Positions 1-64,000 of a stretch of DNA of 64,000 nt are shown here, one piece after another. Origin of the DNA: Acetoanaerobium noterae (GTDB taxonomy: Bacteria; Bacillota; Clostridia; Peptostreptococcales; Filifactoraceae); assembly GCF_900168025.1 (NCBI RefSeq), contig NZ_FUYN01000005.1, positions 62,001 through 126,000 of the forward strand, written 5' to 3'. A program made the translations under genes and the position numbers. The notes under the pieces were generated by a model. That model saw only the letters and a list, made by a program, of their open reading frames with translations, ran no database searches and was not told the origin of the DNA. Within the stretch, counting starts at the first letter, position 1; every line of letters begins with the position of its first letter.

Positions 1-4
1 TGGG

Positions 5-1036
5 GTGAAGGATATTATTTCCAATTTAAAAAAGAATAGCATAATCATCAATATAGTACTATCTTATATATTAACTTTGTATTTATTGTATACATTTACT
101 AGCCAAAAGCAGTTGATGTATTCAGCGATAATTTTTATAGTTATACTGTTTCTTTCGCTCACTTCATACAATTATTTTATTAATAGGATATATTTAAATG
201 ATTTGCTAAGTGTAATGTCAAATATTGCAAATGGAAGATATGAAAAAAAATCTTTGGATGAAAACAAGCATACAGAAATGGATACTCAGCTTAACATGAT
301 ATCAGCAAGAGTTGAAACCTTGGAAAAGCAGAAAGATTCCTTTATTTATGATATATCTCACGAACTTAGAACGCCACTTAGCACTATAAAGATATTATCT
401 CAGAGCATACAATACTCTCAAAATGATGAAGTGGATATTTATAAGGAATTTTTTTCGGATATCGTAAACGAAATTGATAGGATGGATAATATAATAACTG
501 ATATGATGCAGTCTGTTGATTTAGATCCTAACAGCTATATAGTTAAACTAAGGCTCTCATATCTCAATTATTTATGTGAAAGCATAGTTAAACGATTACA
601 GCCTATAGCATTTAAAAAAAATATAACGATAGAGTTTGTAGCTCTTTCTAATTTGCAGATTTATATTGACCCAACGAAAATAGATAGAGCAGTTTCCAAT
701 ATAATTGAGAATGCTATTAAGTATAGTGAGAACGATTCCAAGATAGAAGTAACCTTATATCAAGAAAGAAACAGAGCATGTATAAGCGTTAGAGATGAAG
801 GAATTGGAATATCTCAAAGTGAAATAAATAGGATTTTTGAGAGATTTTATAGAGTAAAAAAAGATAGAAGTAGAACTACTGGAGGAAGTGGTCTAGGCTT
901 ATATATTACTAAAAAAATTATTGATATGCATCAGGGTGAAATCGACATAAAAAGTATAGAAAATATAGGCAGTATATTTACTATAAAGCTTCCAATGAAT
1001 CTATATTCTCAAACTATTTTTAATAAAAATAGCTAA
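5..1036 (+). CDS. Sensor histidine kinase (two-component system)
   Basis: Membrane sensor kinase that autophosphorylates a histidine and passes phosphate to a response regulator. Two hydrophobic segments at about residues 12-31 and 40-58 are separated by a very short loop, so there is almost no external sensing domain. Next come a HAMP-like linker, a dimerisation helix with phospho-acceptor H119 in SHELRTP, and an HATPase_c domain with N box (N232-N236), G1 box DEGIGIS (264-270), F box (277-283) and G2 box GGSGLGL (293-299). The GTG start at base 5 is uncertain because any ribosome site would lie outside the window; the gene could start further upstream. Its response regulator is presumably the preceding gene. 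The signal is unknown. Confidence 0.9.
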   Translation: MKDIISNLKKNSIIINIVLSYILTLYLLYTFTSQKQLMYSAIIFIVILFLSLTSYNYFINRIYLNDLLSVMSNIANGRYEKKSLDENKHTEMDTQLNMISARVETLEKQKDSFIYDISHELRTPLSTIKILSQSIQYSQNDEVDIYKEFFSDIVNEIDRMDNIITDMMQSVDLDPNSYIVKLRLSYLNYLCESIVKRLQPIAFKKNITIEFVALSNLQIYIDPTKIDRAVSNIIENAIKYSENDSKIEVTLYQERNRACISVRDEGIGISQSEINRIFERFYRVKKDRSRTTGGSGLGLYITKKIIDMHQGEIDIKSIENIGSIFTIKLPMNLYSQTIFNKNS

Positions 1037-1050
1037 AATTAAAATTTTCT

Positions 1051-1079
1051 ATTTAAATTTGATAAAAATATGATATAAT
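1051..1079 (+). promoter_or_regulatory. Promoter of tRNA-Sec (extended -10)
   Basis: An extended -10 TGATATAAT lies at 1071-1079, 17 bases before the first base of the tRNA. The -35 region (ATTTAA around 1051) is poor, so the TG extension probably compensates. A TTGATA at 1059 is too close (9 bases) to act as its -35. Confidence 0.6.
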
Positions 1080-1095
1080 TCAATAGTGTTTGAAT

Positions 1096-1192
1096 GGGAG
1101 TAGATGGGTGCTGGTGTGTCCTCTGGTCTTCAAAACCAGTTTGAGGGGTTAGGAGCCTCTTAGGTAGGTTCGATTCCTACATACTCCCGCCA
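1096..1192 (+). tRNA. selC: tRNA-Sec (selenocysteine, anticodon TCA)
   Basis: Reads UGA as selenocysteine. The anticodon stem is CTGGT/ACCAG (1123-1127/1135-1139) with loop CTTCAAA, giving anticodon TCA at 1130-1132. The D stem can form six pairs (1106-1111 with 1116-1121) closed by a four-base loop, a hallmark of tRNA-Sec. A long variable arm (1140-1163) contains GAGG/CCTC. The T arm is 1164-1180, and the acceptor is GGGAGTA/TACTCCC with discriminator G1189 and encoded CCA at 1190-1192. The eighth acceptor pair expected in bacterial tRNA-Sec would be G1103 with A1181, a mismatch. No selA, selB or selD is nearby, so the tRNA stands apart from the selenium genes in this window. Confidence 0.95.
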
Positions 1193-1213
1193 AAAAATAT
1201 TGATGAATAATTA

Positions 1214-1222
1214 TGTTATAAT
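1214..1222 (+). promoter_or_regulatory. Probable ackA promoter (-10, extended)
   Basis: TGTTATAAT, an extended -10, lies 28 bases before the ackA start and just after the tRNA. A second TATAAT overlaps at 1222-1227. No good -35 is visible; that position falls in the A-rich bases right after the tRNA CCA. Confidence 0.5.
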
Positions 1223-1249
1223 ATAATAAAAAAAATAGGGGGAAGAAGC

Positions 1250-2449
1250 ATGAATGTACTTGTTATTAACTGCGGTAGTTCTTCATTAAAGTATCAATTT
1301 ATTGATATGACATCTGAAGAAGTATTAGCAAAAGGGCTAGTTGAAAGAATTGGTATTGAAGGATCTATATTAAAGCACCAAACTACAGGAAAAGACAAAG
1401 TATCAATTGAACAACCTATGCATGACCATAAGATTGCCTTACAATTAGTTTTAGAAGCACTTATGAATTCAGAACACGGCGCAATCAAAGATTTAAAAGA
1501 AATATCAGCAGTTGGACACAGAGTTGTTCACGGCGGAGAAGCTTTCTCACATTCAGCTCTAATTGATGAGCATGTTAAAAAAGCAATTGAAGATTGTATT
1601 GAATTAGCACCACTACATAACCCACCGAATTTAATCGGTATAAATGCTTGTCAAGAAATTCTTCCTAATGTACCTATGGTTGCAGTTTTTGATACAGCTT
1701 TCCACCAAACTATGCCAAAGTCTTCATATCTATATGGATTACCATATGAGTATTATGAAAAATATAAAGTTAGAAGATACGGTTTCCACGGAACATCTCA
1801 TAAATATGTAGCTCAAAAGACTGCAGAAATCTTAAATAAGAAACTTGAAGATATCAATATAATTACTTGCCACCTAGGAAATGGAGCAAGTGTTACAGCA
1901 GTTGAAAAAGGCCACTCAGTAGATACTTCTATGGGCTTTACACCGCTTGAAGGACTTATCATGGGTACTAGATGTGGAGATATTGACCCGGCGATGGTTA
2001 CTTTCCTGATGGAAAAAGAAAATTTAAGCACAGCACAAATCAATGATGTAATGAATAAAAAATCTGGTGTTTTAGGAATTTCAAAAGTAAGCTCTGATTT
2101 TAGAGATGTTGAAACAGAAGCAGAAAAGGGAAATGAAAATGCTAAAATAGCACTAGAAACTTATTATAAAAAAGTTAAAAAATATATTGGAGCTTATATG
2201 GCAGAAATGGGAAGTGTTGATGCTATAGTTTTCACTGCAGGATTAGGAGAAAATTCATCTTCTGCTAGATTAGCGATTTGTGGTGGAATGGAAGGCATTG
2301 GTATAGAAATAGATGCTAAAGAAAACGATATGCGTGGAGAAGAAAAAGTAGTTTCTAAGCCTTCATCAAAAATATCTGTTTTAGTAGTTCCTACAAATGA
2401 AGAATTAATGATAGCTAGAGACACTTTAGAAATAGTAAAATCAATCTAA
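1250..2449 (+). CDS. ackA: Acetate kinase
   Basis: Interconverts acetyl phosphate plus ADP with acetate plus ATP in the cytoplasm, the main substrate-level ATP step when amino acids are fermented to acetyl-CoA. The 399-residue length is typical. Residues numbered as in the well-studied Methanosarcina enzyme are all present: N7, R91 (GHRVVHGGE), D148 ([10 protein letters not shown]), H180 ([11 protein letters not shown]), R241 ([10 protein letters not shown]) and E384 (VPTNEE). The ATG at 1250 follows AGGGGGA at 1237-1243. The gene is monocistronic between the tRNA-Sec and yceD; no pta (phosphotransacetylase) lies beside it here. It would receive acetyl units from the ornithine pathway at the right end of the window. 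Confidence 0.98.
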
Positions 2450-2464
2450 TATGATTTTAATTTT

Positions 2465-2492
2465 GAAGCAGGGGGCTTTTGTCACCTGCTTC
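2465..2492 (+). terminator. Hairpin after ackA
   Basis: Eight-base inverted repeat GAAGCAGG (2465-2472) / CCTGCTTC (2485-2492) located 16 bases after the ackA stop. There is no following T run, so intrinsic termination is plausible but not canonical. Confidence 0.5.
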
Positions 2493-2494
2493 TA

Positions 2495-2512
2495 TCAAGT
2501 AATTTTACTTGA
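2495..2512 (+). promoter_or_regulatory. Palindrome over the -35 of the yceD promoter, candidate operator
   Basis: TCAAGTAATTTTACTTGA is a perfect 18-base palindrome. Its right half overlaps the -35 hexamer (2509-2514) of a consensus promoter. A dimeric regulator bound here would block RNA polymerase. The cognate protein is unknown; the site is not the FapR box as I know it. Confidence 0.45.
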
Positions 2513-2537
2513 CAAATTTGCAATGAATTTGTATAAT
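2509..2537 (+). promoter_or_regulatory. Consensus sigma-A promoter for yceD-rpmF
   Basis: TTGACA (2509-2514), a 17-base spacer and TATAAT (2532-2537): both hexamers are exact consensus. Transcription should begin near 2544, a short leader before the yceD ribosome site at 2555. Confidence 0.85.
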
Positions 2538-2567
2538 AAGCCTTGTTGATTATTGAGGTGAATGGTT

Positions 2568-3071
2568 ATGATATCAATAAAAGATTTTAGAATGAGTTCT
2601 CAAAGAAATAAAGAAATAGATACTACACTTCCAATCTTAAAAAGAGATTTGGGATATATCGATTTTCAATTTTCAGAGTTTCCTCATATAGTTGGAAAAA
2701 TATATAAAGATTCTTCTGAAGTTTATGCTGATTTTAATATCAGTGTATTTATAAAAGAGAATTGTTCTAGATGTTTAAAAGACATGATAGTTCACCACTC
2801 TGTTTCTATCAGTGGAGTACTTTCCAACGATGAAATTATGCAAGAAGATGAAGATGTAATTTTAACGCAAGAAGATATGCTTGATTTGGAACATATTTTA
2901 GATATGGCTCTAATAGATTACGCTCCTTCTAAGTTGTTATGTAAATCTGACTGCAAAGGCCTTTGCAAGAATTGTGGAGCGGATCTAAATACCACGACTT
3001 GCAGTTGTAACATTATGGATGAGAATATAGATCCGAGAATGCAAATACTAAAGGATCTTTTAAAAAAATAA
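2568..3071 (+). CDS. yceD: YceD / DUF177 family protein
   Basis: Member of the DUF177 (YceD) family, linked to accumulation of large-subunit ribosomal RNA in bacteria and plants. The protein has a basic N-terminal region, an acidic middle and a C-terminal cysteine cluster (CKSDCKGLCKNCG, then CSC) that looks like a metal-binding knuckle. I chose the ATG at 2568 (167 residues) over the ATG at 2562 because GAGGTG at 2555-2560 is spaced seven bases from 2568 but only one from 2562. It is followed 17 bases later by rpmF, the usual partner, so the two are surely co-transcribed from the 2509 promoter. Confidence 0.92.
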   Translation: MISIKDFRMSSQRNKEIDTTLPILKRDLGYIDFQFSEFPHIVGKIYKDSSEVYADFNISVFIKENCSRCLKDMIVHHSVSISGVLSNDEIMQEDEDVILTQEDMLDLEHILDMALIDYAPSKLLCKSDCKGLCKNCGADLNTTTCSCNIMDENIDPRMQILKDLLKK

Positions 3072-3088
3072 TGAAGGAGGTGCACTAA

Positions 3089-3265
3089 ATGGCAGTACCA
3101 AAGAGAAAAACGGCTAAGTCAGCTACTCGTTCAAGAAGAGCAGCAAATATGCAGATAACAGCAAATGGTCTAGTTGAATGTCCTCAGTGTCATGAACCAA
3201 AATTATCTCATAGAGTATGTCCGGAATGTGGACATTACAAAGGAAAAGAAGTAGTAGCTAAATAA
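3089..3265 (+). CDS. rpmF: 50S ribosomal protein L32
   Basis: A 58-residue basic protein beginning [18 protein letters not shown], the standard L32 start. It has two CxxC knuckles (C31, C34, C44, C47; CPQC and CPEC), so this is the zinc-binding C+ form. It is a structural part of the large ribosomal subunit. AAGGAGGTG at 3073-3081 gives a strong ribosome site. It is coupled to yceD and followed at once by a strong terminator. Confidence 0.97.
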
Positions 3266-3270
3266 AAGAG

Positions 3271-3299
3271 GCATGTAGAAAACTACATGCTTTTTTTTT
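3271..3299 (+). terminator. Intrinsic terminator after rpmF
   Basis: Perfect stem GCATGTAG (3271-3278) / CTACATGC (3283-3290) with AAAA loop, followed by nine T residues. It separates yceD-rpmF from plsX, which therefore needs its own promoter in 3300-3390. No clear consensus promoter was found there. Confidence 0.95.
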
Positions 3300-3407
3300 A
3301 CCATAATAGATTGCATTGCTTGATATAAAAGGATCTTATTTTTCTCTTAAAAGTAGATTATATTCTAAAAGGGAAAATTATTTTGCATAAAAAGGAGTGA
3401 TAATGGT

Positions 3408-4418
3408 ATGAAAATTGCGTTGGATGTCATGGGTGGAGATAATGCTCCAAAATCAAATATTGATGGTGCGATAGAAGCGATTAAAGAGCTTAATGTTGAG
3501 ATAATTTTACTTGGAGATTCAGCTCAAATTCTGGAAATTATGCCTAAGGATGAAGCTTTAAGCTCAAAAATGACTGTAGTTCATTGTGATGAAACTATCA
3601 CCTTTGATGAAAAACCTGTAAAAGCAGTTAGAACGAAAAAAAAATCATCCATTGTAGTTGGACTTAATATGCTTAAAAATAATGAAGTAGATGCTTTTGT
3701 TTCAGCAGGCAGTACTGGAGCAATATTAGCTGGAGGGTTGTTTGTAGTTGGGAGAATAAAAGGTATTGATAGACCAGCACTAACAGGAGTTTTTCCAAAC
3801 GAAAATGGCGGAAGCTTGATTATGGACGTAGGAGCAAATGCAGATTGTAAACCTAAAAATTTAGATGAATTTGCAATGATGGGTTCTATTTATGCTCAAA
3901 ATATACTCGGAAGAAAAAATCCTAAGGTAGCATTAGTAAACATAGGCTCAGAAGAAGGAAAAGGCAACGAACTATATAAAACTGCTTTTGAATTAATGAA
4001 AGCAAACGCCGATTATAATTTTGTTGGTAACATTGAAGCTAGAGAAATACCAACTTCTAATGTAGATGTCATTGTTTGTGATGGATTTACAGGTAATATA
4101 ATTATAAAACTGACTGAAGGAATTGCATCAAGATTCTTTGACATGTTAAAAAAAGTTATGTTTGAAAATATTAAAACAAAGTTTGCAGCTTTGATGCTAA
4201 AAAAATCCTTGTATAATATGAAGAAAGAGTTAGATGCGGATGAACAAGGCGGTGTTCCGCTTTTAGGAATAGATGGAATAATAATAAAAGCTCATGGAAG
4301 TTCAAAAGCTAAGGCTATAAAGAATGCTATTAAGCAAGCAGTAAAATTTCATGAGAGTAATTCTTTGACTACTATAAAAGATTATGCAAAAAAACACGTA
4401 AACAATGATATAATTTAA
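3408..4418 (+). CDS. plsX: Phosphate acyltransferase PlsX
   Basis: Makes acyl-phosphate from acyl-ACP for phosphatidic acid synthesis (PlsX/PlsY pathway) as a peripheral membrane enzyme. The 336-residue length is usual. Family landmarks are the N-terminal MKIALDVMGGDNAPKS, SAGSTGAILAGG at about 99-110 and DVGANADCKP at about 144. The ATG at 3408 lies ten bases after AGGAG (3393-3397); an ATG at 3403 is out of frame. In many Firmicutes plsX heads a fab operon with fapR or acpP, but here the next gene is asp23, so the fatty-acid genes lie elsewhere. Confidence 0.96.
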   Translation: MKIALDVMGGDNAPKSNIDGAIEAIKELNVEIILLGDSAQILEIMPKDEALSSKMTVVHCDETITFDEKPVKAVRTKKKSSIVVGLNMLKNNEVDAFVSAGSTGAILAGGLFVVGRIKGIDRPALTGVFPNENGGSLIMDVGANADCKPKNLDEFAMMGSIYAQNILGRKNPKVALVNIGSEEGKGNELYKTAFELMKANADYNFVGNIEAREIPTSNVDVIVCDGFTGNIIIKLTEGIASRFFDMLKKVMFENIKTKFAALMLKKSLYNMKKELDADEQGGVPLLGIDGIIIKAHGSSKAKAIKNAIKQAVKFHESNSLTTIKDYAKKHVNNDII

Positions 4419-4463
4419 AATATAGATAATGTATTTTTAAGAACATTTTTGGAGGTATAAAAT

Positions 4464-4829
4464 ATGAATAGTAAAAATATTGGTCAAGTAAAAATATCTG
4501 AAGATGTTATATCAATAATAGCAAGTTTAGCTGCAACAGAAGTTGAGGGCGTAGCGCAAATGAGTGGGAGCATCACTGGAAATATTAGCGAAATTTTAGG
4601 CAAAAAAAATCATTCAAAAGGTGTAAAAGTCCAAGTGGCTGAAGATAAAGCAGAGATAGATGTATTTGTACACGTTGAATACGGAAGTGTGATACCAGAA
4701 ATTGCAAAAAAAATTCAGGACAATGTAAAGACAACAGTTGAAACTATGACTGGACTAGAAGTAACATTGGTAAATGTGTATATACAAGGGGTTACAACTA
4801 AGCATGAAAAAAATATAGAAACAAAATAA
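4464..4829 (+). CDS. Asp23/Gls24 family envelope-stress protein
   Basis: A 121-residue protein of the Asp23/Gls24/DUF322 family: GQVKISEDVISIIASLAATEVEGVAQMSG at the N-terminus, a basic patch (GKKNHSKGVKV), and the conserved VEYGSVIPEIAKKIQ and VNVYIQGV segments. Family members are abundant cytoplasmic proteins, some held at the membrane by AmaP. The exact role is unsettled. Clostridia usually have this gene just before nusB, as here. GGAGG at 4450-4454 precedes the ATG. No AmaP-like gene is adjacent. Confidence 0.9.
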   Translation: MNSKNIGQVKISEDVISIIASLAATEVEGVAQMSGSITGNISEILGKKNHSKGVKVQVAEDKAEIDVFVHVEYGSVIPEIAKKIQDNVKTTVETMTGLEVTLVNVYIQGVTTKHEKNIETK

Positions 4830-4832
4830 ACA

Positions 4833-4856
4833 ACCCTCTATATTGAGGGTATTTTC
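4833..4856 (+). terminator. Small hairpin between asp23 and nusB
   Basis: ACCCTC (4833-4838) / GAGGGT (4845-4850) with a six-base loop and a short weak T-rich tail. Six pairs and no clean T run suggest partial termination rather than a full stop. Confidence 0.5.
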
Positions 4857-4879
4857 TATTTGATAATATAGGAGGAAAA

Positions 4880-5281
4880 ATGAAAAGAAAAGAGCTTAGG
4901 GAAGCGGCTGTAAAGCTGTTTTATGAAATGGATATTCAAAAGACTTTTGAACATAAGTTTTATAAAAATTTTTTGGCAGAAAATGAATTAATTGCTTTAA
5001 AGGATAACTACCTGAAGGAAGTGTTTGATAGCTTCTTATTAAATAGAGATAATATTGATGATATAATTCAGAAATCTAGCACTTCATGGGATATCAAGAG
5101 AATTGCTAAAGTGGATTTAAGCATTTTAAGAGTTGCAATCACGGAAATTTTATATCTTAGTGATATACCAGATAAGGTTTCCATTAATGAAGCAATAGAT
5201 TTAGCAAAGAAATACGGAGATGAAAATTCATATAAATTTGTCAATGGACTTTTGGGGAAAATTGTCAAAAATGAAAACTAA
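4880..5281 (+). CDS. nusB: Transcription antitermination factor NusB
   Basis: RNA-binding all-helical factor that with S10 (NusE) binds boxA and prevents early termination of rRNA transcription. The 133-residue protein starts MKRKELREAAVKLFYEMDI and carries the family C-terminal stretch VSINEAIDLAKKYGDENSYKFVNGLLGKI. It follows AGGAGG at 4871-4876. Its last 11 bases overlap the next gene, implying translational coupling in the run nusB - TsaD-like - xseA - xseB - ispA. Confidence 0.95.
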   Translation: MKRKELREAAVKLFYEMDIQKTFEHKFYKNFLAENELIALKDNYLKEVFDSFLLNRDNIDDIIQKSSTSWDIKRIAKVDLSILRVAITEILYLSDIPDKVSINEAIDLAKKYGDENSYKFVNGLLGKIVKNEN

Positions 5282-6239
5282 AGTTTATTTAGGTTTGGAT
5301 ACAAGTTGTTATAGCACCTCAATTGCTGCAGTTGATATGAATAAAAATATAATTTTTAATAAAACTATTTTGCTTGATGTTAAAGCTGGGGAAAAAGGGC
5401 TTAGACAATCTGATGCTATATTTAAGCATATAAAAAATTTTACAACTATTGTAGATAAACAAAATATAGAAATTTTGGCTGTATGCGCATCTCAAAAGCC
5501 TAGAGATTTAGAAGGCTCCTATATGCCTGTTTTTATGGTTAGTGATTCCATAGGCCTTCTAATTGCCAATTTGGTAGGAGCGAAATATATTCCTTACTCT
5601 CATCAAGAAAATCATATTTCTGCGGTTTACAATCATTTGAATTTAAATCAAGATAATTTTTTTGGAGTTCACTTATCGGGTGGAACTACCGAGATACTTA
5701 AATGCAGTAAACATGATTATAAATACTCCACGGATATTATTTCTGCTACAATGGACATAAGCGCTGGGCAGCTTCTTGATAGACTTGCCGTTTCTATGGG
5801 ATATTCATTTCCAGGTGGTAAATATATAGATGACTTAGCCTCGAAGGTGTCAAATGTAAAAGAGCTATCTGAGATAAAAAAGAGAATTAATTTAAATATA
5901 AGTCTTAAAGAATATGGATTTCATTTTTCAGGGATAGAAACTAAATTAAAAAAATATATTGATATCTATAGTAAAGAAGTAATTTCTAAGCTAGCAATAG
6001 ATATAATAGGAGAAACTTTAGTTCAAGGCATAAAAAAAATGAATTGTTACATAGACAGTAGCATTATTTTTTTTGGTGGTGTAGCATCTAGTAAAGTTTT
6101 AAGAGAATATATTTTAAACAATGATACTTTCATTAACACAACTATTCATTTTGCTCCTAGTTATATCTCAAGTGATAATGCATTAGGTTGCGCCTTTGCA
6201 GCGAATGAATATATGAAAGGAAATTACAATGAAAATTAA
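5271..6239 (+). CDS. TsaD/Kae1-like paralogue (former O-sialoglycoprotein endopeptidase family)
   Basis: A 322-residue ASKHA-fold protein of the Kae1/TsaD family. TsaD itself makes the t6A modification of ANN-decoding tRNAs. The metal ligands are kept in the TsaD positions: H111 and H115 (SHQENH) and D302 (SSDNALG), with GGTTE at 137-141. The start differs from true TsaD: GLDTSCYSTS replaces the usual GIETSCDETS. It is therefore probably the second clostridial paralogue found next to nusB and xseA and not the main TsaD. The start at 5271 overlaps nusB by 11 bases and matches the family N-terminus; upstream in-frame starts lie inside nusB. Its function is unknown to me. Confidence 0.8.
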   Translation: MKTKVYLGLDTSCYSTSIAAVDMNKNIIFNKTILLDVKAGEKGLRQSDAIFKHIKNFTTIVDKQNIEILAVCASQKPRDLEGSYMPVFMVSDSIGLLIANLVGAKYIPYSHQENHISAVYNHLNLNQDNFFGVHLSGGTTEILKCSKHDYKYSTDIISATMDISAGQLLDRLAVSMGYSFPGGKYIDDLASKVSNVKELSEIKKRINLNISLKEYGFHFSGIETKLKKYIDIYSKEVISKLAIDIIGETLVQGIKKMNCYIDSSIIFFGGVASSKVLREYILNNDTFINTTIHFAPSYISSDNALGCAFAANEYMKGNYNEN

Positions 6240-7440
6240 AACTTTGTCAGTTACTGAATTAAACAATTATATATCTAAAATAATAAATTCTAATCCTCTC
6301 CTGCATAATTTTTCAGTATCTGGAGAGGTATTTAATTTAAAACAGACACAATATGGATATATATTTTTTTCTTTGAAGGACGAAAATTCAAAAATTAATT
6401 GCATTTATTTTTCTGAAAATAAAGTTACAATTTCAGATGGAGATAAATTAGTGGTTGAGGGAAAGTTAAATATTTATGAAAAAAATGGAACATACTCAAT
6501 AATTGTGAAGAAATTTAATTCGATTGGATTAGGAGATTCTTATCTGGAATTTGAGAAAATAAAAAAAGCGTTAGAGGAAAAAGGCTATTTTGATAAATCA
6601 AATAAAAAGCCACTTCCCAAACATCCTCAAAAAATAGGTATAGTAACTTCTATTTCAGGAGCAGCAATAAAAGATATTATTAAATTGGCACAAAAGAGAT
6701 ATCCAATAATTGAAATAGTAATACATAATGCAAAAATGCAAGGACAAGAAGCTGTAATAAATATAGTTGAAGGTATAAATATGTTAAATAATATAGAAGA
6801 TATTGAGTTGATCATTTTGACGCGAGGCGGAGGGTCTTATGATGAATTGAGTATCTTTAATAATGAAATGATAGCAAAAAGTATTTTTGAATCAAAAAAG
6901 CCAATTATTTCTGCAATTGGACACGAAATAGATTTTGTAATCTCAGATTTTGTAGCTGATGCTAGAGCATCAACACCATCTTCAGCAATAGAGAACTTTC
7001 TACCGGATATAAATCATATTGAAACCTATATAATGCAATTAAAGGAAAAGATAGACTACTCTCTAAACAGAAAGCTTGAGTTTCATAAAATTAATTTAGG
7101 GAATATTGTTTCTATTCTTGAAAAATCAAATTTTAGTTATAAACTTGCCAATAATAGGAAAGATTTATTTAATATGAAAATTAGACTAGATTATTCAATA
7201 TATAAATTGGTTAATAAAGAAAAAAATTCAATTGAAAAATTTGGAGACAAGCTGAGTAGTTTAAATCCTATAGAAATAATAAACAAAGGCTATGCTATTA
7301 TCGATAAGGATAAAGCTATAATAACTACTATTAATCAGATTTCAGCTGATGATATTGTAAATATAAAACTTAGCGATGGAATAGCTACAGCAAAAATCAT
7401 ATCAGTAAGAAATGAGGATAGAAAAAATGAAAAAAAATAA
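6229..7440 (+). CDS. xseA: Exodeoxyribonuclease VII large subunit
   Basis: Catalytic subunit of ExoVII, which degrades single-stranded DNA from both ends and works with several copies of XseB. The 403 residues comprise an N-terminal OB fold (about 1-100), the catalytic region with GIVTSISGAAIKDI, TRGGGSYDELSIFN and GHEIDFVISDFVADARASTPSSA, then a helical coiled-coil stretch and a short C-terminal domain. The start overlaps the previous gene by 11 bases, and the end overlaps xseB by 14, a tightly coupled set. Confidence 0.97.
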   Translation: MKIKTLSVTELNNYISKIINSNPLLHNFSVSGEVFNLKQTQYGYIFFSLKDENSKINCIYFSENKVTISDGDKLVVEGKLNIYEKNGTYSIIVKKFNSIGLGDSYLEFEKIKKALEEKGYFDKSNKKPLPKHPQKIGIVTSISGAAIKDIIKLAQKRYPIIEIVIHNAKMQGQEAVINIVEGINMLNNIEDIELIILTRGGGSYDELSIFNNEMIAKSIFESKKPIISAIGHEIDFVISDFVADARASTPSSAIENFLPDINHIETYIMQLKEKIDYSLNRKLEFHKINLGNIVSILEKSNFSYKLANNRKDLFNMKIRLDYSIYKLVNKEKNSIEKFGDKLSSLNPIEIINKGYAIIDKDKAIITTINQISADDIVNIKLSDGIATAKIISVRNEDRKNEKK

Positions 7441-7636
7441 GGACTCCTTAGAAAGTTTAATGAAACAGTTGGAAACTATAACCAAGGAATTAGAAAGTAA
7501 CTCCCTCAATCTTGAAGAAAGTCTAAAAAAATATGAAGAAGGTATTCGAATATATAAGCAATGTCATGATATAATAAATAGTGCAGAGTTAAAAATTAAA
7601 GTACTTAATGACGATAATTGTGATGGAGGCATCTAA
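7427..7636 (+). CDS. xseB: Exodeoxyribonuclease VII small subunit
   Basis: Small helical partner of XseA. The sequence shows SLESLMKQLETITKELE and LNLEESLKKYEEGIRIYKQC, the two-helix hairpin of the family. I chose the ATG at 7427 (69 residues) because GAGGA at 7413-7417 is well spaced for it. An in-frame ATG at 7412 lacks a ribosome site and would add five residues. It lies inside the end of xseA and three bases before ispA. Confidence 0.93.
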   Translation: MKKNKDSLESLMKQLETITKELESNSLNLEESLKKYEEGIRIYKQCHDIINSAELKIKVLNDDNCDGGI

Positions 7637-7639
7637 GAC

Positions 7640-8527
7640 ATGAATTTCAAGGAATTAATGGAATTTGATAAGCAAATTGTAGAAAAGTATATGGATGAAC
7701 TTTTATCTATAAATGTTATTTACGAAAAAAAATTAATTGAATCAATGAAATATAGTGTACAAGCAGGTGGAAAAAGGTTAAGACCAATTCTATTTTTGGA
7801 AACTATAAAATTATTAAATAAAAATCCTTTTGATTTTATAGAAATAGCATGTGCTATAGAGATGATTCACACCTACTCCTTGATTCACGATGATTTGCCA
7901 GCCATGGATAATGATTCGCTCCGAAGAGGAAAGCCGACGAATCATGTGGTATTTGGCGAAGCTACTGCCATATTAGCTGGAGATGGGCTTTTAAATTTAG
8001 CTCATGAAATTATGATAGCTTTTGTATCAAAAAAATTGACTAAGAATAATATAAATGGGATAAATATAATTTCAAAAGCTGCAGGGATTAATGGAATGAT
8101 TGCAGGTCAAGCGGTTGATATAGAGTCTGAAGGAAAAAGTATTGATATTGACACAATGAAATTTATACACAGCAATAAAACAGGTGCTTTAATTGAAGCC
8201 TCAATTGTTGCAGCAGCCGTCATGTCAGACGCAGATGATACAAGGATAGCTGCTCTAAAGACTTATGCGAAATATATTGGCTTAGCATTTCAAATTACTG
8301 ATGACATACTTGATATAGAAGGAAATGAAGCCGAATTAGGGAAAAAAATTGGCAGTGATGAGCTAAATGATAAAGCAACCTATCCTAAATATTTTGGATT
8401 AGAGAAATCGAAGGAATATGCTAAAAATACTATAACAAATGCTATTGAAAGCTTAAATGTATTTGAACCTAGAGAAAAAGCATTTTTCGTAGAATTAGCG
8501 GATTATATAATTTGTAGAAAAAAATAG
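7640..8527 (+). CDS. ispA: Geranyl/farnesyl diphosphate synthase
   Basis: Condenses IPP with DMAPP or GPP to make the C15 prenyl diphosphate used for undecaprenyl and other isoprenoids. The 295-residue polyprenyl synthetase has both aspartate-rich motifs: DDLPAMD at 84-90 and DDILD at 221-225, plus GGKRLRP at 43-49. Chain-length assignment to IspA rests on the length and the xseB-ispA-dxs context. The ribosome site GGAGG lies at the end of xseB. It works with dxs just downstream in the MEP pathway. Confidence 0.93.
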   Translation: MNFKELMEFDKQIVEKYMDELLSINVIYEKKLIESMKYSVQAGGKRLRPILFLETIKLLNKNPFDFIEIACAIEMIHTYSLIHDDLPAMDNDSLRRGKPTNHVVFGEATAILAGDGLLNLAHEIMIAFVSKKLTKNNINGINIISKAAGINGMIAGQAVDIESEGKSIDIDTMKFIHSNKTGALIEASIVAAAVMSDADDTRIAALKTYAKYIGLAFQITDDILDIEGNEAELGKKIGSDELNDKATYPKYFGLEKSKEYAKNTITNAIESLNVFEPREKAFFVELADYIICRKK

Positions 8528-8537
8528 GAGGTAAATC

Positions 8538-8987
8538 TTGAATTTTTTTAATGGAATAATTCATAATCAAGTTTTTATAGCTTGTTTTTTAGCTTGGTTT
8601 ATAGCTCAATTGATTAAGGTTGTACTCACCTATTTTTTTGAAAACAGATTCGATGCTTCTAGATTTGTTGGGTCAGGAGGTATGCCTAGTTCTCATACTT
8701 CATTTGTTACTAGCTTAGCAACTGCAGTAGGTTTAGTTTCTGGATACGAATCTTCTGAGTTTGCACTTTCGCTAGTCCTTGCACTTGTAGTAATGTATGA
8801 TGCTGCGGGAGTAAGACGATCAGTAGGAAAACAAGCTCAAATACTAAATGCAATTATTGATGATTTTCAAAAACATAGAAAAGATCCTCTAAATGAAGAA
8901 AGATTGAAAGAACTGATTGGACATACACCGATAGAAGTCTTTGCAGGGGCTATTTTAGGGATTTTGATTGCACATTTAGTAGTTTAA
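8538..8987 (+). CDS. Divergent PAP2 family membrane protein (DUF212, YuiD-like)
   Basis: A 149-residue membrane protein of the DUF212 family, distantly related to PAP2 phosphatases. GSGGMPSSHTSFVTSLATA resembles the PSGH core of PAP2, and VMYDAAGVRRSVGKQAQILN is the family signature. About four hydrophobic segments are visible. It starts at TTG (8538) after a perfect AGGAGGT at 8526-8532. Sitting between ispA and dxs, it may act on prenyl diphosphates or undecaprenyl diphosphate, but that is inference. Confidence 0.88.
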   Translation: MNFFNGIIHNQVFIACFLAWFIAQLIKVVLTYFFENRFDASRFVGSGGMPSSHTSFVTSLATAVGLVSGYESSEFALSLVLALVVMYDAAGVRRSVGKQAQILNAIIDDFQKHRKDPLNEERLKELIGHTPIEVFAGAILGILIAHLVV

Positions 8988-9015
8988 TTTAAAAGTTATG
9001 AAAGAGAGAGTAACT

Positions 9016-10899
9016 ATGTATAAATATCTTGATAATATAAATAAACCTAGTGATTTAAAGAGATTATCTTTAATTGAAATGGATGAGCTAGCAAAAGAAA
9101 TACGCAAATTTTTGATAAAATCTGTTTCAAAAACAGGTGGACATTTAGCATCTAACTTAGGTGTAGTTGAACTAACGCTTGCTCTTCACAGTGTATATGA
9201 TACAACTAAAGATAAGATAGTATTTGATGTAGGGCACCAATCATATGTCCATAAGCTACTTACTGGTAGAAAAGAAAAATTCTCAACCTTAAGGCAATAT
9301 GAGGGTCTAAGTGGATTTCCTAAAAGAAAAGAAAGTGTACACGATTGTTTTGAAACTGGCCACAGTTCTACCTCTATTTCAGCTGGACTTGGAATTGCAC
9401 TAGGAAGAGATTTTTGTAAAGATAAATTTAAAGTAGTTTCAGTAATAGGGGATGGAGCGCTAACAGGCGGGCTAGCTTTAGAGGGGCTAAACCATCTTGG
9501 CAGTACAAATACTGATATGTTAGTTATTTTAAATGATAATGATATGTCTATATGTGAGAATGTTGGAGGATTATCAAATTCTCTTTACAATATAAGAATG
9601 ACAAAAGCTTATAGAAAATTCTCTAAAAACATGATTAATTTTATTAGCTCTGTACCTGTTGTTGGAGTAAAGGCTACAAATGCTGCAGTGAGGATTAAAG
9701 ATAGCTTGAAGCATATGGTAATGCCAGGAGCTTTCTTTGAGGAAATGGGTATAAAATATTTTGGTCCAGTAGATGGACATGATTATAAATCAATTGTACA
9801 TGCTTTGAAGGAGTTAAATAATATAGAAGGACCTAAAATTCTTCATGTTTTAACTACGAAAGGAAAAGGGTATAAATATGCACAAGATAATCCAAGTGAC
9901 TATCATGGTGTAAGCAAATTTGATATAGCAAAGGGAGTAATCTCAAGTTCTCAGCTTACATATTCAAGTGTAGCAGGAAATACACTAAATAGTATTTTTG
10001 AAAGAGATTCAAAAAGCGTTGCTATTACAGCGGCTATGATTAGTGGGACTGGACTTGATATATTATTTGAAAAACATTCTAAACGAGTGATTGATGTAGG
10101 GATTGCTGAAGAGCATGCTGTGACTTTGGCTGCTGGACTAGCAACCTCTGGGATAAAGCCATATTTTGTAGTTTATTCGACATTTTTGCAAAGGGCCTAT
10201 GATCAAATTTTACACGATGTGGCTTTGCAAGATTTGCCTGTTACATTATTGATTGATAGAGCAGGATTAGTGGGAGAAGATGGAGAAACTCATCATGGGG
10301 TTTTTGATATTGGTTTTCTTTCGACTATACCTAATCTCACAATTATGTCGCCTCGAGATTTAGTAGAGCTTCAAGATATGATAGAGTTTTCGCATTCATA
10401 TAATCATCCTCTTGCTATAAGATATCCAAGAGGCAAAGCTGTGAATCTGAGTAGCCATGTTAGAGATTCAAGATTAATGAAGTGGGAATGGATTTATGAA
10501 GAACCCAAAATAGCAATTGTGGCTATTGGTAAAATGGTAGAAACTGCTATAAAAATAAGAGAAAGCATGGCTTTATTAGGAATTAAAATTGCTGTAGTAA
10601 ATGCTAGATGCATAAAGCCGATGGATGATTTAAGTATTCAAAAATTATCAGAAACGATGGACTATATATTTTCACTTGAAGATCATGTTTATTCAGGTGG
10701 TTTTAGCTCAAAGTTAAAACAAAAGCTTTTCGATAGTGGATATATAGGAAAATTTAAGTCTTTTTCATTACCAGATGAGTTTATTGAACATGGGAACACT
10801 GAAATATTGCTATCAAAATATGGATTAGACAATAATACTATACACAAAAATATAATTGAGTGCATAAGATATAATGAAGGTTATGAGGAAATTTCATGA
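9016..10899 (+). CDS. dxs: 1-deoxy-D-xylulose-5-phosphate synthase
   Basis: Thiamine-diphosphate enzyme that condenses pyruvate and glyceraldehyde 3-phosphate, the first step of the MEP isoprenoid pathway. It is a transketolase-type protein of 627 residues from ATG 9016. Visible are VFDVGHQSYVHKLLTGR, VIGDGALTGGLALEG with the ThDP site, GIAEEHAVTLAAGLA with the catalytic Glu, and DRAGLVGEDGETHHGVFD. An upstream in-frame ATG at 8998 has no ribosome site, while AGAGAGAG at 9003-9010 serves 9016. The end overlaps tlyA by four bases (ATGA). Confidence 0.97.
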   Translation: MYKYLDNINKPSDLKRLSLIEMDELAKEIRKFLIKSVSKTGGHLASNLGVVELTLALHSVYDTTKDKIVFDVGHQSYVHKLLTGRKEKFSTLRQYEGLSGFPKRKESVHDCFETGHSSTSISAGLGIALGRDFCKDKFKVVSVIGDGALTGGLALEGLNHLGSTNTDMLVILNDNDMSICENVGGLSNSLYNIRMTKAYRKFSKNMINFISSVPVVGVKATNAAVRIKDSLKHMVMPGAFFEEMGIKYFGPVDGHDYKSIVHALKELNNIEGPKILHVLTTKGKGYKYAQDNPSDYHGVSKFDIAKGVISSSQLTYSSVAGNTLNSIFERDSKSVAITAAMISGTGLDILFEKHSKRVIDVGIAEEHAVTLAAGLATSGIKPYFVVYSTFLQRAYDQILHDVALQDLPVTLLIDRAGLVGEDGETHHGVFDIGFLSTIPNLTIMSPRDLVELQDMIEFSHSYNHPLAIRYPRGKAVNLSSHVRDSRLMKWEWIYEEPKIAIVAIGKMVETAIKIRESMALLGIKIAVVNARCIKPMDDLSIQKLSETMDYIFSLEDHVYSGGFSSKLKQKLFDSGYIGKFKSFSLPDEFIEHGNTEILLSKYGLDNNTIHKNIIECIRYNEGYEEIS

Positions 10900-11696
10900 A
10901 AAAAAGATTAGATATATTATTAGTTGAAAAAAATATATGTTTGACTAGAGAAAAAGCAAAGCGAAATATAATGGCTGGAAATGTATATGTAAATAATTTA
11001 GTTTGTGATAAGGCTGGAACTTTAATAGATGAAGATGCAAATATAAATCTAAAATCTGAAGCATTGAAGTATGTAAGCAGAGGTGGATTAAAGCTTGAAA
11101 AAGCTATTGCTGATTTTGACATCGACTTAAAAAACAAGGTGTGCATAGATATAGGTGCTTCAACTGGAGGATTTACGGATTGTATGCTTCAAAATGGAGC
11201 GCAAAAAGTTTATTCGATTGATGTAGGCTATGGTCAGCTGGATTGGAAGCTTAGAAACGACTCTAGAGTAGTTTGTATGGAAAGGACCAATTTCAGATAT
11301 ATAGACACAAATTTATTTGAAAATGAAAATGTTAATTTTGCAAGTATAGATGTATCTTTTATTTCGTTAAAAATAATTCTACCTGTATTAGTGAAGATAA
11401 TATCAAAAGAACAATTTGATATTATAGCTTTAATAAAACCCCAGTTTGAAGCAGGAAGAGAAGAGGTTAAAAAAAATGGAGTAGTAAAAGAAGCTTCAGT
11501 CCATAAAAGAGTCATACAAGAAATATTGATGTTCGCTCAAGGGATAGGGCTTGAAGCGCAAAATCTAGCTTATTCACCTATTACTGGACCTAAAGGAAAT
11601 ATTGAGTTTTTAGTACATTTTAATGCTAATTGTGAAAATAATAAGGATATTGATATTGATGATGTAGTAGGTATGGCGCATAACCAATTACTATAA
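10896..11696 (+). CDS. tlyA: TlyA family rRNA (cytidine-2'-O)-methyltransferase / hemolysin-like
   Basis: Protein of the TlyA/YqxC family, known in mycobacteria and Campylobacter as a 2'-O-methyltransferase of 16S and/or 23S rRNA. An N-terminal S4 RNA-binding domain (KKRLDILLVEKNICLTREKAK) precedes an FtsJ-type methyltransferase domain with SAM motif CIDIGASTGGFTDCML, followed by SIDVSFISLKIILP and LIKPQFEAGRE. The length of 266 is usual. Translation is coupled to dxs through ATGA. Clostridia often have nadK between tlyA and argR; it is missing here. Confidence 0.95.
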   Translation: MKKRLDILLVEKNICLTREKAKRNIMAGNVYVNNLVCDKAGTLIDEDANINLKSEALKYVSRGGLKLEKAIADFDIDLKNKVCIDIGASTGGFTDCMLQNGAQKVYSIDVGYGQLDWKLRNDSRVVCMERTNFRYIDTNLFENENVNFASIDVSFISLKIILPVLVKIISKEQFDIIALIKPQFEAGREEVKKNGVVKEASVHKRVIQEILMFAQGIGLEAQNLAYSPITGPKGNIEFLVHFNANCENNKDIDIDDVVGMAHNQLL

Positions 11697-11724
11697 TTAC
11701 AATAAAAATAAAGGGGGGAGCAAT

Positions 11725-12171
11725 TTGAAACAACAAAGACATGCAAAAATACTTGAGATTATTGAAAATAATGAAATTGACACTCAAGATGAACTAGTTT
11801 TTGAATTAGGAAAAGCAGGTATTCAAGTTACCCAAGCTACTATATCAAGGGACATCAAAGAACTAAAACTTGTTAAGGTTCTAGGAGGAAATGGAGAATA
11901 CAAATATGCATCACTAAGAGAATCGGATAAAAACTCATTTGATAAGTTAGTTAGATTTGTTAAAGAAGTATTATTATCTATTGACTACTCAGAAAATATA
12001 ATTTGCCTAAAAACTGTTGATGGAGCGGGGAATTTAGTTGCTAAAGTAATTGATTCGCTAGAAGAAAAAGAAATTTTAGGGACAATAGGTGGAACAGATA
12101 CAGTGTTTGTATTAATGAAAAATAGAGAAGATATTCCAGGCTTTGTTGAAAGATTTGGAAAACTTCTTTAA
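11725..12171 (+). CDS. argR: Arginine repressor ArgR
   Basis: Arginine-responsive hexameric regulator. The N-terminal winged helix (about 1-70, VTQATISRDIKELKLVKV) binds ARG boxes, and the C-terminal domain (about 80-148, GAGNLVAKVID and LGTIGGTDTVFVL with the family GTIxGxDT motif) binds arginine and trimerises. It starts at TTG 11725 after AGGGGGGAG. It sits in the widespread tlyA-argR-recN order. Since the organism seems to ferment arginine or ornithine, this regulator may also touch catabolic genes, but no clear ARG box was found in the window. Confidence 0.96.
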   Translation: MKQQRHAKILEIIENNEIDTQDELVFELGKAGIQVTQATISRDIKELKLVKVLGGNGEYKYASLRESDKNSFDKLVRFVKEVLLSIDYSENIICLKTVDGAGNLVAKVIDSLEEKEILGTIGGTDTVFVLMKNREDIPGFVERFGKLL

Positions 12172-12185
12172 TTAGGAGACTATTC

Positions 12186-13865
12186 ATGTTAAAAGAGCTA
12201 TGTATAAAAGACTTTGCATTAATAGATTATTCTAAAATAAATTTTTTTGAAGGCTTTAATATTTTTACTGGTGAAACTGGTGCAGGAAAATCAATAGTCA
12301 TAGATGCACTGCTTTTCGCACTAGGAAAGAGAGCTGATAAATCATTTATTCGAAAAAACAAATCAAAGACGACCATTGAAGCTATTTTTTATTTAGAATC
12401 AAATAATAAAGATGCTATAAAAAGTCTTTTAATCGAAGAGGGTATCGATTTAGATGAAGATATGATTATTCTAAGGAGAGAGATTTATGAAGATGGAAAA
12501 AGCACTTGTAGACTAAATGGCAAATTAGTTACTAGGAGCTTTTTAAGTCTAATTACTTCACTTATGATAACAATTCATAGTCAAAATGAATTTTCCGAGA
12601 TATTGACAAAAGAGTCTCAGCTCAATATATTGGATGATTTTATTAGCTTAAAATCTGACGATGTTTATAATTCTTATAAAAAAATTTTTTTGTCATATAG
12701 ACTAAAGCAAGAAGAGCTTAGCCAAATTTTAACTACTTATGATAACGCATTTATGCTAAGAGAGCTAGATATTATAAAATATCAAATAAAAGAAATTGAA
12801 GAGGCAAAATTAAATAAAGGGGAATTTGAAGGCCTTGAATCTAAAATAAATTTATTAGAACATTCAGAGGAAATTTCTTTGCTTATAAATAATATTTATA
12901 ATGATTCTTATTCAAATTCTGATAACATACTCAAAAAGATAGATTTATTTAAAAATTCTTTAAGTAAGTTTTCTAAGTCTGATGAACTCATTAATAACTG
13001 GTATGAAGGTTTTAACGAAGTATATTATAAGCTTGAGGATATTACACTTACGATTAGGGACAATCTAGACAAATTCAGTTATGATTATGGAAAACTTGCA
13101 GATTTAAAGCAACGTTACAGTGACATTAATAAAATTCTTTTAAAATATGGCAAGGATATCGATTCGGTATTTGATTATCTTGGTGAAATGTATAATAGAA
13201 AAAATTATTTAGAAAATATTGACTCAAATATTATTAATCTTAAAAATGAAATTTCATCTCTTGAAATAGATCTTGAGAATTATTCAAAAAAAATATCTCA
13301 AAAGCGTTTAATTGGAATTTCAGAGCTTAAAAGCGCCATTGTTGATGAGCTAATATCACTCGATATGATAAATTCAAAATTTGATATCAAACTTGAGAAT
13401 ACAACTGAATTTGGAATAAATGGAAGAGATTCAATTTCTTTTTTGATATCATTCAATAAGGGAGAAGACCTAAAACCTTTTAACAAAATTGCATCAGGAG
13501 GAGAAATATCTAGATTCATGCTTGCGCTGAAAAAGGTGAGTGCAACATTTGATAATATTTCAACTATTGTATTTGATGAAATTGATACTGGAATTAGCGG
13601 AAAAGCTGCCAAGGTAGTGGGAGAAAAGCTAAAAGAAATATCAAAACATAGACAAATCATTTGTATTACACATTTGCCTCAAATTGCTGCAAAAGGAGAT
13701 TATCATTTTGCAGTACAGAAATTAGAAAGTGGCGATAAAACACATTCATTTATTACTCAGCTAAGCAAGGACGAGAGAATATCTGAAATAGCAAAGATGA
13801 TTAGTGGAGATGATACTTCTACTACTTCCTATAAGTATGCAAAAGAAATGATAGAATTAAATTGA
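12186..13865 (+). CDS. recN: DNA repair protein RecN
   Basis: SMC-like ATPase acting early in double-strand break repair. The 559-residue protein has Walker A GETGAGKS (29-36) in an N-terminal half-ATPase, two long coiled-coil arms with a central break, and the C-terminal half with signature LKPFNKIASGGEISRFMLALK, Walker B TIVFDEIDTGISG and the ITHLPQIAAKGDYHF H-loop region. It begins 15 bases after argR and ends at a hairpin terminator. Confidence 0.97.
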   Translation: MLKELCIKDFALIDYSKINFFEGFNIFTGETGAGKSIVIDALLFALGKRADKSFIRKNKSKTTIEAIFYLESNNKDAIKSLLIEEGIDLDEDMIILRREIYEDGKSTCRLNGKLVTRSFLSLITSLMITIHSQNEFSEILTKESQLNILDDFISLKSDDVYNSYKKIFLSYRLKQEELSQILTTYDNAFMLRELDIIKYQIKEIEEAKLNKGEFEGLESKINLLEHSEEISLLINNIYNDSYSNSDNILKKIDLFKNSLSKFSKSDELINNWYEGFNEVYYKLEDITLTIRDNLDKFSYDYGKLADLKQRYSDINKILLKYGKDIDSVFDYLGEMYNRKNYLENIDSNIINLKNEISSLEIDLENYSKKISQKRLIGISELKSAIVDELISLDMINSKFDIKLENTTEFGINGRDSISFLISFNKGEDLKPFNKIASGGEISRFMLALKKVSATFDNISTIVFDEIDTGISGKAAKVVGEKLKEISKHRQIICITHLPQIAAKGDYHFAVQKLESGDKTHSFITQLSKDERISEIAKMISGDDTSTTSYKYAKEMIELN

Positions 13866-13876
13866 ATTACTTATAT

Positions 13877-13905
13877 AAACTCCTTAATAGGAGTTTTATT
13901 TGTTA
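13877..13905 (+). terminator. Intrinsic terminator after recN
   Basis: AAACTCC (13877-13883) / GGAGTTT (13890-13896), loop TTAATA, followed by a T-rich tail. It marks the end of the nusB-recN run and the start of the envelope-linked cluster. Confidence 0.8.
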
Positions 13906-13982
13906 TTTTTTCTATGGAGTAATGTGATATAATAAGCTTTGAATGCAATTAATATATGCATAGTTTATTGGAGGCAATACAT

Positions 13983-15104
13983 ATGTTGTTTAAAGGAAAT
14001 ATAGCTAAAGATAAGAGAACTAAAGATTTAGCAAAAAGAATAAAGCCTGGTGAAATTGCTATAATTGACCACAAAGACTTAGATGAAATAGCGGCAAACT
14101 CGCTTGTAAATTCTAAAATTAAAGCAATAATAAATCAATCTCCTTCAATTAGCGGAAAATACCCTAACAAAGGACCTAGTATTCTTTTAGATAATGGAAT
14201 ATTTATTATAGATGTTGACTTTGATTTGATGGATAGGCTTGATGAGGGTGATTTAATCGAGATTGATGAAGATGGGAATATTTTTAAGGATGAAGAAAAG
14301 ATTTGTAACGGATTGATAATTGATAAAGAAAAAGTTGAGAATTTGATAAAATTTGCATATGAAAATATTTCAGAGGAGCTTGAAAAATTTATAGATAATA
14401 CTATAGAATATGCAAAAAAAGAAAAAGGAATGATATTAGGTGATGTAGTTATTCCACCACTCAAAACGAAGTTTAATAATAAGCATGTATTAATTGTAGT
14501 AAGAGGGCAAAATTACAAAGAGGATTTATCTACAATAAGATCTTACATAGACGAAGTTTCTCCGATATTAGTTGGAGTAGATGGTGGAGCAGATGCTCTA
14601 CTGGAGTTTGGGTTAATCCCTGACTTAGTTGTTGGTGATATGGATAGTATTAGTGATGAATGTTTAAAAAAGTCAAAGGAAATAGTTGTCCATGCTTATC
14701 CTGATGGAAGGGCTCCTGGTCTTTCTAGAATTGAAGAACTTGGATTAGAATCGGTTGTACTTCCTTCGCCTGGAACAAGTGAAGATATTGCAATGCTAAT
14801 AGCATATGAAAATAATGCAGAGCTGATTGTTGCTGTAGGTACCCATTCAAATATAATTGATTTCTTAGAAAAAGGCAGAAAGGGGATGTCAAGTACATTC
14901 CTAGTTAGACTTAAAATAGGATATAAATTAATTGACGCAAAAGGGGTTAGTTTGCTTTATAAGGGCAGTTTAAAACTAAAATACGTTTGGTGGCTTTTTA
15001 TAGCAGCTATGTTTCCAATATTGATTCTTATATATCTGTCTCAGCCTATGCAGCAGATAATAAAACTGTTGGAAATACAGCTTAAAATTTTATTGAATTT
15101 TTAA
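13983..15104 (+). CDS. steA: SteA family protein (TPK-like domain, putative cell-separation factor)
   Basis: A 373-residue protein of the SteA family, first described in Corynebacterium as part of a cell-separation pathway with the membrane partner SteB. An N-terminal domain (about 1-150) is followed by a thiamine-pyrophosphokinase-like domain (VGVDGGADALLEFGLIPD and VVGDMDSISDE) and a C-terminal hydrophobic segment (about 335-355) that should anchor it. The ATG at 13983 follows TTGGAGGC at 13968-13975; an ATG at 13956 lacks a ribosome site. The next gene is the SteB-like partner. Whether it binds thiamine-type or other nucleotides is unknown. Confidence 0.85.
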   Translation: MLFKGNIAKDKRTKDLAKRIKPGEIAIIDHKDLDEIAANSLVNSKIKAIINQSPSISGKYPNKGPSILLDNGIFIIDVDFDLMDRLDEGDLIEIDEDGNIFKDEEKICNGLIIDKEKVENLIKFAYENISEELEKFIDNTIEYAKKEKGMILGDVVIPPLKTKFNNKHVLIVVRGQNYKEDLSTIRSYIDEVSPILVGVDGGADALLEFGLIPDLVVGDMDSISDECLKKSKEIVVHAYPDGRAPGLSRIEELGLESVVLPSPGTSEDIAMLIAYENNAELIVAVGTHSNIIDFLEKGRKGMSSTFLVRLKIGYKLIDAKGVSLLYKGSLKLKYVWWLFIAAMFPILILIYLSQPMQQIIKLLEIQLKILLNF

Positions 15105-15117
15105 TGGAGGATAAAAT

Positions 15118-15978
15118 ATGTTTATCAATATAAAATATTTTATTGTAACTATTGCGGCAGTGTTTTTTTCACTAGGCATAGGTATAATGATAGGCTTTAA
15201 TCTCAATAATTCAGAAATATTTACTCAACAGCAAATAAAATTAGTAGATGATATGGATAAGAAACTTAATGAGCTTAGAGTAAAAAATGACGAAATGAAC
15301 AATCAATTAGTAGAAAAGGATAAATCTATAGAAATTTATAATGAGTTTGTAAATTCTTACTATGAAGATTTAATTAAAGATAGATTAGTTGATAAGAACC
15401 TTCTAATAATTCAAACAACAGGTGATTATTTCTTTTCTGATATATCACAGTGGGCAGCTATATCCGGAGCAAATATTCATACCTACCTCACTATTAATTC
15501 AAATAATTTTAATAGCTTAACTATAGCTCAATACCCAGATTTGTTCACTGAAGACAGTCTAGATACTGAGAAGCTTTTTAATTACATAATAAACTTAACT
15601 TCAGAGAACAACAGTTTAAAACTAGCTGAACTTGAACAGCTGGGGATACTAAAGATAGTTTCAACTTCGAATAATCAAGAACCATTCAATCAAGTTGTTT
15701 TACTAGGTGGAGAGCTTGAAGAAAGTAAAGAAAAAGTTGAAAAAGTAGATTTAGCTTTAGCAAGAAGCATTTCTTCTAAAAACATTCCAATAGTTTTTGC
15801 AGAAGAATCAAATGCAAATTATTCTTCGATTGAACAATTTAAAAATCTTAAAATTTCAACTGTTGATAATGTTGACCAAGCTATAGGAAGAATATCTTTA
15901 TCTGTGGTTTTATCAGGGGTAGATGGAAACTATGGTATAAAAGATACTGCAAGTAAACTGTTTCCAACATACAAATAA
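15118..15978 (+). CDS. SteB/MctB-like membrane protein (DUF3186, 'copper transporter' family)
   Basis: A 286-residue protein with one N-terminal membrane anchor (YFIVTIAAVFFSLGIGIMIG, about 7-26), a coiled coil (about 40-80) and an external domain ending SGVDGNYGIKDTASKLFP. This is the layout of the DUF3186 family, called MctB or copper transporter in mycobacteria and SteB in corynebacteria. It has no copper-binding cysteines or Met clusters that I can see, so a transporter role is doubtful. It is 13 bases after steA with its own GGAGG, implying that the pair forms a SteA-SteB complex at the membrane. Confidence 0.82.
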   Translation: MFINIKYFIVTIAAVFFSLGIGIMIGFNLNNSEIFTQQQIKLVDDMDKKLNELRVKNDEMNNQLVEKDKSIEIYNEFVNSYYEDLIKDRLVDKNLLIIQTTGDYFFSDISQWAAISGANIHTYLTINSNNFNSLTIAQYPDLFTEDSLDTEKLFNYIINLTSENNSLKLAELEQLGILKIVSTSNNQEPFNQVVLLGGELEESKEKVEKVDLALARSISSKNIPIVFAEESNANYSSIEQFKNLKISTVDNVDQAIGRISLSVVLSGVDGNYGIKDTASKLFPTYK

Positions 15979-15995
15979 ATAAAAAAGGTGAAATT

Positions 15996-16673
15996 ATGAA
16001 AATAGCAGTGTTAGTTCCAGCGTATAATGAGGAAAATCAAATTAGAAATACAATAAAAGGAATAATGAATATACCTTATGATATAGATCTATTTGTAATA
16101 GATGATGGTTCAACTGATAATACAGTAAAATATGTTCAAGAGTTTAAAAACGTTAACCTGCTTACTTATGGAGCAAATAAAGGAAAAGGGTTTGCTCTCA
16201 ATTTTGGACTAAAAAAAGTAATTGGCAATTATGATATAATTGGTTTTTTAGATGGAGATATTGGAGAAACATCATCTGAAGCTGAGAAGCTAATAAAACC
16301 CATTTTATACGACAAAATTGATGTGACTATTGCTCAGTTCCCATCTGCAAAGAAAAAAGGTGGATTTGGATTTGTAAAGAGATTGTCATTTTCAGGAATT
16401 AAATATTTTACTGGAAAAGAAATTTACAGTGGGTTATCTGGCCAAAGATTTTTTAAAAAAGAAGTGCTTGAAATTATAGAAGAGATTCCGTTTGGCTATG
16501 GAGTCGAAGTAGGAATGACTATTGATATTTTAAAGAAGGGCTTTACAATTAAAGAAGTTCCTGTTGTAATGACTCACAATGAAACAGGGAGAAATATTTC
16601 CGGTTTTATCCATAGATTTAAACAATTTTATCATATTATATTGATTCTTATAAAAAAAGCGCTTAAGAATTAA
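15996..16673 (+). CDS. Family 2 glycosyltransferase
   Basis: A 225-residue GT-A fold enzyme. The N-terminus KIAVLVPAYNEENQIRNTI, DDGSTDNT at about 37-44 and the DGDIGE (DxD) motif at about 84-89 mark a GT2 nucleotide-sugar transferase like dolichyl- or undecaprenyl-phosphate sugar synthases. No membrane anchor is obvious until a short hydrophobic C-terminus (HIILILIKKAL). The ribosome site is AAGGTG. Lying between the SteB-like gene and a MraY-like gene, it probably adds sugar to a polyprenyl carrier; donor and acceptor are unknown. Confidence 0.85.
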   Translation: MKIAVLVPAYNEENQIRNTIKGIMNIPYDIDLFVIDDGSTDNTVKYVQEFKNVNLLTYGANKGKGFALNFGLKKVIGNYDIIGFLDGDIGETSSEAEKLIKPILYDKIDVTIAQFPSAKKKGGFGFVKRLSFSGIKYFTGKEIYSGLSGQRFFKKEVLEIIEEIPFGYGVEVGMTIDILKKGFTIKEVPVVMTHNETGRNISGFIHRFKQFYHIILILIKKALKN

Positions 16674-16700
16674 TTAAAGAGGGTTTATAAGGAGAGAACT

Positions 16701-17504
16701 ATGCAATACGCTATTATAGGATTTGTTATAGCAGTGATGACAGGAAAGTTTTTTCTTAGTCAAATTTATAACATACTATTTGATTCAAATATGCTCCAAG
16801 AAAATTTCAAGGGAGAAAAAATACCCATTGGAATGGGACTTTTCTTTATACCATCGTTAATTATTTTTTCTATGTTTTTTCAATTATATTATAACGATAC
16901 TGGCATAAATCTGATTTTGGTAGGATGTATATTGATGGCTTTTGTAGGATATTTAGATGATAGTACAGTAGATAAATCCAACAAAGGATTAAAGGGACAT
17001 ATAAAGCAGCTCTTTAAAAATAAAGTTACTACAGGGATGCTGAAAGCTTTGGCAGGATTTGGCATTTCATTATATATATCTCTTAGCATTTCCAATAGCC
17101 TACAAGAGATTATTATAAATACTTTACTAATTTCATTATTTACTAATTTTATGAATTTGTGGGATTTGAGGCCAGGCAGAGCTACTAAAGTGTTTATATT
17201 AATTGCAATTATTGGATTCTTTTTATCTATATCTTATACGCAGTACTATTTTGGATTATTTATATGTTTAAGTCTTATATATATAAAAGGAGATTTAACT
17301 GCAAAGTATATGCTTGGAGATACGGGCTCAAATTTACTTGGTATATTTTTAGGAATATGCTTTGCAATTGATTTAGGATTTTATTATAAAATTGCTCTTG
17401 TAGTCTTCTTTATAGTTATGCATATATTCGCAGAGAAAGTGTCCTTTTCAAAAATAATTGCAAAAAACAAATTATTAAACAAAATTGATATGATGGGAAG
17501 ATAG
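16701..17504 (+). CDS. MraY/WecA-like polyprenyl-phosphate glycosyl-1-phosphate transferase homologue
   Basis: A 267-residue polytopic membrane protein with about eight hydrophobic segments. Superfamily landmarks are present: YLDDSTVDKSNKGLKGH (the DD motif), NLWDLRPGRA in place of the usual NxxDGxDGL loop, LGDTGSNLLG and the HIFAEK C-terminal loop. It is shorter than MraY or TagO (about 320-360). These motifs suggest transfer of a sugar-phosphate or similar group to a polyprenyl phosphate, or a descendant that has lost this activity. It is co-transcribed with the GT2 and SteA/SteB-like genes. Confidence 0.75.
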   Translation: MQYAIIGFVIAVMTGKFFLSQIYNILFDSNMLQENFKGEKIPIGMGLFFIPSLIIFSMFFQLYYNDTGINLILVGCILMAFVGYLDDSTVDKSNKGLKGHIKQLFKNKVTTGMLKALAGFGISLYISLSISNSLQEIIINTLLISLFTNFMNLWDLRPGRATKVFILIAIIGFFLSISYTQYYFGLFICLSLIYIKGDLTAKYMLGDTGSNLLGIFLGICFAIDLGFYYKIALVVFFIVMHIFAEKVSFSKIIAKNKLLNKIDMMGR

Positions 17505-17506
17505 AA

Positions 17507-18625
17507 ATGAATAGTATATCATGGAACGAAGGTATTGTAGTAGATATAATTAAATCATACGAGGATTATCAAGAAATAAATGTAAAAACAGATTTTGGAG
17601 TGAGAAAAGCTATTAATTATACTATGTTTACGGGAATTGTAAATATAGGAGATCAGATAACAGTAAATACTACAGCGGTAGAACTAAGTCTAGGTACTGG
17701 AGGCTATGATTTTGTAGTGTTTAATCATTCTCTCAAAAACAAAGCTTTAGACAAAGCTCCTGGGCACATAATGAAGCTTAGATACACTCCATATCAATTT
17801 AAAACCTTGTCTGTTGAAGAACAAGATAGCGATTATCATTTAGAAGTAGATAAATTTAAAACGCTAAATAAATTTCCAGTTGTCGTTGGAACGCTTCACA
17901 GTCAAGTATCAGTTTTCTTTGAATCTTATAAACATTTATCAAATAAGGATACCACAGCAGTGTATATAATGACTGATGGAGCAGCATTACCTATCCAGCT
18001 AAGTAATAATATAAGAGTACTAAAGTCTGAAAAGATAATTGACTATACGGTTACAGTTGGTAATGCATTTGGAGGAGATTATGAAGCTGTTAATATATAT
18101 TCTGGGATAGTATTTGCATATGAAGTTTTAAAAGCAGATATAATTATGATATGTATGGGACCAGGGATTGTTGGTACAGGAACAAAATATGGCTTTTCTG
18201 GTATTGAGCAAGGTTATATTTTAGATGCAATAGAGAAGCTTGGAGGTACACCTGTTGCTTTGCCTAGAATTAGTTTTTCAGATTCTAGAGATAGACACAA
18301 AGGACTTAGCCATCATAGTATTACAATTTTAAAAGATATTGTAAATGCCCACTGCATCATACCGTACAGTATTACTGATTTAGATAAAGACAGCTTTATA
18401 AATAATCAATTTGCAGACAATGGGTTAGATTTAAAACATACTATTATAAATACTAAAGGCTATAACTACAATGAAATTGTTAGTGAATTTATAGTTAAAC
18501 CAAAATCGATGGGTAGGACTTATACGGATGAACCTTATCTATTTGATGCTTGTATATCTGCATCAGAGTTTGTCTTAGGAGGAGAAGCTAATGCAAAGTA
18601 TGCCAGAGAAAACTGTCTCGACTAA
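17507..18625 (+). CDS. DUF3866 family protein
   Basis: A 372-residue protein starting two bases after the MraY-like gene. It matches my recollection of DUF3866: an N-terminal beta-rich region (GIVVDIIKSYEDYQEINVK), GPGIVGTGTKYGFSGIEQG and RISFSDSRDRHKGLSHHS, the last with histidine and aspartate residues that could form a metal or phosphate site. No signal peptide or membrane segment is seen. The family is known from actinobacteria and some clostridia near recN/steA loci. No biochemical function is known to me. Confidence 0.7.
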   Translation: MNSISWNEGIVVDIIKSYEDYQEINVKTDFGVRKAINYTMFTGIVNIGDQITVNTTAVELSLGTGGYDFVVFNHSLKNKALDKAPGHIMKLRYTPYQFKTLSVEEQDSDYHLEVDKFKTLNKFPVVVGTLHSQVSVFFESYKHLSNKDTTAVYIMTDGAALPIQLSNNIRVLKSEKIIDYTVTVGNAFGGDYEAVNIYSGIVFAYEVLKADIIMICMGPGIVGTGTKYGFSGIEQGYILDAIEKLGGTPVALPRISFSDSRDRHKGLSHHSITILKDIVNAHCIIPYSITDLDKDSFINNQFADNGLDLKHTIINTKGYNYNEIVSEFIVKPKSMGRTYTDEPYLFDACISASEFVLGGEANAKYARENCLD

Positions 18626-19136
18626 AGATATTTATACTGGAAAGGTAATTACAGTTAAAGTGTCTACAGTTGAAATTAAGGATCAAAAATATTCTCAGCG
18701 AGAAATAGTTACCCATCCTGGGGGAGCTTGTGTTGTTGCAATTAATGAATCTAAAAAAATAATATTGGTAAGGCAGTTTAGGAAACCAATTGAAAATTAT
18801 ACAATTGAACTTCCAGCTGGGAAGCTAGAAAGTAATGAAGATCCGAAAAATTGTATAAAAAGAGAACTTCATGAAGAAACAGGGTATATATCACATGACA
18901 TTAAATTCATACAATCTTTTTATACTTCACCAGGGTTTTCTACAGAGAGAATTTATATTTATTTTGCTAAGGTAAAAGAAAAGAATGAGCCAAATCCTGA
19001 AGATGATGAAATGATTGATGTGCTAGAAGTATCCTTAAATGAAGCTCTAGATATGATTAAAAGAAATGAAATTTCAGATGCTAAAACCATTATTGGAATA
19101 AACTGGTTAAAGGATAATCAAAATGAGCTTCTCTAA
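18591..19136 (+). CDS. Nudix hydrolase, ADP-ribose pyrophosphatase type
   Basis: A 181-residue NudF-like enzyme expected to split ADP-ribose to AMP and ribose 5-phosphate. The Nudix box is complete: G-KLESN-E-...-RELHEETGY (G-x5-E-x7-REUxEExGU). The preceding VRQFRKPIENYTIELPAG segment is typical of ADP-ribose-type members. ATG 18591 lies six bases after AGGAGGAG (18578-18585) and overlaps DUF3866 by 35 bases. It overlaps the XerD-like gene by 14 bases. Confidence 0.92.
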   Translation: MQSMPEKTVSTKDIYTGKVITVKVSTVEIKDQKYSQREIVTHPGGACVVAINESKKIILVRQFRKPIENYTIELPAGKLESNEDPKNCIKRELHEETGYISHDIKFIQSFYTSPGFSTERIYIYFAKVKEKNEPNPEDDEMIDVLEVSLNEALDMIKRNEISDAKTIIGINWLKDNQNELL

Positions 19137-20004
19137 TATTAATCAGCTGCTAGATGAGTACTATTTTTATCTATCTAAACAAAATATTAAGAAAAACACT
19201 GTTTTAGCTTACTATTTTGATTTTAAAAATTATTTAGATATATCAGAGGCTGTGGAGCTTGATGAGCTATTTAAGGTTGACTATCTAAGAGAATTTATTA
19301 ATCAATCCTCAATTAGTGAATCGACTAAAAAAAGAAGATTAGCTTCAATAAAAAAAGCATATTTTTATTTAACTCAAAATAGTCTTATAGCCAAAGATAT
19401 AAAGTTTTTTTCAAACTTAAAATCTATTAAAATTGAAAAAAAAAGCATATTATCTAGTGATAACATACTTTCGGAAGAAGAAATTGATATCCTACTCAAT
19501 ACGCCTAATGATTCTATTTCGCTTAGAGATAAGGCTATTATTGAAACAATTTACACATTAGGATTTAGAACATCTGAAATAGTAGAACTGAAACTGAATG
19601 ATATTGATTTGAATCTTAACCTTATTAGTATTTATAGAAATTCAATAAAAAAAACATTTTCTCTCGATAATGATATTAACTCATCATTAATCAACTATTT
19701 GAACTATGAAAGATTAAAAATTAATTTAGAGACAGATTATTTGTTTTTAAATAAAAATAAAGAAAAGCTATCAAGGCAGAGCGTATGGAAAATAATTGCA
19801 AAGTATGCAGAAAATCAAAATATTGAAACAAAAGTAAATCCTAAAATACTTAGGAAATCTTTTGCACTACATTTGATAAAAAATGGTGTTTCAATAAATA
19901 CTGTTTCTGAAATTTTTGGTATTGATAATTTAAACTTTTTATTAAGAGAAGCTGATAATAAACAATCTTATATTGAAATAAAGGATTTTTTTAAAAATAA
20001 ATAA
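19123..20004 (+). CDS. XerD-like tyrosine recombinase family protein with degenerate active site
   Basis: A 293-residue protein with the two-domain plan of XerC/XerD: an N-terminal SAM-like DNA-binding domain (about 1-100) and a catalytic-type domain (115-290). Arg I is kept (GFRTSEI, R149) and a C-terminal tyrosine exists (Y283). The central HxxRH box reads KILRK (K241, R244, K245) and the LGH box reads FGI (G266-I267), so two histidines are lost. It is thus probably unable to recombine dif normally. It may be a structural DNA-binding paralogue, with the real XerC/XerD elsewhere. The gene overlaps the Nudix gene by 14 bases. Confidence 0.8.
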   Translation: MSFSNINQLLDEYYFYLSKQNIKKNTVLAYYFDFKNYLDISEAVELDELFKVDYLREFINQSSISESTKKRRLASIKKAYFYLTQNSLIAKDIKFFSNLKSIKIEKKSILSSDNILSEEEIDILLNTPNDSISLRDKAIIETIYTLGFRTSEIVELKLNDIDLNLNLISIYRNSIKKTFSLDNDINSSLINYLNYERLKINLETDYLFLNKNKEKLSRQSVWKIIAKYAENQNIETKVNPKILRKSFALHLIKNGVSINTVSEIFGIDNLNFLLREADNKQSYIEIKDFFKNK

Positions 20005-20028
20005 TTCTTTTTATAAATGAGGTGCTAT

Positions 20029-21354
20029 ATGAAAGCTATTGATATTATAAGAAAAAAACGAGATGGACTAGAGCTGACTAAATCAGAAATAGATTTTCTA
20101 ATTGATGGCTACACTAATGATTTGATTCCTGATTATCAAATGTCAGCATTACTAATGGCTATATATTTTCAAAAGATGAGTAAAATTGAGACGGTATATC
20201 TAACTCAAGCCATTATAAATTCTGGAGAAAGAATAAATTTAGATCAAATTAATGGAATTAAAGTTGATAAGCATTCTACTGGTGGGGTAGGTGACAAAAC
20301 TACTATAGCACTTGCACCTATTATTGCTAGTTTAGGGGCTCCTTTGGCAAAAATGTCTGGAAGAGGACTGGGACATACTGGTGGAACATTAGATAAACTA
20401 GAAGCTATTCCAGGCTTATCTACGGATTTAGAAAAAGAAGATTTTATTAGAAATGTTAATGAGTCTAAAATAGCTATAGCTGGTCAAACTGGTAAAATCA
20501 CACCTGCGGATAAAAAATTGTATGCATTAAGAGATGTAACAGCGACTGTAGATAATATCTCGTTAATTGCAAGCAGTATTATGAGTAAAAAACTAGCATC
20601 TGGAGCAGATGCAATAGTTCTTGATGTAAAAACAGGAAGTGGAGCTTTTATGAAAAGCTTACATGAATCCTTTTCTTTAGCAAAGGAAATGGTTGATATA
20701 GGCAATGAAATGGGGAAAAGGACACTAGCTGTAATAACAGATATGGATCAGCCACTTGGAAATGCAGTTGGAAATTCACTTGAGGTTATAGAAGCAATTG
20801 AGACTTTAAAAGGCAATGGACCGAGTGATTTTTATGAATTATGTGTTAACTTAGGTGTTCATATGCTAATTTTAGCTGAAATAACTGATAATATTGATGA
20901 TGCAAAAAAAATGATTGAAAATTCGATTTCTAATGGTTCAGCTTTAAGAAAGCTAGAAGAATTAATTGAAAACCAAGGAGGAAATCCAAAGGTTGTTAAT
21001 GATTATAGCTTATTTAAGCAAGCAGATTATAAAACTGAGGTTAAATCAATAAAATCAGGGTACATTAAAGGGATAAATGCAGAAATGATAGGAAGAGCAG
21101 CATTAGCAGTAGGAGCAGGAAGAGAAACAAAGGAATCGAAAATAGATTTAAGTGCTGGAATAATCCTTAATAAAAAAATTGGAGATATGATAGATTTAGA
21201 TGAAAGCTTGGCGGTTGTTCATCACAATGATATGAGTAAATATGAAGAAGCTAAAGAGTTAATTCTATCAGCATATATTATTTCGTCAGAGAAAACAGCA
21301 CCGAAAAAATTAATTCATGGTTTAGTTCTCAAGGATGAGATTATTAGATTTTAG
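20029..21354 (+). CDS. pdp: Pyrimidine-nucleoside phosphorylase
   Basis: Splits uridine, thymidine or deoxyuridine with phosphate into base and (deoxy)ribose 1-phosphate. The 441-residue protein belongs to the Pdp/DeoA family (glycosyltransferase family 3 fold). It shows KVDKHSTGGVGDKTT (phosphate loop), KMSGRGLGHTGGTLDKLE (family signature) and the C-terminal PYNP domain from about 345. The ATG at 20029 follows GAGGTG at 20019-20024; an ATG at 20017 is less likely. It is 24 bases after the XerD-like gene, similar to the B. subtilis association of xerD-type genes with nucleoside genes. Confidence 0.95.
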   Translation: MKAIDIIRKKRDGLELTKSEIDFLIDGYTNDLIPDYQMSALLMAIYFQKMSKIETVYLTQAIINSGERINLDQINGIKVDKHSTGGVGDKTTIALAPIIASLGAPLAKMSGRGLGHTGGTLDKLEAIPGLSTDLEKEDFIRNVNESKIAIAGQTGKITPADKKLYALRDVTATVDNISLIASSIMSKKLASGADAIVLDVKTGSGAFMKSLHESFSLAKEMVDIGNEMGKRTLAVITDMDQPLGNAVGNSLEVIEAIETLKGNGPSDFYELCVNLGVHMLILAEITDNIDDAKKMIENSISNGSALRKLEELIENQGGNPKVVNDYSLFKQADYKTEVKSIKSGYIKGINAEMIGRAALAVGAGRETKESKIDLSAGIILNKKIGDMIDLDESLAVVHHNDMSKYEEAKELILSAYIISSEKTAPKKLIHGLVLKDEIIRF

Positions 21355-21370
21355 AGGTAAAGGTGACTAA

Positions 21371-22387
21371 ATGAAAAGTATTATTAAATTTTTGTTTTTG
21401 GGATTGATTTTAATTTTTATTATAATTGGAGGTATATTCATTGGATATAAATCCTTGATTTCTCCAGTATCAAATGATACTTCCTTAATTGAAGTCGATA
21501 TATCTGACGGAAGCAGTTTAAAAAGTGCTGCGAGACTTTTAGAAGAAAAAAATCTTATTAAAAACGAAACAGCATTTTTAATTTATGCAAAAATTAATTC
21601 TCTTGAGAATATAAGAAGTGGAAGCTATTCTCTCAATAAGTCCCAAAACGTAGAGGAAATTTTGCAGATTCTGAATAAAGGCTCTAAACCAATAGGGATA
21701 AAAATTACAATACCTGAAGGTTATGAAATTAGAAATATAGCTGAAAAACTAGAAAGTGCTGGGATAACTGATTTTGATTCTTTTATTAGTGATACAAGTA
21801 ATGTAGATTTATATAAGTCGCAGTACCCTTACTTAAACCTTCCAGAAGTAAAATCATTAGAGGGTTTCTTATTTCCGGATACCTACTATATATCTAAAGA
21901 GGCTACGAATGAGCAAATAATAAAAATGTTTCTTGATAGATTTAGCGAAGTATATGAAGAGCAGCAGCTAGAATCTAAAATACAAGAAAGTGGTTTGAAT
22001 ATAAATGAATTTATTACCTTGGCATCAATTGTTGAAAGAGAAGCTGTAAAAAAAGAAGAAAGGCCAATTATAGCTGGTATTTTTTATAATAGGCTTAGCA
22101 TTCAAATGCCACTACAATCTTGTGCTACAGTACAATATATTTTGAAAGAAAGAAAACCGGTACTATCTATTGCGGACACGAAAATTGATTCTCCATACAA
22201 CACTTATTTAATTAAAGGCCTGCCACCTGCGCCAATTGCATCTCCAGGATTAGATGCTATATTGGCTACTTCAAATCCTCAGCAGACTAAATTTTTATAT
22301 TTTGTTGCTAAAGGAGATGGGGGACACGAATTTTCTGAAACTTATGAGCAGCATTTACAAGCTAAGAAGAAATATTTAGGTGAATAA
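21371..22387 (+). CDS. mltG: Endolytic transglycosylase MltG (YceG-like)
   Basis: Cuts nascent glycan strands at the membrane and so sets peptidoglycan chain length. The 338-residue protein has an N-terminal membrane anchor (about 7-27), a LysM-like small domain and the YceG catalytic domain with EGFLFPDTYY, ASIVEREA (catalytic Glu of the family) and SPYNTYLIKGLPPAPIASPG. The order mltG - O-methyltransferase - U32 protein is the same as yrrL-yrrM-yrrN/yrrO in B. subtilis. The stop codon lies in a hairpin. Confidence 0.95.
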   Translation: MKSIIKFLFLGLILIFIIIGGIFIGYKSLISPVSNDTSLIEVDISDGSSLKSAARLLEEKNLIKNETAFLIYAKINSLENIRSGSYSLNKSQNVEEILQILNKGSKPIGIKITIPEGYEIRNIAEKLESAGITDFDSFISDTSNVDLYKSQYPYLNLPEVKSLEGFLFPDTYYISKEATNEQIIKMFLDRFSEVYEEQQLESKIQESGLNINEFITLASIVEREAVKKEERPIIAGIFYNRLSIQMPLQSCATVQYILKERKPVLSIADTKIDSPYNTYLIKGLPPAPIASPGLDAILATSNPQQTKFLYFVAKGDGGHEFSETYEQHLQAKKKYLGE

Positions 22388-22404
22388 TTTTTATTCACCT
22401 ATTT
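22377..22404 (+). terminator. Hairpin overlapping the mltG stop
   Basis: TAGGTGAATAA (22377-22387) / TTATTCACCTA (22391-22401), an 11-base perfect stem with a three-base loop, followed only by TTT. The left arm is the last codons of mltG. The T run is short, so it may attenuate rather than end transcription into the methyltransferase. Confidence 0.5.
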
Positions 22405-22423
22405 AGATTAACAGGAGAGAATA

Positions 22424-23083
22424 ATGTATATATTAGATACAATAAACCCTAGAATAGTAGACGATTTTATAAATAATTTATCATGTAATAAAAGTAATTT
22501 AATTCAAGATTTGCACCAATATGCAATTGAAAATAAAGTTCCAATAATTAAAGATGATGTATCTAGTTTTATTAGAAATATTCTATTGACAAAGAAACCT
22601 AAAAGAATTCTAGAACTTGGTACAGCAATTGGATACTCAGCTATATTAATGGCGGAAACTTTATCTGGAAATTGCACCATAGATACTATTGAAAAGAACA
22701 ATGATATGTATGATATTGCTGTAAAAAATATAAAAATCTCTGGATATAAAATAAACCCGATACATGGGGATGCTTTAGTTGAGATAAAGAAGCTCAAAAA
22801 TACTTACGATTTTGTATTTATTGACGCAGCAAAGGGTCATTATAAGGAATTTTTTGACCTTATTATTCCGAAGCTAAATAATGAAGCAATAATTATTGGC
22901 GACAACATTCTTCATAAGGGGTTAGTCTGTCTTCCACTTAATGAAGTTCCAAGGAGACAGAGGACTATCGTTAGAAACATGAAGGCATTTATTGATTATA
23001 TTTACGCTAATGACAATATAAGAACAAGCATACTCCCAATTGGAGATGGATTAATGGTTAATAATATTTTAAATACTTTATAA
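22424..23083 (+). CDS. SAM-dependent O-methyltransferase (YrrM-like, TrmR type)
   Basis: A 219-residue class I methyltransferase of the caffeoyl-CoA/catechol O-methyltransferase family. The SAM motif is ILELGTAIGYSAILMAE; DFVFIDAAKGHYKEFF carries the metal-site aspartate, and IIGDNILHKG follows. In B. subtilis the gene in this position (yrrM, TrmR) methylates 5-hydroxyuridine in tRNA made with the help of the adjacent U32 proteins. The same neighbour here supports that role. It starts at ATG 22424 after AGGAGAG. Confidence 0.88.
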   Translation: MYILDTINPRIVDDFINNLSCNKSNLIQDLHQYAIENKVPIIKDDVSSFIRNILLTKKPKRILELGTAIGYSAILMAETLSGNCTIDTIEKNNDMYDIAVKNIKISGYKINPIHGDALVEIKKLKNTYDFVFIDAAKGHYKEFFDLIIPKLNNEAIIIGDNILHKGLVCLPLNEVPRRQRTIVRNMKAFIDYIYANDNIRTSILPIGDGLMVNNILNTL

Positions 23084-23112
23084 GTTTAATTTGAAAGGTT
23101 ATAGGTGATTTT

Positions 23113-24351
23113 TTGAAAAGAGTTGAATTATTAGCACCTGCAGGAGATTTAGAAAAATTAAAAATGGCCATTATTTATGGTGCAGATGCAGTTTATATAG
23201 GTGGAGAAAAATTTGGGTTAAGAGCAGCATCAAAAAACTTTACTGAAAGCGAAATGATTGAAGGGATAAATTTTGCACATGAACATGAGAAAAGGGTTTA
23301 TGTAACATGCAATATAATTCCACATAATGAGGATTTAGATGGAGCTTCAGAATATTTTAAGTATCTTGAAAGTATAGGTGTGGATGCAATTATTATTTCT
23401 GACCCTGGATTTTTATTAATTGCAAAAGAATCTGTTCCAAACATGGAGTTGCATTTAAGTACTCAGGCAAATACTACTAATTTCAGTAGTGCTAAATTTT
23501 GGCATTCACAAGGAATAAAAAGGATTGTAACTGCAAGAGAGTTATCTTTAGATGAGCTAAAGGATTTCAAAAATAATATTCCTTCAACGCTTGAATTAGA
23601 GGCGTTTGTTCATGGGGCAATGTGCATTTCATACTCTGGAAGATGCTTAATCAGCAATTATTTTACTTCTAGAGATGCTAATAGAGGCGAATGCGCACAA
23701 CCTTGCAGATGGAATTACGCTCTAATGGAAGAAAAGCGTCCAGGACAATTTTATCCAGTAGAGCAAGATGATAGAGGAACATATTTCTTTAACTCCAAAG
23801 ATTTGTGTCTTATAGAATATATCCCTGAACTAATTAAATCAGGGATAGATAGCTTAAAAATTGAGGGAAGAATTAAGACTTCATATTATGTTGCAACTGT
23901 AGTTAGGGCATATAGAATGGCCATAGACGCATATTACGAAGATCCTGAAAATTGGAAGTTTAATGAAGCTTGGATGGATGAGCTTATGAAAGTAAGCTAT
24001 AGGGATTTTACAACAGCATTTTTTGAATCTGACGATACATCTGAATCTCAAAACTATGGTTCAAGTTCATATATAAGGAATTTTGATTTTGTTGGTTTAG
24101 TTAAGAGTGGCACTAATCAAGAAGGCTATGCACTTATAGAACAAAGAAATAAGTTTTCAAAAGGAGAAATTGTTGAAATTATAGGACCTGATAGTAACTC
24201 GGTTTTGCTTTCTCAAATATTGGAAATTAAAGATATTAAAAATATCACACTTGAATCCTCAAATGTTCCGAAACAAGAGGTCTATGTAAAACTAGAAGCT
24301 AATGTGAAAGAAAATTATATTTTAAGAAGAGCAGTTGAGAAAAATGATTAG
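23113..24351 (+). CDS. trhP: U32 peptidase-family protein, TrhP-type tRNA hydroxylation factor
   Basis: A 412-residue U32 family protein. Four cysteines, C171, C178, C194 and C198 (in CISYSGRC and GECAQPC), are the expected iron-sulfur ligands. HLSTQANTTN and the GRIKTSYYVATVVRAYR segment are family markers. B. subtilis YrrO (TrhP2) and E. coli TrhP install 5-hydroxyuridine at tRNA position 34, after which TrmR methylates it. The upstream O-methyltransferase makes this the most likely role. Only one U32 gene is here, whereas B. subtilis has two in tandem. It starts at TTG 23113 after AGGTGAT, and a long hairpin follows. Confidence 0.88.
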   Translation: MKRVELLAPAGDLEKLKMAIIYGADAVYIGGEKFGLRAASKNFTESEMIEGINFAHEHEKRVYVTCNIIPHNEDLDGASEYFKYLESIGVDAIIISDPGFLLIAKESVPNMELHLSTQANTTNFSSAKFWHSQGIKRIVTARELSLDELKDFKNNIPSTLELEAFVHGAMCISYSGRCLISNYFTSRDANRGECAQPCRWNYALMEEKRPGQFYPVEQDDRGTYFFNSKDLCLIEYIPELIKSGIDSLKIEGRIKTSYYVATVVRAYRMAIDAYYEDPENWKFNEAWMDELMKVSYRDFTTAFFESDDTSESQNYGSSSYIRNFDFVGLVKSGTNQEGYALIEQRNKFSKGEIVEIIGPDSNSVLLSQILEIKDIKNITLESSNVPKQEVYVKLEANVKENYILRRAVEKND

Positions 24352-24385
24352 AACTATAAGAAATGGATTGTTAATGCTTTAAAAT

Positions 24386-24442
24386 AAAAAAATACACTGC
24401 TAGATTTATCACTATTGTGAGTAAACTACAGTGTATTTTTTT
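24386..24442. terminator. Bidirectional terminator between trhP (+) and the PBP gene (-)
   Basis: Long near-perfect inverted repeat: AAAAAATACACTG on the left and CAGTGTATTTTTT on the right, with inner arms TAG/CTA, TTTA/TAAA and TCAC/GTGA around a TATT loop, interrupted by single unpaired bases. A-run and T-run flanks allow termination in both directions between two convergent genes. Confidence 0.9.
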
Positions 24443-24460
24443 ATAAAACAATTTTGAAAT

Positions 24461-26968
24461 CTATGGATTATCAAATATTGGAACTATATCCTCGCCAGCT
24501 GGTGGTGGACTTTGATTATTTTGATTACCATTATTTGAATTTGGATTATTATTCGGATTTCCATTTCCGTTGTTTGAATTTGGGTTATTCAAAGAATCAT
24601 CATCTTCTTGGTCATCGTCTAAAAGCTCATCATCTGGGAATAAATCTTCATCAGTTAACTCTTCTTCAATAGGGGTATTTTCGTCATTATGGATTTCGCA
24701 ATATTGTGTAGGAGCACTACCTGATTTAAAGAGCTCTGTTGTAGCAGTTCCAGCTCTACTGCATGCTTCAGTAAGTAAGCCGCCAGACAGCTTGCAGATA
24801 GATACTTCTGTGATGCCATTTGGTCTAGAAAATTCTTTATTATTTAAATCCTTATGAACCTGCTCCATAACATTTTTCCAAAGCCTAGCAGACATAGCAC
24901 TTCCATCGGAGAGTTCTGTTGGCATATCTGTTCCAATCCATGTAGCTGCGGTATAGTAAGGAGTAAAGCCTACAAACCAAGCATCTTTTTTGTCTGATGT
25001 GGTTCCTGTTTTTCCAGCAGTAGTAATATTTGAAAGCTTTGCTTGTTTTCCTGAGCCATTTAGTACAGCTGTTCTTAGCATATCAGTTAAAATGTATGCA
25101 GTCTGTGGATCTGTAATTTCTTTACTAATATTTTTGTTTTCAAAAATTATATCTCCGTTAGAATTTTCAATTCTAGTGAAGAATATTGGTCTAGACTGAT
25201 TACCTTGATTAGCAATAGCAGTATATGCAGAAGTTATTTCAAGAGGTGTAAGTCCTTTTGTCATACCTCCAAGAGTAAGAGATAAGTTCTCATCATTGAC
25301 TCTTGAATTTTGATCTCTAGTAACTATGGTTGTGAACCCCATTTTTTGTAGATAGCTAATCATAGTATTAATTGATTGTTCAGGTGAAGAAGATAAGCTC
25401 TCGCCTATTTTAACAGCACCGACATTCGAAGAACGTTCAAGTAATTGCCTAACAGTTGAAGGGCCGTAATATGAGCCAACGTTTTTAGGCCAGTATCCAC
25501 CTTTACCATCTTCTCTTGGAGAATCATCATAGACGTCTGCTGCTGTAATACCTTTTGATAATGCTGGAAGGTATACTGCAAGTGGTTTTATGGAAGAACC
25601 TGGTTGTCTAGGGTTAAGTGCTCTATTATAAATCCTATTTCCACCAATTCCTCTTCCTCCAACAAGACCTCTAACTTCTCCTGTATATTGGTCCATGATA
25701 ACCATTGCGCCCTGAGGCTGAATTACTCCATTTTCATCGGTATATGAACCTGGGAAATTGCTTTTGTTTTCAAATTCTTTTTCCAATATTTTTTGTATGT
25801 TAGTATCTAGTGTAGAATAGATTCTTAAACCGCCATTGTATAAAATATCAATTGCTTCATCTTCTGTATATCCTTTTTGCATGAAAGCTGTAATTACATC
25901 TTGTTTTAGCTTATCCATGAAGTAAGTTGAAATTCCTTGCTCTTTTTTCTTACCGATTTTTATTACTATTTCATGATTAATTGCTTCTTGGTATTCTGAG
26001 TCAGTTATATAACCTAATTCATTCATTTTAAAAAGAACTGTTTCTTGTCTTTTTTTAGACTCAGGGTTTAAAACTGCTTTTCTTAAATATACATCGCCTT
26101 TCTTTAACAGGTTATATTCAAAATTATCAATCTTTCCTATATTTAAAGCTTTTTCATATATTAATAAATCATTTTCTGTTGGAAGAGGAGTTTCCTCTGT
26201 GCTTGGCAATACTACAATTTCTAAAGCCGATAACTCATCATTAATATCAATAGTTGAGGTTACGTATGGTGAAAACTTATAGGGATACTTAGTTATACCG
26301 GCTACCATAGCACATTCAGCTAAATTCAGTTCAGCTACGTCTTTTGAAAAATAAGTTTGAGCTGCAGCTTGAACCCCTATAGCCCCTCTACCTAGAGACA
26401 TAGTATTTAGATAAGCGTGCAAAATTTGATCTTTATTAAGCTGTTTTTCTATTTCTAGAGCATAATATGCATCCTTAATCTTTCTGGTTATATCCTTCTC
26501 TGGAGAGGTATAAAGATTTTTTGCTAACTGCATAGTTATAGTTGATGCACCTTGAGCTAAGCTTCTAGTTTTAATGTCATATAGAAGTGCCCCGCCTATT
26601 CTTTTTATATCAACTCCTGGATGCTTATAGAATCTTTCGTCTTCGATTGCTATTACAGCTTCTTGTAAATGTTTAGGGATTTGATTTAAAGGTACAATTG
26701 TTCTATAGTTAGAACCATGAACTTTTTCAATCAAGTTGCCGCTAGAATCATATATAAATGAACTTTCATCGAGCATGTTTTGGATACTAGCAGCATTTAT
26801 TGGTTGAGCTGTTTTTACAACTGCAAACAGTAATCCAAGGCCAAGTGCTGAACCAATTATAAAAAAAGATAAAAAAACTAGTATTATTACTCTAAAAATA
26901 CTAACTCTTTTTTTCTTTTTATTTTTGGAGACATTTTTAGCTTTAGTCTCTGTATTTTTACTACTCAT
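24461..26968 (-). CDS. Class A penicillin-binding protein (PBP1A type)
   Basis: Bifunctional peptidoglycan synthase of 835 residues. It has a lysine-rich cytoplasmic tail, a membrane anchor (about 26-50), a GT51 glycosyltransferase with catalytic Glu in AIEDERFYKHPGVD (107-120) and QGASTITMQLAKNL (139-152), and a transpeptidase with S458-x-x-K461, S513-S-N515 and K653-T-G655. A low-complexity tail rich in Asn, Gly and Pro (about 785-825) follows an acidic stretch. The start at 26968 lies after AAGGAGGT on the minus strand. It is a single gene facing the plus-strand trend. Confidence 0.95.
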   Translation of the reverse strand: MSSKNTETKAKNVSKNKKKKRVSIFRVIILVFLSFFIIGSALGLGLLFAVVKTAQPINAASIQNMLDESSFIYDSSGNLIEKVHGSNYRTIVPLNQIPKHLQEAVIAIEDERFYKHPGVDIKRIGGALLYDIKTRSLAQGASTITMQLAKNLYTSPEKDITRKIKDAYYALEIEKQLNKDQILHAYLNTMSLGRGAIGVQAAAQTYFSKDVAELNLAECAMVAGITKYPYKFSPYVTSTIDINDELSALEIVVLPSTEETPLPTENDLLIYEKALNIGKIDNFEYNLLKKGDVYLRKAVLNPESKKRQETVLFKMNELGYITDSEYQEAINHEIVIKIGKKKEQGISTYFMDKLKQDVITAFMQKGYTEDEAIDILYNGGLRIYSTLDTNIQKILEKEFENKSNFPGSYTDENGVIQPQGAMVIMDQYTGEVRGLVGGRGIGGNRIYNRALNPRQPGSSIKPLAVYLPALSKGITAADVYDDSPREDGKGGYWPKNVGSYYGPSTVRQLLERSSNVGAVKIGESLSSSPEQSINTMISYLQKMGFTTIVTRDQNSRVNDENLSLTLGGMTKGLTPLEITSAYTAIANQGNQSRPIFFTRIENSNGDIIFENKNISKEITDPQTAYILTDMLRTAVLNGSGKQAKLSNITTAGKTGTTSDKKDAWFVGFTPYYTAATWIGTDMPTELSDGSAMSARLWKNVMEQVHKDLNNKEFSRPNGITEVSICKLSGGLLTEACSRAGTATTELFKSGSAPTQYCEIHNDENTPIEEELTDEDLFPDDELLDDDQEDDDSLNNPNSNNGNGNPNNNPNSNNGNQNNQSPPPAGEDIVPIFDNP

Positions 26969-26996
26969 ATATTACCTCCTTAATTTCATCCAATAT

Positions 26997-27005
26997 ATTA
27001 TATCA
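26997..27005 (-). promoter_or_regulatory. Extended -10 promoter for the PBP gene
   Basis: On the minus strand TGATATAAT lies about 30 bases upstream of the PBP start codon. No convincing -35 is visible. It is divergent from the hflX promoter; a TATAAT at 27070-27075 on the plus strand is the likely hflX -10. Confidence 0.55.
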
Positions 27006-27108
27006 TAAGTCTTTTCGTATAATATAAATTTTTATAAACTGTAACATTTAATAACTGTTGACTATAGGTTATAATATAAAAAACACTACTAAAAACGAGG
27101 TAAATCAA

Positions 27109-28407
27109 ATGGAAGATAATATGAATAAATTAGAAGAAAGAATGATATTAGTTGGATTAAATGTTACAGACTATAAGAAGAATACCTCTTCAACCAAAAT
27201 AGAAGAATCTATGATTGAGTTAGAAGAACTAGCTAAGGCCGCTGGTGGCAATGTACTTGGGAGTATAATTCAAAATAGAGATAACTATGATGTTGCATAT
27301 TATCTTGGCAAGGGAAAAGCTGAGGAAATAAAAGAATATGCAAATAATATGCAAGCAAATTTAATTGTTTTCAATGAAGAGCTATCTGGAGCTCAAATCA
27401 GAAATCTTGAAGAAATTATTGGGTTGGATGTCATAGACAGAACTGCGCTTATTTTGGATATATTTGCAAAAAGGGCTTTATCTAGAGAGGGAAAACTTCA
27501 AGTTGAACTTGCACAGTATAAATATCGACTTCCAAGGTTAATTGGTGTCGGGAAAGAAATGTCAAGACTCGGAGGAGGAATAGGAACTAAAGGCCCTGGA
27601 GAAAAAAAATTAGAAACTGATAAAAGACATATAAGAGAAAGAATTTATGACATTCAAAGGGAATTAAAAGAAATTAAAAAAAATAGAGAGATTCAAAGAT
27701 CTAAAAGATTAAAGTCAAATTTGCCAATAGTTGCACTGGTTGGATATACAAACTCTGGGAAATCTACCTTATTGAATAAATTGATTCAATCACACAAAGA
27801 ATATAGCTCGGATAAAGATGTATTTGTTAAAGATATGCTGTTTGCGACTCTAGATGTTTCGCTTAGAAAAGCTATACTCCCTTCTAACAAAGAATATCTT
27901 ATAACTGATACAGTGGGCTTTGTATCAGATTTGCCGCACTATTTAGTGGAAGCATTTAAAGCTACCCTTGAGGAGGTAAGTTATGCAGATTTATTGTTAC
28001 ATGTAGTAGATTCTTCTAATGAGCATTTCAATTTGCAGATTGACACTACATTAGGTGTTTTAAAAGAAATTGGTGCTGCTGACAAGCCTATGATTTATGT
28101 ATTCAATAAAGCTGATAAAGTAAACTATGAACTTGATTATAAGCCTAAGGATGAATATGTATTTATTTCTGCAAAAACTGGATATAATAATGAGCAATTA
28201 CTACAAAAAATAGAAAGTCATATTAATTCAAATTTAAAAAAGGTTAAGCTTTTGATTCCTTTTTCTAACGGAGAGGTCATCAATTCTTTACACAAGAAAT
28301 ATAATTTTGAAGAAAACTATTCTGAAGAAGGAATACTTGTTCAAATAGATATTACCGATGAAGATTATGGCCGCTACAACAAGTATATTGTAGAAGAGGT
28401 TTTATAA
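27109..28407 (+). CDS. hflX: Ribosome-associated GTPase HflX
   Basis: GTPase that splits stalled ribosomes under stress. The 432-residue protein has an N-terminal HflX domain with the glycine-rich RLGGGIGTKGPGEKKLE segment, then a GTPase with P-loop GYTNSGKS (212-219), G3 DTVGF and G4 NKAD, and a short C-terminal domain. The ATG at 27109 follows GAGGT at 27097-27101 by seven bases. A TTG at 27058 would extend the frame through the likely promoter and was rejected. The HEAT-repeat gene follows one base later. Confidence 0.94.
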   Translation: MEDNMNKLEERMILVGLNVTDYKKNTSSTKIEESMIELEELAKAAGGNVLGSIIQNRDNYDVAYYLGKGKAEEIKEYANNMQANLIVFNEELSGAQIRNLEEIIGLDVIDRTALILDIFAKRALSREGKLQVELAQYKYRLPRLIGVGKEMSRLGGGIGTKGPGEKKLETDKRHIRERIYDIQRELKEIKKNREIQRSKRLKSNLPIVALVGYTNSGKSTLLNKLIQSHKEYSSDKDVFVKDMLFATLDVSLRKAILPSNKEYLITDTVGFVSDLPHYLVEAFKATLEEVSYADLLLHVVDSSNEHFNLQIDTTLGVLKEIGAADKPMIYVFNKADKVNYELDYKPKDEYVFISAKTGYNNEQLLQKIESHINSNLKKVKLLIPFSNGEVINSLHKKYNFEENYSEEGILVQIDITDEDYGRYNKYIVEEVL

Positions 28408-28408
28408 A

Positions 28409-29074
28409 ATGAAATTAGATTGGGAAAATATCGAGAACTTGAGTGATAATGAAATATCCTATCTTTTGTATTTAGAAAATAAAACTATTTACCAAATATC
28501 GAAGATTAGAAACTTAAGTGAAGATATAGTCAAACTTCATATTTATAAAATAAAAAAGGACTTATTGTTGTCTGAAGCGAAAATAGCAGATAGTAATATA
28601 TTGTCGGAATATCTATCTCTTTCAAAACCAGAAAGAGAACAATATCTAGAATGCATTGATAAAGAAAACGAAAAATGTCTGTTAGATGAATTTAGCAAAA
28701 CAATGATGGACATAGATAATATTGAAGACCTAATGGTGATAATATGGACTATTGGAGAACTTAAAACTAACTCTTTCAATGATAAACTGAAATTTTATGC
28801 TAGTCACCCTCATGGCAATATAAGAAGGATGACATACTCTGCTATGGGGAAAATAGGAAGCGTGGAATTTTTACCATATTTATCAAATGGAATGAAGGAT
28901 ATAAAGCCTCAAGTTAAGCAATACGCAATTATAGCTTTTGGGAAAATTGCTGATAAGGAATATATATATAAACTAAATGATATACACACAAACAAAAATG
29001 AAAAAGAATATGTAAGAAGAGCAGCAAAACAGTCAATTGAATTAATTTTAGATAGAAATAATAATGAGAGGTAA
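28409..29074 (+). CDS. HEAT-repeat protein of unknown function
   Basis: A 221-residue soluble protein. The first third contains what looks like a helix-turn-helix (IYQISKIRNLSEDIVKLHIYKIK). The C-terminal half has two or three HEAT-type repeats (HPHGNIRRMTYSAMGKIG, KPQVKQYAIIAFGKIAD, EYVRRAAKQSIEL), which usually serve protein-protein binding. I do not recognise a family with known function. It starts one base after hflX and ends five bases before yigZ, so it is co-expressed with a ribosome-rescue GTPase; a role in translation or regulation is only a guess. Confidence 0.8.
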   Translation: MKLDWENIENLSDNEISYLLYLENKTIYQISKIRNLSEDIVKLHIYKIKKDLLLSEAKIADSNILSEYLSLSKPEREQYLECIDKENEKCLLDEFSKTMMDIDNIEDLMVIIWTIGELKTNSFNDKLKFYASHPHGNIRRMTYSAMGKIGSVEFLPYLSNGMKDIKPQVKQYAIIAFGKIADKEYIYKLNDIHTNKNEKEYVRRAAKQSIELILDRNNNER

Positions 29075-29079
29075 TAAAA

Positions 29080-29727
29080 TTGAATGAATATAAAACTGTC
29101 TTTGAATCAGGAGAATCAACAATAATTATAGAAAAGTCAAAATTTATTGGTTATAGCAGACATGTTGAAACTGAGGAAGATGCATTGACATTTATTAACG
29201 AGATTAAGAAAAAAAATAAAGATGCTACCCATAATGTTTCGGCATACATTCTAGGTGAAAAAATGAATGCACAAAAATATTCAGATGATGGAGAGCCATC
29301 TGGAACTGCAGGAATACCTATTTTAGAACTTATGAAAAAGGAAGAATTAACTAACTCTGCTATAGTAGTGACAAGATATTTTGGAGGGATAAAATTAGGG
29401 GCAGGAGGATTGGTAAGAGCATACTCAAAATCAGCAAAATCCACCCTTGAAAACTCATTAATATCTCAAAAAAAAATATTCATTCCGATTGAAATTTTAT
29501 TTGATTATAGCTTTTTAGGAAAAATTCAAAATGATATCAGCACAAGAAATATTCTCTCTTCAAAGCCTGCTTTCGAAGATGTTGTGAAATATACTATTTA
29601 TGTTGATAAAGGAGAAATTGATTCGAACATTAATCATATTAATGATTTAACCTCAGGTAATGTTATAATAGATATTAAGGATGAAGTTTTATTAGATTTT
29701 GTAAATGATAACTATATATTACTTTGA
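29080..29727 (+). CDS. yigZ: YigZ/IMPACT family protein
   Basis: A 215-residue protein of the UPF0029/IMPACT family. The N-terminal domain holds KSKFIGYSRHVETEEDA, YSDDGEPSGTAGIPIL and VVTRYFGGIKLGAGGLVRAYSK, the family signature; a smaller EF-G-like ferredoxin domain (DUF1949) follows. Eukaryotic IMPACT modulates Gcn2. The bacterial role is not well defined, though ribosome or tRNA contact has been suggested from the fold. It starts at TTG 29080 after GAGAGGTAA. Confidence 0.93.
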   Translation: MNEYKTVFESGESTIIIEKSKFIGYSRHVETEEDALTFINEIKKKNKDATHNVSAYILGEKMNAQKYSDDGEPSGTAGIPILELMKKEELTNSAIVVTRYFGGIKLGAGGLVRAYSKSAKSTLENSLISQKKIFIPIEILFDYSFLGKIQNDISTRNILSSKPAFEDVVKYTIYVDKGEIDSNINHINDLTSGNVIIDIKDEVLLDFVNDNYILL

Positions 29728-29753
29728 TTTGAATTCATTTAGGAGGAATTGAT

Positions 29754-30158
29754 ATGAATATGAACGAAATTAAAAAAACAATGTTAGAGAGTAAAAATTG
29801 GGCAATTTATGGAGCTACTCCTGATAAAAATAAATTTGGCTACAAAATACCTACAAGGATGAAAAATCATGGCTATAAAGTTTTTGGGATTAATCCCAAA
29901 TATAAGGGTGAAACTGTGAATGATGTTGAAATATATTCATCTTTAGATGAAATCAATGAAAAAATTGATTGTATAGATATCGTAGTAAATCCTAAAATAG
30001 CCATGATGGTTATAGATGAAGCTGTAAAAAATGGAATAAAATATCTTTGGTTTCAGCCTGGGACTTGGGATGATGAGGTTATAAAAAAAGCGTTGGATAA
30101 TAATTTAAACATAGTTTATGGCCATTGTGTTTATGCTATTCTTGGTATGGAGGAATAG
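29754..30158 (+). CDS. CoA-binding domain protein (YccU-like)
   Basis: A 134-residue single-domain Rossmann protein of the CoA-binding family. It shows NWAIYGATPDKNKFGYKIPTRMKNHGYKVFGINPKY near the start and the conserved FQPGTWDDEVIK segment. Family members bind CoA or a nucleotide with no defined reaction. AGGAGGA at 29741-29747 precedes the start; a second ATG two codons later is possible. It is in the same run as yigZ and nadE. Confidence 0.88.
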   Translation: MNMNEIKKTMLESKNWAIYGATPDKNKFGYKIPTRMKNHGYKVFGINPKYKGETVNDVEIYSSLDEINEKIDCIDIVVNPKIAMMVIDEAVKNGIKYLWFQPGTWDDEVIKKALDNNLNIVYGHCVYAILGMEE

Positions 30159-30161
30159 TTA

Positions 30162-30911
30162 ATGGAAGCTATGTTAAAAAAAATAGATTTGACAGTGGAT
30201 TGGTTAAGGGAGAAGGTTAATGAATCAAAATCCAAAGGTTTAGTTGTAGGAATATCTGGAGGAATTGATTCAGCAGTTGTTGCTTATTTAATAAAAAAAG
30301 CTTTCCCAGAAAATTCTTTAGGAGTAATTTTGCCAATTAAGAGCAATCCACAGGATGTAGAGCATGCTAATTTATTAGTTCACAAGTGTAGAATTGAATC
30401 TATGAATATCAATTTAACTCAAACTCACGAACTTTTATTTAATGAAATAAAAAACACAATGTCAAATGACCAATTATGGAATCCAACCTATCAAAAAATA
30501 TCTGATGCAAATCTAAGAGCAAGACTGAGAATGAGCACATTATATACTATTGCTAATAATTTAGGATATATGGTAGTGGGAACTGACAACAAGGCGGAAG
30601 TATATACTGGTTATTTTACGAAATACGGAGATGGTGGAGTAGATTTATTGCCTATTGCAAATCTTTTAAAGAGAGAAGTTTACGAGTGGGCGAAAGTACT
30701 TGGAGTTCCAAATGAGATAATTAATAAAGCTCCATCTGCGGGTTTGTGGGAAGGCCAAACTGATGAACTTGAAATGGGGACAACTTATGATTATATCGAT
30801 GAATATATAAGTGGAAATGAAATTCCTGAAAAAGACAGAGTAATTATTGATAAACTTCATATATCATCTGAGCATAAAAGAAGTGCTATTCCTACACCAC
30901 CAATCTTTTAG
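30162..30911 (+). CDS. nadE: NH3-dependent NAD+ synthetase
   Basis: Amidates nicotinate adenine dinucleotide to NAD+ with ammonia and ATP. The 249-residue protein lacks the glutaminase domain, so ammonia is used directly, fitting an amino-acid fermenter that releases ammonia. Motifs are GISGGIDSAVVAYL (the ATP pyrophosphatase loop, 30-43), VVGTDNKAEVYTGYFTKYGDG and KAPSAGLWEGQTDE. GGAGGA lies inside the end of the previous gene, three bases from nadE. Confidence 0.95.
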   Translation: MEAMLKKIDLTVDWLREKVNESKSKGLVVGISGGIDSAVVAYLIKKAFPENSLGVILPIKSNPQDVEHANLLVHKCRIESMNINLTQTHELLFNEIKNTMSNDQLWNPTYQKISDANLRARLRMSTLYTIANNLGYMVVGTDNKAEVYTGYFTKYGDGGVDLLPIANLLKREVYEWAKVLGVPNEIINKAPSAGLWEGQTDELEMGTTYDYIDEYISGNEIPEKDRVIIDKLHISSEHKRSAIPTPPIF

Positions 30912-30931
30912 CTACAAAAAAAATCAAACCA

Positions 30932-30960
30932 TTTACTATGAAATTTATTTATGTTAAAAT
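30932..30960 (+). promoter_or_regulatory. Promoter of the yebC-family gene
   Basis: TTTACT (30932-30937), a 17-base spacer and TAAAAT (30955-30960) with TG at 30952-30953 as an extended -10. It precedes the ribosome site GGAGGA at 30991. Confidence 0.55.
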
Positions 30961-31002
30961 TTTATAGTTAATTTGATTTAGCTTATTCAAGGAGGATTGA
31001 AT

Positions 31003-31716
31003 GTGGGACGTATAGGAAACATAATCAACAAAAAGGGAAAGCAAGATGCAAAAAGAGCTAAGATTTTCACAAAATATGCTAGACTTATTTCGGTAGCTGC
31101 TAAAATGGGTGGAGGAGACCCTGAATACAATGCCAATCTAAAAAATGCAATAGATAAAGCTAAAAGTGAAAATATGCCCAACGACAATATTGAAAGAGCT
31201 ATAAAAAAAGGAATAGGCTCAGGAGATGGAGAAAGCTATGAGCATATAACCTATGAAGGATATGGACCTGGTGGTGTAGCAGTTATTATAGAAACTCTTA
31301 CTGACAATAAAAATAGAACTGCTGGAAACATGAGATATTATCTTGATAAAAATGGCGGAAATCTAGGAACTGCTGGATGCGTTAGCTTTATGTTTGATAG
31401 AAAAGGCCAAATTATAATAGAAAAATCTGATGATATATCTGAAGATACGCTTATGGAGCAAGCTCTAGAAGCTGGAGCAGAAGATTTTATTACTGAAGAA
31501 GATTGTTTTGTAGTTTTAACTGATATCGAAAGTTTCTTACTAGTTAAAGATGCCTTATCTGGTCATGGCTATTCATTTGTTACGGCAGATATTGAAATGA
31601 TACCTCAAACATATACAGCTATTTCTGATGACCAAAAGAAAAGTATGGATAAGATGATGGATATGTTAGAGGAAGATGATGACGTTCAAAATGTATACCA
31701 TAATCTTGAAGATTAA
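31003..31716 (+). CDS. yebC: YebC/PmpR/TACO1 family protein
   Basis: A 237-residue protein of the YebC/TACO1 family, annotated as DNA-binding regulator in proteobacteria and linked to translation of hard-to-read mRNAs in mitochondria and other bacteria. The signature [20 protein letters not shown] and [17 protein letters not shown]-type segments (here [13 protein letters not shown]) are clear. I chose GTG 31003: the protein then begins MGRIGN like other members, and GGAGGA (30991-30996) is six bases away. A TTG at 30997 directly abuts the ribosome site. The gene is monocistronic between a promoter and a strong terminator. Confidence 0.94.
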
Positions 31717-31730
31717 ATAATTTACTAGAC

Positions 31731-31770
31731 AAAAAGTTTTCTTTGAATTACTATCAAAGAAAACTTTTTT
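31731..31770 (+). terminator. Intrinsic terminator after yebC
   Basis: A 16-base perfect stem: AAAAAGTTTTCTTTGA (31731-31746) and TCAAAGAAAACTTTTT (31754-31769), seven-base loop, T run at its end. Flanking A and T runs could permit use in either direction. Confidence 0.93.
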
Positions 31771-31804
31771 TATTGTTTTGTATAACCAGAAGGGAGTATA
31801 TAAA

Positions 31805-33811
31805 ATGGGGAAAATTAAAAAAAATGATTTGCTTAAAATGAAATTTTTGTCTAATTTATCAATATCGCCTGATAATAAATATCTAGCAGTTTCTGTCTCT
31901 CAAGTAGATAGTGAAACAAAGGGATATGAAAGCAATATTCATATATATGATATTGAACAAAATAAGTGGGGTCAATATACTGGCAGTGGATTAGACAATA
32001 GTTTTATTTGGGATATGAATTTACCTATAATTTATATTAATTCCTTGAGAGATGTTAAAGACAAAGAAAAGAGAAAAAACGGCTATGAAATATCATCAAT
32101 TTATCAATTAGACCTATTTAAGGGTGAAGCTATAAAGAAATATATTATTCCAAAAAATATTAAGTCATTTAAACAGATTTCTGAATTTAAGTTTATATTT
32201 TCAGCAGACTATGTCCTTGGTACAAAAGATTTTTATTTACTATCAGATGAAGAGAAAGAACTAGAAGTAAAAAAAAGAAAAGATAAGGATGGTTATGAGA
32301 TAATAGAAAATTTGCCATTTTGGGAAAATGGATCTGGGTTTATTCACAATACTATAACTAAAATCTACACTTATGATGCAGAAAACGATAAGATTAAAAA
32401 TATATCTGATATTTTGGGAGATGATATAGATGTATATGACTTCCAATTAGATCCAACAAAATCTAAAGTAGTTGTAATCTATGGAACTAAATTAGGTAAA
32501 ATGGATTTAAAAAACAAATTAGCTATAATAGATATAGAAAATAAAAAGATTATCCTTGATTATACAGATAAAAAATACAATATAAGTAGTGCATTTATGT
32601 TTGATGAAAATAATCTTATAGTATCCGCAGCTGCTATGGAAAAGTATGGCATTAATGAAAATCCTAAATTTTATAAAGTCAATTTTCATACACTTGATTT
32701 TGAATGCTTGAACTCTGATTTTGACATGAGCTTATGGAATTCAGTTGGTACGGACATAAGGCTATATTCTTCTGAAAATTTAAAGCAGATTAATAATAAA
32801 CTATATTTTATATCCACCGTGGGTTATTCATCGAATATATTTGAGCTTGATTTAAAAGGTAATTTAAAGCAATTGACGAATAATACAGGGTCGGTCGATG
32901 AATATGTAGTAACTGATAAAGGAATATTTTTCATTGGTTTAAGAAATATGGTGCCTCAGGAGATATATAGAGTTTCAGATTGTGAAGAAAAAATAAGTAA
33001 TTTTAATGATTATATAGCTGAAAAAAGAGAAATTATTTATCCAAACCACTTTTGTGTAAAGGATAGTGATAATTATAGTATAGATTACTGGGTTATGAAA
33101 CCATATAAATTTAAAGCTGATAAGAAATATCCTCTAATCCTAGATATTCATGGTGGTCCGAAGACCGTATACGGAGAAGTATATTATCATGAGATGCAGT
33201 ACTGGGCAGCAGAGGGATTTGTAGTATTATTTTGTAACCCTAGAGGTTCAGATGGAAAAGGAGATGAATTTGCTGATATTAGGGGTGAATATGGTAAGGT
33301 TGATTATGATAACATAATGCTGTGCTTGAACCAAGCTATAAAAACTAATCCATTTATTGATACTGATAAGATGTATGTAACCGGTGGATCTTATGGCGGA
33401 TTTATGACAAACTGGATTATTGGACATACTGATATTTTTAAAGCAGCAGCTACTCAAAGAAGTATATCTAGTTGGACAAGCATGTATGGAACGACAGACA
33501 TAGGTTATTATTTTGCTACTGATCAGACAGCATCTGACCCATGGAATAGCTACGATAAAATGTGGAATCAGTCTCCAATGAAATTTTATAATAATATAAA
33601 AACACCTACTCTTATTGTTCATTCTGATCAGGACTATAGATGTTGGTTATCAGAAGCACTACAATTATTTACATCTTTGAAACACAATGATGTAGATAGT
33701 AAATTAATAATTTTCAAAAATGAAAATCATGAACTGACCCGTAGCGGAAGACCAGATAATAGAATTAAAAATTTAGAAGAAATAACTGAGTGGTTCAAAA
33801 AATATTTATAA
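31805..33811 (+). CDS. S9 family prolyl-oligopeptidase-like serine peptidase
   Basis: A 668-residue cytoplasmic peptidase with an N-terminal beta-propeller (about 1-400) and a C-terminal alpha/beta hydrolase. The catalytic Ser is S529 in GGSYGGF, with Asp near D610 (HSDQDYRC) and His H642 (NENHELTRSG). HGGPKTVYGEVYYHEMQYW and VLFCNPRGSDGKG before it mark the acylaminoacyl-peptidase type (S9C). No signal peptide is seen. It likely trims small peptides, useful to an amino-acid fermenter. ATG 31805 follows AGGGAG by eight bases; an upstream in-frame ATG at 31778 overlaps the terminator region. Confidence 0.93.
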   Translation: MGKIKKNDLLKMKFLSNLSISPDNKYLAVSVSQVDSETKGYESNIHIYDIEQNKWGQYTGSGLDNSFIWDMNLPIIYINSLRDVKDKEKRKNGYEISSIYQLDLFKGEAIKKYIIPKNIKSFKQISEFKFIFSADYVLGTKDFYLLSDEEKELEVKKRKDKDGYEIIENLPFWENGSGFIHNTITKIYTYDAENDKIKNISDILGDDIDVYDFQLDPTKSKVVVIYGTKLGKMDLKNKLAIIDIENKKIILDYTDKKYNISSAFMFDENNLIVSAAAMEKYGINENPKFYKVNFHTLDFECLNSDFDMSLWNSVGTDIRLYSSENLKQINNKLYFISTVGYSSNIFELDLKGNLKQLTNNTGSVDEYVVTDKGIFFIGLRNMVPQEIYRVSDCEEKISNFNDYIAEKREIIYPNHFCVKDSDNYSIDYWVMKPYKFKADKKYPLILDIHGGPKTVYGEVYYHEMQYWAAEGFVVLFCNPRGSDGKGDEFADIRGEYGKVDYDNIMLCLNQAIKTNPFIDTDKMYVTGGSYGGFMTNWIIGHTDIFKAAATQRSISSWTSMYGTTDIGYYFATDQTASDPWNSYDKMWNQSPMKFYNNIKTPTLIVHSDQDYRCWLSEALQLFTSLKHNDVDSKLIIFKNENHELTRSGRPDNRIKNLEEITEWFKKYL

Positions 33812-33833
33812 GCATTTTGACTAAGTTTGACTT

Positions 33834-33863
33834 AAAACATTGTTCATATGAACAATGTTTTTT
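33834..33863 (+). terminator. Perfect 28-base palindrome, terminator of the S9 peptidase gene
   Basis: AAAACATTGTTCAT (33834-33847) is followed directly by its complement ATGAACAATGTTTT (33848-33861) and two more T residues. It forms a strong hairpin with A and T ends and likely terminates the peptidase gene. As a perfect palindrome upstream of marR it could also be a protein site. Confidence 0.8.
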
Positions 33864-33894
33864 AGTTGCATTAGCAACTATCATATTGTATAAT
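33863..33894 (+). promoter_or_regulatory. marR promoter with embedded inverted-repeat operator
   Basis: The inverted repeat TAGTTGC (33863-33869) / GCAACTA (33874-33880) has a four-base centre, the form typical of MarR operators. A promoter TTGCAT (33866-33871), 17-base spacer, TATAAT (33889-33894) places the -35 inside the repeat. Binding of the downstream MarR protein would shut off marR and the MATE gene. Confidence 0.7.
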
Positions 33895-33925
33895 AGTTCA
33901 TGCTTATGAATGGAGGAAAATGTAA

Positions 33926-34402
33926 ATGAAGAAAACCGATGATTATCATGAGTTTAATCCGGGAAAATATATATCTATGCTATATAGGCATGGAAGATGC
34001 TATATGGATACTGCTATGAGCAAGTTTGAAATTGGAAGTGGACAATATACATTTTTATTTTATTTATATAAGGATAATGGTGCTAGCCAAGACGAAATAA
34101 GTAAAGCGCTTGATATAGATAAAGCCACTACAGCAAGAGCTATTACAAAATTAGAAGATAAAGGATTTATAACAAGAGAAGCTGATGAGAGTGACAAACG
34201 TGTCAATAGAATATATCTTACAGAAAAATCTATTAATATAAAAGAAGAAATTATAAATTTTTCTAAACAATGGAGTGAAATTATATTAGAGGATATATCT
34301 GAGACTGAAAAGGAAAATTTAAGAAGTCTACTTTATAAGATATCAGAGAATGCTTCAAAATATAAAAAAAATAGATGTAGAAAAGGTGAAAAGAATGACT
34401 AA
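33926..34402 (+). CDS. MarR family transcriptional regulator
   Basis: A 158-residue winged-helix dimer protein. Its DNA-binding part reads ASQDEISKALDIDKATTARAITKLEDKGFITREADESDKR, ending in the wing DxRxxxIYLTEK typical of MarR. It probably represses itself and the overlapping MATE efflux gene through the repeat at 33863-33880. The inducer is unknown; such pairs often respond to small aromatic compounds or drugs. AGGAGG-like GGAGGAAAA precedes ATG 33926. Confidence 0.93.
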   Translation: MKKTDDYHEFNPGKYISMLYRHGRCYMDTAMSKFEIGSGQYTFLFYLYKDNGASQDEISKALDIDKATTARAITKLEDKGFITREADESDKRVNRIYLTEKSINIKEEIINFSKQWSEIILEDISETEKENLRSLLYKISENASKYKKNRCRKGEKND

Positions 34403-35777
34403 ACAATTAGAGCTTAAAGATGAAAAGATATGGAAGCTATTGCTTAAGTTCTCTATACCAGCAATAATTGGAATGATGGTTAATGCTTTATACAACGTTG
34501 TAGACAGGATGTATATAGGGCGTTTAGGAGCTTTAGCTATGACAGGTATAGGGCTGAATTTGCCATTTATGACTATCTTGATGGCTTTTGGTATGCTTGT
34601 GGGGATTGGATCTGGAGCAATAATTTCAATCAGATTAGGTCAAAATAAGAAAGAAGAAGCAGAAAAAATTCTTGGGAATGCAGTTACATTGATTTTTATA
34701 ATAATTTCAATTGTTGTAGTACTTTCTTATATTTTTAAAACAGATTTATTATATTTGTTTGGAGCGAGCAGTGAAACTATTGGATATGCAGATGACTATA
34801 TTTCAATTATCCTAGCTGGAGCACTTTTTCAGGGCTTAGGTTTTGGGATTAATAACATTATTAGAGCCGAGGGGAATCCTAAAATAGCAATGTATACAAT
34901 GCTTATAGGTGCAATTATAAATATAGTTTTGGATCCTATTTTTATTTTTACTTTCAATATGGGGATTAAAGGAGCAGCGCTGGCCACTATAATATCTCAG
35001 TTTGTATCAATGGTTTGGGTATTTAAACATTTTTTATCTGAAAAAAGTAATTTAAAATTAAAAATTAATAATTTAAAACTAGATATGAGTATAATAAAAA
35101 ATATTTTTGCAATAGGGATGGCCCCTTTTTTCATGCAAATAGCAGCTAGCCTTGTAACTATTATTTCTAATAATGCATTAAAGACTCACGGTGGAGATAT
35201 GGCAATTGGAGCAATGACGGTGATAAATGCGATAGCAATATTTTTTCTAATGCCTATTTTTGGTATTAATCAAGGATCACAACCTATAATTGGGTTCAAC
35301 TATGGTGCTGGAGAATATAAACGAGTTAAAAGTGCACTAAAGCTTGCGGTAGCTGCTGGAACAGCAGTTGCGACCTTAGGATTTATATTAACTCAGTTTT
35401 ATACTGTAGGCTTGATAAAAATATTTAACGATGATCCTGAGCTTATAAAATTTACAACTACAGGAATGAAAATATTTTTAGCAATGCTTCCGCTAGTAGG
35501 TTTTCAAATTGTAAGCTCAAATTATTTTCAAGCAGTGGGAAAAGCTCCAAAATCCATGTTTTTAAGTTTGCTTAGACAAGTTATTGTTTTAATTCCTATG
35601 CTTATCATCTTACCTAAGTATTTAGGCCTTACTGGTGTATGGTTAGCTGGACCGATTTCGGATTTTACAGCTTCAATTGTAACTGCAGTTTTTCTTTACA
35701 ATGAAATGAAGCATTTGAATGATTCTCATGAAAATAAAATTAAATCGGCGAATAGTATGGAAATTCCAAGCATATAG
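34395..35777 (+). CDS. MATE family multidrug efflux transporter
   Basis: A 460-residue, 12-segment membrane protein of the MATE/MOP superfamily that exports drugs or metabolites with sodium or protons. KLLLKFSIPAIIGMMVNALYNVVDRMYIGRLG is the conserved start; INQGSQPIIGFNYGAGEYKR is the repeat in the second half. ATG 34395 overlaps the marR end by eight bases with AGGTG upstream. An ATG at 34350 lies inside marR and was rejected. A terminator follows. Confidence 0.94.
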   Translation: MTKQLELKDEKIWKLLLKFSIPAIIGMMVNALYNVVDRMYIGRLGALAMTGIGLNLPFMTILMAFGMLVGIGSGAIISIRLGQNKKEEAEKILGNAVTLIFIIISIVVVLSYIFKTDLLYLFGASSETIGYADDYISIILAGALFQGLGFGINNIIRAEGNPKIAMYTMLIGAIINIVLDPIFIFTFNMGIKGAALATIISQFVSMVWVFKHFLSEKSNLKLKINNLKLDMSIIKNIFAIGMAPFFMQIAASLVTIISNNALKTHGGDMAIGAMTVINAIAIFFLMPIFGINQGSQPIIGFNYGAGEYKRVKSALKLAVAAGTAVATLGFILTQFYTVGLIKIFNDDPELIKFTTTGMKIFLAMLPLVGFQIVSSNYFQAVGKAPKSMFLSLLRQVIVLIPMLIILPKYLGLTGVWLAGPISDFTASIVTAVFLYNEMKHLNDSHENKIKSANSMEIPSI

Positions 35778-35804
35778 ATATATAATATTAGTATATATTG
35801 AATA

Positions 35805-35830
35805 AAAGACTGCCTAGGCAGTCTTTATTT
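35805..35830 (+). terminator. Terminator after the MATE gene
   Basis: Perfect palindrome AAAGACTGCC (35805-35814), TA, GGCAGTCTTT (35817-35826), then ATTT. It separates the MarR-MATE pair from ruvC. Confidence 0.85.
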
Positions 35831-35849
35831 GTTGAATGGAGAATGCTCG

Positions 35850-36341
35850 ATGATTGTTTTAGGAATTGACCCGGGAATAGCAATAGTGGGGTATGGAATT
35901 ATAGATTATATAGGTAATAAATTCAAAGTTTTAGATTATGGAGTTATAAGAACAAAATCTGATTTATCCTATCCTGAGCGCTTAGAACTTATATTTAATG
36001 GACTGAATCAAATTATTTCTTCATATAATATAGATGAAATAGCAGTAGAAGAGTTATTTTTCTGCAAAAATGTCAAAACGGCAATTGATGTAGCTCATGC
36101 AAGAGGAGTAATCGTTTTATGTGGTCAGTTGAATAAAAAACCTATATATGAATATACTCCTCTACAAGTAAAGCAAGGAGTATCTGGCTATGGAAAGGCT
36201 GATAAAAGACAAGTACAGGAAATGGTAAAACTTTTGCTAAACCTAAAAACTATACCAAAACCCGATGATGCAGCAGATGCTTTAGCAATTGCTATATCAC
36301 ATTGCCATACTTCAAAAATAACAGGTATGTTTAGAGCATAG
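35850..36341 (+). CDS. ruvC: Holliday junction endonuclease RuvC
   Basis: Resolves Holliday junctions by paired nicks. The 163-residue protein keeps all four acidic catalytic residues: D7 (GIDPG), E67 (AVEELFF), D140 and D143 (DDAADALAIA). ATG 35850 follows GGAG at 35838-35841; a TTG at 35829 in frame would start within the terminator tail and was rejected. It is the first gene of ruvC-ruvA-ruvB. Confidence 0.96.
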   Translation: MIVLGIDPGIAIVGYGIIDYIGNKFKVLDYGVIRTKSDLSYPERLELIFNGLNQIISSYNIDEIAVEELFFCKNVKTAIDVAHARGVIVLCGQLNKKPIYEYTPLQVKQGVSGYGKADKRQVQEMVKLLLNLKTIPKPDDAADALAIAISHCHTSKITGMFRA

Positions 36342-36350
36342 GAGCTGAAA

Positions 36351-36950
36351 ATGTTAAATTATATAAAAGGAATTTTGGAAGAAAAGGCAGTTGACAAAAT
36401 TGTCGTAGAAAATAATGGCATAGGCTATGAAATATTAACTTCACTAAATACAATAGAAGAAATAAACATAGGAGAAAAGATAAAAATTCATACCAAGCTA
36501 CTAGTTCGTGAGGATGATATTCAACTAGTTGGATTTACAAGTAAAGAAGAATTATCTATGTTTAATTTACTTACATCGGTTTCTAAAATAGGACCAAAGC
36601 TTGCATTATCTTCTCTTTCAGTTTATAAATCTGAGAAAATTAAACTTATGATAGTAGAATCAGATGTAAATTCTCTCGTTAAAATTCCTGGGATGGGTAA
36701 AAAAACAGCAGAAAGAGTAATATTAGAATTAAAAGATAAAATAGGAGTAGTTTATTTTACAGATTTAGAATCTTATAGTGAACCTCAGCTAAATATAGGA
36801 CATCAGGCTATAGAGGCTTTAATTAGTCTCGGATTTTCAAAAAAAGAATCTGAGGATGTAGTTAAAAAAATCATTAAGAGCGTAGGTAACGATACAGAAT
36901 CATTAGATGTTGAGACATTAATAAAAAATGCACTTTTTGAGCTGAGATAA
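36351..36950 (+). CDS. ruvA: Holliday junction DNA helicase subunit RuvA
   Basis: Tetrameric junction-binding subunit that loads RuvB. The 199-residue protein has an N-terminal OB fold (MLNYIKGILEEKAVDKIVVENNGIGYEI), helix-hairpin-helix motifs (ISKIGPKLALSSLS-like and LVKIPGMGKKTAERVILELKDK) and the C-terminal UBA-like domain III (AIEALISLGFSKKES) that contacts RuvB. It starts nine bases after ruvC. Confidence 0.96.
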   Translation: MLNYIKGILEEKAVDKIVVENNGIGYEILTSLNTIEEINIGEKIKIHTKLLVREDDIQLVGFTSKEELSMFNLLTSVSKIGPKLALSSLSVYKSEKIKLMIVESDVNSLVKIPGMGKKTAERVILELKDKIGVVYFTDLESYSEPQLNIGHQAIEALISLGFSKKESEDVVKKIIKSVGNDTESLDVETLIKNALFELR

Positions 36951-36971
36951 AATAAGGATGGTGTATTATCC

Positions 36972-37973
36972 ATGTTTGATATAAATCAAGATAGATTAAT
37001 CGATTCATCACTAAAAATAGAAGATGAATCAGAGGTATCACTAAGACCACGGAATATAAGTGAATATATTGGTCAGACAAATGCTGTTAACCAATTAAAT
37101 ATTTTTATTGAGGCGGCTAAAAAGAGAAACGAAACTCTAGATCATGTTCTTTTATATGGACCACCGGGACTAGGAAAAACTACTTTATCCCATATAATTG
37201 CTTCGGAAATGGGAGTTGATATTAAAGTTACATCAGGACCAGCTATAGAAAGAGCCGGAGATTTAGCGGCACTCTTAACTAATCTCAAGGATAAGGATAT
37301 ACTTTTCATTGATGAAATTCATAGGATAAACAGAAATGTTGAAGAAGTTCTTTACCCTGCTATGGAAGATTATTGCTTAGATATAATAATTGGAAAAGGT
37401 CCTTCTGCTAGATCTATTAGGTTGGACATTCCTAAATTTACACTTATTGGAGCGACAACTAGGACTGGGATGCTTACTTCTCCACTTAGAGACAGATTTG
37501 GGGTTATCTTAAATTTGGATTTATATTCTGTAGAGCAGCTACTTGAGATTGTTACTAGGTCCGCCAAAATATTAGATGTTCCTATTAATAATGATGCAGC
37601 TATAGAAATTGCTAGGAGATCTAGAGGAACCCCTAGAATTGCTAACAGACTTTTAAAAAGAGTGAGAGATTATGCCCAGGTAATAGGTGATGGAAAAATA
37701 ACCCTAAAAATTGCTAAAGAATCTCTGCTAGTATTTGAAGTTGACGAGGAAGGACTTGATAAAGTTGACCAGAGGTTACTTCAGTCAATAATTAAAAATT
37801 TTGCAGGGGGACCAGTAGGTCTAGATACTTTAGCAGCATCGATAGGAGAAGATAAAGAAACTATTGAAGAGGTTTGCGAACCTTTTCTCATTCAAAAGGG
37901 ATTTCTAAATAGAACTCCAAGAGGAAGAGTAGCTACAGATTTTGCTTACAAGCATTTTAATTATAAGAGATAG
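36972..37973 (+). CDS. ruvB: Holliday junction DNA helicase RuvB
   Basis: AAA+ hexameric motor for branch migration. The 333-residue protein has Walker A GPPGLGKT (63-70), Walker B FIDEIH (112-117), sensor/arginine finger region [16 protein letters not shown] and a C-terminal winged helix ([25 protein letters not shown]...). It starts 21 bases after ruvA and completes the ruvCAB operon. Confidence 0.97.
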
Positions 37974-37985
37974 GAGTTTGGTAAT

Positions 37986-39464
37986 ATGAAGTTGATAAAT
38001 AAATTATATATTATTATTGCAATTACGCTTGCTTGTTTGGCATATTCACAAATTCCTGCCTTCTCAAATCAGTTGGCAAATCAAAATATACGAATTGGGT
38101 TATTTTTTAATTCTACGGCATTGCCTCAGGCCCAGATTAAAGCATCTAATTTAAACATTTTAAATGAAAATAATTCTGTTTTAGGAACAATATTTGGAGA
38201 TGCTTCATATACTGTTAGTCCTGTAAATAAAGAAATTATATTGCTTGATAAAACCTACTATGATTTAAACACAGCGTTAATTGAAATACAGACTTCTGGA
38301 GGTTTACTTAATAATAACTTCGTATACCTAAGCTCTGATGGATATAAAATGGCTACTTACTCTATTCAAGCTGACAATGTTTTTTCTATGATTAATAGCA
38401 AAAATATTGGACTCTTTTCCTCAGCTGGTAATCCAATTATAGTTTATGATAATTCGATGAAATTAAAATTTTCAAATTCAGACTATCAAAAGCATATAGA
38501 AATTCAAAATAAACCGTATAGAGGAAATATTAGCTTTCAATTAGATAGCTCAAATAAACTTACAGTTATAAATACACTTCCTATTGAGGATTATTTATAT
38601 GGAGTAGTTGCAAAAGAAATGCCGGCATCTTGGAATAAAGAAGCTCTAAAAGCTCAAGCTATATCGGCAAGAAATTATGCAATTAAAAATTTAAATAAAT
38701 ACAAATCTTTAGGATTTGATTTATGTACTACTCAAAATTCTCAAGTTTATGGTGGCGTTGATGCTGAGCATGTTAATACAAATAAGGCTGTAGACGAGAC
38801 TAGAGGAATTTTAGCTTATTATAGTGGAAATATTGCAGACTTATTCTATCATTCATCAAGTGGAGGGAAAACTGAGAATTCAGAGAATATTTGGTCAAAT
38901 GCAGTACCATACCTTAGAGGAGTTGAAGATCCGTATTCACTAGGTTCTCCGAATGATTACTGGGAATATAAGATTTCAAAATCAGAAATAGAAAACCTTC
39001 TAAAAAATAAGGGTAAAAATATAGGAAATTTTCTAGGAGTAAGAATCGATAAAATTTCTGAAAATGAAAGAATTATAAAACTTACCTTTGTTGGAGATAG
39101 CGGTGAAACAACCATTGAAAAGGAAGCAATAAGAGGCTTGTTTGGATATTCCAATTTAAAAAGCAATTGGTTTACAATAAACAGTCAGAACATAAAAAAT
39201 ACTCAAAGTATCGTAAGTGATTCTTATATTGCTGCGCTTAACGATTTACAGCTGTTTTTGAATAAATCAGAATCAAATAAAATAAATGGCTATTCAAATC
39301 TAAGTAATAATGATATTATTACTTCTCAAGATTATTTGTTTCAAGGCAAAGGCTATGGACATGGATTAGGTATGAGCCAATATGGAGCAAAAAAAATGGC
39401 AGAACAAGGTTACACCTTTGATGAAATTTTAAAATACTATTTTAAAGGAATAGATGTATATTAG
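37986..39464 (+). CDS. SpoIID/LytB domain protein
   Basis: A 492-residue exported protein with a signal peptide or anchor (about 7-28). A SpoIID/LytB domain follows: LPIEDYLYGVVAKEMPASW with the catalytic Glu region, KAQAISARNYAI, DLCTTQNSQVYGG, YHSSSGGKTENSE and, at the end, GKGYGHGLGMSQYGAKKMA. SpoIID is a lytic transglycosylase needed for engulfment in sporulation; members at this ruvB-queA position in clostridia resemble it but may work in vegetative cells. An unusually long insertion (about 380-455) separates the last two motifs. Confidence 0.88.
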   Translation: MKLINKLYIIIAITLACLAYSQIPAFSNQLANQNIRIGLFFNSTALPQAQIKASNLNILNENNSVLGTIFGDASYTVSPVNKEIILLDKTYYDLNTALIEIQTSGGLLNNNFVYLSSDGYKMATYSIQADNVFSMINSKNIGLFSSAGNPIIVYDNSMKLKFSNSDYQKHIEIQNKPYRGNISFQLDSSNKLTVINTLPIEDYLYGVVAKEMPASWNKEALKAQAISARNYAIKNLNKYKSLGFDLCTTQNSQVYGGVDAEHVNTNKAVDETRGILAYYSGNIADLFYHSSSGGKTENSENIWSNAVPYLRGVEDPYSLGSPNDYWEYKISKSEIENLLKNKGKNIGNFLGVRIDKISENERIIKLTFVGDSGETTIEKEAIRGLFGYSNLKSNWFTINSQNIKNTQSIVSDSYIAALNDLQLFLNKSESNKINGYSNLSNNDIITSQDYLFQGKGYGHGLGMSQYGAKKMAEQGYTFDEILKYYFKGIDVY

Positions 39465-39478
39465 AAAGGAAGAAATTA

Positions 39479-41639
<2,161 letters not shown>

Positions 41640-41729
41640 TTTTTTTATTAATAAAAAAGTGGATGAATTATTAAAAATAAGATATTATAATACTTGGAAA
41701 ACATTCTCCTATTAGGAGGTGAAATGTAA

Positions 41730-41996
41730 ATGAATGTTCAGCAATTAAGTAGTTTAGTTATACCTTTTATTTTTCTAATCATATTTTATTTCTTGTTGAT
41801 AAGACCTCAGCAGAAAAGAGAGAAATCTATTAAAGAAATGAGAAATTCTCTTAAAGTAGGCGACAATATTGTCACAATAGGCGGTATGGTAGGGAAAATA
41901 GTAAAAATCTTTGAAGATGAAGTCACCATAGAAATCGGATCTGACAAAACTAAGATAACTCTTGAAAAATGGGGTATAGCAAGAGTAAAACAATAA
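41730..41996 (+). CDS. yajC: Preprotein translocase subunit YajC
   Basis: Small accessory of the Sec translocon. The 88-residue protein has one membrane helix (IPFIFLIIFYFLLIRPQQKREK, about 11-27) followed by a cytoplasmic domain with the conserved LKVGDNIVTIGGMVGKI. AGGAGGTG at 41715-41722 gives a strong start. A likely -10 (TATAAT, 41686-41691) lies upstream, and a strong terminator follows, so it can be transcribed apart from secD. Confidence 0.95.
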   Translation: MNVQQLSSLVIPFIFLIIFYFLLIRPQQKREKSIKEMRNSLKVGDNIVTIGGMVGKIVKIFEDEVTIEIGSDKTKITLEKWGIARVKQ

Positions 41997-42004
41997 TTTT
42001 GTAG

Positions 42005-42041
42005 TCTTCCACTTCTAATAGGCTAGTGGAAGATTTTTTTT
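42005..42041 (+). terminator. Intrinsic terminator after yajC
   Basis: TCTTCCACT (42005-42013) / AGTGGAAGA (42025-42033) with an 11-base loop and eight T residues. Confidence 0.94.
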
Positions 42042-42069
42042 GGACATAGTATAAATTCTGTTATATAAT
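42041..42069 (+). promoter_or_regulatory. Promoter of secD-secF
   Basis: TGGACA (42041-42046), 17-base spacer, TATAAT (42064-42069). The -35 abuts the T run of the yajC terminator. A further TATAAT at 42100-42105 has no good -35. Confidence 0.65.
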
Positions 42070-42133
42070 TTATAGGGATTTGTATCGCACCTCATTCGAT
42101 ATAATAAATATAAAAAGTAAGGAGGATAATTGT

Positions 42134-43378
42134 ATGAAATTTAAAAACTTAAGTCTTTTTATATTAATAATATTAATAGTAGCTTGCTTTAGCTATACTG
42201 CCATTAATGGACTAAATATTGGGAATATAAAACTTTCTCCAGTAGGGAAGCAAATCAATCAAGGGCTAGACCTCAAAGGTGGAGTTTTTGTAGTTTATGA
42301 AGCAAAAACTGATGCCAAGGGTGAAGAATTAAGTAAAATTATAGACCAAACAATCGAAGTTTTCAGAAAAAGAGTAGATGGTATGGGTTTAACTGAACCT
42401 GTAATTGTAAAAGAGGGCGATAATAGAATAAGAATTGAGCTTCCAGGGGTAAATGATGCTCAGCAAGCTATAGAAACTATAGGGAAAACTGCTCAATTAC
42501 AGTTTATTTTGCCAGATGGAAATGTAGTGGTTTCTGGTGCTGAAGTTACAAAAGCTGATGTTATGATAGATAGCAGAAATAACCAGCCATTTGTATCTTT
42601 AGAATTTAATAGTGAGGGAAGCAAAAAATTTGCTGAGGCAACAAGAAGCTTAGCTCCTACTAATGAGCCGATTTTCATAGTACTTGATGGTGAAGTTATA
42701 TCAAGTCCAAGAGTTAACGAAGAAATACCTAATGGTCAAGCTCAAGTAACTGGTAATTTTACAATAGAGAGTGCTTCAGAATTAGCTGGATTAATTAGGG
42801 CAGGTGCACTACCAGTTGATTTTGAGGAAGTTCAAAGCTCTACTATAACAGCTACTCTAGGAGAAGAAGCTTTAGATAAAAGTATATATGGAGCAAGTAT
42901 AGGAATATTATTAGTAATGCTTTTCATGATACTTTACTATAGACTACCTGGATTAATGGCGGCTATAGCTCTAGTAGCATATATATTGATAGTAATATAT
43001 ACATATATTGGAATAAATGCAACATTGACTTTGCCGGGAATTGCAGCGATGATTCTATCAGTTGGTATGGCAGTTGATGCTAATGTAATAATTTTTGAAA
43101 GAATTAAGGAAGAAATTAGAAGTGGTAAATCTATAAGAGTATCTGTAGATTCAGGTTTTCAAAAAGCTATGTCAACCATTATTGATTCACAAATAACAAC
43201 CTTTATTGCAGGTGTAGTGCTATATAATTTTGGTACAGGTAGCATTAAAGGATTTGCTATAACTTTGATGATTGGTATTATGGCATCGATGTTTACAGCT
43301 ATTATTATCACTAGATTTTTATTGAAATCTGCTATTGGTATATCAAATGTTAAAAATACCAAATTCTTTGGAGTATAG
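42134..43378 (+). CDS. secD: Protein translocase subunit SecD
   Basis: RND-like Sec subunit that uses the ion gradient to pull proteins through the translocon. The 414-residue protein has an N-terminal helix (about 6-26), the external domain starting GLDLKGGVFVVYEA (the D1 motif) with FVSLEFNSEGSKKFAEAT, and five C-terminal helices with SVGMAVDANVIIFERIKEE (motif D5). ATG 42134 is eight bases after AAGGAGG; an ATG at 42080 precedes the ribosome site and was rejected. secF follows 12 bases later. Confidence 0.96.
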   Translation: MKFKNLSLFILIILIVACFSYTAINGLNIGNIKLSPVGKQINQGLDLKGGVFVVYEAKTDAKGEELSKIIDQTIEVFRKRVDGMGLTEPVIVKEGDNRIRIELPGVNDAQQAIETIGKTAQLQFILPDGNVVVSGAEVTKADVMIDSRNNQPFVSLEFNSEGSKKFAEATRSLAPTNEPIFIVLDGEVISSPRVNEEIPNGQAQVTGNFTIESASELAGLIRAGALPVDFEEVQSSTITATLGEEALDKSIYGASIGILLVMLFMILYYRLPGLMAAIALVAYILIVIYTYIGINATLTLPGIAAMILSVGMAVDANVIIFERIKEEIRSGKSIRVSVDSGFQKAMSTIIDSQITTFIAGVVLYNFGTGSIKGFAITLMIGIMASMFTAIIITRFLLKSAIGISNVKNTKFFGV

Positions 43379-43390
43379 GAGGGAAAGCAA

Positions 43391-44254
43391 ATGAATATTA
43401 TAAAAAATAAGAAAATTTGGTTTAGCTTATCCCTAATTGTAATTATAATTGGTATGATTTTAGGCATGATTAGAGGATATAATCTAGGTATAGATTTTAC
43501 TGGAGGAACGCTGATTGAAATTCAGATGAAAGAATATATTGAAGCTACTGAAATAAGAGAAATTACAGATGGAATTGATAAAAATGCGACTATAAATCAT
43601 ATTGGTGAAACTAAAGATATAATTCAAATTAGGACCACCGAAAACCTAAATAATGAAGCTAGAATGGAGTTATTTGGTTTATTCAAAGAAAAGTATAGCT
43701 TAGATGAAAGCCAGCCTCTAAGATCTGAACAATTTGGACCTGCAATGGGAAAAGAAATTCAGAATAAAGCACTTTTATCAGTAATTATTGCAACTATAGG
43801 AATGCTAATATACATAACCTTTAGGTTCCAACTTTCATATGGAATATCTGCAATACTTGCTCTAACACATGACGTATTATTTGTATTAGCTATTTATGCT
43901 ATTTTTAGAATTCCTCTTAATAGTCCTTTTGTTGCGGCTATGCTTACAGTAGTAGGTTATTCTATTAACGACACAATAGTTGTCTTTGATAGAATTAGAG
44001 AAAATATGAAACATGCAAAGAAAAATGCATATGAAGAAGTAGCAGAAATGTCTATTAAACAAACTATATCTAGATCTATTAATACTTCGCTTACTACATT
44101 GCTTGCCATTATTGCATTATATATCTTTGGAGTTGAATCAATAAGAGAATTCACACTTCCTTTGCTCACAGGTATAATGGTTGGTACTTATTCATCTATT
44201 TTTATTGCAAGCCCAATATGGGTTTTAATTAAAGGAAAAAAGGGCAATATATAA
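43391..44254 (+). CDS. secF: Protein translocase subunit SecF
   Basis: Partner of SecD. The 287-residue protein has the first helix (about 11-30), the conserved GIDFTGGTLIEIQ, and five C-terminal helices with TVVGYSINDTIVVFDRIREN. Separate SecD and SecF are usual in clostridia, unlike the fused B. subtilis protein. Its last codons form the left arm of the terminator. Confidence 0.96.
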   Translation: MNIIKNKKIWFSLSLIVIIIGMILGMIRGYNLGIDFTGGTLIEIQMKEYIEATEIREITDGIDKNATINHIGETKDIIQIRTTENLNNEARMELFGLFKEKYSLDESQPLRSEQFGPAMGKEIQNKALLSVIIATIGMLIYITFRFQLSYGISAILALTHDVLFVLAIYAIFRIPLNSPFVAAMLTVVGYSINDTIVVFDRIRENMKHAKKNAYEEVAEMSIKQTISRSINTSLTTLLAIIALYIFGVESIREFTLPLLTGIMVGTYSSIFIASPIWVLIKGKKGNI

Positions 44255-44271
44255 ATATTGCCTTTTTTTTT
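44243..44271 (+). terminator. Terminator overlapping the secF stop
   Basis: GGCAATAT (44243-44250) / ATATTGCC (44255-44262), loop ATAA containing part of the stop codon, then nine T residues. Confidence 0.93.
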
Positions 44272-44360
44272 CGAATATTTTCTATTATGAACTCATAAAA
44301 TATTGTTAAGAATTTATTGAGCATATAATATAGATATTGTTTTCTTCAGGGGGTGTATTA

Positions 44361-46031
44361 ATGAAATTTAAGTATTATAAGCCTAAGTATAATAACTTAA
44401 AAAGAACCTCAGAAATACTTCAGATACTTGGAAAGTATGGTTTTACTTTTTTTGCCGAAAAAATAAATATTGAAGAAGTTTTTGGAAAAATTAAAATACC
44501 TGCTAATAGTAATATAATGAATATGTCGACTGGAGAAAGAATTAGATGCGCTTTTGAAGAATTAGGAACTACTTTTATAAAATTAGGACAAATTTTATCT
44601 ACAAGAAGTGATTTACTGGATTCAGATATTCTAACAGAATTAAAAAAACTTCAAGATGATGTAAATCCAAATTCTTACGAGGACTTAAATACTGTATTTT
44701 TTAGTCAATTCAATAAAAATATAGAAGATAAAGTCAAGTATATTAATAAAAAACCATTAGCAGCAGCATCAATTGGACAAGTTTATTTTGCAGTTTTAGA
44801 AACTGGAGATAAAGTAATAATTAAAATTCAAAGACCTAATATAGAAAATACTATCAGAATGGACTTAGATATTCTTAGAAGCATTGCTAGATTACTTGAT
44901 GAGTATTTAAATTATTCTGGAATAAGCTTTATTCAGATTTATGAGGAATTCTCGAATCAGATATTAAGAGAGCTAGATTATAATTTCGAAGCAAGAAACT
45001 GTGATAAATTTAGAGAAATTCATAAAAATGATTATAAAATTTATATTCCTGAAATAAATTGGGAGTTAACTTCTCAAAAAGTGTTAACTATGGAATGGAT
45101 TGATGGAATAAAAATTAATGAAATCGAAAATAATGATAAATATTACAATAAAATTGAAATAAGTCAAGTTTGGATTAAAGCAATTATGAAGCAAGTTTTT
45201 ATACATGGATTTTTTCATGCTGACCCTCACCCTGGAAATATATTGATATTAAAAAATAATAAAATTGCTTTAATTGACTTTGGAATGGTTGGATTTATTG
45301 ATAAAAACACTATAGAATTTATATCTGAAATCTTTATAGCTTTAACTATAAATGATACTCAAAGCATAGTAGATGCTTTGTTTGAAATGGATGCAATATC
45401 TATGGATGCTGATGTTCAAAAAATATACCATGATCTAAATATTTTTATTCATTACTATTATTCATTATCTTTAAGCAAAATAAACATTACAGAGCTGTTA
45501 ACCGAGTTCTTAAGGTTCTGTAGAGAAAACAATCTTAAGTTACCTAGTCAAGTTTCACTACTTTCTAAAACATTAATAACATTAGAAGGTGGAGTAAGAG
45601 AAATAAATCCATCAATAAGCATATCTGAAATTTTAACAGATTTTGCAAAGGATTTTTATAAAGATAAGTTAAGTTTGAAAAATATAGCTTTAGAATCAAA
45701 ATATTCAATAAAGGGATTTTTATCTGATTTTAAAAGCTTGCCTAGACAGTTAAGAATTTTACTTAAATCAATTGAAAAAAATAATATAAAGATTGCTATT
45801 GATGATAGCTCTTTTGTGAAAATAGACAAGACTCTTAATCATGTAACAAACATAATATCTATTAGCTTAATAATAGCAGGCTTAATAGTAGGATCTTCAC
45901 TGGTGATTACTACCAAAGTAGAACCTACTCTTTGGGGGTATCCAGTTCTAGGGATAATTGGATACTTAGCCTCTGCTATTATGGGACTAGTTCTGATTAT
46001 ATCAATAGTAATAGCACAACGTAAGAGGTGA
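44361..46031 (+). CDS. ABC1/AarF/UbiB family atypical kinase
   Basis: A 556-residue protein of the UbiB family. The KxGQ motif is K74-L-G-Q77 and the alanine-rich loop is AAAS (134-137), both hallmarks of ADCK/UbiB kinases. HADPHPGNIL and IDFGMVGF give the catalytic loop and metal site. Two C-terminal membrane helices (about 490-550) anchor it. UbiB acts in coenzyme Q biosynthesis in aerobes; no quinone gene is visible here, so its substrate in this anaerobe is open. A TATAAT at 44324 gives a probable promoter. ATG 44361 follows GGGGGTG; an ATG at 44337 lies before it. Confidence 0.9.
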   Translation: MKFKYYKPKYNNLKRTSEILQILGKYGFTFFAEKINIEEVFGKIKIPANSNIMNMSTGERIRCAFEELGTTFIKLGQILSTRSDLLDSDILTELKKLQDDVNPNSYEDLNTVFFSQFNKNIEDKVKYINKKPLAAASIGQVYFAVLETGDKVIIKIQRPNIENTIRMDLDILRSIARLLDEYLNYSGISFIQIYEEFSNQILRELDYNFEARNCDKFREIHKNDYKIYIPEINWELTSQKVLTMEWIDGIKINEIENNDKYYNKIEISQVWIKAIMKQVFIHGFFHADPHPGNILILKNNKIALIDFGMVGFIDKNTIEFISEIFIALTINDTQSIVDALFEMDAISMDADVQKIYHDLNIFIHYYYSLSLSKINITELLTEFLRFCRENNLKLPSQVSLLSKTLITLEGGVREINPSISISEILTDFAKDFYKDKLSLKNIALESKYSIKGFLSDFKSLPRQLRILLKSIEKNNIKIAIDDSSFVKIDKTLNHVTNIISISLIIAGLIVGSSLVITTKVEPTLWGYPVLGIIGYLASAIMGLVLIISIVIAQRKR

Positions 46032-46035
46032 AATA

Positions 46036-48369
46036 ATGAAGAACAAATGGCTGCTTAGAGAAAAAGGCCAAGAAGAGGATTTAAAATCTCATTTATTAAA
46101 GGTAAGGCAAATAAATATTGAAGAGTCAAAATCATTTTTGAATCCAACAAAAGCTGATTTGATTTCTCCGTATCTTTTAAAAGATATGGAGAAGGTTGTA
46201 AGTAGGATAAATAAAGCAAAAAATAGCAATCAGCTAATATGTATTTATGGAGATTATGATGTGGATGGAATATCCTCTGTTTCCATTTTACTAAAAACCT
46301 TTAATTTCTTAGGTATTAATTCAATATTTTATATACCAAAGAGAATAGAAGAGGGCTATGGAATTAACACTCAGGCGATAGATACAATTAAAAAAATGGG
46401 AGCAGATTTAATTATTACTGTGGATTGTGGTATTACCTCAGTCGATGAAATTGAGTATGCTAAAACTATTGACTTGGATGTTATTGTTACAGACCATCAT
46501 GAATGTAAAGAAATACTACCTGATGCAATTGGAATAATTAATCCAAAGCAGCATGAATGTCATTATCCTTACAAACATTTATGTGGGGCAGGTATCGCTT
46601 TAAAAATTGCTCAAGCTTTAATTGATGATAATGATAGCATTTTATTTGATGAACTAATAGAAATTGCTTGTATTGCTACTATTGCTGATATAGTTGAGCT
46701 AAGTGGAGAAAATAGAGTTATAGTTAAAAATGGGTTATTATCTTTAAAAAAGACTATAAATATTGGATTAAAAGCATTGATGGAAGTTTCAGGAATAAAT
46801 TCCAGCAATATTAATTCATCAAATATAGCTTTTATATTAGCTCCTAGAATAAATTCTACAGGTAGAATGGGCACTCCTGAATTAGGGGTAAGCTTGATTA
46901 TAGAAGATGATTTTGAAGAAGCTGTTATTATGGCAAGAAAAATCGAAGAGCTAAATCGCGAAAGACAAACTGTTGAGCTAAAAATTTTTGAAGAAGCTGT
47001 AGCTCTTATAGAGCAGAAATCAAAAAATAATAAAATATTAATAGCCTCGTCAAAGAATTGGCATAGTGGAGTAATAGGAATAGTAGCTTCAAAGCTTACG
47101 GAAAAATATAATAAACCCACTTTTGTAATAGCTATCGAAGACGAGAATATTGGCAAAGGATCAGCAAGAAGCATTGATGGATTTAATTTATTTGAAAATC
47201 TATTAAAATTGGATGAATGCTTAATTAAGTTTGGGGGGCATAATCAAGCAGCTGGAATAACAATCCATGAAGATAGAATTGCCGAGTTCGAATTAATGAT
47301 AAATGAAATTGCTGAAGAAATTTTAAACAAAAATCATTTCCAAAGAATAATTGAAATTGATTCAAAACTTAAATTGAAAGATATTAATTCTAATACCTTA
47401 AAAATATTAAGCGAATTAGAACCGTTTGGTATTGGAAATAGAAAGCCTTTATTTTGTCTAACTAATTATAAATTATCAAATTATAAATATATTGGTAAAA
47501 TGAAAAAGCATTTTAAAAGTGAAATTAATGATGATATAGAAATAATTGGATTTAACAAACATGAGCTTATTAATAATATAGATTTGAATTTTCCAGTAGA
47601 TTTTGTATTTGAGTTAGAAATTAATTCTTTTAATAATAAAGACAAAATCCAATTATTATTAAGAGATTTAAGAAGCTCTTATAACTATAGTGAGGCACTT
47701 AAAATCATGCATGATTTTATATTGAAATGCAAGTCCTTGACTCTAGCTAAGAATCAACTAACAAAAATAGATAAAGATAAAAAAATAAATTTTGATGAGA
47801 TGTTATGTTTGGATGGCAAAAAATTACTGATAGTAAACACCTGTGAGAGTTATTTTAGCTTAATAGAAAGATTACATTTTTATAATATAAAGCCTACTGT
47901 AGATTTCGAAAATTCCATAAATGACTATACAATAATACTATCACCAATTATTGATAATTTAGACCTTTCAAGATATAATAATATTGTTATATATCAATCA
48001 GATAGTTTTTTATCTTCGATTAATATTGAAAGTAAAAATATTAAGGTTTTAAGTATTATAGATAAAATTATTCATACTGAGGATATAGTACCAAGCAGAG
48101 AAACTTTTATAAGCTTATATAAAGTTATAATGAATAAACTTAATATAAAGTTCTATATCTTTGAAACCTGCGAATACTTTAGAATTTCTGAGCTTAGTTT
48201 TTTAGTAATCCTAGAGGTTTTTAAAGAATTAAAAATTATAGATTTTGAGTTAGATTACTCAGATGGATCTGTTAGTGTAAAAATTATAAATAAGTTGATT
48301 GGTAAAAAAAATTTAGATGAAACAAAAACTATTAAATCATTGGATTTTATTAATCTTTATGATAAATAA
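46036..48369 (+). CDS. recJ: Single-stranded-DNA-specific exonuclease RecJ
   Basis: 5'-3' exonuclease of the DHH phosphoesterase superfamily used in recombination and repair. The 777-residue protein has the DHH motifs GDYDVDGISSVS, TVDCGITS, VTDHHECK and CGAGIALK, then the DHHA1 domain with FGGHNQAAG and an OB fold around 460-550. A long C-terminal extension (about 560-777) of unknown role matches the longer RecJ type of clostridia. It starts four bases after the kinase gene. Confidence 0.95.
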   Translation: MKNKWLLREKGQEEDLKSHLLKVRQINIEESKSFLNPTKADLISPYLLKDMEKVVSRINKAKNSNQLICIYGDYDVDGISSVSILLKTFNFLGINSIFYIPKRIEEGYGINTQAIDTIKKMGADLIITVDCGITSVDEIEYAKTIDLDVIVTDHHECKEILPDAIGIINPKQHECHYPYKHLCGAGIALKIAQALIDDNDSILFDELIEIACIATIADIVELSGENRVIVKNGLLSLKKTINIGLKALMEVSGINSSNINSSNIAFILAPRINSTGRMGTPELGVSLIIEDDFEEAVIMARKIEELNRERQTVELKIFEEAVALIEQKSKNNKILIASSKNWHSGVIGIVASKLTEKYNKPTFVIAIEDENIGKGSARSIDGFNLFENLLKLDECLIKFGGHNQAAGITIHEDRIAEFELMINEIAEEILNKNHFQRIIEIDSKLKLKDINSNTLKILSELEPFGIGNRKPLFCLTNYKLSNYKYIGKMKKHFKSEINDDIEIIGFNKHELINNIDLNFPVDFVFELEINSFNNKDKIQLLLRDLRSSYNYSEALKIMHDFILKCKSLTLAKNQLTKIDKDKKINFDEMLCLDGKKLLIVNTCESYFSLIERLHFYNIKPTVDFENSINDYTIILSPIIDNLDLSRYNNIVIYQSDSFLSSINIESKNIKVLSIIDKIIHTEDIVPSRETFISLYKVIMNKLNIKFYIFETCEYFRISELSFLVILEVFKELKIIDFELDYSDGSVSVKIINKLIGKKNLDETKTIKSLDFINLYDK

Positions 48370-48393
48370 TCTATTTTCTTAGGAGGAAAACAA

Positions 48394-48906
48394 GTGGATA
48401 TAAAATCGAGAATTAGAGAAATAGAAAATTTTCCAAAAGAAGGAATTAATTTTAAAGATATAACAACATTACTTAAAGACAGTGATTATTTTAAATACGC
48501 TGTGGACAAAATGGTAGCTGATCTAAAAGATAAAAATATAGATTATGTTGTTGGACCAGAAGCAAGAGGATTCTTGATGGGAGCGGCTGTGGCTTATGCC
48601 CTTGGCGTTGGATTTATTCCAGTAAGAAAGCCTGGTAAATTGCCAGCAGCAACTGCTAATATAGAATATGAGTTAGAATATGGAGTTGATTCTTTAGAAA
48701 TACATGTGGATGCAATTGAAGAGGGACATAAAATAGCTATCGTAGATGACCTACTAGCAACAGGTGGTACAGTTCAAGCTGTTGCAAAGCTTATAGAACG
48801 TCTTGGAGGAAAAGTCGAAGCTATGGAGTTTTTAATTGAATTAGAATTTTTAAATGGTAGAGACAAGCTTTCTGAATATCATATTAACTCTTTAGTAAAA
48901 TATTAG
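48394..48906 (+). CDS. apt: Adenine phosphoribosyltransferase
   Basis: Salvages adenine to AMP with PRPP. The 170-residue protein has [21 protein letters not shown] at the start, [27 protein letters not shown], and the PRPP loop [13 protein letters not shown]. The start is GTG 48394 after a perfect AGGAGG at 48381. recJ-apt-relA is a common Firmicute order. A strong terminator separates it from relA. Confidence 0.96.
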
Positions 48907-48939
48907 TTATTTTAGAAAATGTATATACTAGATATGTTA

Positions 48940-48977
48940 TTATAACTTATCCTAATAAAGGATAAGTTATAATTTTT
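48940..48977 (+). terminator. Terminator after apt
   Basis: TTATAACTTATCCT (48940-48953) / AGGATAAGTTATAA (48959-48972), a 14-base perfect stem with a five-base loop and five T residues. Confidence 0.92.
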
Positions 48978-48992
48978 GTACCTAGGTGATTA

Positions 48993-49001
48993 TGATATAA
49001 T
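48993..49001 (+). promoter_or_regulatory. Extended -10 promoter of relA/spoT
   Basis: TGATATAAT, an extended -10, lies 53 bases before the relA ATG; a weak TTTTTG at 48973-48978 is in the -35 position within the terminator tail. Confidence 0.6.
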
Positions 49002-49053
49002 TATTATATTTAATAAAGCTCAATTTATGACTCTTATGTTAGTGGGTGATTTT

Positions 49054-51243
49054 ATGCTTGAAAATTTATTATTGATGATAGAACAATATAATCCTGATGC
49101 AGATTTAGATATAGTTATTAAAGCTTACAACTATGCTTATAATGCTCATGAGGGTCAATATAGAAAATCTGGTGAGAAATATATTATACATCCGTTAGAG
49201 GTTGCTAAAATTTTAGCTGAACTCGAACTGGATGTTTTTACGATTGCCGCAGGATTAATGCATGATGTAGTAGAAGATACGGAGGTTTCGTTTTCCGACA
49301 TAGAAAGACTATTTGGAACTGAAGTTGCAGAGCTTGTTGATGGAGTAACAAAATTAGGGAAAATTGAATATAAATCAAAAGAAGAAACTCAAGCAGAAAA
49401 TCTCCGAAAAATGTTCATGGCTATGGGAAAGGACATAAGAGTTATTTTAATTAAGCTTGCTGATAGACTTCATAATATGAGAACTCTAAAGTATATGTCT
49501 GAGGAAAAAGCAAAGGAAAAAGCAACCGAGACAATTGAAATATATGCTCCAATTGCACATAGATTAGGAATATCCAGAGTAAAATGGGAAATGGAAGACA
49601 TAGCTCTTAGATATTTAGATCCAGAGGGTTATTATGATTTAATTGAGAAAGTATCTAAAAAAAGAAGAGAAAGAGAAGCATATATTCAAGGTGTAATTGA
49701 TTTACTTAAAAATAAATTAGCAGAAGCTAATATCGAAGGCGATATAAAAGGAAGAGCTAAACATTTTTATAGTATATACAGAAAAATGAAGTATCAAAGC
49801 AAATCTTTTGAAGAAATATATGATTTAATGGCTGTAAGAATTTTGGTAGACTCACTTAAGGATTGTTACGGGGTAGTAGGTATAGTTCATACGATATGGA
49901 AACCTATGCCTGGAAGGTTTAAAGACTATATTGCAATGCCTAAACCGAATATGTATCAATCACTTCATACTACGGTGCTAGGGCCAGATGGTGAGCCTTT
50001 AGAGATACAAATTAGAACTAAGGAAATGCACAGGACTGCAGAATTTGGTATTGCAGCACATTGGAAGTATAAAGAAGGAAAAATTGATCCTAATGAATCA
50101 GATATGGATAAAAAACTTTCTTGGCTTAGACAGATGATGGAATGGCAAAAAGATGTATCTGATCCAACTGAATTTATGGAATCATTAAAGATAGATTTAT
50201 TTGTAAATCAAGTTTTTGTATTTACTCCAAAAGGTGATGTTATAGAATTGCCTGCTGAATCTACCCCGCTTGATTTTGCATACAAAGTCCATTCTGGAGT
50301 TGGAAATAGATGTATAGGAGCTAAAGTAGATGGAAGAATAGTTCCTCTTGATTACAAATTAAAAAATGGAAATATAGTTGAAGTTATGACCTCATCAAAT
50401 TCCAATGGACCTAGCAGAGATTGGTTAAATATAGTAAAAAGCTCTCATGCTAAAAACAAGATTAGGCAATGGTTTAAAAAAGAAAGAAGAGAAGAAAATA
50501 TTGAAAAAGGCAAAGAAATACTAGAAAGAGAAACTAAAAGACAAGGGTTTCCTATTGGAGATTTTCTAAAACACAAGTATTTAGTTCAGGTTGCAAAACT
50601 AGTAACACAAGGAAGCGAAGATGATTTGTATGCTGCGCTAGGATACGGTGGAATCACACTTAGTCAAGTAATGCCGAGGCTTAAAGAAAAATATGAAGCA
50701 GACAATCATAAATTAAAAGAAGAGAAAATTCAAGAAAGAATCCAAGAAAAGACAATTCAAAAATCAGCGCAAAAGAAAAAAACTGGTAATCAAGGAGTTC
50801 ATGTAAAGGGAATTGACAATATTTTGATTAGGTTTGCAAAATGCTGTAATCCTCTTCCAGGTGATGATATTGTAGGATATATTACAAAAGGTAGAGGAGT
50901 TTCTATTCATAGATCTGATTGTCCGAATACTTTAAATGACGATGATGCTTCAAGAGGAAGACTAATAGATGTTGAGTGGGATATTGATAAAAACAAAAAT
51001 AAAAATTTCGAAGCTGAGATTCAAATTAAAGCAATTGATAGAAGAGGCTTATTTACAGATGTAAGTAGAATACTAGCTGATGAAAAAATAACAGTAAATG
51101 GAATTAATGCCAGAACTAGCAAGGATGGAACTGCGATTATGAATGTAGTTCTAGAAGTTTTAAGTAAAGAGCAGTTAAAGAGTATAATGAATCAAATTAG
51201 ACGGGTAGAAGGAGTTATCGACATATTTAGACTATTTAACTAG
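49054..51243 (+). CDS. relA: Bifunctional (p)ppGpp synthetase/hydrolase RelA/SpoT
   Basis: Makes and degrades the alarmone (p)ppGpp. The 729-residue long RSH protein has an HD hydrolase (H70-D71, HDVVEDT), a synthetase domain ([34 protein letters not shown]), a TGS domain ([14 protein letters not shown]), a zinc-finger/helical part ([21 protein letters not shown]) and a C-terminal ACT domain (about 655-729). The HD residues appear intact, so it is bifunctional. ATG 49054 follows GGGTGAT; the frame is open to 48976 but that stretch covers the promoter. Confidence 0.96.
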
Positions 51244-51253
51244 GAGGTATAAA

Positions 51254-51718
51254 TTGAGAGCTGTAGTTCAAAGAGTTAAAAAAGCGAGTGTTAAAATTCA
51301 AAATACTTCTGATGGAGATTATATTAATGGTGAGATTGACAAAGGTCTTTTAGTATTTTTGGGAATTACCCATGAAGATAATGATAAAGACTTAGACTAT
51401 ATCGCAGATAAAATATCAGGTCTTAGGATATTTGAAGATGAGCAAGGAAAGATGAATTTATCAATTGATGATATAAAGGGAGAAATTCTTTTAATTTCTC
51501 AGTTTACATTATATGGAGATTGTAGAAAAGGAAGAAGACCTGGATTTACAGATGCAGCAAGGCCAGAGATAGCAATACCACTATATGAAAAAATGATAGA
51601 AACTTTAAAATTAAAAGGAATAAAAGTTGAAGTCGGTATATTCGGTGCAGATATGCTCGTAGACATTCAAAATGATGGACCTGTTACAATTTTATTAGAC
51701 TCAAGTAAGTTATTTTAG
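51254..51718 (+). CDS. dtd: D-aminoacyl-tRNA deacylase
   Basis: Removes D-amino acids (and glycine) wrongly attached to tRNA. The 154-residue protein has [14 protein letters not shown], the SQFTLYGD motif and [11 protein letters not shown] with the cis Gly-Pro. It starts at TTG 51254 after AGGAGGT and follows relA by ten bases, the common relA-dtd order. For a fermenter exposed to D-amino acids (for example in proline or ornithine use) this editing would be useful. Confidence 0.96.
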
Positions 51719-51728
51719 GAGGAAGTAC

Positions 51729-52364
51729 ATGTTTTTGGAAAAACTAGAAGTAGGCGTCTATAGGGTTAACTGTTACGTAATTGCGGATAAAAATTCGATG
51801 AGCGCAGCTGTGATTGATCCAGGTGCTGATTTTGAGAATATAAGAGATATAATTGAAGACAATGGTTTTGATTTAAAATACATTATCCTAACACATGCTC
51901 ATGGAGATCATATTGGAGCAATAAACTATTTAAAGGATACTTATAATCCCAAAATAGTAATTCATTATTTGGAAAAAGAAATACTTGAAAACCCAGACTA
52001 TAATTTTTCAAAGCAATTAGGAATGAATTCAGTTTCTTCTAATGCTGATTTGATGCTCCACGATGGAGATACTTTGGAACTTGGGGATTTAAAGCTGGAA
52101 ATTATGCATACACCAGGTCATACAAAGGGAAGTATGTGCATATTGGTAAATGAAATAATGTTCAGTGGAGACACATTGTTTGCTGGATCTATGGGAAGAA
52201 CAGATTTATACAGTGGGGATTCCGATAGAATGAAAGCTTCGCTGAAAAAACTAAAGCAGCTTACAATAAATTATACTGTTCTTCCAGGACACGGGGGCGC
52301 AACAACTCTAGAGTATGAAAAAACCTCAAATCCATTTATGAGAGATGAGTTCCATGATTATTAA
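51729..52364 (+). CDS. MBL-fold metallohydrolase (glyoxalase II-like)
   Basis: A 211-residue metallo-beta-lactamase-fold enzyme. THAHGDHIGA is the HxHxDH metal motif, with further ligands in HTPGHTKGSMCIL and the aspartate in FSGDTLFAGSMGRTD, and a last His in LPGHGG. This is the small glyoxalase-II-like group whose substrate is usually unknown. It starts ten bases after dtd with AGGAGG and overlaps the hemZ start. Confidence 0.93.
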   Translation: MFLEKLEVGVYRVNCYVIADKNSMSAAVIDPGADFENIRDIIEDNGFDLKYIILTHAHGDHIGAINYLKDTYNPKIVIHYLEKEILENPDYNFSKQLGMNSVSSNADLMLHDGDTLELGDLKLEIMHTPGHTKGSMCILVNEIMFSGDTLFAGSMGRTDLYSGDSDRMKASLKKLKQLTINYTVLPGHGGATTLEYEKTSNPFMRDEFHDY

Positions 52365-53760
52365 AGTTGACAATCAAAGTGTTGAATTTGAAGTAAAGCA
52401 ACTCTTAAATTCATTTCATATTAGTGATGAACTTGAAATTGAAATGTTTAGGAGTGCTAAAGATATTTCAACTATTATAAAAAATGATGGCGAAAAGCTA
52501 TGCTTTATAGAAAAAGTCGATGATGGCTTTAAAGAAACTATATCCTATAAAAAAGCTTTATTTAAAGCTCTAAAAAGTATTTATCCTAGTTCAAATCATC
52601 CTTGGGGGATACTCACAGGAATTAGACCAGTTAAAATAGCTCAGGATTTAATAAAGAAGAACATAGATTATATAACAATAAAAAAAATGTTGAATAAAAT
52701 ATATTATATTTCTGATGAAAAAATAGATTTGATGTTGAGAATAGCAAAAATTCAATCTAAATATCTTGATGATATAGAGAAATCATATTCAATTTATATA
52801 AGTATCCCATTTTGCCCTTCAAGATGTAACTATTGTTCTTTTTTTTCATGTAGCTTAGATAAAGGACAAAATTTAATAGATCCATATCTAGATAGCTTAG
52901 AAAAGGAACTAAAATTCTTTTATAGTAATAAGGTTATTTACGATAAAGAATTGTTGTCGATTTACATTGGTGGGGGAACCCCTAGTACTCTATCAATTAA
53001 TCAATTTCAAAGACTTATTAAAATTCTTCAAACTTATGTTCCGCTTAAAAACGTTAAAGAGTTTACTTTCGAAGCAGGAAGACCTGATACTTTGGATAGG
53101 GAAAAACTCGAAGCTATCAAAATGTCGCCTGTAACTAGATTATCGATAAATCCACAGACTATGAACGACGTTACTTTAAAAAAAATTGGAAGAAATCATA
53201 CAGTAAGTGATATTATTGAATGTTTTAAAATTTCTAGAGATATAGGCTTTGATAATATTAATATGGATTTGATTTTAGGATTAGAAGATGAGTCTATAGA
53301 AAATATAACTAAAACTTTAAGTCATATAAAAGAATTAAAACCAGATAGCTTGACTGTCCATACTCTAGCGATAAAAAAAGCTTCAACATTAATTAATGAT
53401 TCGCAAGGGGCGTTAGATAAGTTAAGGACGTATAATATTGAAGACTTCATGAAGATATCCGCAGATGCAGCAGATTACTTAGGTATGAAACCATATTATC
53501 TATACAGACAAAAAAATATGTTATCAAATTTAGAAAATATAGGATATGCATTAGAAGACAAAATATCTCTATATAATATTGCAATTATGGAAGAAAAGCA
53601 AACAATAATTGCTTTTGGTTCTGGAAGTGTTTCAAAATTTACATATCCAGAAGAAAATAGAATTGAAAGAGTATCCAATATTAAAGATGTAAAATTGTAT
53701 ATAGATAATGTTGAACAAGTTATAGCAAAGAAAAATAAGGAGGTAGAAAAGTGGATATAA
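52354..53760 (+). CDS. hemZ: Coproporphyrinogen dehydrogenase HemZ-type radical SAM protein
   Basis: A 468-residue radical SAM protein related to oxygen-independent coproporphyrinogen III oxidase. The cluster motif is CPSRCNYCSF (CxxxCxxC), followed by YIGGGTPSTL and RLSINPQTMND, HemN-family marks. The N-terminal extra domain (about 1-140, with HPWGILTGIRPVKIAQ) is HemZ-type. True enzyme activity of HemZ is debated; no other heme gene is nearby. I chose ATG 52354; an in-frame ATG at 52345 is nearly as likely. It overlaps the MBL gene. Confidence 0.9.
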   Translation: MIIKVDNQSVEFEVKQLLNSFHISDELEIEMFRSAKDISTIIKNDGEKLCFIEKVDDGFKETISYKKALFKALKSIYPSSNHPWGILTGIRPVKIAQDLIKKNIDYITIKKMLNKIYYISDEKIDLMLRIAKIQSKYLDDIEKSYSIYISIPFCPSRCNYCSFFSCSLDKGQNLIDPYLDSLEKELKFFYSNKVIYDKELLSIYIGGGTPSTLSINQFQRLIKILQTYVPLKNVKEFTFEAGRPDTLDREKLEAIKMSPVTRLSINPQTMNDVTLKKIGRNHTVSDIIECFKISRDIGFDNINMDLILGLEDESIENITKTLSHIKELKPDSLTVHTLAIKKASTLINDSQGALDKLRTYNIEDFMKISADAADYLGMKPYYLYRQKNMLSNLENIGYALEDKISLYNIAIMEEKQTIIAFGSGSVSKFTYPEENRIERVSNIKDVKLYIDNVEQVIAKKNKEVEKWI

Positions 53761-55013
53761 AGAGGCCAAGAGGAACTCAAGATGTACTACCTAAGGATAT
53801 AAATAAATGGAATTATGTAGAAACCTTATTTAAAAAAGTATGCTCGGATTTTGGTTATGGAGAAATGAGAACTCCTGATTTTGAATATACAGAGCTTTTT
53901 AAACGTGGAGTAGGAGATACTACTGATATTGTTCAAAAGGAGATGTTTACTTTTGAAGCAAAGTCCAAGGAAAGTATAACTCTAAAACCAGAAGGAACGG
54001 CTCCAGTTGTAAGAGCTTATATTGAGAATAAACTATATGCAGATCCACAGCCATCCAAATTTTTTTACATAACACCTTGTTTTAGATATGAAAAGCCACA
54101 AGCTGGTAGACTCAGAGCTTTCCATCAATTTGGAATTGAAATTTTTGGCACAGATAGCTCTTCAGCAGATGCAGAAGTTATTTCTTTAGCAGTAGAATTT
54201 TTTAGACGACTTGAAATTGATGATAAAATCGAGCTGAGGATAAATTCTGTAGGGACTTTAGAAAGTAGAAAAGAATATAATAAAATCCTTAGGGATTATC
54301 TTAAGCCAAATTATGATAATCTCTGTCAGACTTGCAAGGATAGATTTGAAAAAAATCCAATGAGAATTATTGATTGTAAGAATGAAACCTGTAAAGCAAT
54401 ATCACACGATGCACCGCTAATGATTGACCATTTGGATGAAGAAAGCAAATTACACTTTGAAAAGCTTAAAAAATATCTTACTGCAATGAAAATAGATTAT
54501 ACAATTGATCCACATATTGTAAGAGGCTTAGATTATTATACAAAATCAGCTTTTGAATTTGTATCAAATGACATAGGCAGTCAATCTACAGTTTGCGGTG
54601 GAGGAAGGTATGATGGTTTAATAGAGGAGCTAGGTGGTCCTAAAATTCCAGGTGTAGGCTTTGGATTAGGGATAGAAAGATTATTATTGCTTCTAGATAA
54701 TCTAGAAAAAGATATAAATCAGCAGCCAAGCTTAGATGTGTTTATAGCTTCTATGGGAGAAGCTGCCGAAATCGAAGCATTTAAAATTTTATATGATTTG
54801 AGAAAAACTGGTATAAGCTGTGAGAAAGATCATGTGGGTAAGAGTATAAAAGCTCAGTTTAAATATGCTGATAAGCTAAATAGCAGATTCACTATTGTAC
54901 TAGGTGATGATGAAATAAATAATCAGATAGTTACGGTGAAAGATATGTCAAATTCTACTCAGACCCAAATTAAGCTAGATGACATAGTAAATTACTTTAA
55001 AAATTTGAAATAA
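53751..55013 (+). CDS. hisS: Histidyl-tRNA synthetase
   Basis: Class II synthetase that charges tRNA-His. The 420-residue protein starts MDIKRPRGTQDVLP. It has motif 2 (FRYEKPQAGRLRAFHQFGIEIFG region), HisA box GLDYYTKSAFEF, CGGGRYDGLIEELGG, motif 3 GFGLGIERLLLLL and a C-terminal anticodon-binding domain (about 325-420). The start is GTG 53751 after AAGGAGG at 53737, overlapping hemZ by ten bases. No T-box leader is present. Confidence 0.97.
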   Translation: MDIKRPRGTQDVLPKDINKWNYVETLFKKVCSDFGYGEMRTPDFEYTELFKRGVGDTTDIVQKEMFTFEAKSKESITLKPEGTAPVVRAYIENKLYADPQPSKFFYITPCFRYEKPQAGRLRAFHQFGIEIFGTDSSSADAEVISLAVEFFRRLEIDDKIELRINSVGTLESRKEYNKILRDYLKPNYDNLCQTCKDRFEKNPMRIIDCKNETCKAISHDAPLMIDHLDEESKLHFEKLKKYLTAMKIDYTIDPHIVRGLDYYTKSAFEFVSNDIGSQSTVCGGGRYDGLIEELGGPKIPGVGFGLGIERLLLLLDNLEKDINQQPSLDVFIASMGEAAEIEAFKILYDLRKTGISCEKDHVGKSIKAQFKYADKLNSRFTIVLGDDEINNQIVTVKDMSNSTQTQIKLDDIVNYFKNLK

Positions 55014-55035
55014 AGATAAATATAGGAGGGATAAT

Positions 55036-56796
55036 ATGAAAAGGACTCATTATTGTGGGGATTTAAGAAATGAACATATAAATCAAGAAGTTGTGTTAAT
55101 GGGATGGGTGCAAAGAGCTAGAAATCTTGGTGGTTTAATTTTTGTTGATTTAAGAGACAGAGAAGGAATATGCCAAATAGTATTTGATGAAGAGATTGAT
55201 AAGCAAGCATTTGAAAAAGCAAGTAAAATTGGAAGTGAATATGTAATTGCAATTAGCGGAATAGTAAGGGAAAGAAGTTCAAAAAATAGCAATATTCCAA
55301 CTGGAGATATAGAAATCTTTGCTAATAGTATAGACATTTTAAATGAAGCAAATACTCCACCAATTTATATTAAGGACGATGATGATGTTTCTGAAAACTT
55401 AAGACTAAAATACAGATATTTAGATCTTAGAAAACCTAAAATGCAGAAAAATTTTATTTTAAGGCATAAAGTAACTCAAATTGTAAGAAACTTCTTGTCT
55501 CAAGAAGGATTTATAGATGTTGAAACGCCTATGCTTACTAAGCCTACGCCAGAAGGTGCTAGAGATTATCTGGTACCAAGTAGAGTTAGCAATGGTAAAT
55601 TTTATGCACTCCCTCAATCTCCACAGCTATTTAAGCAACTTTTGATGGTATCTGGAATGGATAGATATTACCAAATAGTTAAGTGCTTTAGAGATGAAGA
55701 TTTAAGAGCAGATAGACAACCTGAATTTACCCAGATAGACTGCGAAATGTCTTTTGTGGATATGGAAGATGTAATGCAGATTATGGAGAGATTAATAGCC
55801 AAGGTATTTGATGAAGCGCTAAATGTAAAAATAGATTTGCCATTACAAAGAATGACTTATGATGAAGCTATGTCAAGATTCGGTTCAGATAAACCAGATG
55901 TAAGATTTGGATTTGAAATAGTTGATTTAACTGAAGAAGTTAAAGATTGTGGGTTTTCAGTATTTGAAACTAGTGCAATGGAAGAAGGTAAAAGTGTAAG
56001 GGCAATAAACATTAATGGATATGAATCTAATTTCACGAGAAAAGGAATAACAGCTCTTGAAGATGTGGCAAAGACGTATGGAGCAAAGGGATTAGCATGG
56101 ATTAAGCTTACTTCAGAGGGAGTTAATTCACCTATTTCTAAATTTATAAATGATGAAGCGATGAATAGAATTTTATCTAAAATGGATGCTAAAACTGGAG
56201 ATTTAATCTTATTTGTTGCAGATAGAGATAAAATAGTTTTTGATTCATTAGGACATGTAAGAATAGATGCAGCTAAGAAGTTGGATTTATTAAAGAAAGA
56301 TGAGTATAAATTACTTTACGTAACAGAATTTCCTCAATTTGAATATGATGAAGACAATAATAGGTATGTTGCTATGCATCATCCATTTACAAGTCCTCTT
56401 GATGAAGATATGGGGCTACTAGAAAGCAATCCTTCTAAAGTTAGAGCAAAGGCGTATGATATGGTTCTTAACGGAGTAGAGCTTGGTGGTGGAAGTATTA
56501 GAATTCATAATTCTAAAATCCAAGAAAAAATGTTTACAGCTCTTGGTTTTAGCACAGAAGAAGCTTGGGATAAATTCGGATTTTTATTAGAAGCGTTTAA
56601 ATATGGGACGCCTCCTCATGGTGGAATTGCATTTGGACTTGATAGATTAATCATGTTACTGGCTGGAGAAGAAAGCATTAGGGAAGTAATTGCATTTCCT
56701 AAAACTCAAAATGCTTCATGTCCACTTACTAATGCTCCATCAGAGGCTGATAACACTGCGCTTTTAGAACTGGGAATTGGTTTACTTGATAATTAA
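55036..56796 (+). CDS. aspS: Aspartyl-tRNA synthetase
   Basis: Class IIb synthetase of 586 residues. It has an N-terminal OB anticodon-binding domain (about 1-105), motif 2 FRDEDLRADRQPEFTQID, the bacterial insertion (GAD) domain (about 280-410) and motif 3 GIAFGLDRLIMLLAG. The order hisS-aspS is typical in Firmicutes and AGGAGGG at 55024 serves it. Whether it also charges tRNA-Asn (non-discriminating) depends on gatCAB elsewhere in the genome. Confidence 0.97.
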   Translation: MKRTHYCGDLRNEHINQEVVLMGWVQRARNLGGLIFVDLRDREGICQIVFDEEIDKQAFEKASKIGSEYVIAISGIVRERSSKNSNIPTGDIEIFANSIDILNEANTPPIYIKDDDDVSENLRLKYRYLDLRKPKMQKNFILRHKVTQIVRNFLSQEGFIDVETPMLTKPTPEGARDYLVPSRVSNGKFYALPQSPQLFKQLLMVSGMDRYYQIVKCFRDEDLRADRQPEFTQIDCEMSFVDMEDVMQIMERLIAKVFDEALNVKIDLPLQRMTYDEAMSRFGSDKPDVRFGFEIVDLTEEVKDCGFSVFETSAMEEGKSVRAININGYESNFTRKGITALEDVAKTYGAKGLAWIKLTSEGVNSPISKFINDEAMNRILSKMDAKTGDLILFVADRDKIVFDSLGHVRIDAAKKLDLLKKDEYKLLYVTEFPQFEYDEDNNRYVAMHHPFTSPLDEDMGLLESNPSKVRAKAYDMVLNGVELGGGSIRIHNSKIQEKMFTALGFSTEEAWDKFGFLLEAFKYGTPPHGGIAFGLDRLIMLLAGEESIREVIAFPKTQNASCPLTNAPSEADNTALLELGIGLLDN

Positions 56797-56814
56797 TATG
56801 TTTGGAGGCAGTAA

Positions 56815-57249
56815 ATGCGAGAAGTAGGTTTAGTGGTTAATGTAGAAGCTAACAACGCATATGTGCAAATTGATAGAAAAACAGCTTGCGAAAGCTGTAA
56901 AGCGTGTGGCTTGGGTACTAGTGATGAAAAATCAATTATAGTCCAAGCAATAAATAATATAAAAGCTCAAAAAGGAGATATAGTTGAACTTGATTTAGAA
57001 TCTCCAGATGTTCTTCTAGCGGCATTTATTATTTATGGAATACCACTACTTGCACTTATTTTAGGGATATTTGCTTCATATGGAGTAATGAAAGCTATTA
57101 ACTATAATTCTGAGATATTAATGCTATTAACTGGAGTAGTATTTATGATAATTTCTTTTATAATAATTAGACTAAATGAGCCAAAACTAAAAGAATCTAA
57201 AAAATTTAGTTCAACTGTAGTAGAAATTAAAGGTAAATCGTTAATATAA
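56815..57249 (+). CDS. RseC/MucC family membrane protein
   Basis: A 144-residue protein with the RseC pattern: an N-terminal beta domain containing CESCKACG (three cysteines), a hydrophilic segment, then two membrane helices (about 61-82 and 92-112) and a short cytoplasmic tail. RseC proteins are linked to sigma-E control and to Rnf/SoxR reduction in proteobacteria. In anaerobic Firmicutes they may help an electron-transport complex. Neither rnf nor sigma-E genes are adjacent here. GGAGG at 56803 precedes the ATG. Confidence 0.85.
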   Translation: MREVGLVVNVEANNAYVQIDRKTACESCKACGLGTSDEKSIIVQAINNIKAQKGDIVELDLESPDVLLAAFIIYGIPLLALILGIFASYGVMKAINYNSEILMLLTGVVFMIISFIIIRLNEPKLKESKKFSSTVVEIKGKSLI

Positions 57250-57273
57250 TTAATGTTTATAGGGCTATGAAAT

Positions 57274-57325
57274 AAAGCAGGATTACTTTTGTGATGAAGT
57301 TTCACAAATATAATCCTGCTTTTTT
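57274..57325. terminator. Bidirectional terminator between rseC-like (+) and ThrE pair (-)
   Basis: AAAGCAGGATTA (57274-57285) / TAATCCTGCTTT (57311-57322) plus inner TTTGTGA/TCACAAA (57288-57294/57302-57308), with T residues to the right and A/T-rich bases to the left. It lies between convergent genes. Confidence 0.9.
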
Positions 57326-57378
57326 AACTATTATAATATGCTCTGATATAATCATAAAAATATTTAGGTTTAAATTAA

Positions 57379-57834
57379 CTAAATTCTTGGCAAGGTCATT
57401 GGCTTTTTTGAATTTTTTCTTTTCAAGATTTTTGCTATTGAAGAAACTAGAATTACTCCTATTGCTATAGCTCCTGAATTGAAAATAGTATTTAGACCTA
57501 GAGACAATCCTTGCTCTAAATTATTTTGAAGCAAATTGAGCATTGTACTATATATACCGTAGCCTGGAACCAATGGTATTATTCCAGGTATGACAAATGC
57601 AGTAACAGGGTTTTTATTTATTCTAGCAAATAGCTCTCCTAACGCAGCAACTGAAATTGCAGCAATTAAGTTTGCGGGGGCTGGTGAAATTAATGGTTGA
57701 AGAGCCGTATAAACAGTCCAACCAGTACCGCCACAAAGACCACCATAAATAAGGGATTTCTTTGGAGTATTAAAAACAACAGCAAAACCAACTGTAGCAA
57801 AAAAAGAATATATAAAATGTAGTATTAGTGACAT
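57379..57834 (-). CDS. Threonine/serine exporter, small subunit (YjjB/DUF3815 type)
   Basis: A 151-residue polytopic membrane protein with four or five hydrophobic segments; FVIPGIIPLVPGYGIYSTML is the conserved family motif. It corresponds to the C-terminal half of ThrE, with the N-terminal half in the preceding gene. The start codon shares one base with the upstream stop (TAATG), so the two are coupled. The pair would export threonine, serine or related small molecules; substrate assignment is by family only. Confidence 0.88.
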   Translation of the reverse strand: MSLILHFIYSFFATVGFAVVFNTPKKSLIYGGLCGGTGWTVYTALQPLISPAPANLIAAISVAALGELFARINKNPVTAFVIPGIIPLVPGYGIYSTMLNLLQNNLEQGLSLGLNTIFNSGAIAIGVILVSSIAKILKRKNSKKPMTLPRI

Positions 57835-58613
57835 TAGATTACACCTCCAAGCATTATCAGCAGTTTAAGAGCGCTACCTATTCCTACCGCAATAGCAATG
57901 GCTGTAAGCAATGCCTCAGATACTCTAGATACGCCAGAAATAAGATCACCAGATATGAAATCACGTATACCATTGGTTAAGGCAACGCCTGGAAGAAGAG
58001 GCATTATTGAGCCAACTATAACCATGTCAAGACTGTGACCAAACCCTATCTTTCTAACTACTATTGCAAGAATTCCTATAATGAAGCTAGCAGCTGCATT
58101 TGCTAAAAATGATGTTTCTGAAAGTCGCTCTAATTTTTCAAAGCTAATCATGGCAATCATAGATATGAAAAATGCTACTATAAAATCGCTGATTTTACCG
58201 CCAAAAATAAGCGCGAACATTCCAGAAGCTAGACCTGCCCAAATCATTTTAGTAAGAGTTTTATAAGAAGGAGCTTTGTCTATTTTTTTTAATTCCTTAA
58301 TACCTTCCCATATATCTAAATCATCTAATATAAATTCTCTTGAAAAGTCATTTATCATAGCCACTTTATTTAAATCAGTATTTCTAAATTTAATTCTTTT
58401 AATAAAGCTGTATCCATCAAATCTGTCATCAGATACGATAATTACTGTAGGCGTAACAAAAGCACTTATATGCTTAAGTTTTTTTGATTTACAGATTCTT
58501 GTGATCGTATCTTCCACTCTATAGGTTTCAGCTCCATTTTTAAGCATGATTTCGCCAGCATATAATGCTAATCTTAAAATTTGTTTTTTCTGCATGTCAT
58601 TTAGTTGAGTCAT
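57834..58613 (-). CDS. Threonine/serine exporter, large subunit (YjjP/DUF1212 type)
   Basis: A 259-residue protein with a cytoplasmic N-terminal part (GEIMLKNGAETYRVEDTITRIC) and five hydrophobic segments including GSIMPLLPGVALTNGIRD, the same motif type as its partner. It is the DUF1212/YjjP half of ThrE. The start is ATG at 58613 on the minus strand after GGTGGTGGAG; an upstream ATG at 58655 lies before the ribosome site. A minus-strand TATAAT at 58652-58647 would be its -10 element. It is divergent from glyA (serine hydroxymethyltransferase), which suggests a link to serine/glycine/threonine balance. Confidence 0.88.
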   Translation of the reverse strand: MTQLNDMQKKQILRLALYAGEIMLKNGAETYRVEDTITRICKSKKLKHISAFVTPTVIIVSDDRFDGYSFIKRIKFRNTDLNKVAMINDFSREFILDDLDIWEGIKELKKIDKAPSYKTLTKMIWAGLASGMFALIFGGKISDFIVAFFISMIAMISFEKLERLSETSFLANAAASFIIGILAIVVRKIGFGHSLDMVIVGSIMPLLPGVALTNGIRDFISGDLISGVSRVSEALLTAIAIAVGIGSALKLLIMLGGVI

Positions 58614-58704
58614 AACTCCACCACCTTTTTTATTGTCCGTATAAAAATTATACAACGAAAACTACCATAAAAAATAAATATTTTTATATATTTCCATTTT
58701 TTTA

Positions 58705-58713
58705 TGGTATTAT
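58705..58713 (+). promoter_or_regulatory. Extended -10 promoter of glyA
   Basis: TGGTATTAT, an extended -10, sits 48 bases before the glyA ATG. The -35 is not clear. The intergenic region is AT-rich with no riboswitch-like structure that I can see. Confidence 0.45.
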
Positions 58714-58760
58714 ATTGTTGAACAAGTCAAAAAATTTAAAATATTCCATGAGGTGATAAC

Positions 58761-60002
58761 ATGAATTTTGAAAATTTAAAGAAGTTTGATCCAGAAGTCT
58801 ATGAAACTTTAAAAACGGAATTAGAAAGACAAAGAACAAATATTGAATTGATTGCTTCAGAAAATATCGTGAGTGAAGCAGTTATGGAAGCTATGGGAAG
58901 CTATTTTACTAATAAATACGCAGAAGGGTATCCTGGCAAAAGATACTATGGCGGTTGCGAGCACGTAGATGTAATGGAAAATTATGCAATAGATAGATTA
59001 AAAGAAATATTTGGAGCAGAGCATGCTAATGTCCAGCCTCACTCTGGTTCACAAGCAAATATGGGAGTGTACTTTGCATTCTTAAAGCCAGGAGATAAGG
59101 TTATGGGTATGAACCTATCTCAGGGAGGTCATTTAACTCATGGATCTCCAGTTAATATATCTGGCCAGTATTTTGACTTTACTGAGTACGGGGTAGCCAA
59201 AGAAGATGGCATGATTGACTTTGATGAAGTGAGAAGACTAGCTCATGAAATTAAACCTAAAATGATTGTTGCTGGGGCGAGTGCGTATCCAAGAGAAATT
59301 GATTTTAAAAAATTCAAAGAAATTGCAGATGAAGTTGGAGCATATCTTATGGTAGATATGGCTCATATTGCTGGCCTTGTTGCTGCTGGTCTTCATAATA
59401 ATCCTTGCGAGGTTGCAGATTTCGTGACTAGTACTACACATAAAACTTTGAGAGGTCCACGTGGGGGAGTAATTTTATGTAAGAAAGAATATGCTACTAA
59501 GATTGATAAAGCAATTTTCCCTGGAATTCAAGGTGGTCCTCTAGAGCATGTAATTGCAGCTAAAGCAGTTTGCTTTAAAGAGGCACTTAGCCCAGACTTT
59601 AAGGAATATCAAAAGAAAGTAGTTGCAAATGCAAAAGCTCTTTCAGATGCATTAATTAAAAGAGGTTTTGATATAGTTAGTGGTGGAACTGATAATCATA
59701 TAGTACTTCTTGATTTAAGAAGTAAAAATGTTACTGGTAAAGATGCTGAAAAATTATTAGATGAAGCACATATAACTGTAAATAAAAATTCTATTCCGTT
59801 CGACCCAGCTAATTTCTTAATAACTAGTGGTGTAAGACTTGGAACACCAGCTGTTACTACAAGAGGTATGAATGAAGAGGATATGGAAACTATTGCAGAA
59901 ATAATTGAAGTAGTATTAGGTCAAAAGGATATCGAAAAAGCAAAACAAATGTCTAGAGCTCTGACTGATAAGTATCCTTTATACAAAGATGCAGTATTAT
60001 AA
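58761..60002 (+). CDS. glyA: Serine hydroxymethyltransferase
   Basis: PLP enzyme that interconverts serine and glycine with tetrahydrofolate, feeding one-carbon units and glycine. The 413-residue protein shows [31 protein letters not shown] and [13 protein letters not shown] with PLP lysine K228. In a Stickland fermenter, glycine is a substrate of the selenoenzyme glycine reductase, so this gene sits well with the tRNA-Sec. GAGGTGAT precedes the ATG; a strong terminator follows. Confidence 0.97.
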
Positions 60003-60014
60003 AAAATTTATGTT

Positions 60015-60050
60015 AAAATAAGGTTAGAATTATTCTAACCTTATTTTTTT
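60015..60050 (+). terminator. Terminator after glyA
   Basis: AAAATAAGGTTAG (60015-60027) / CTAACCTTATTTT (60035-60047) with a seven-base loop and T run. The T run abuts GGAGG, the ribosome site of the next gene. Confidence 0.93.
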
Positions 60051-60065
60051 TGGAGGATATTAATT

Positions 60066-61457
60066 ATGAAGAGCAAATTCCAACAGATAGTGATGCAAAA
60101 AATTTTGCATCACATACAAGAAGGGGTACATGTAATAGATAAAGAGGGAAATACAGTAGTTTATAATGAAGCAATGGCTAGGCTTGAAGATATGAAAGAA
60201 GTAGATGTAATTAAAAAACCTTTGCTTGAAGTGTTTAAAGGAATGAAAATTAATGAAAGTACATTGCTTACTGCTCTGAACAATAAAGTTGACATTATAA
60301 ATAAAAAGCAAACTTATTTAAATAAGGATGGTAAAGAAATTACTACAATTAATACAACTATGCCACTTCTTAATAATAAAGAGGTTGTAGGAGCGATTGA
60401 AATTGCTAAAAATATAACTGAAATTCAGGAAATGTCAGAAACTATACTTGAGCTTCAAAAAGAAATTAATACTCCAAACAGACGAATAAAGAAAATAAAA
60501 AAATATACATTTGAAAATATTTATGGCAAAGATTTAGAGTTTTCAGCCTCGTTATCAATTGCTAGAAAGGCTGCAAAAACTACTGCATCTGTGTTTATTT
60601 ATGGAGAAACAGGAACTGGAAAAGAGCTAATTGCTCAAAGTATTCATTATGAGGGACCAAGAAAGGCTATGCCATTTTTGGCACAAAACTGCGCAGCTCT
60701 TCCTGAGTCTCTACTAGAAGGAATTCTTTTTGGAACCTCTAAGGGCGGATTTACTGGCGCAATAGATAGGCCAGGATTATTTGAACAAGCAAATGGAGGG
60801 ACTTTGCTATTAGATGAAATCAACTCCATGCCATATGAGCTTCAAGCTAAATTACTTAGAGTGCTACAAGAAGGATACATAAGACGTGTAGGTGGAATGA
60901 AAGATATTCCTATCGATGTGAGAATAATTGCTACCACAAACGAACAGCCATCATTACTTGTAGATAAAGGAATACTCAGAAAAGATTTATATTATAGATT
61001 GAATATTATCCCAATTAATGTACCACCACTAAGAGCTAGAAAAGTGGATATTGTTCCACTTAGTGAGAGATTTATAAAAAAATACAATGAAATATATGAG
61101 AAAGAAGTATGGCTTATATCTGATAAGGCAAAGGAAAAATTAATCAACTATTCATGGCCTGGCAATGTAAGGGAATTAGAAAATACCATAATGGCAGCAC
61201 TATCTATGATAGATGATGAACATGTTATAAACGAAAACAATATTTTGCTACCTGAAACTGACAATAGCTTTGTAGGAGCTACTGCAAAACAAATTGATAT
61301 ATCTAAGAAAAATTTAAATCAAATTCTAGAGGAAATAGAAATGAGCTTAATAATGGATTCATTAAAGAGAAATTCTTTAAATATAAGCAAAGCTGCTAAT
61401 GAACTAGGGATAAAACGGCAAACCTTACAGCATAAAATTAAAAAATATAAAATTTAG
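60066..61457 (+). CDS. Sigma-54-dependent transcriptional activator, RocR-like (PAS-AAA-Fis)
   Basis: A 463-residue enhancer-binding protein. An N-terminal PAS sensor (about 8-120, VHVIDKEGNTVVYNEAMARL) is followed by an AAA+ domain with Walker A GETGTGKE (180-187), sigma-54 contact loop GGFTGA (227-232) in place of the usual GAFTGA, Walker B GGTLLLDE (244-251) and RKDLYYRLNIIPI. A Fis-type helix-turn-helix (about 436-460, NISKAANELGIKRQTLQHKI) ends it. The order and length resemble B. subtilis RocR, which senses ornithine/citrulline. It most likely activates the sigma-54 promoter just upstream of ord. It lacks a phospho-receiver domain, so a ligand is the likely signal. Confidence 0.93.
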   Translation: MKSKFQQIVMQKILHHIQEGVHVIDKEGNTVVYNEAMARLEDMKEVDVIKKPLLEVFKGMKINESTLLTALNNKVDIINKKQTYLNKDGKEITTINTTMPLLNNKEVVGAIEIAKNITEIQEMSETILELQKEINTPNRRIKKIKKYTFENIYGKDLEFSASLSIARKAAKTTASVFIYGETGTGKELIAQSIHYEGPRKAMPFLAQNCAALPESLLEGILFGTSKGGFTGAIDRPGLFEQANGGTLLLDEINSMPYELQAKLLRVLQEGYIRRVGGMKDIPIDVRIIATTNEQPSLLVDKGILRKDLYYRLNIIPINVPPLRARKVDIVPLSERFIKKYNEIYEKEVWLISDKAKEKLINYSWPGNVRELENTIMAALSMIDDEHVINENNILLPETDNSFVGATAKQIDISKKNLNQILEEIEMSLIMDSLKRNSLNISKAANELGIKRQTLQHKIKKYKI

Positions 61458-61499
61458 CAAAATAATTTGCACTAAAGTGCAAATTATTTTGCTTTTTTT
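61456..61499 (+). terminator. Strong terminator after the activator gene
   Basis: GCAAAATAATTTGCAC (61457-61472) / GTGCAAATTATTTTGC (61477-61492), a 16-base perfect stem with a TAAA loop and seven T residues. It begins in the stop codon of the activator gene, isolating ord from read-through. Confidence 0.95.
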
Positions 61500-61555
61500 A
61501 TTCAAATACAATAATTTTATTCAAAATTTTCGGATTTTTTAAATAATAAATAAAT

Positions 61556-61604
61556 GTCTTATTATAAGAATAGTCTTGAAAATGGCTTAATAACCACCTA
61601 AGAC
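61556..61604. promoter_or_regulatory. Candidate upstream activating sites for the RocR-like activator
   Basis: Several repeats lie 47-96 bases upstream of the -24 element: palindrome TCTTAT-T-ATAAGA (61557-61569); GTCTT at 61556 and 61573, with the inverted AAGAC at 61600; imperfect palindrome GGCTTAATAACC (61584-61595). Sigma-54 activators normally bind such inverted repeats here. Which repeat is the true site is unknown. Confidence 0.4.
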
Positions 61605-61651
61605 GTTATTAATTTTAAATAAAATTAGCAAAATTATAAATAATAAAATAT

Positions 61652-61667
61652 TGGCATTGATATTGCT
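61652..61667 (+). promoter_or_regulatory. Sigma-54 (-24/-12) promoter of ord-ortA-ortB
   Basis: TGGCAT (61652-61657), five bases, TTGCT (61663-61667) matches the sigma-54 consensus TGGCAC-N5-TTGCW at all but one position, with GG and GC twelve bases apart and a T before the TGG. The expected start is about 61678, giving a 50-base leader to ord. No good sigma-A promoter lies in this gap. Confidence 0.88.
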
Positions 61668-61728
61668 ATTAACAAAAGATGTGTGTTAAATATGATTATT
61701 TACTTATATAACGAGGAGGAAATTAATA

Positions 61729-62790
61729 ATGGAAAAAGTTAAAGTAATAATAATGGGTCTAGGAGCTATGGGCGGAGGAATGGCCGATATGCTATTAAAG
61801 AAACAAGGAGTAGAAATCGTTGGGGTTGTAGGTAGAGGTAAAATGCTAGGAACTAGCATGTATGATCATATTTCAACTCCAAGAGGAGATAGAGAAGATG
61901 TAATTGTTGGAGCTATGGAAGATGTTATAACAGAAAAAGCTGCGGATGTAGTTTTACTTTGCACAGATTCATTTACAAGAAAAGCATTTGATAAAATAAA
62001 ATTTATAGTAGAAAAGAAAATTAATGTTATTTCATCTGCAGAAGAAATGGCATATCCTATGGCACAAGAGCCAGAGCTAGCAAAAGAAATAGACAGATTA
62101 GCAAAAGAAAATGGAGTATCTGTTCTTGGAACAGGAATTAATCCTGGTCTTATTATGGATTTACTAGTGATACTTATGACTGGATGCTGTGAAGAAGTTC
62201 ATTCAATTTTATCAAGAAGAGTAAACAGCCTTTCTCCATTTGGACCTGCTGTAATGGAAGAGCAAGGAATAGGCATTACAGTTGAAGAGTTTAACAAAGG
62301 AGTACAAGAAGGAACTCTAGCAGGGCACGTTGGTTTCCATGAGTCTATTGGAATGATTGCAGATGCAATTGGATGGAAGCTCAGCGCGCCAATTACTCAA
62401 AGTATGGAGCCAATTGTAACTGATGTAGATAGAAAATCACCATATGGATTTGCTAAAGCTGGCAATGTTGCTGGATGCGCAATGAAAGGATTTGGATACG
62501 TTGATGGTGAGCTTAAGATTGAAATGGATCATCCACAACAAATCGAGCCAGAGCAAGTTGGAGTTCAAACAGGCGACTATGTAATTATAAACGGTGTGCC
62601 AAATATAAACATGGTTAACTCACCAGAGGTTCCAGGAGGAATTGGAACTATAGCAATGTGCGTTAATATGATTCCTCAAATTATAAATGCAAGACCAGGT
62701 CTTCACACTATGATAGATTTACCAGTACCAAGAGCTATCATGGGAGACTTTAGAGATTTAATATCTGAAGAAGCTAAAATCGTAAAATAA
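61729..62790 (+). CDS. ord: 2,4-diaminopentanoate dehydrogenase
   Basis: Oxidatively deaminates (2R,4S)-2,4-diaminopentanoate to 2-amino-4-oxopentanoate with NAD(P)+, a step of the oxidative ornithine pathway. The 353-residue protein starts with a Rossmann dinucleotide site (IIMGLGAMGGGMADMLL) and resembles dihydrodipicolinate reductase-like dehydrogenases; GTGINPGLIMDLL and SRRVNSLSPFGPAV are typical. The pairing with ortA and ortB downstream fixes the assignment. AGGAGGAAA precedes the ATG, and a sigma-54 promoter drives it. Confidence 0.93.
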   Translation: MEKVKVIIMGLGAMGGGMADMLLKKQGVEIVGVVGRGKMLGTSMYDHISTPRGDREDVIVGAMEDVITEKAADVVLLCTDSFTRKAFDKIKFIVEKKINVISSAEEMAYPMAQEPELAKEIDRLAKENGVSVLGTGINPGLIMDLLVILMTGCCEEVHSILSRRVNSLSPFGPAVMEEQGIGITVEEFNKGVQEGTLAGHVGFHESIGMIADAIGWKLSAPITQSMEPIVTDVDRKSPYGFAKAGNVAGCAMKGFGYVDGELKIEMDHPQQIEPEQVGVQTGDYVIINGVPNINMVNSPEVPGGIGTIAMCVNMIPQIINARPGLHTMIDLPVPRAIMGDFRDLISEEAKIVK

Positions 62791-62820
62791 AAATATATAA
62801 AAAAATAGGAAGTGACTAAA

Positions 62821-63126
62821 ATGGCAAAAAAAGGTGATTGGGTACTAATCCATAAGATAGTTCTTTCTCCTGAAGAAAGAGCGCCACAAGTTCCTGATGA
62901 TACTAAAAAAGTACCTCTTGAGATGTGGATTAAAGGCTATCTTAATGAGGATGCTCAAATCGGAGATCAAGTATCAATTACTACAAGAACTAAAAGAGTA
63001 GAAGAAGGAAAGCTTTTAGAAGTGAATCCATATTATACTCATGATTTCGGAAAATTCGTTCCTGAGCTTTTAAAAATTTCTGAGCAGGTTAGAGAAATTA
63101 CTTTTGGAGGTGAAGGAAATGAGTAA
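62821..63126 (+). CDS. ortA: 2-amino-4-ketopentanoate thiolase, alpha subunit
   Basis: Small subunit of the enzyme that splits 2-amino-4-oxopentanoate with CoA into acetyl-CoA and alanine. The 101-residue protein (KGDWVLIHKIVLSPEERAPQ ... DDTKKVPLEMWIKGYL) has no familiar catalytic fold I can name; it is recognised by sequence and context. ATG 62821 follows AGGAAGTGA at 62808-62816; the frame's GTG at 62812 lies within the ribosome site. It overlaps ortB by eight bases (63119-63126). Confidence 0.9.
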   Translation: MAKKGDWVLIHKIVLSPEERAPQVPDDTKKVPLEMWIKGYLNEDAQIGDQVSITTRTKRVEEGKLLEVNPYYTHDFGKFVPELLKISEQVREITFGGEGNE

Positions 63127-64000
63127 GGACATGTCATACAGTGGCGTTATGTCAAGAAGAAATGAGATAATGAAAAATGCTATTGGCATAGATTACACTA
63201 CTTTTGAAAGTGGCTCTTTATCTTTCGACTATGAAAAAATGATGAGAGAAACTGGATACACCTTAGAAGAAATGCAAAAGATCCAGTACTCTACAGGAGT
63301 AGGAAGAACTCCAGTTTTAGAGCTTAGAAATATAACAGCTTTGGCAAGAAAATATGCAGCGCCAGGAAAAGGAGCTAGAATATTTATAAAAGATGAAGCT
63401 GGAAATCCGTCTGGAAGTTTTAAAGCTAGAAGAGCTGCTAATGCTGTATATCATGCAAAAAAATTAGGATATAAAGGTGTTATAGCTGCCACAAGCGGAA
63501 ACTATGGTGCGGCAGTTGCTTCACAAGCAGCAATGGCAGGATTAAAGTGTATTATAGTACAAGAATGCTATGACTCAAAAGGAGTAGGCCAGCCTGAGAT
63601 AATCGAAAAAGCAAGAAAATGTGAAGCACTTGGGGCAGAGGTAGTTCAGCTATCAGTTGGTCCAGAGCTTTTTTATAAATTCTTATCGCTTTTAGAAGAA
63701 ACAGGATATTTCAACGCTTCATTATATACTCCATTTGGAATAGCTGGAGTAGAGACTTTAGGATATGAGCTTGCAGTTGAATTTAGAGAGGCTTATGGCA
63801 AGGATCCAGATGTAGTTGTTTGTTCAAATGCAGGTGGAGGAAATCTTACAGGTACAGCTAGAGGTCTTATTAAAGCTGGAGCACAGTCAGAAGTCGTGGC
63901 TGCAAGTGTAAATCTCCAAGGGCTTCATATGGCATCAGATACTCAATTTAATAAGAAATCCTTTACTACTAGCCATACTGGATTTGGTATGCCTTTTGCA
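63119..64000 (+). CDS. ortB: 2-amino-4-ketopentanoate thiolase, beta subunit (cut by window end)
   Basis: PLP-dependent large subunit of the thiolase. From ATG 63119 the frame is open to the last base, giving the first 294 residues. The fold is that of threonine synthase/tryptophan synthase beta: PSGSFKARRAANA holds the PLP lysine, AATSGNYGAAVASQA is the substrate loop, and SNAGGGNLTGTARGL binds the phosphate. GGAGGTGAAGG at 63106-63116 is the ribosome site inside ortA. The ornithine racemase and the 4,5-aminomutase genes (oraS/oraE) of the pathway would be expected downstream, outside the window. Confidence 0.9.
   Translation, partial: MSKDMSYSGVMSRRNEIMKNAIGIDYTTFESGSLSFDYEKMMRETGYTLEEMQKIQYSTGVGRTPVLELRNITALARKYAAPGKGARIFIKDEAGNPSGSFKARRAANAVYHAKKLGYKGVIAATSGNYGAAVASQAAMAGLKCIIVQECYDSKGVGQPEIIEKARKCEALGAEVVQLSVGPELFYKFLSLLEETGYFNASLYTPFGIAGVETLGYELAVEFREAYGKDPDVVVCSNAGGGNLTGTARGLIKAGAQSEVVAASVNLQGLHMASDTQFNKKSFTTSHTGFGMPFA

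Follow-up and report, generated by a model that had tools for sequence, protein, structure and literature searches.

The window, a stretch of 64,000 nucleotides from Acetoanaerobium noterae, carries seven genes on the forward strand between positions 13983 and 20004. This cluster had been proposed in the initial annotation and was confirmed, gene by gene, by Pfam and NCBIfam profile searches and, for GT4, by structure matches.

13877..13896, + strand, terminator-like hairpin between recN and the steA operon
13983..15104, + strand, steA (NF040608, PF12555, M. tuberculosis SteA structure 9hmy, pocket columns, ribosome-binding site)
15118..15978, + strand, steB, MctB-like (PF11382, SteB structures)
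15996..16673, + strand, GT2 (PF00535, family alignment, nearest solved folds)
16701..17504, + strand, GT4, MraY-like, PNPT superfamily (MraY structure matches, structure model, invariant Asp triad)
17507..18625, + strand, DUF3866 gene (PF12982)
18591..19136, + strand, Nudix hydrolase gene (PF00293, TIGR00052)
19123..20004, + strand, XerD-like gene, degenerate tyrosine recombinase (PF00589)

The intergenic distances are, in order, 13, 17, 27, 2, -35 and -14 bp, so that two pairs of genes overlap and not several, as had been claimed. The start of steA was placed at 13983 because a good ribosome-binding site, TTGGAGGC, lies just 5' of it, whereas the alternative start of the reading frame at 13956 has none upstream. 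Hairpins in the region as a whole were hardly more frequent than expected (7 found, 5.0 expected from shuffles).

The genes from steA to GT4 (13983-17504) form a core whose order, SteA-SteB-GT2-GT4, recurs in nearly all related loci, which is far beyond chance. The DUF3866, Nudix and XerD-like genes are a looser context around this core and are often missing beside it in related loci. The window XerD-like protein does not reach the XerD equivalog cut-off and has lost both His and the nucleophilic Tyr of the catalytic R-H-R-H-Y set; the proposal that all seven genes make up one system is therefore not supported. DUF3866 (PF12982, 426 bits) is a common but not constant neighbour of the core, and its model (pLDDT 89) gave no convincing whole-chain match, only an N-terminal OB domain of IF1 type and a loose match of P-loop type. 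The Nudix hydrolase scored above the TIGR00052 cut-off and is of the ADP-ribose/YffH type. The order tlyA-nadK-recN-steA-steB-pyrG-nudix-xerD, given earlier for Mycobacterium, was found in five loci (L215-L219); the window shares it in part, with argR in place of nadK and no pyrG.

SteA was assigned to its family by NF040608 (522 bits, cut-off 150) and matched the M. tuberculosis SteA structure 9hmy with an E value of 1e-99. It consists of a cytoplasmic TPK/MptE-like domain followed by a C-terminal transmembrane helix and an amphipathic helix (PF12555, 53 bits, cut-off 26.4). The short TPK domain PF04263 scored above its cut-off (37.3 against 30.7); the curated kinase family TIGR01378 (41 bits, cut-off 76.4) and the MptE-like profile (19.9 bits, cut-off 34.6) did not. 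The pocket motif is intact in the window protein, with the consensus residue at 22 of 22 pocket columns, and the motifs GDMDS and SED, counterparts of the GDxDS and second, acidic motifs of these kinases, are near-invariant among SteA proteins from GT4-containing loci. SteB scored 120 bits with PF11382, indicating an MctB fold, and matched the SteB structures 9m9z, 9hle and 8au6 (E 3e-16 to 1e-14); a coiled coil and an extracytoplasmic domain follow its N-terminal membrane anchor.

GT2 is a short GT-A glycosyltransferase (PF00535, 83 bits) with an invariant DxD motif (D86/D88), and the family alignment revealed two further invariant motifs, SGQR and HRxxQ. Its nearest solved folds are GpgS, DPM synthase, ArnC and GtrB. 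The GT-A fold and DxD are common to DPM1, AglJ, ArnC, GtrB and PpgS, but the window protein differs from these in having only 225 residues, no transmembrane helices and scores below every subfamily cut-off.

GT4 falls just below the Pfam cut-off of the PNPT superfamily (PF00953, 25.7 bits against 27), within which it forms a separate group. Its profile matched MraY structures (E 2e-8), and its model (pLDDT 92) matched about 30 MraY and DPAGT1 chains in Foldseek (E 3e-6; TM, by query, 0.55-0.68). D86, D87 and D207, scored against D117, D118 and D265 of AaMraY, are present in all 176 sequences; the catalytic role of the MraY aspartates is taken from PMC6606608. The fold and this triad support polyprenyl-linked chemistry by the putative transferase, as the initial annotation had suggested for a sugar step. 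GT4 has the fold, the DD and GDxGS aspartates and the membrane topology in common with MraY, WecA/TagO and DPAGT1, but differs from them in the uridine pocket, where the near-invariant loop DLRPGR replaces DGLDGL (NxxNLxDLRPGRA in place of NxxNxTDGLDGL). L-R-P aligns with G194-L195-D196 of MraY and Leu or Met takes the place of F262; the HHH motif of MraY loop E was absent from the C-terminal part of all 23 GT4 sequences searched, and the model has no predicted helix equivalent to TM10.

Because the nucleobase loop is rebuilt, GT4 could have lost its transferase activity or changed its substrate. The rebuilt loop, the replacement of F262 and the missing TM10 equivalent would also fit a catalytically altered PNPT relative that acts as a membrane sensor or scaffold and reads a polyprenyl-phosphate sugar made by GT2. 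We consider this very unlikely, since N152 and D155 are invariant in the 176 sequences together with the aspartate triad, as expected of an active enzyme.

The four core genes behave as a unit in inheritance and loss. Of 249 genomes from the Bacillota, the phylum of the window, 155 had all four, 86 had none and 8 had some, these last being mostly contig breaks (3 of the 8) or weak matches. Among 197 Actinomycetota, GT4 was found in 81 of the 87 SteA-containing genomes and a strong match to it in none of the other 110; GT2 was found in 60 genomes, all of them with SteA, and was not found in about a quarter of those with GT4. Fisher p values for these co-occurrences are far too small because the sampled genomes share ancestry. 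In two SteA-less genomes, GT4 has lost N149, K163 and other loop residues that differ between the two. Several Actinomycetota loci add a MurJ flippase and a further, GT-B glycosyltransferase. A protein of about 730 residues in loci of this phylum had no Pfam match, and it resembled enzymes of the phosphoglycerate mutase/sulfatase type only below threshold.

Many genomes carry the four genes among the housekeeping genes dxs, tlyA, argR, recN and xerD, and SteAB of Mycobacteriales functions without GT2 and GT4 (PMC12977500). Both observations would suit a conserved, co-transcribed neighbourhood kept for expression, in which cell splitting is the task of SteAB and the transferases have envelope functions unrelated to it. 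However, co-occurrence persists genome-wide where steB or GT2 has been relocated, and in several loci the flanks vary while the core is constant (L013, L017-L019, L021 and L025). The transferase genes stay near steA or co-occur with it when unlinked; their not being kept there, which the initial annotation had named as a refutation, is clearly not what is seen.

The SteA pocket also argues against a mere neighbourhood. At the 22 pocket columns, 177 of 205 SteA sequences from GT4-containing loci are identical, whereas 21 of 25 from loci without GT4 carry 8-19 changes; the GT4-less loci L261 and L263 were labelled as GT4-containing in parts of these contrasts, which makes them conservative. There were two GT4 losses, both nested within SteA sequences from GT4-containing loci. 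One is that of Mycobacteriales, where GT2 and GT4 are absent from the SteAB locus, GT4 is absent from the genome and the TPK-like pocket has decayed. At the second, independent loss, SteA decayed at the same columns (p 3e-4, with L261 again labelled as GT4-containing, and hence conservative). Decay confined to the TPK-like domain was considered but is not supported, as N-terminal columns of Mycobacteriales SteA are also decayed (domain comparison p 0.49, conservative for the same label). With invariant SteA columns decaying twice upon loss of GT4, we regard the neighbourhood explanation as quite unlikely. The functional link of SteAB to GT2 and GT4 is strong.

SteAB is known as a cell-separation system of Mycobacteriales that acts with RipA and RipC (PMC6705760, PMC12977500). 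The SteA and SteB families, their order and their topology are common to that system and the window; the mycobacterial system differs in having no GT2 or GT4 in the locus, a degenerate SteA pocket and an established hydrolase partner, of NlpC/P60 type, whose coiled coil SteB engages at the septum. Its loss leads to chaining, which is also seen on knock-down of a C. difficile operon with the same gene order. That operon, CDR20291_1053-1057, is essential and listed as of unknown function, SteAB not being named there, and its knock-down by CRISPRi, which is polar, gave chains of short, swollen cells (PMC12548448). Its products of 373, 291, 230, 274 and 355 residues compare with 373, 288, 226, 267 and 355 in Tepidibacter (L003), with like order and annotations. 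From order, lengths and annotation rather than aligned sequence, we infer that it is the same operon; if so, the lack of an envelope phenotype, the second refutation named in the initial annotation, does not apply either. The occurrence of SteAB in Clostridia (PMC12977500) and the essentiality of the C. difficile operon (PMC12548448) were already published, so the cluster is not undescribed as a whole. No paper joining SteA with these glycosyltransferases was found in the open-access literature, nor was a description of the link of SteAB to the C. difficile operon or of the role of GT2 and GT4.

The C. difficile phenotype resembles that of depletion of the secondary polymer PS-II, for which depletion of undecaprenyl phosphate is openly discussed. 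The module might then be an ordinary secondary-polymer pathway, with chaining and swelling arising solely from trapped undecaprenyl phosphate and SteAB serving merely as an envelope-stress sensor. This is unlikely: it explains neither the coupled decay of SteA nor why the pairing is exclusively with SteA and not with teichoic-acid genes in general, and the PS-II genes of C. difficile lie in a separate cluster.

The reading we favour, and hold to be reasonably probable, is that the four core genes encode a single envelope module, with a polyprenyl-linked sugar path feeding or signalling through SteA to wall splitting controlled by SteB. GT4 would take a sugar phosphate from an activated donor that it probably recognises differently from MraY and pass it to undecaprenyl phosphate at the cytoplasmic face, and GT2 would add a sugar or make a polyprenyl-phosphate sugar; in many Actinomycetota the GT-B enzyme and the MurJ-type flippase may carry the path onward. 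Membrane-anchored SteA, beside GT2 and GT4, may use or sense a nucleotide or sugar metabolite of the path in its TPK-like pocket and pass its state through the membrane helix to SteB. On the outer side SteB would place a peptidoglycan hydrolase, and splitting of the septum would thereby track sugar supply or placement. In line with a nucleotide ligand, UDP or GDP stabilises CgSteA (PMC12977500). In Mycobacteriales the glycan enzymes were presumably lost, and SteAB, its pocket decayed, stayed on to regulate a hydrolase.

More tentatively, SteA may ancestrally have been an active membrane-anchored diphosphokinase- or glycosyltransferase-like enzyme. It would have served a lipid-linked glycan pathway, conserved and essential, in which the first transferase lacks MraY's mode of uridine recognition, and the hydrolase-regulating SteAB of Mycobacteriales would be what remained once that pathway was lost. 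The module would join three loose ends, namely the SteA ligand, the function of the essential C. difficile cluster and an unassigned PNPT group whose donor pocket is rebuilt, and, if real, would be a newly recognised and widely conserved Gram-positive envelope sugar pathway wired to cell-separation control. A ligand search that relies on SteA of M. tuberculosis or C. glutamicum may be using the wrong model, since the pocket there is decayed.

A role in sporulation, suggested in PMC12977500, is not required, because the window genome, 99.9% complete, lacks Spo0A (the B. subtilis control was positive) and recN directly adjoins steA in Peptostreptococcus loci. Loss of SteB in many Bacillota, suggested by a 700-bp gap between SteA and GT4, was rejected, as SteB is encoded elsewhere in those genomes. 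In over a dozen Bacillota genomes the unlinked steB adjoins an SLT lytic transglycosylase gene, and in the one Bacillota family with an unlinked GT2 gene most such loci adjoin an L,D-transpeptidase gene.

The cluster lies on one strand of the window:

13983-20004, + strand: seven genes encoding SteA, SteB, GT2 (a short GT-A glycosyltransferase), GT4 (an MraY-like PNPT-superfamily protein, named after the Pfam family Glycos_transf_4), DUF3866, Nudix and XerD-like proteins, downstream of dxs-tlyA-argR-recN

Intergenic distances along it are 13, 17, 27, 2, -35 and -14 bp, a ribosome-binding site supports 13983 as the steA start and a terminator-like hairpin lies upstream of the operon. Judged by SteA, the closest named relative is Acetoanaerobium pronyense (73%). 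The initial annotation had seen a candidate seven-gene system and taken retention of the GT2 and MraY-like genes near SteA elsewhere as its test. Such retention was confirmed, since the order steA-steB-GT2-GT4 was found in nearly all of 28 true SteA loci of named genomes, spanning Clostridia, an Armatimonadetes MAG, an Actinomycetota MAG and others, even where every flanking gene differed. All seven genes are present on the + strand, but DUF3866, Nudix and XerD are variable neighbours across these loci, and the core of the cluster is SteA-SteB-GT2-GT4. Two actinobacterial loci (L022 and L026) retain GT4 and have no GT2 at the locus; the L026 genome encodes a GT2 orthologue elsewhere.

The four genes are co-inherited. 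Separate searches for each protein covered 249 genomes from the phylum of the window, all with completeness of 90% or more; SteA was present in 161, SteB in 160, GT2 in 158 and GT4 in 160; 155 genomes had all four, 86 none and 8 a partial set. Three partial genomes had contig ends adjoining the gene and one had only a weak SteB match; GT2 was not found at E 1e-45 in two (G135 and G159), for which the strict threshold may account, and SteB was not found in two. The Fisher value of 7e-64 is not a probability because the surveyed genomes share ancestry. A stronger argument is persistence after unlinking: more than a dozen genomes have SteB at another site, as does one family for GT2, with all four still present. 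SteA, SteB, GT2 and GT4 are very probably one functional unit.

Relocated SteB occupies a single conserved site (L306-L313, L317-L319 and L325) in the string coaE-SLT lytic transglycosylase-nicotinate-type phosphoribosyltransferase-SBP-steB, the peptide-binding protein being usual; this string offers a candidate SteB partner in Bacillota. Of five loci read with relocated GT2, four (L321-L324) have it beside the gene for an L,D-transpeptidase, a YkuD protein with a peptidoglycan-binding domain.

Of 197 Actinomycetota genomes, 87 have SteA; strong GT4 matches occur in 81 and GT2 in 60, all of them SteA-positive. Five of the six SteA-only genomes have the Mycobacteriales-type locus tlyA-nadK-recN-steA-steB-pyrG-nudix-xerD, the order that the initial annotation gave for Mycobacterium; in the sixth (G403) the contig stops inside the cluster, ahead of the expected GT4 position. 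Many actinobacterial loci carry MurJ (PF03023, 256 bits in L226) and a GT-B glycosyltransferase, some also a PMT_2 protein, and many a secreted or membrane protein of about 730 aa between or beside SteAB and GT4. In gene content these loci match a lipid-linked glycan pathway. The secreted or membrane protein (about 730-770 aa; L226:8764-10956, L199:6598-8880 and L225:6182-8500, between SteB and GT4) has a signal peptide; its first half resembles the alkaline phosphatase superfamily, its second half is polytopic, and it has no match in Pfam.

Loss of GT4 is coupled to decay of SteA. The SteA profile matched the SteA structures from Mtb and C. glutamicum and gave weak matches to pyrophosphokinases for thiamine and 6-hydroxymethylpterin; SteA has a TPK-like pocket, the C. 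glutamicum form being stabilised by UDP or GDP (PMC12977500). Twenty-two pocket-region columns, picked after the alignment was seen, were identical in 177 of 205 SteA sequences from GT4-containing genomes of both phyla (RYDDGDDMDSHYPSEDHKRGMG), and in 25 GT4-less genomes they carried 8-19 changes in 21 and 2-3 in four. In the SteA tree GT4 absence requires two changes, both nested within GT4-associated sequences: a Mycobacteriales clade of 24 rows, in which the four members with the fewest changes form a branch of their own, and a single sequence, L272, amid intact sisters. A choice-free test used every column, 51 in total, with conservation of 98% or more among GT4-associated rows: L272 had lost 10 and its GT4-associated sisters 0; the same 10 were lost in the Mycobacteriales clade too (mean retention 0.40 versus 0.80, p 3e-4). 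Equally isolated GT4-associated SteA (nearest identity 47-56%) had lost 0-3. In one order SteA of at least 513 bits pairs with GT4 and SteA below that does not, G489 being the sole exception. The decay extends beyond the TPK-like domain, and its pattern with GT4 loss indicates that the conserved SteA surface is under selection dependent on the glycan enzymes.

GT4 has the fold and catalytic residues of PNPT enzymes. A PDB sequence search with a profile of 23 GT4 sequences returned MraY as sole match (best E 2e-8), and the AlphaFold model (pLDDT 92) resembles MraY and human DPAGT1. Among 176 GT4 sequences D86, D87 and D207, which align to the catalytic and Mg-binding aspartates of MraY, are 100% conserved, and N152, D155, P158, G159 and R160 are 99-100% conserved. 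The uridine pocket of MraY comprises G194-L195-D196 and F262 (PMC6606608), whereas GT4 has L-R-P at the first three positions, Leu or Met before GD at the fourth, and no HHH motif. Since these pocket residues are replaced and HHH is absent while the catalytic aspartates are conserved, GT4 is likely to be catalytically active as a PNPT enzyme, with a donor site that differs; it does not qualify as an MraY. GT2 and GT4 probably carry out polyprenyl-linked chemistry. In two large SteA-less actinobacterial genomes a divergent GT4 lies immediately 3' of recN, adjoining a GT-B gene (L230 and L231), with the loops NLVDVWPGRA and NLVDVGPGVA and loss of N149 and K163.

PNPT enzymes act in the loading of polyprenyl phosphate, MurJ is a flippase for lipid-linked precursors, and in Mtb SteB positions RipA. 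GT4 and GT2 would build a lipid-linked sugar, SteA may read or use a nucleotide or sugar metabolite of this path, and SteB would pass the SteA state on to wall hydrolysis; we moderately favour this full coupling model. SteAB, PNPT and GT2 are each of known kinds; a search of open-access text found no description of an obligate SteAB-GT2-GT4 association, the altered PNPT donor loop or loss-linked SteA decay.

In C. difficile R20291, CDR20291_1053-1057 (pyrophosphokinase, 373 aa; exported, 291; GT2, 230; glycosyltransferase, 274; DUF3866, 355) are essential by Tn-seq, and CRISPRi gave chains of short, swollen, phase-bright cells; the genes are classed there as of unknown function, with SteA unmentioned (PMC12548448). 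PS-II polymer genes in C. difficile likewise give short, swollen cells in chains. Because order and lengths agree with the Tepidibacter locus L003 (373/288/226/267/355), we infer that this is the same operon as the SteAB-GT2-GT4 module. SteAB adjoins Spo0A in Clostridia and a sporulation role was proposed (PMC12977500); the window's genome lacks Spo0A and the module is retained in loci without neighbouring Spo0A, which rules out sporulation as its main role.

The DUF3866 protein (17507-18625; model pLDDT 89) has an N-terminal IF1-like OB domain and an unclear alpha/beta domain bearing an invariant RHxGxSHH. The XerD-like recombinase (19123-20004) no longer has its two catalytic His or the Tyr nucleophile; in Tepidibacter relatives (L002-L005) the catalytic His positions are altered as well, with a Tyr retained, and more distant relatives are intact. 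The window's gene is a XerD copy in in-place decay.
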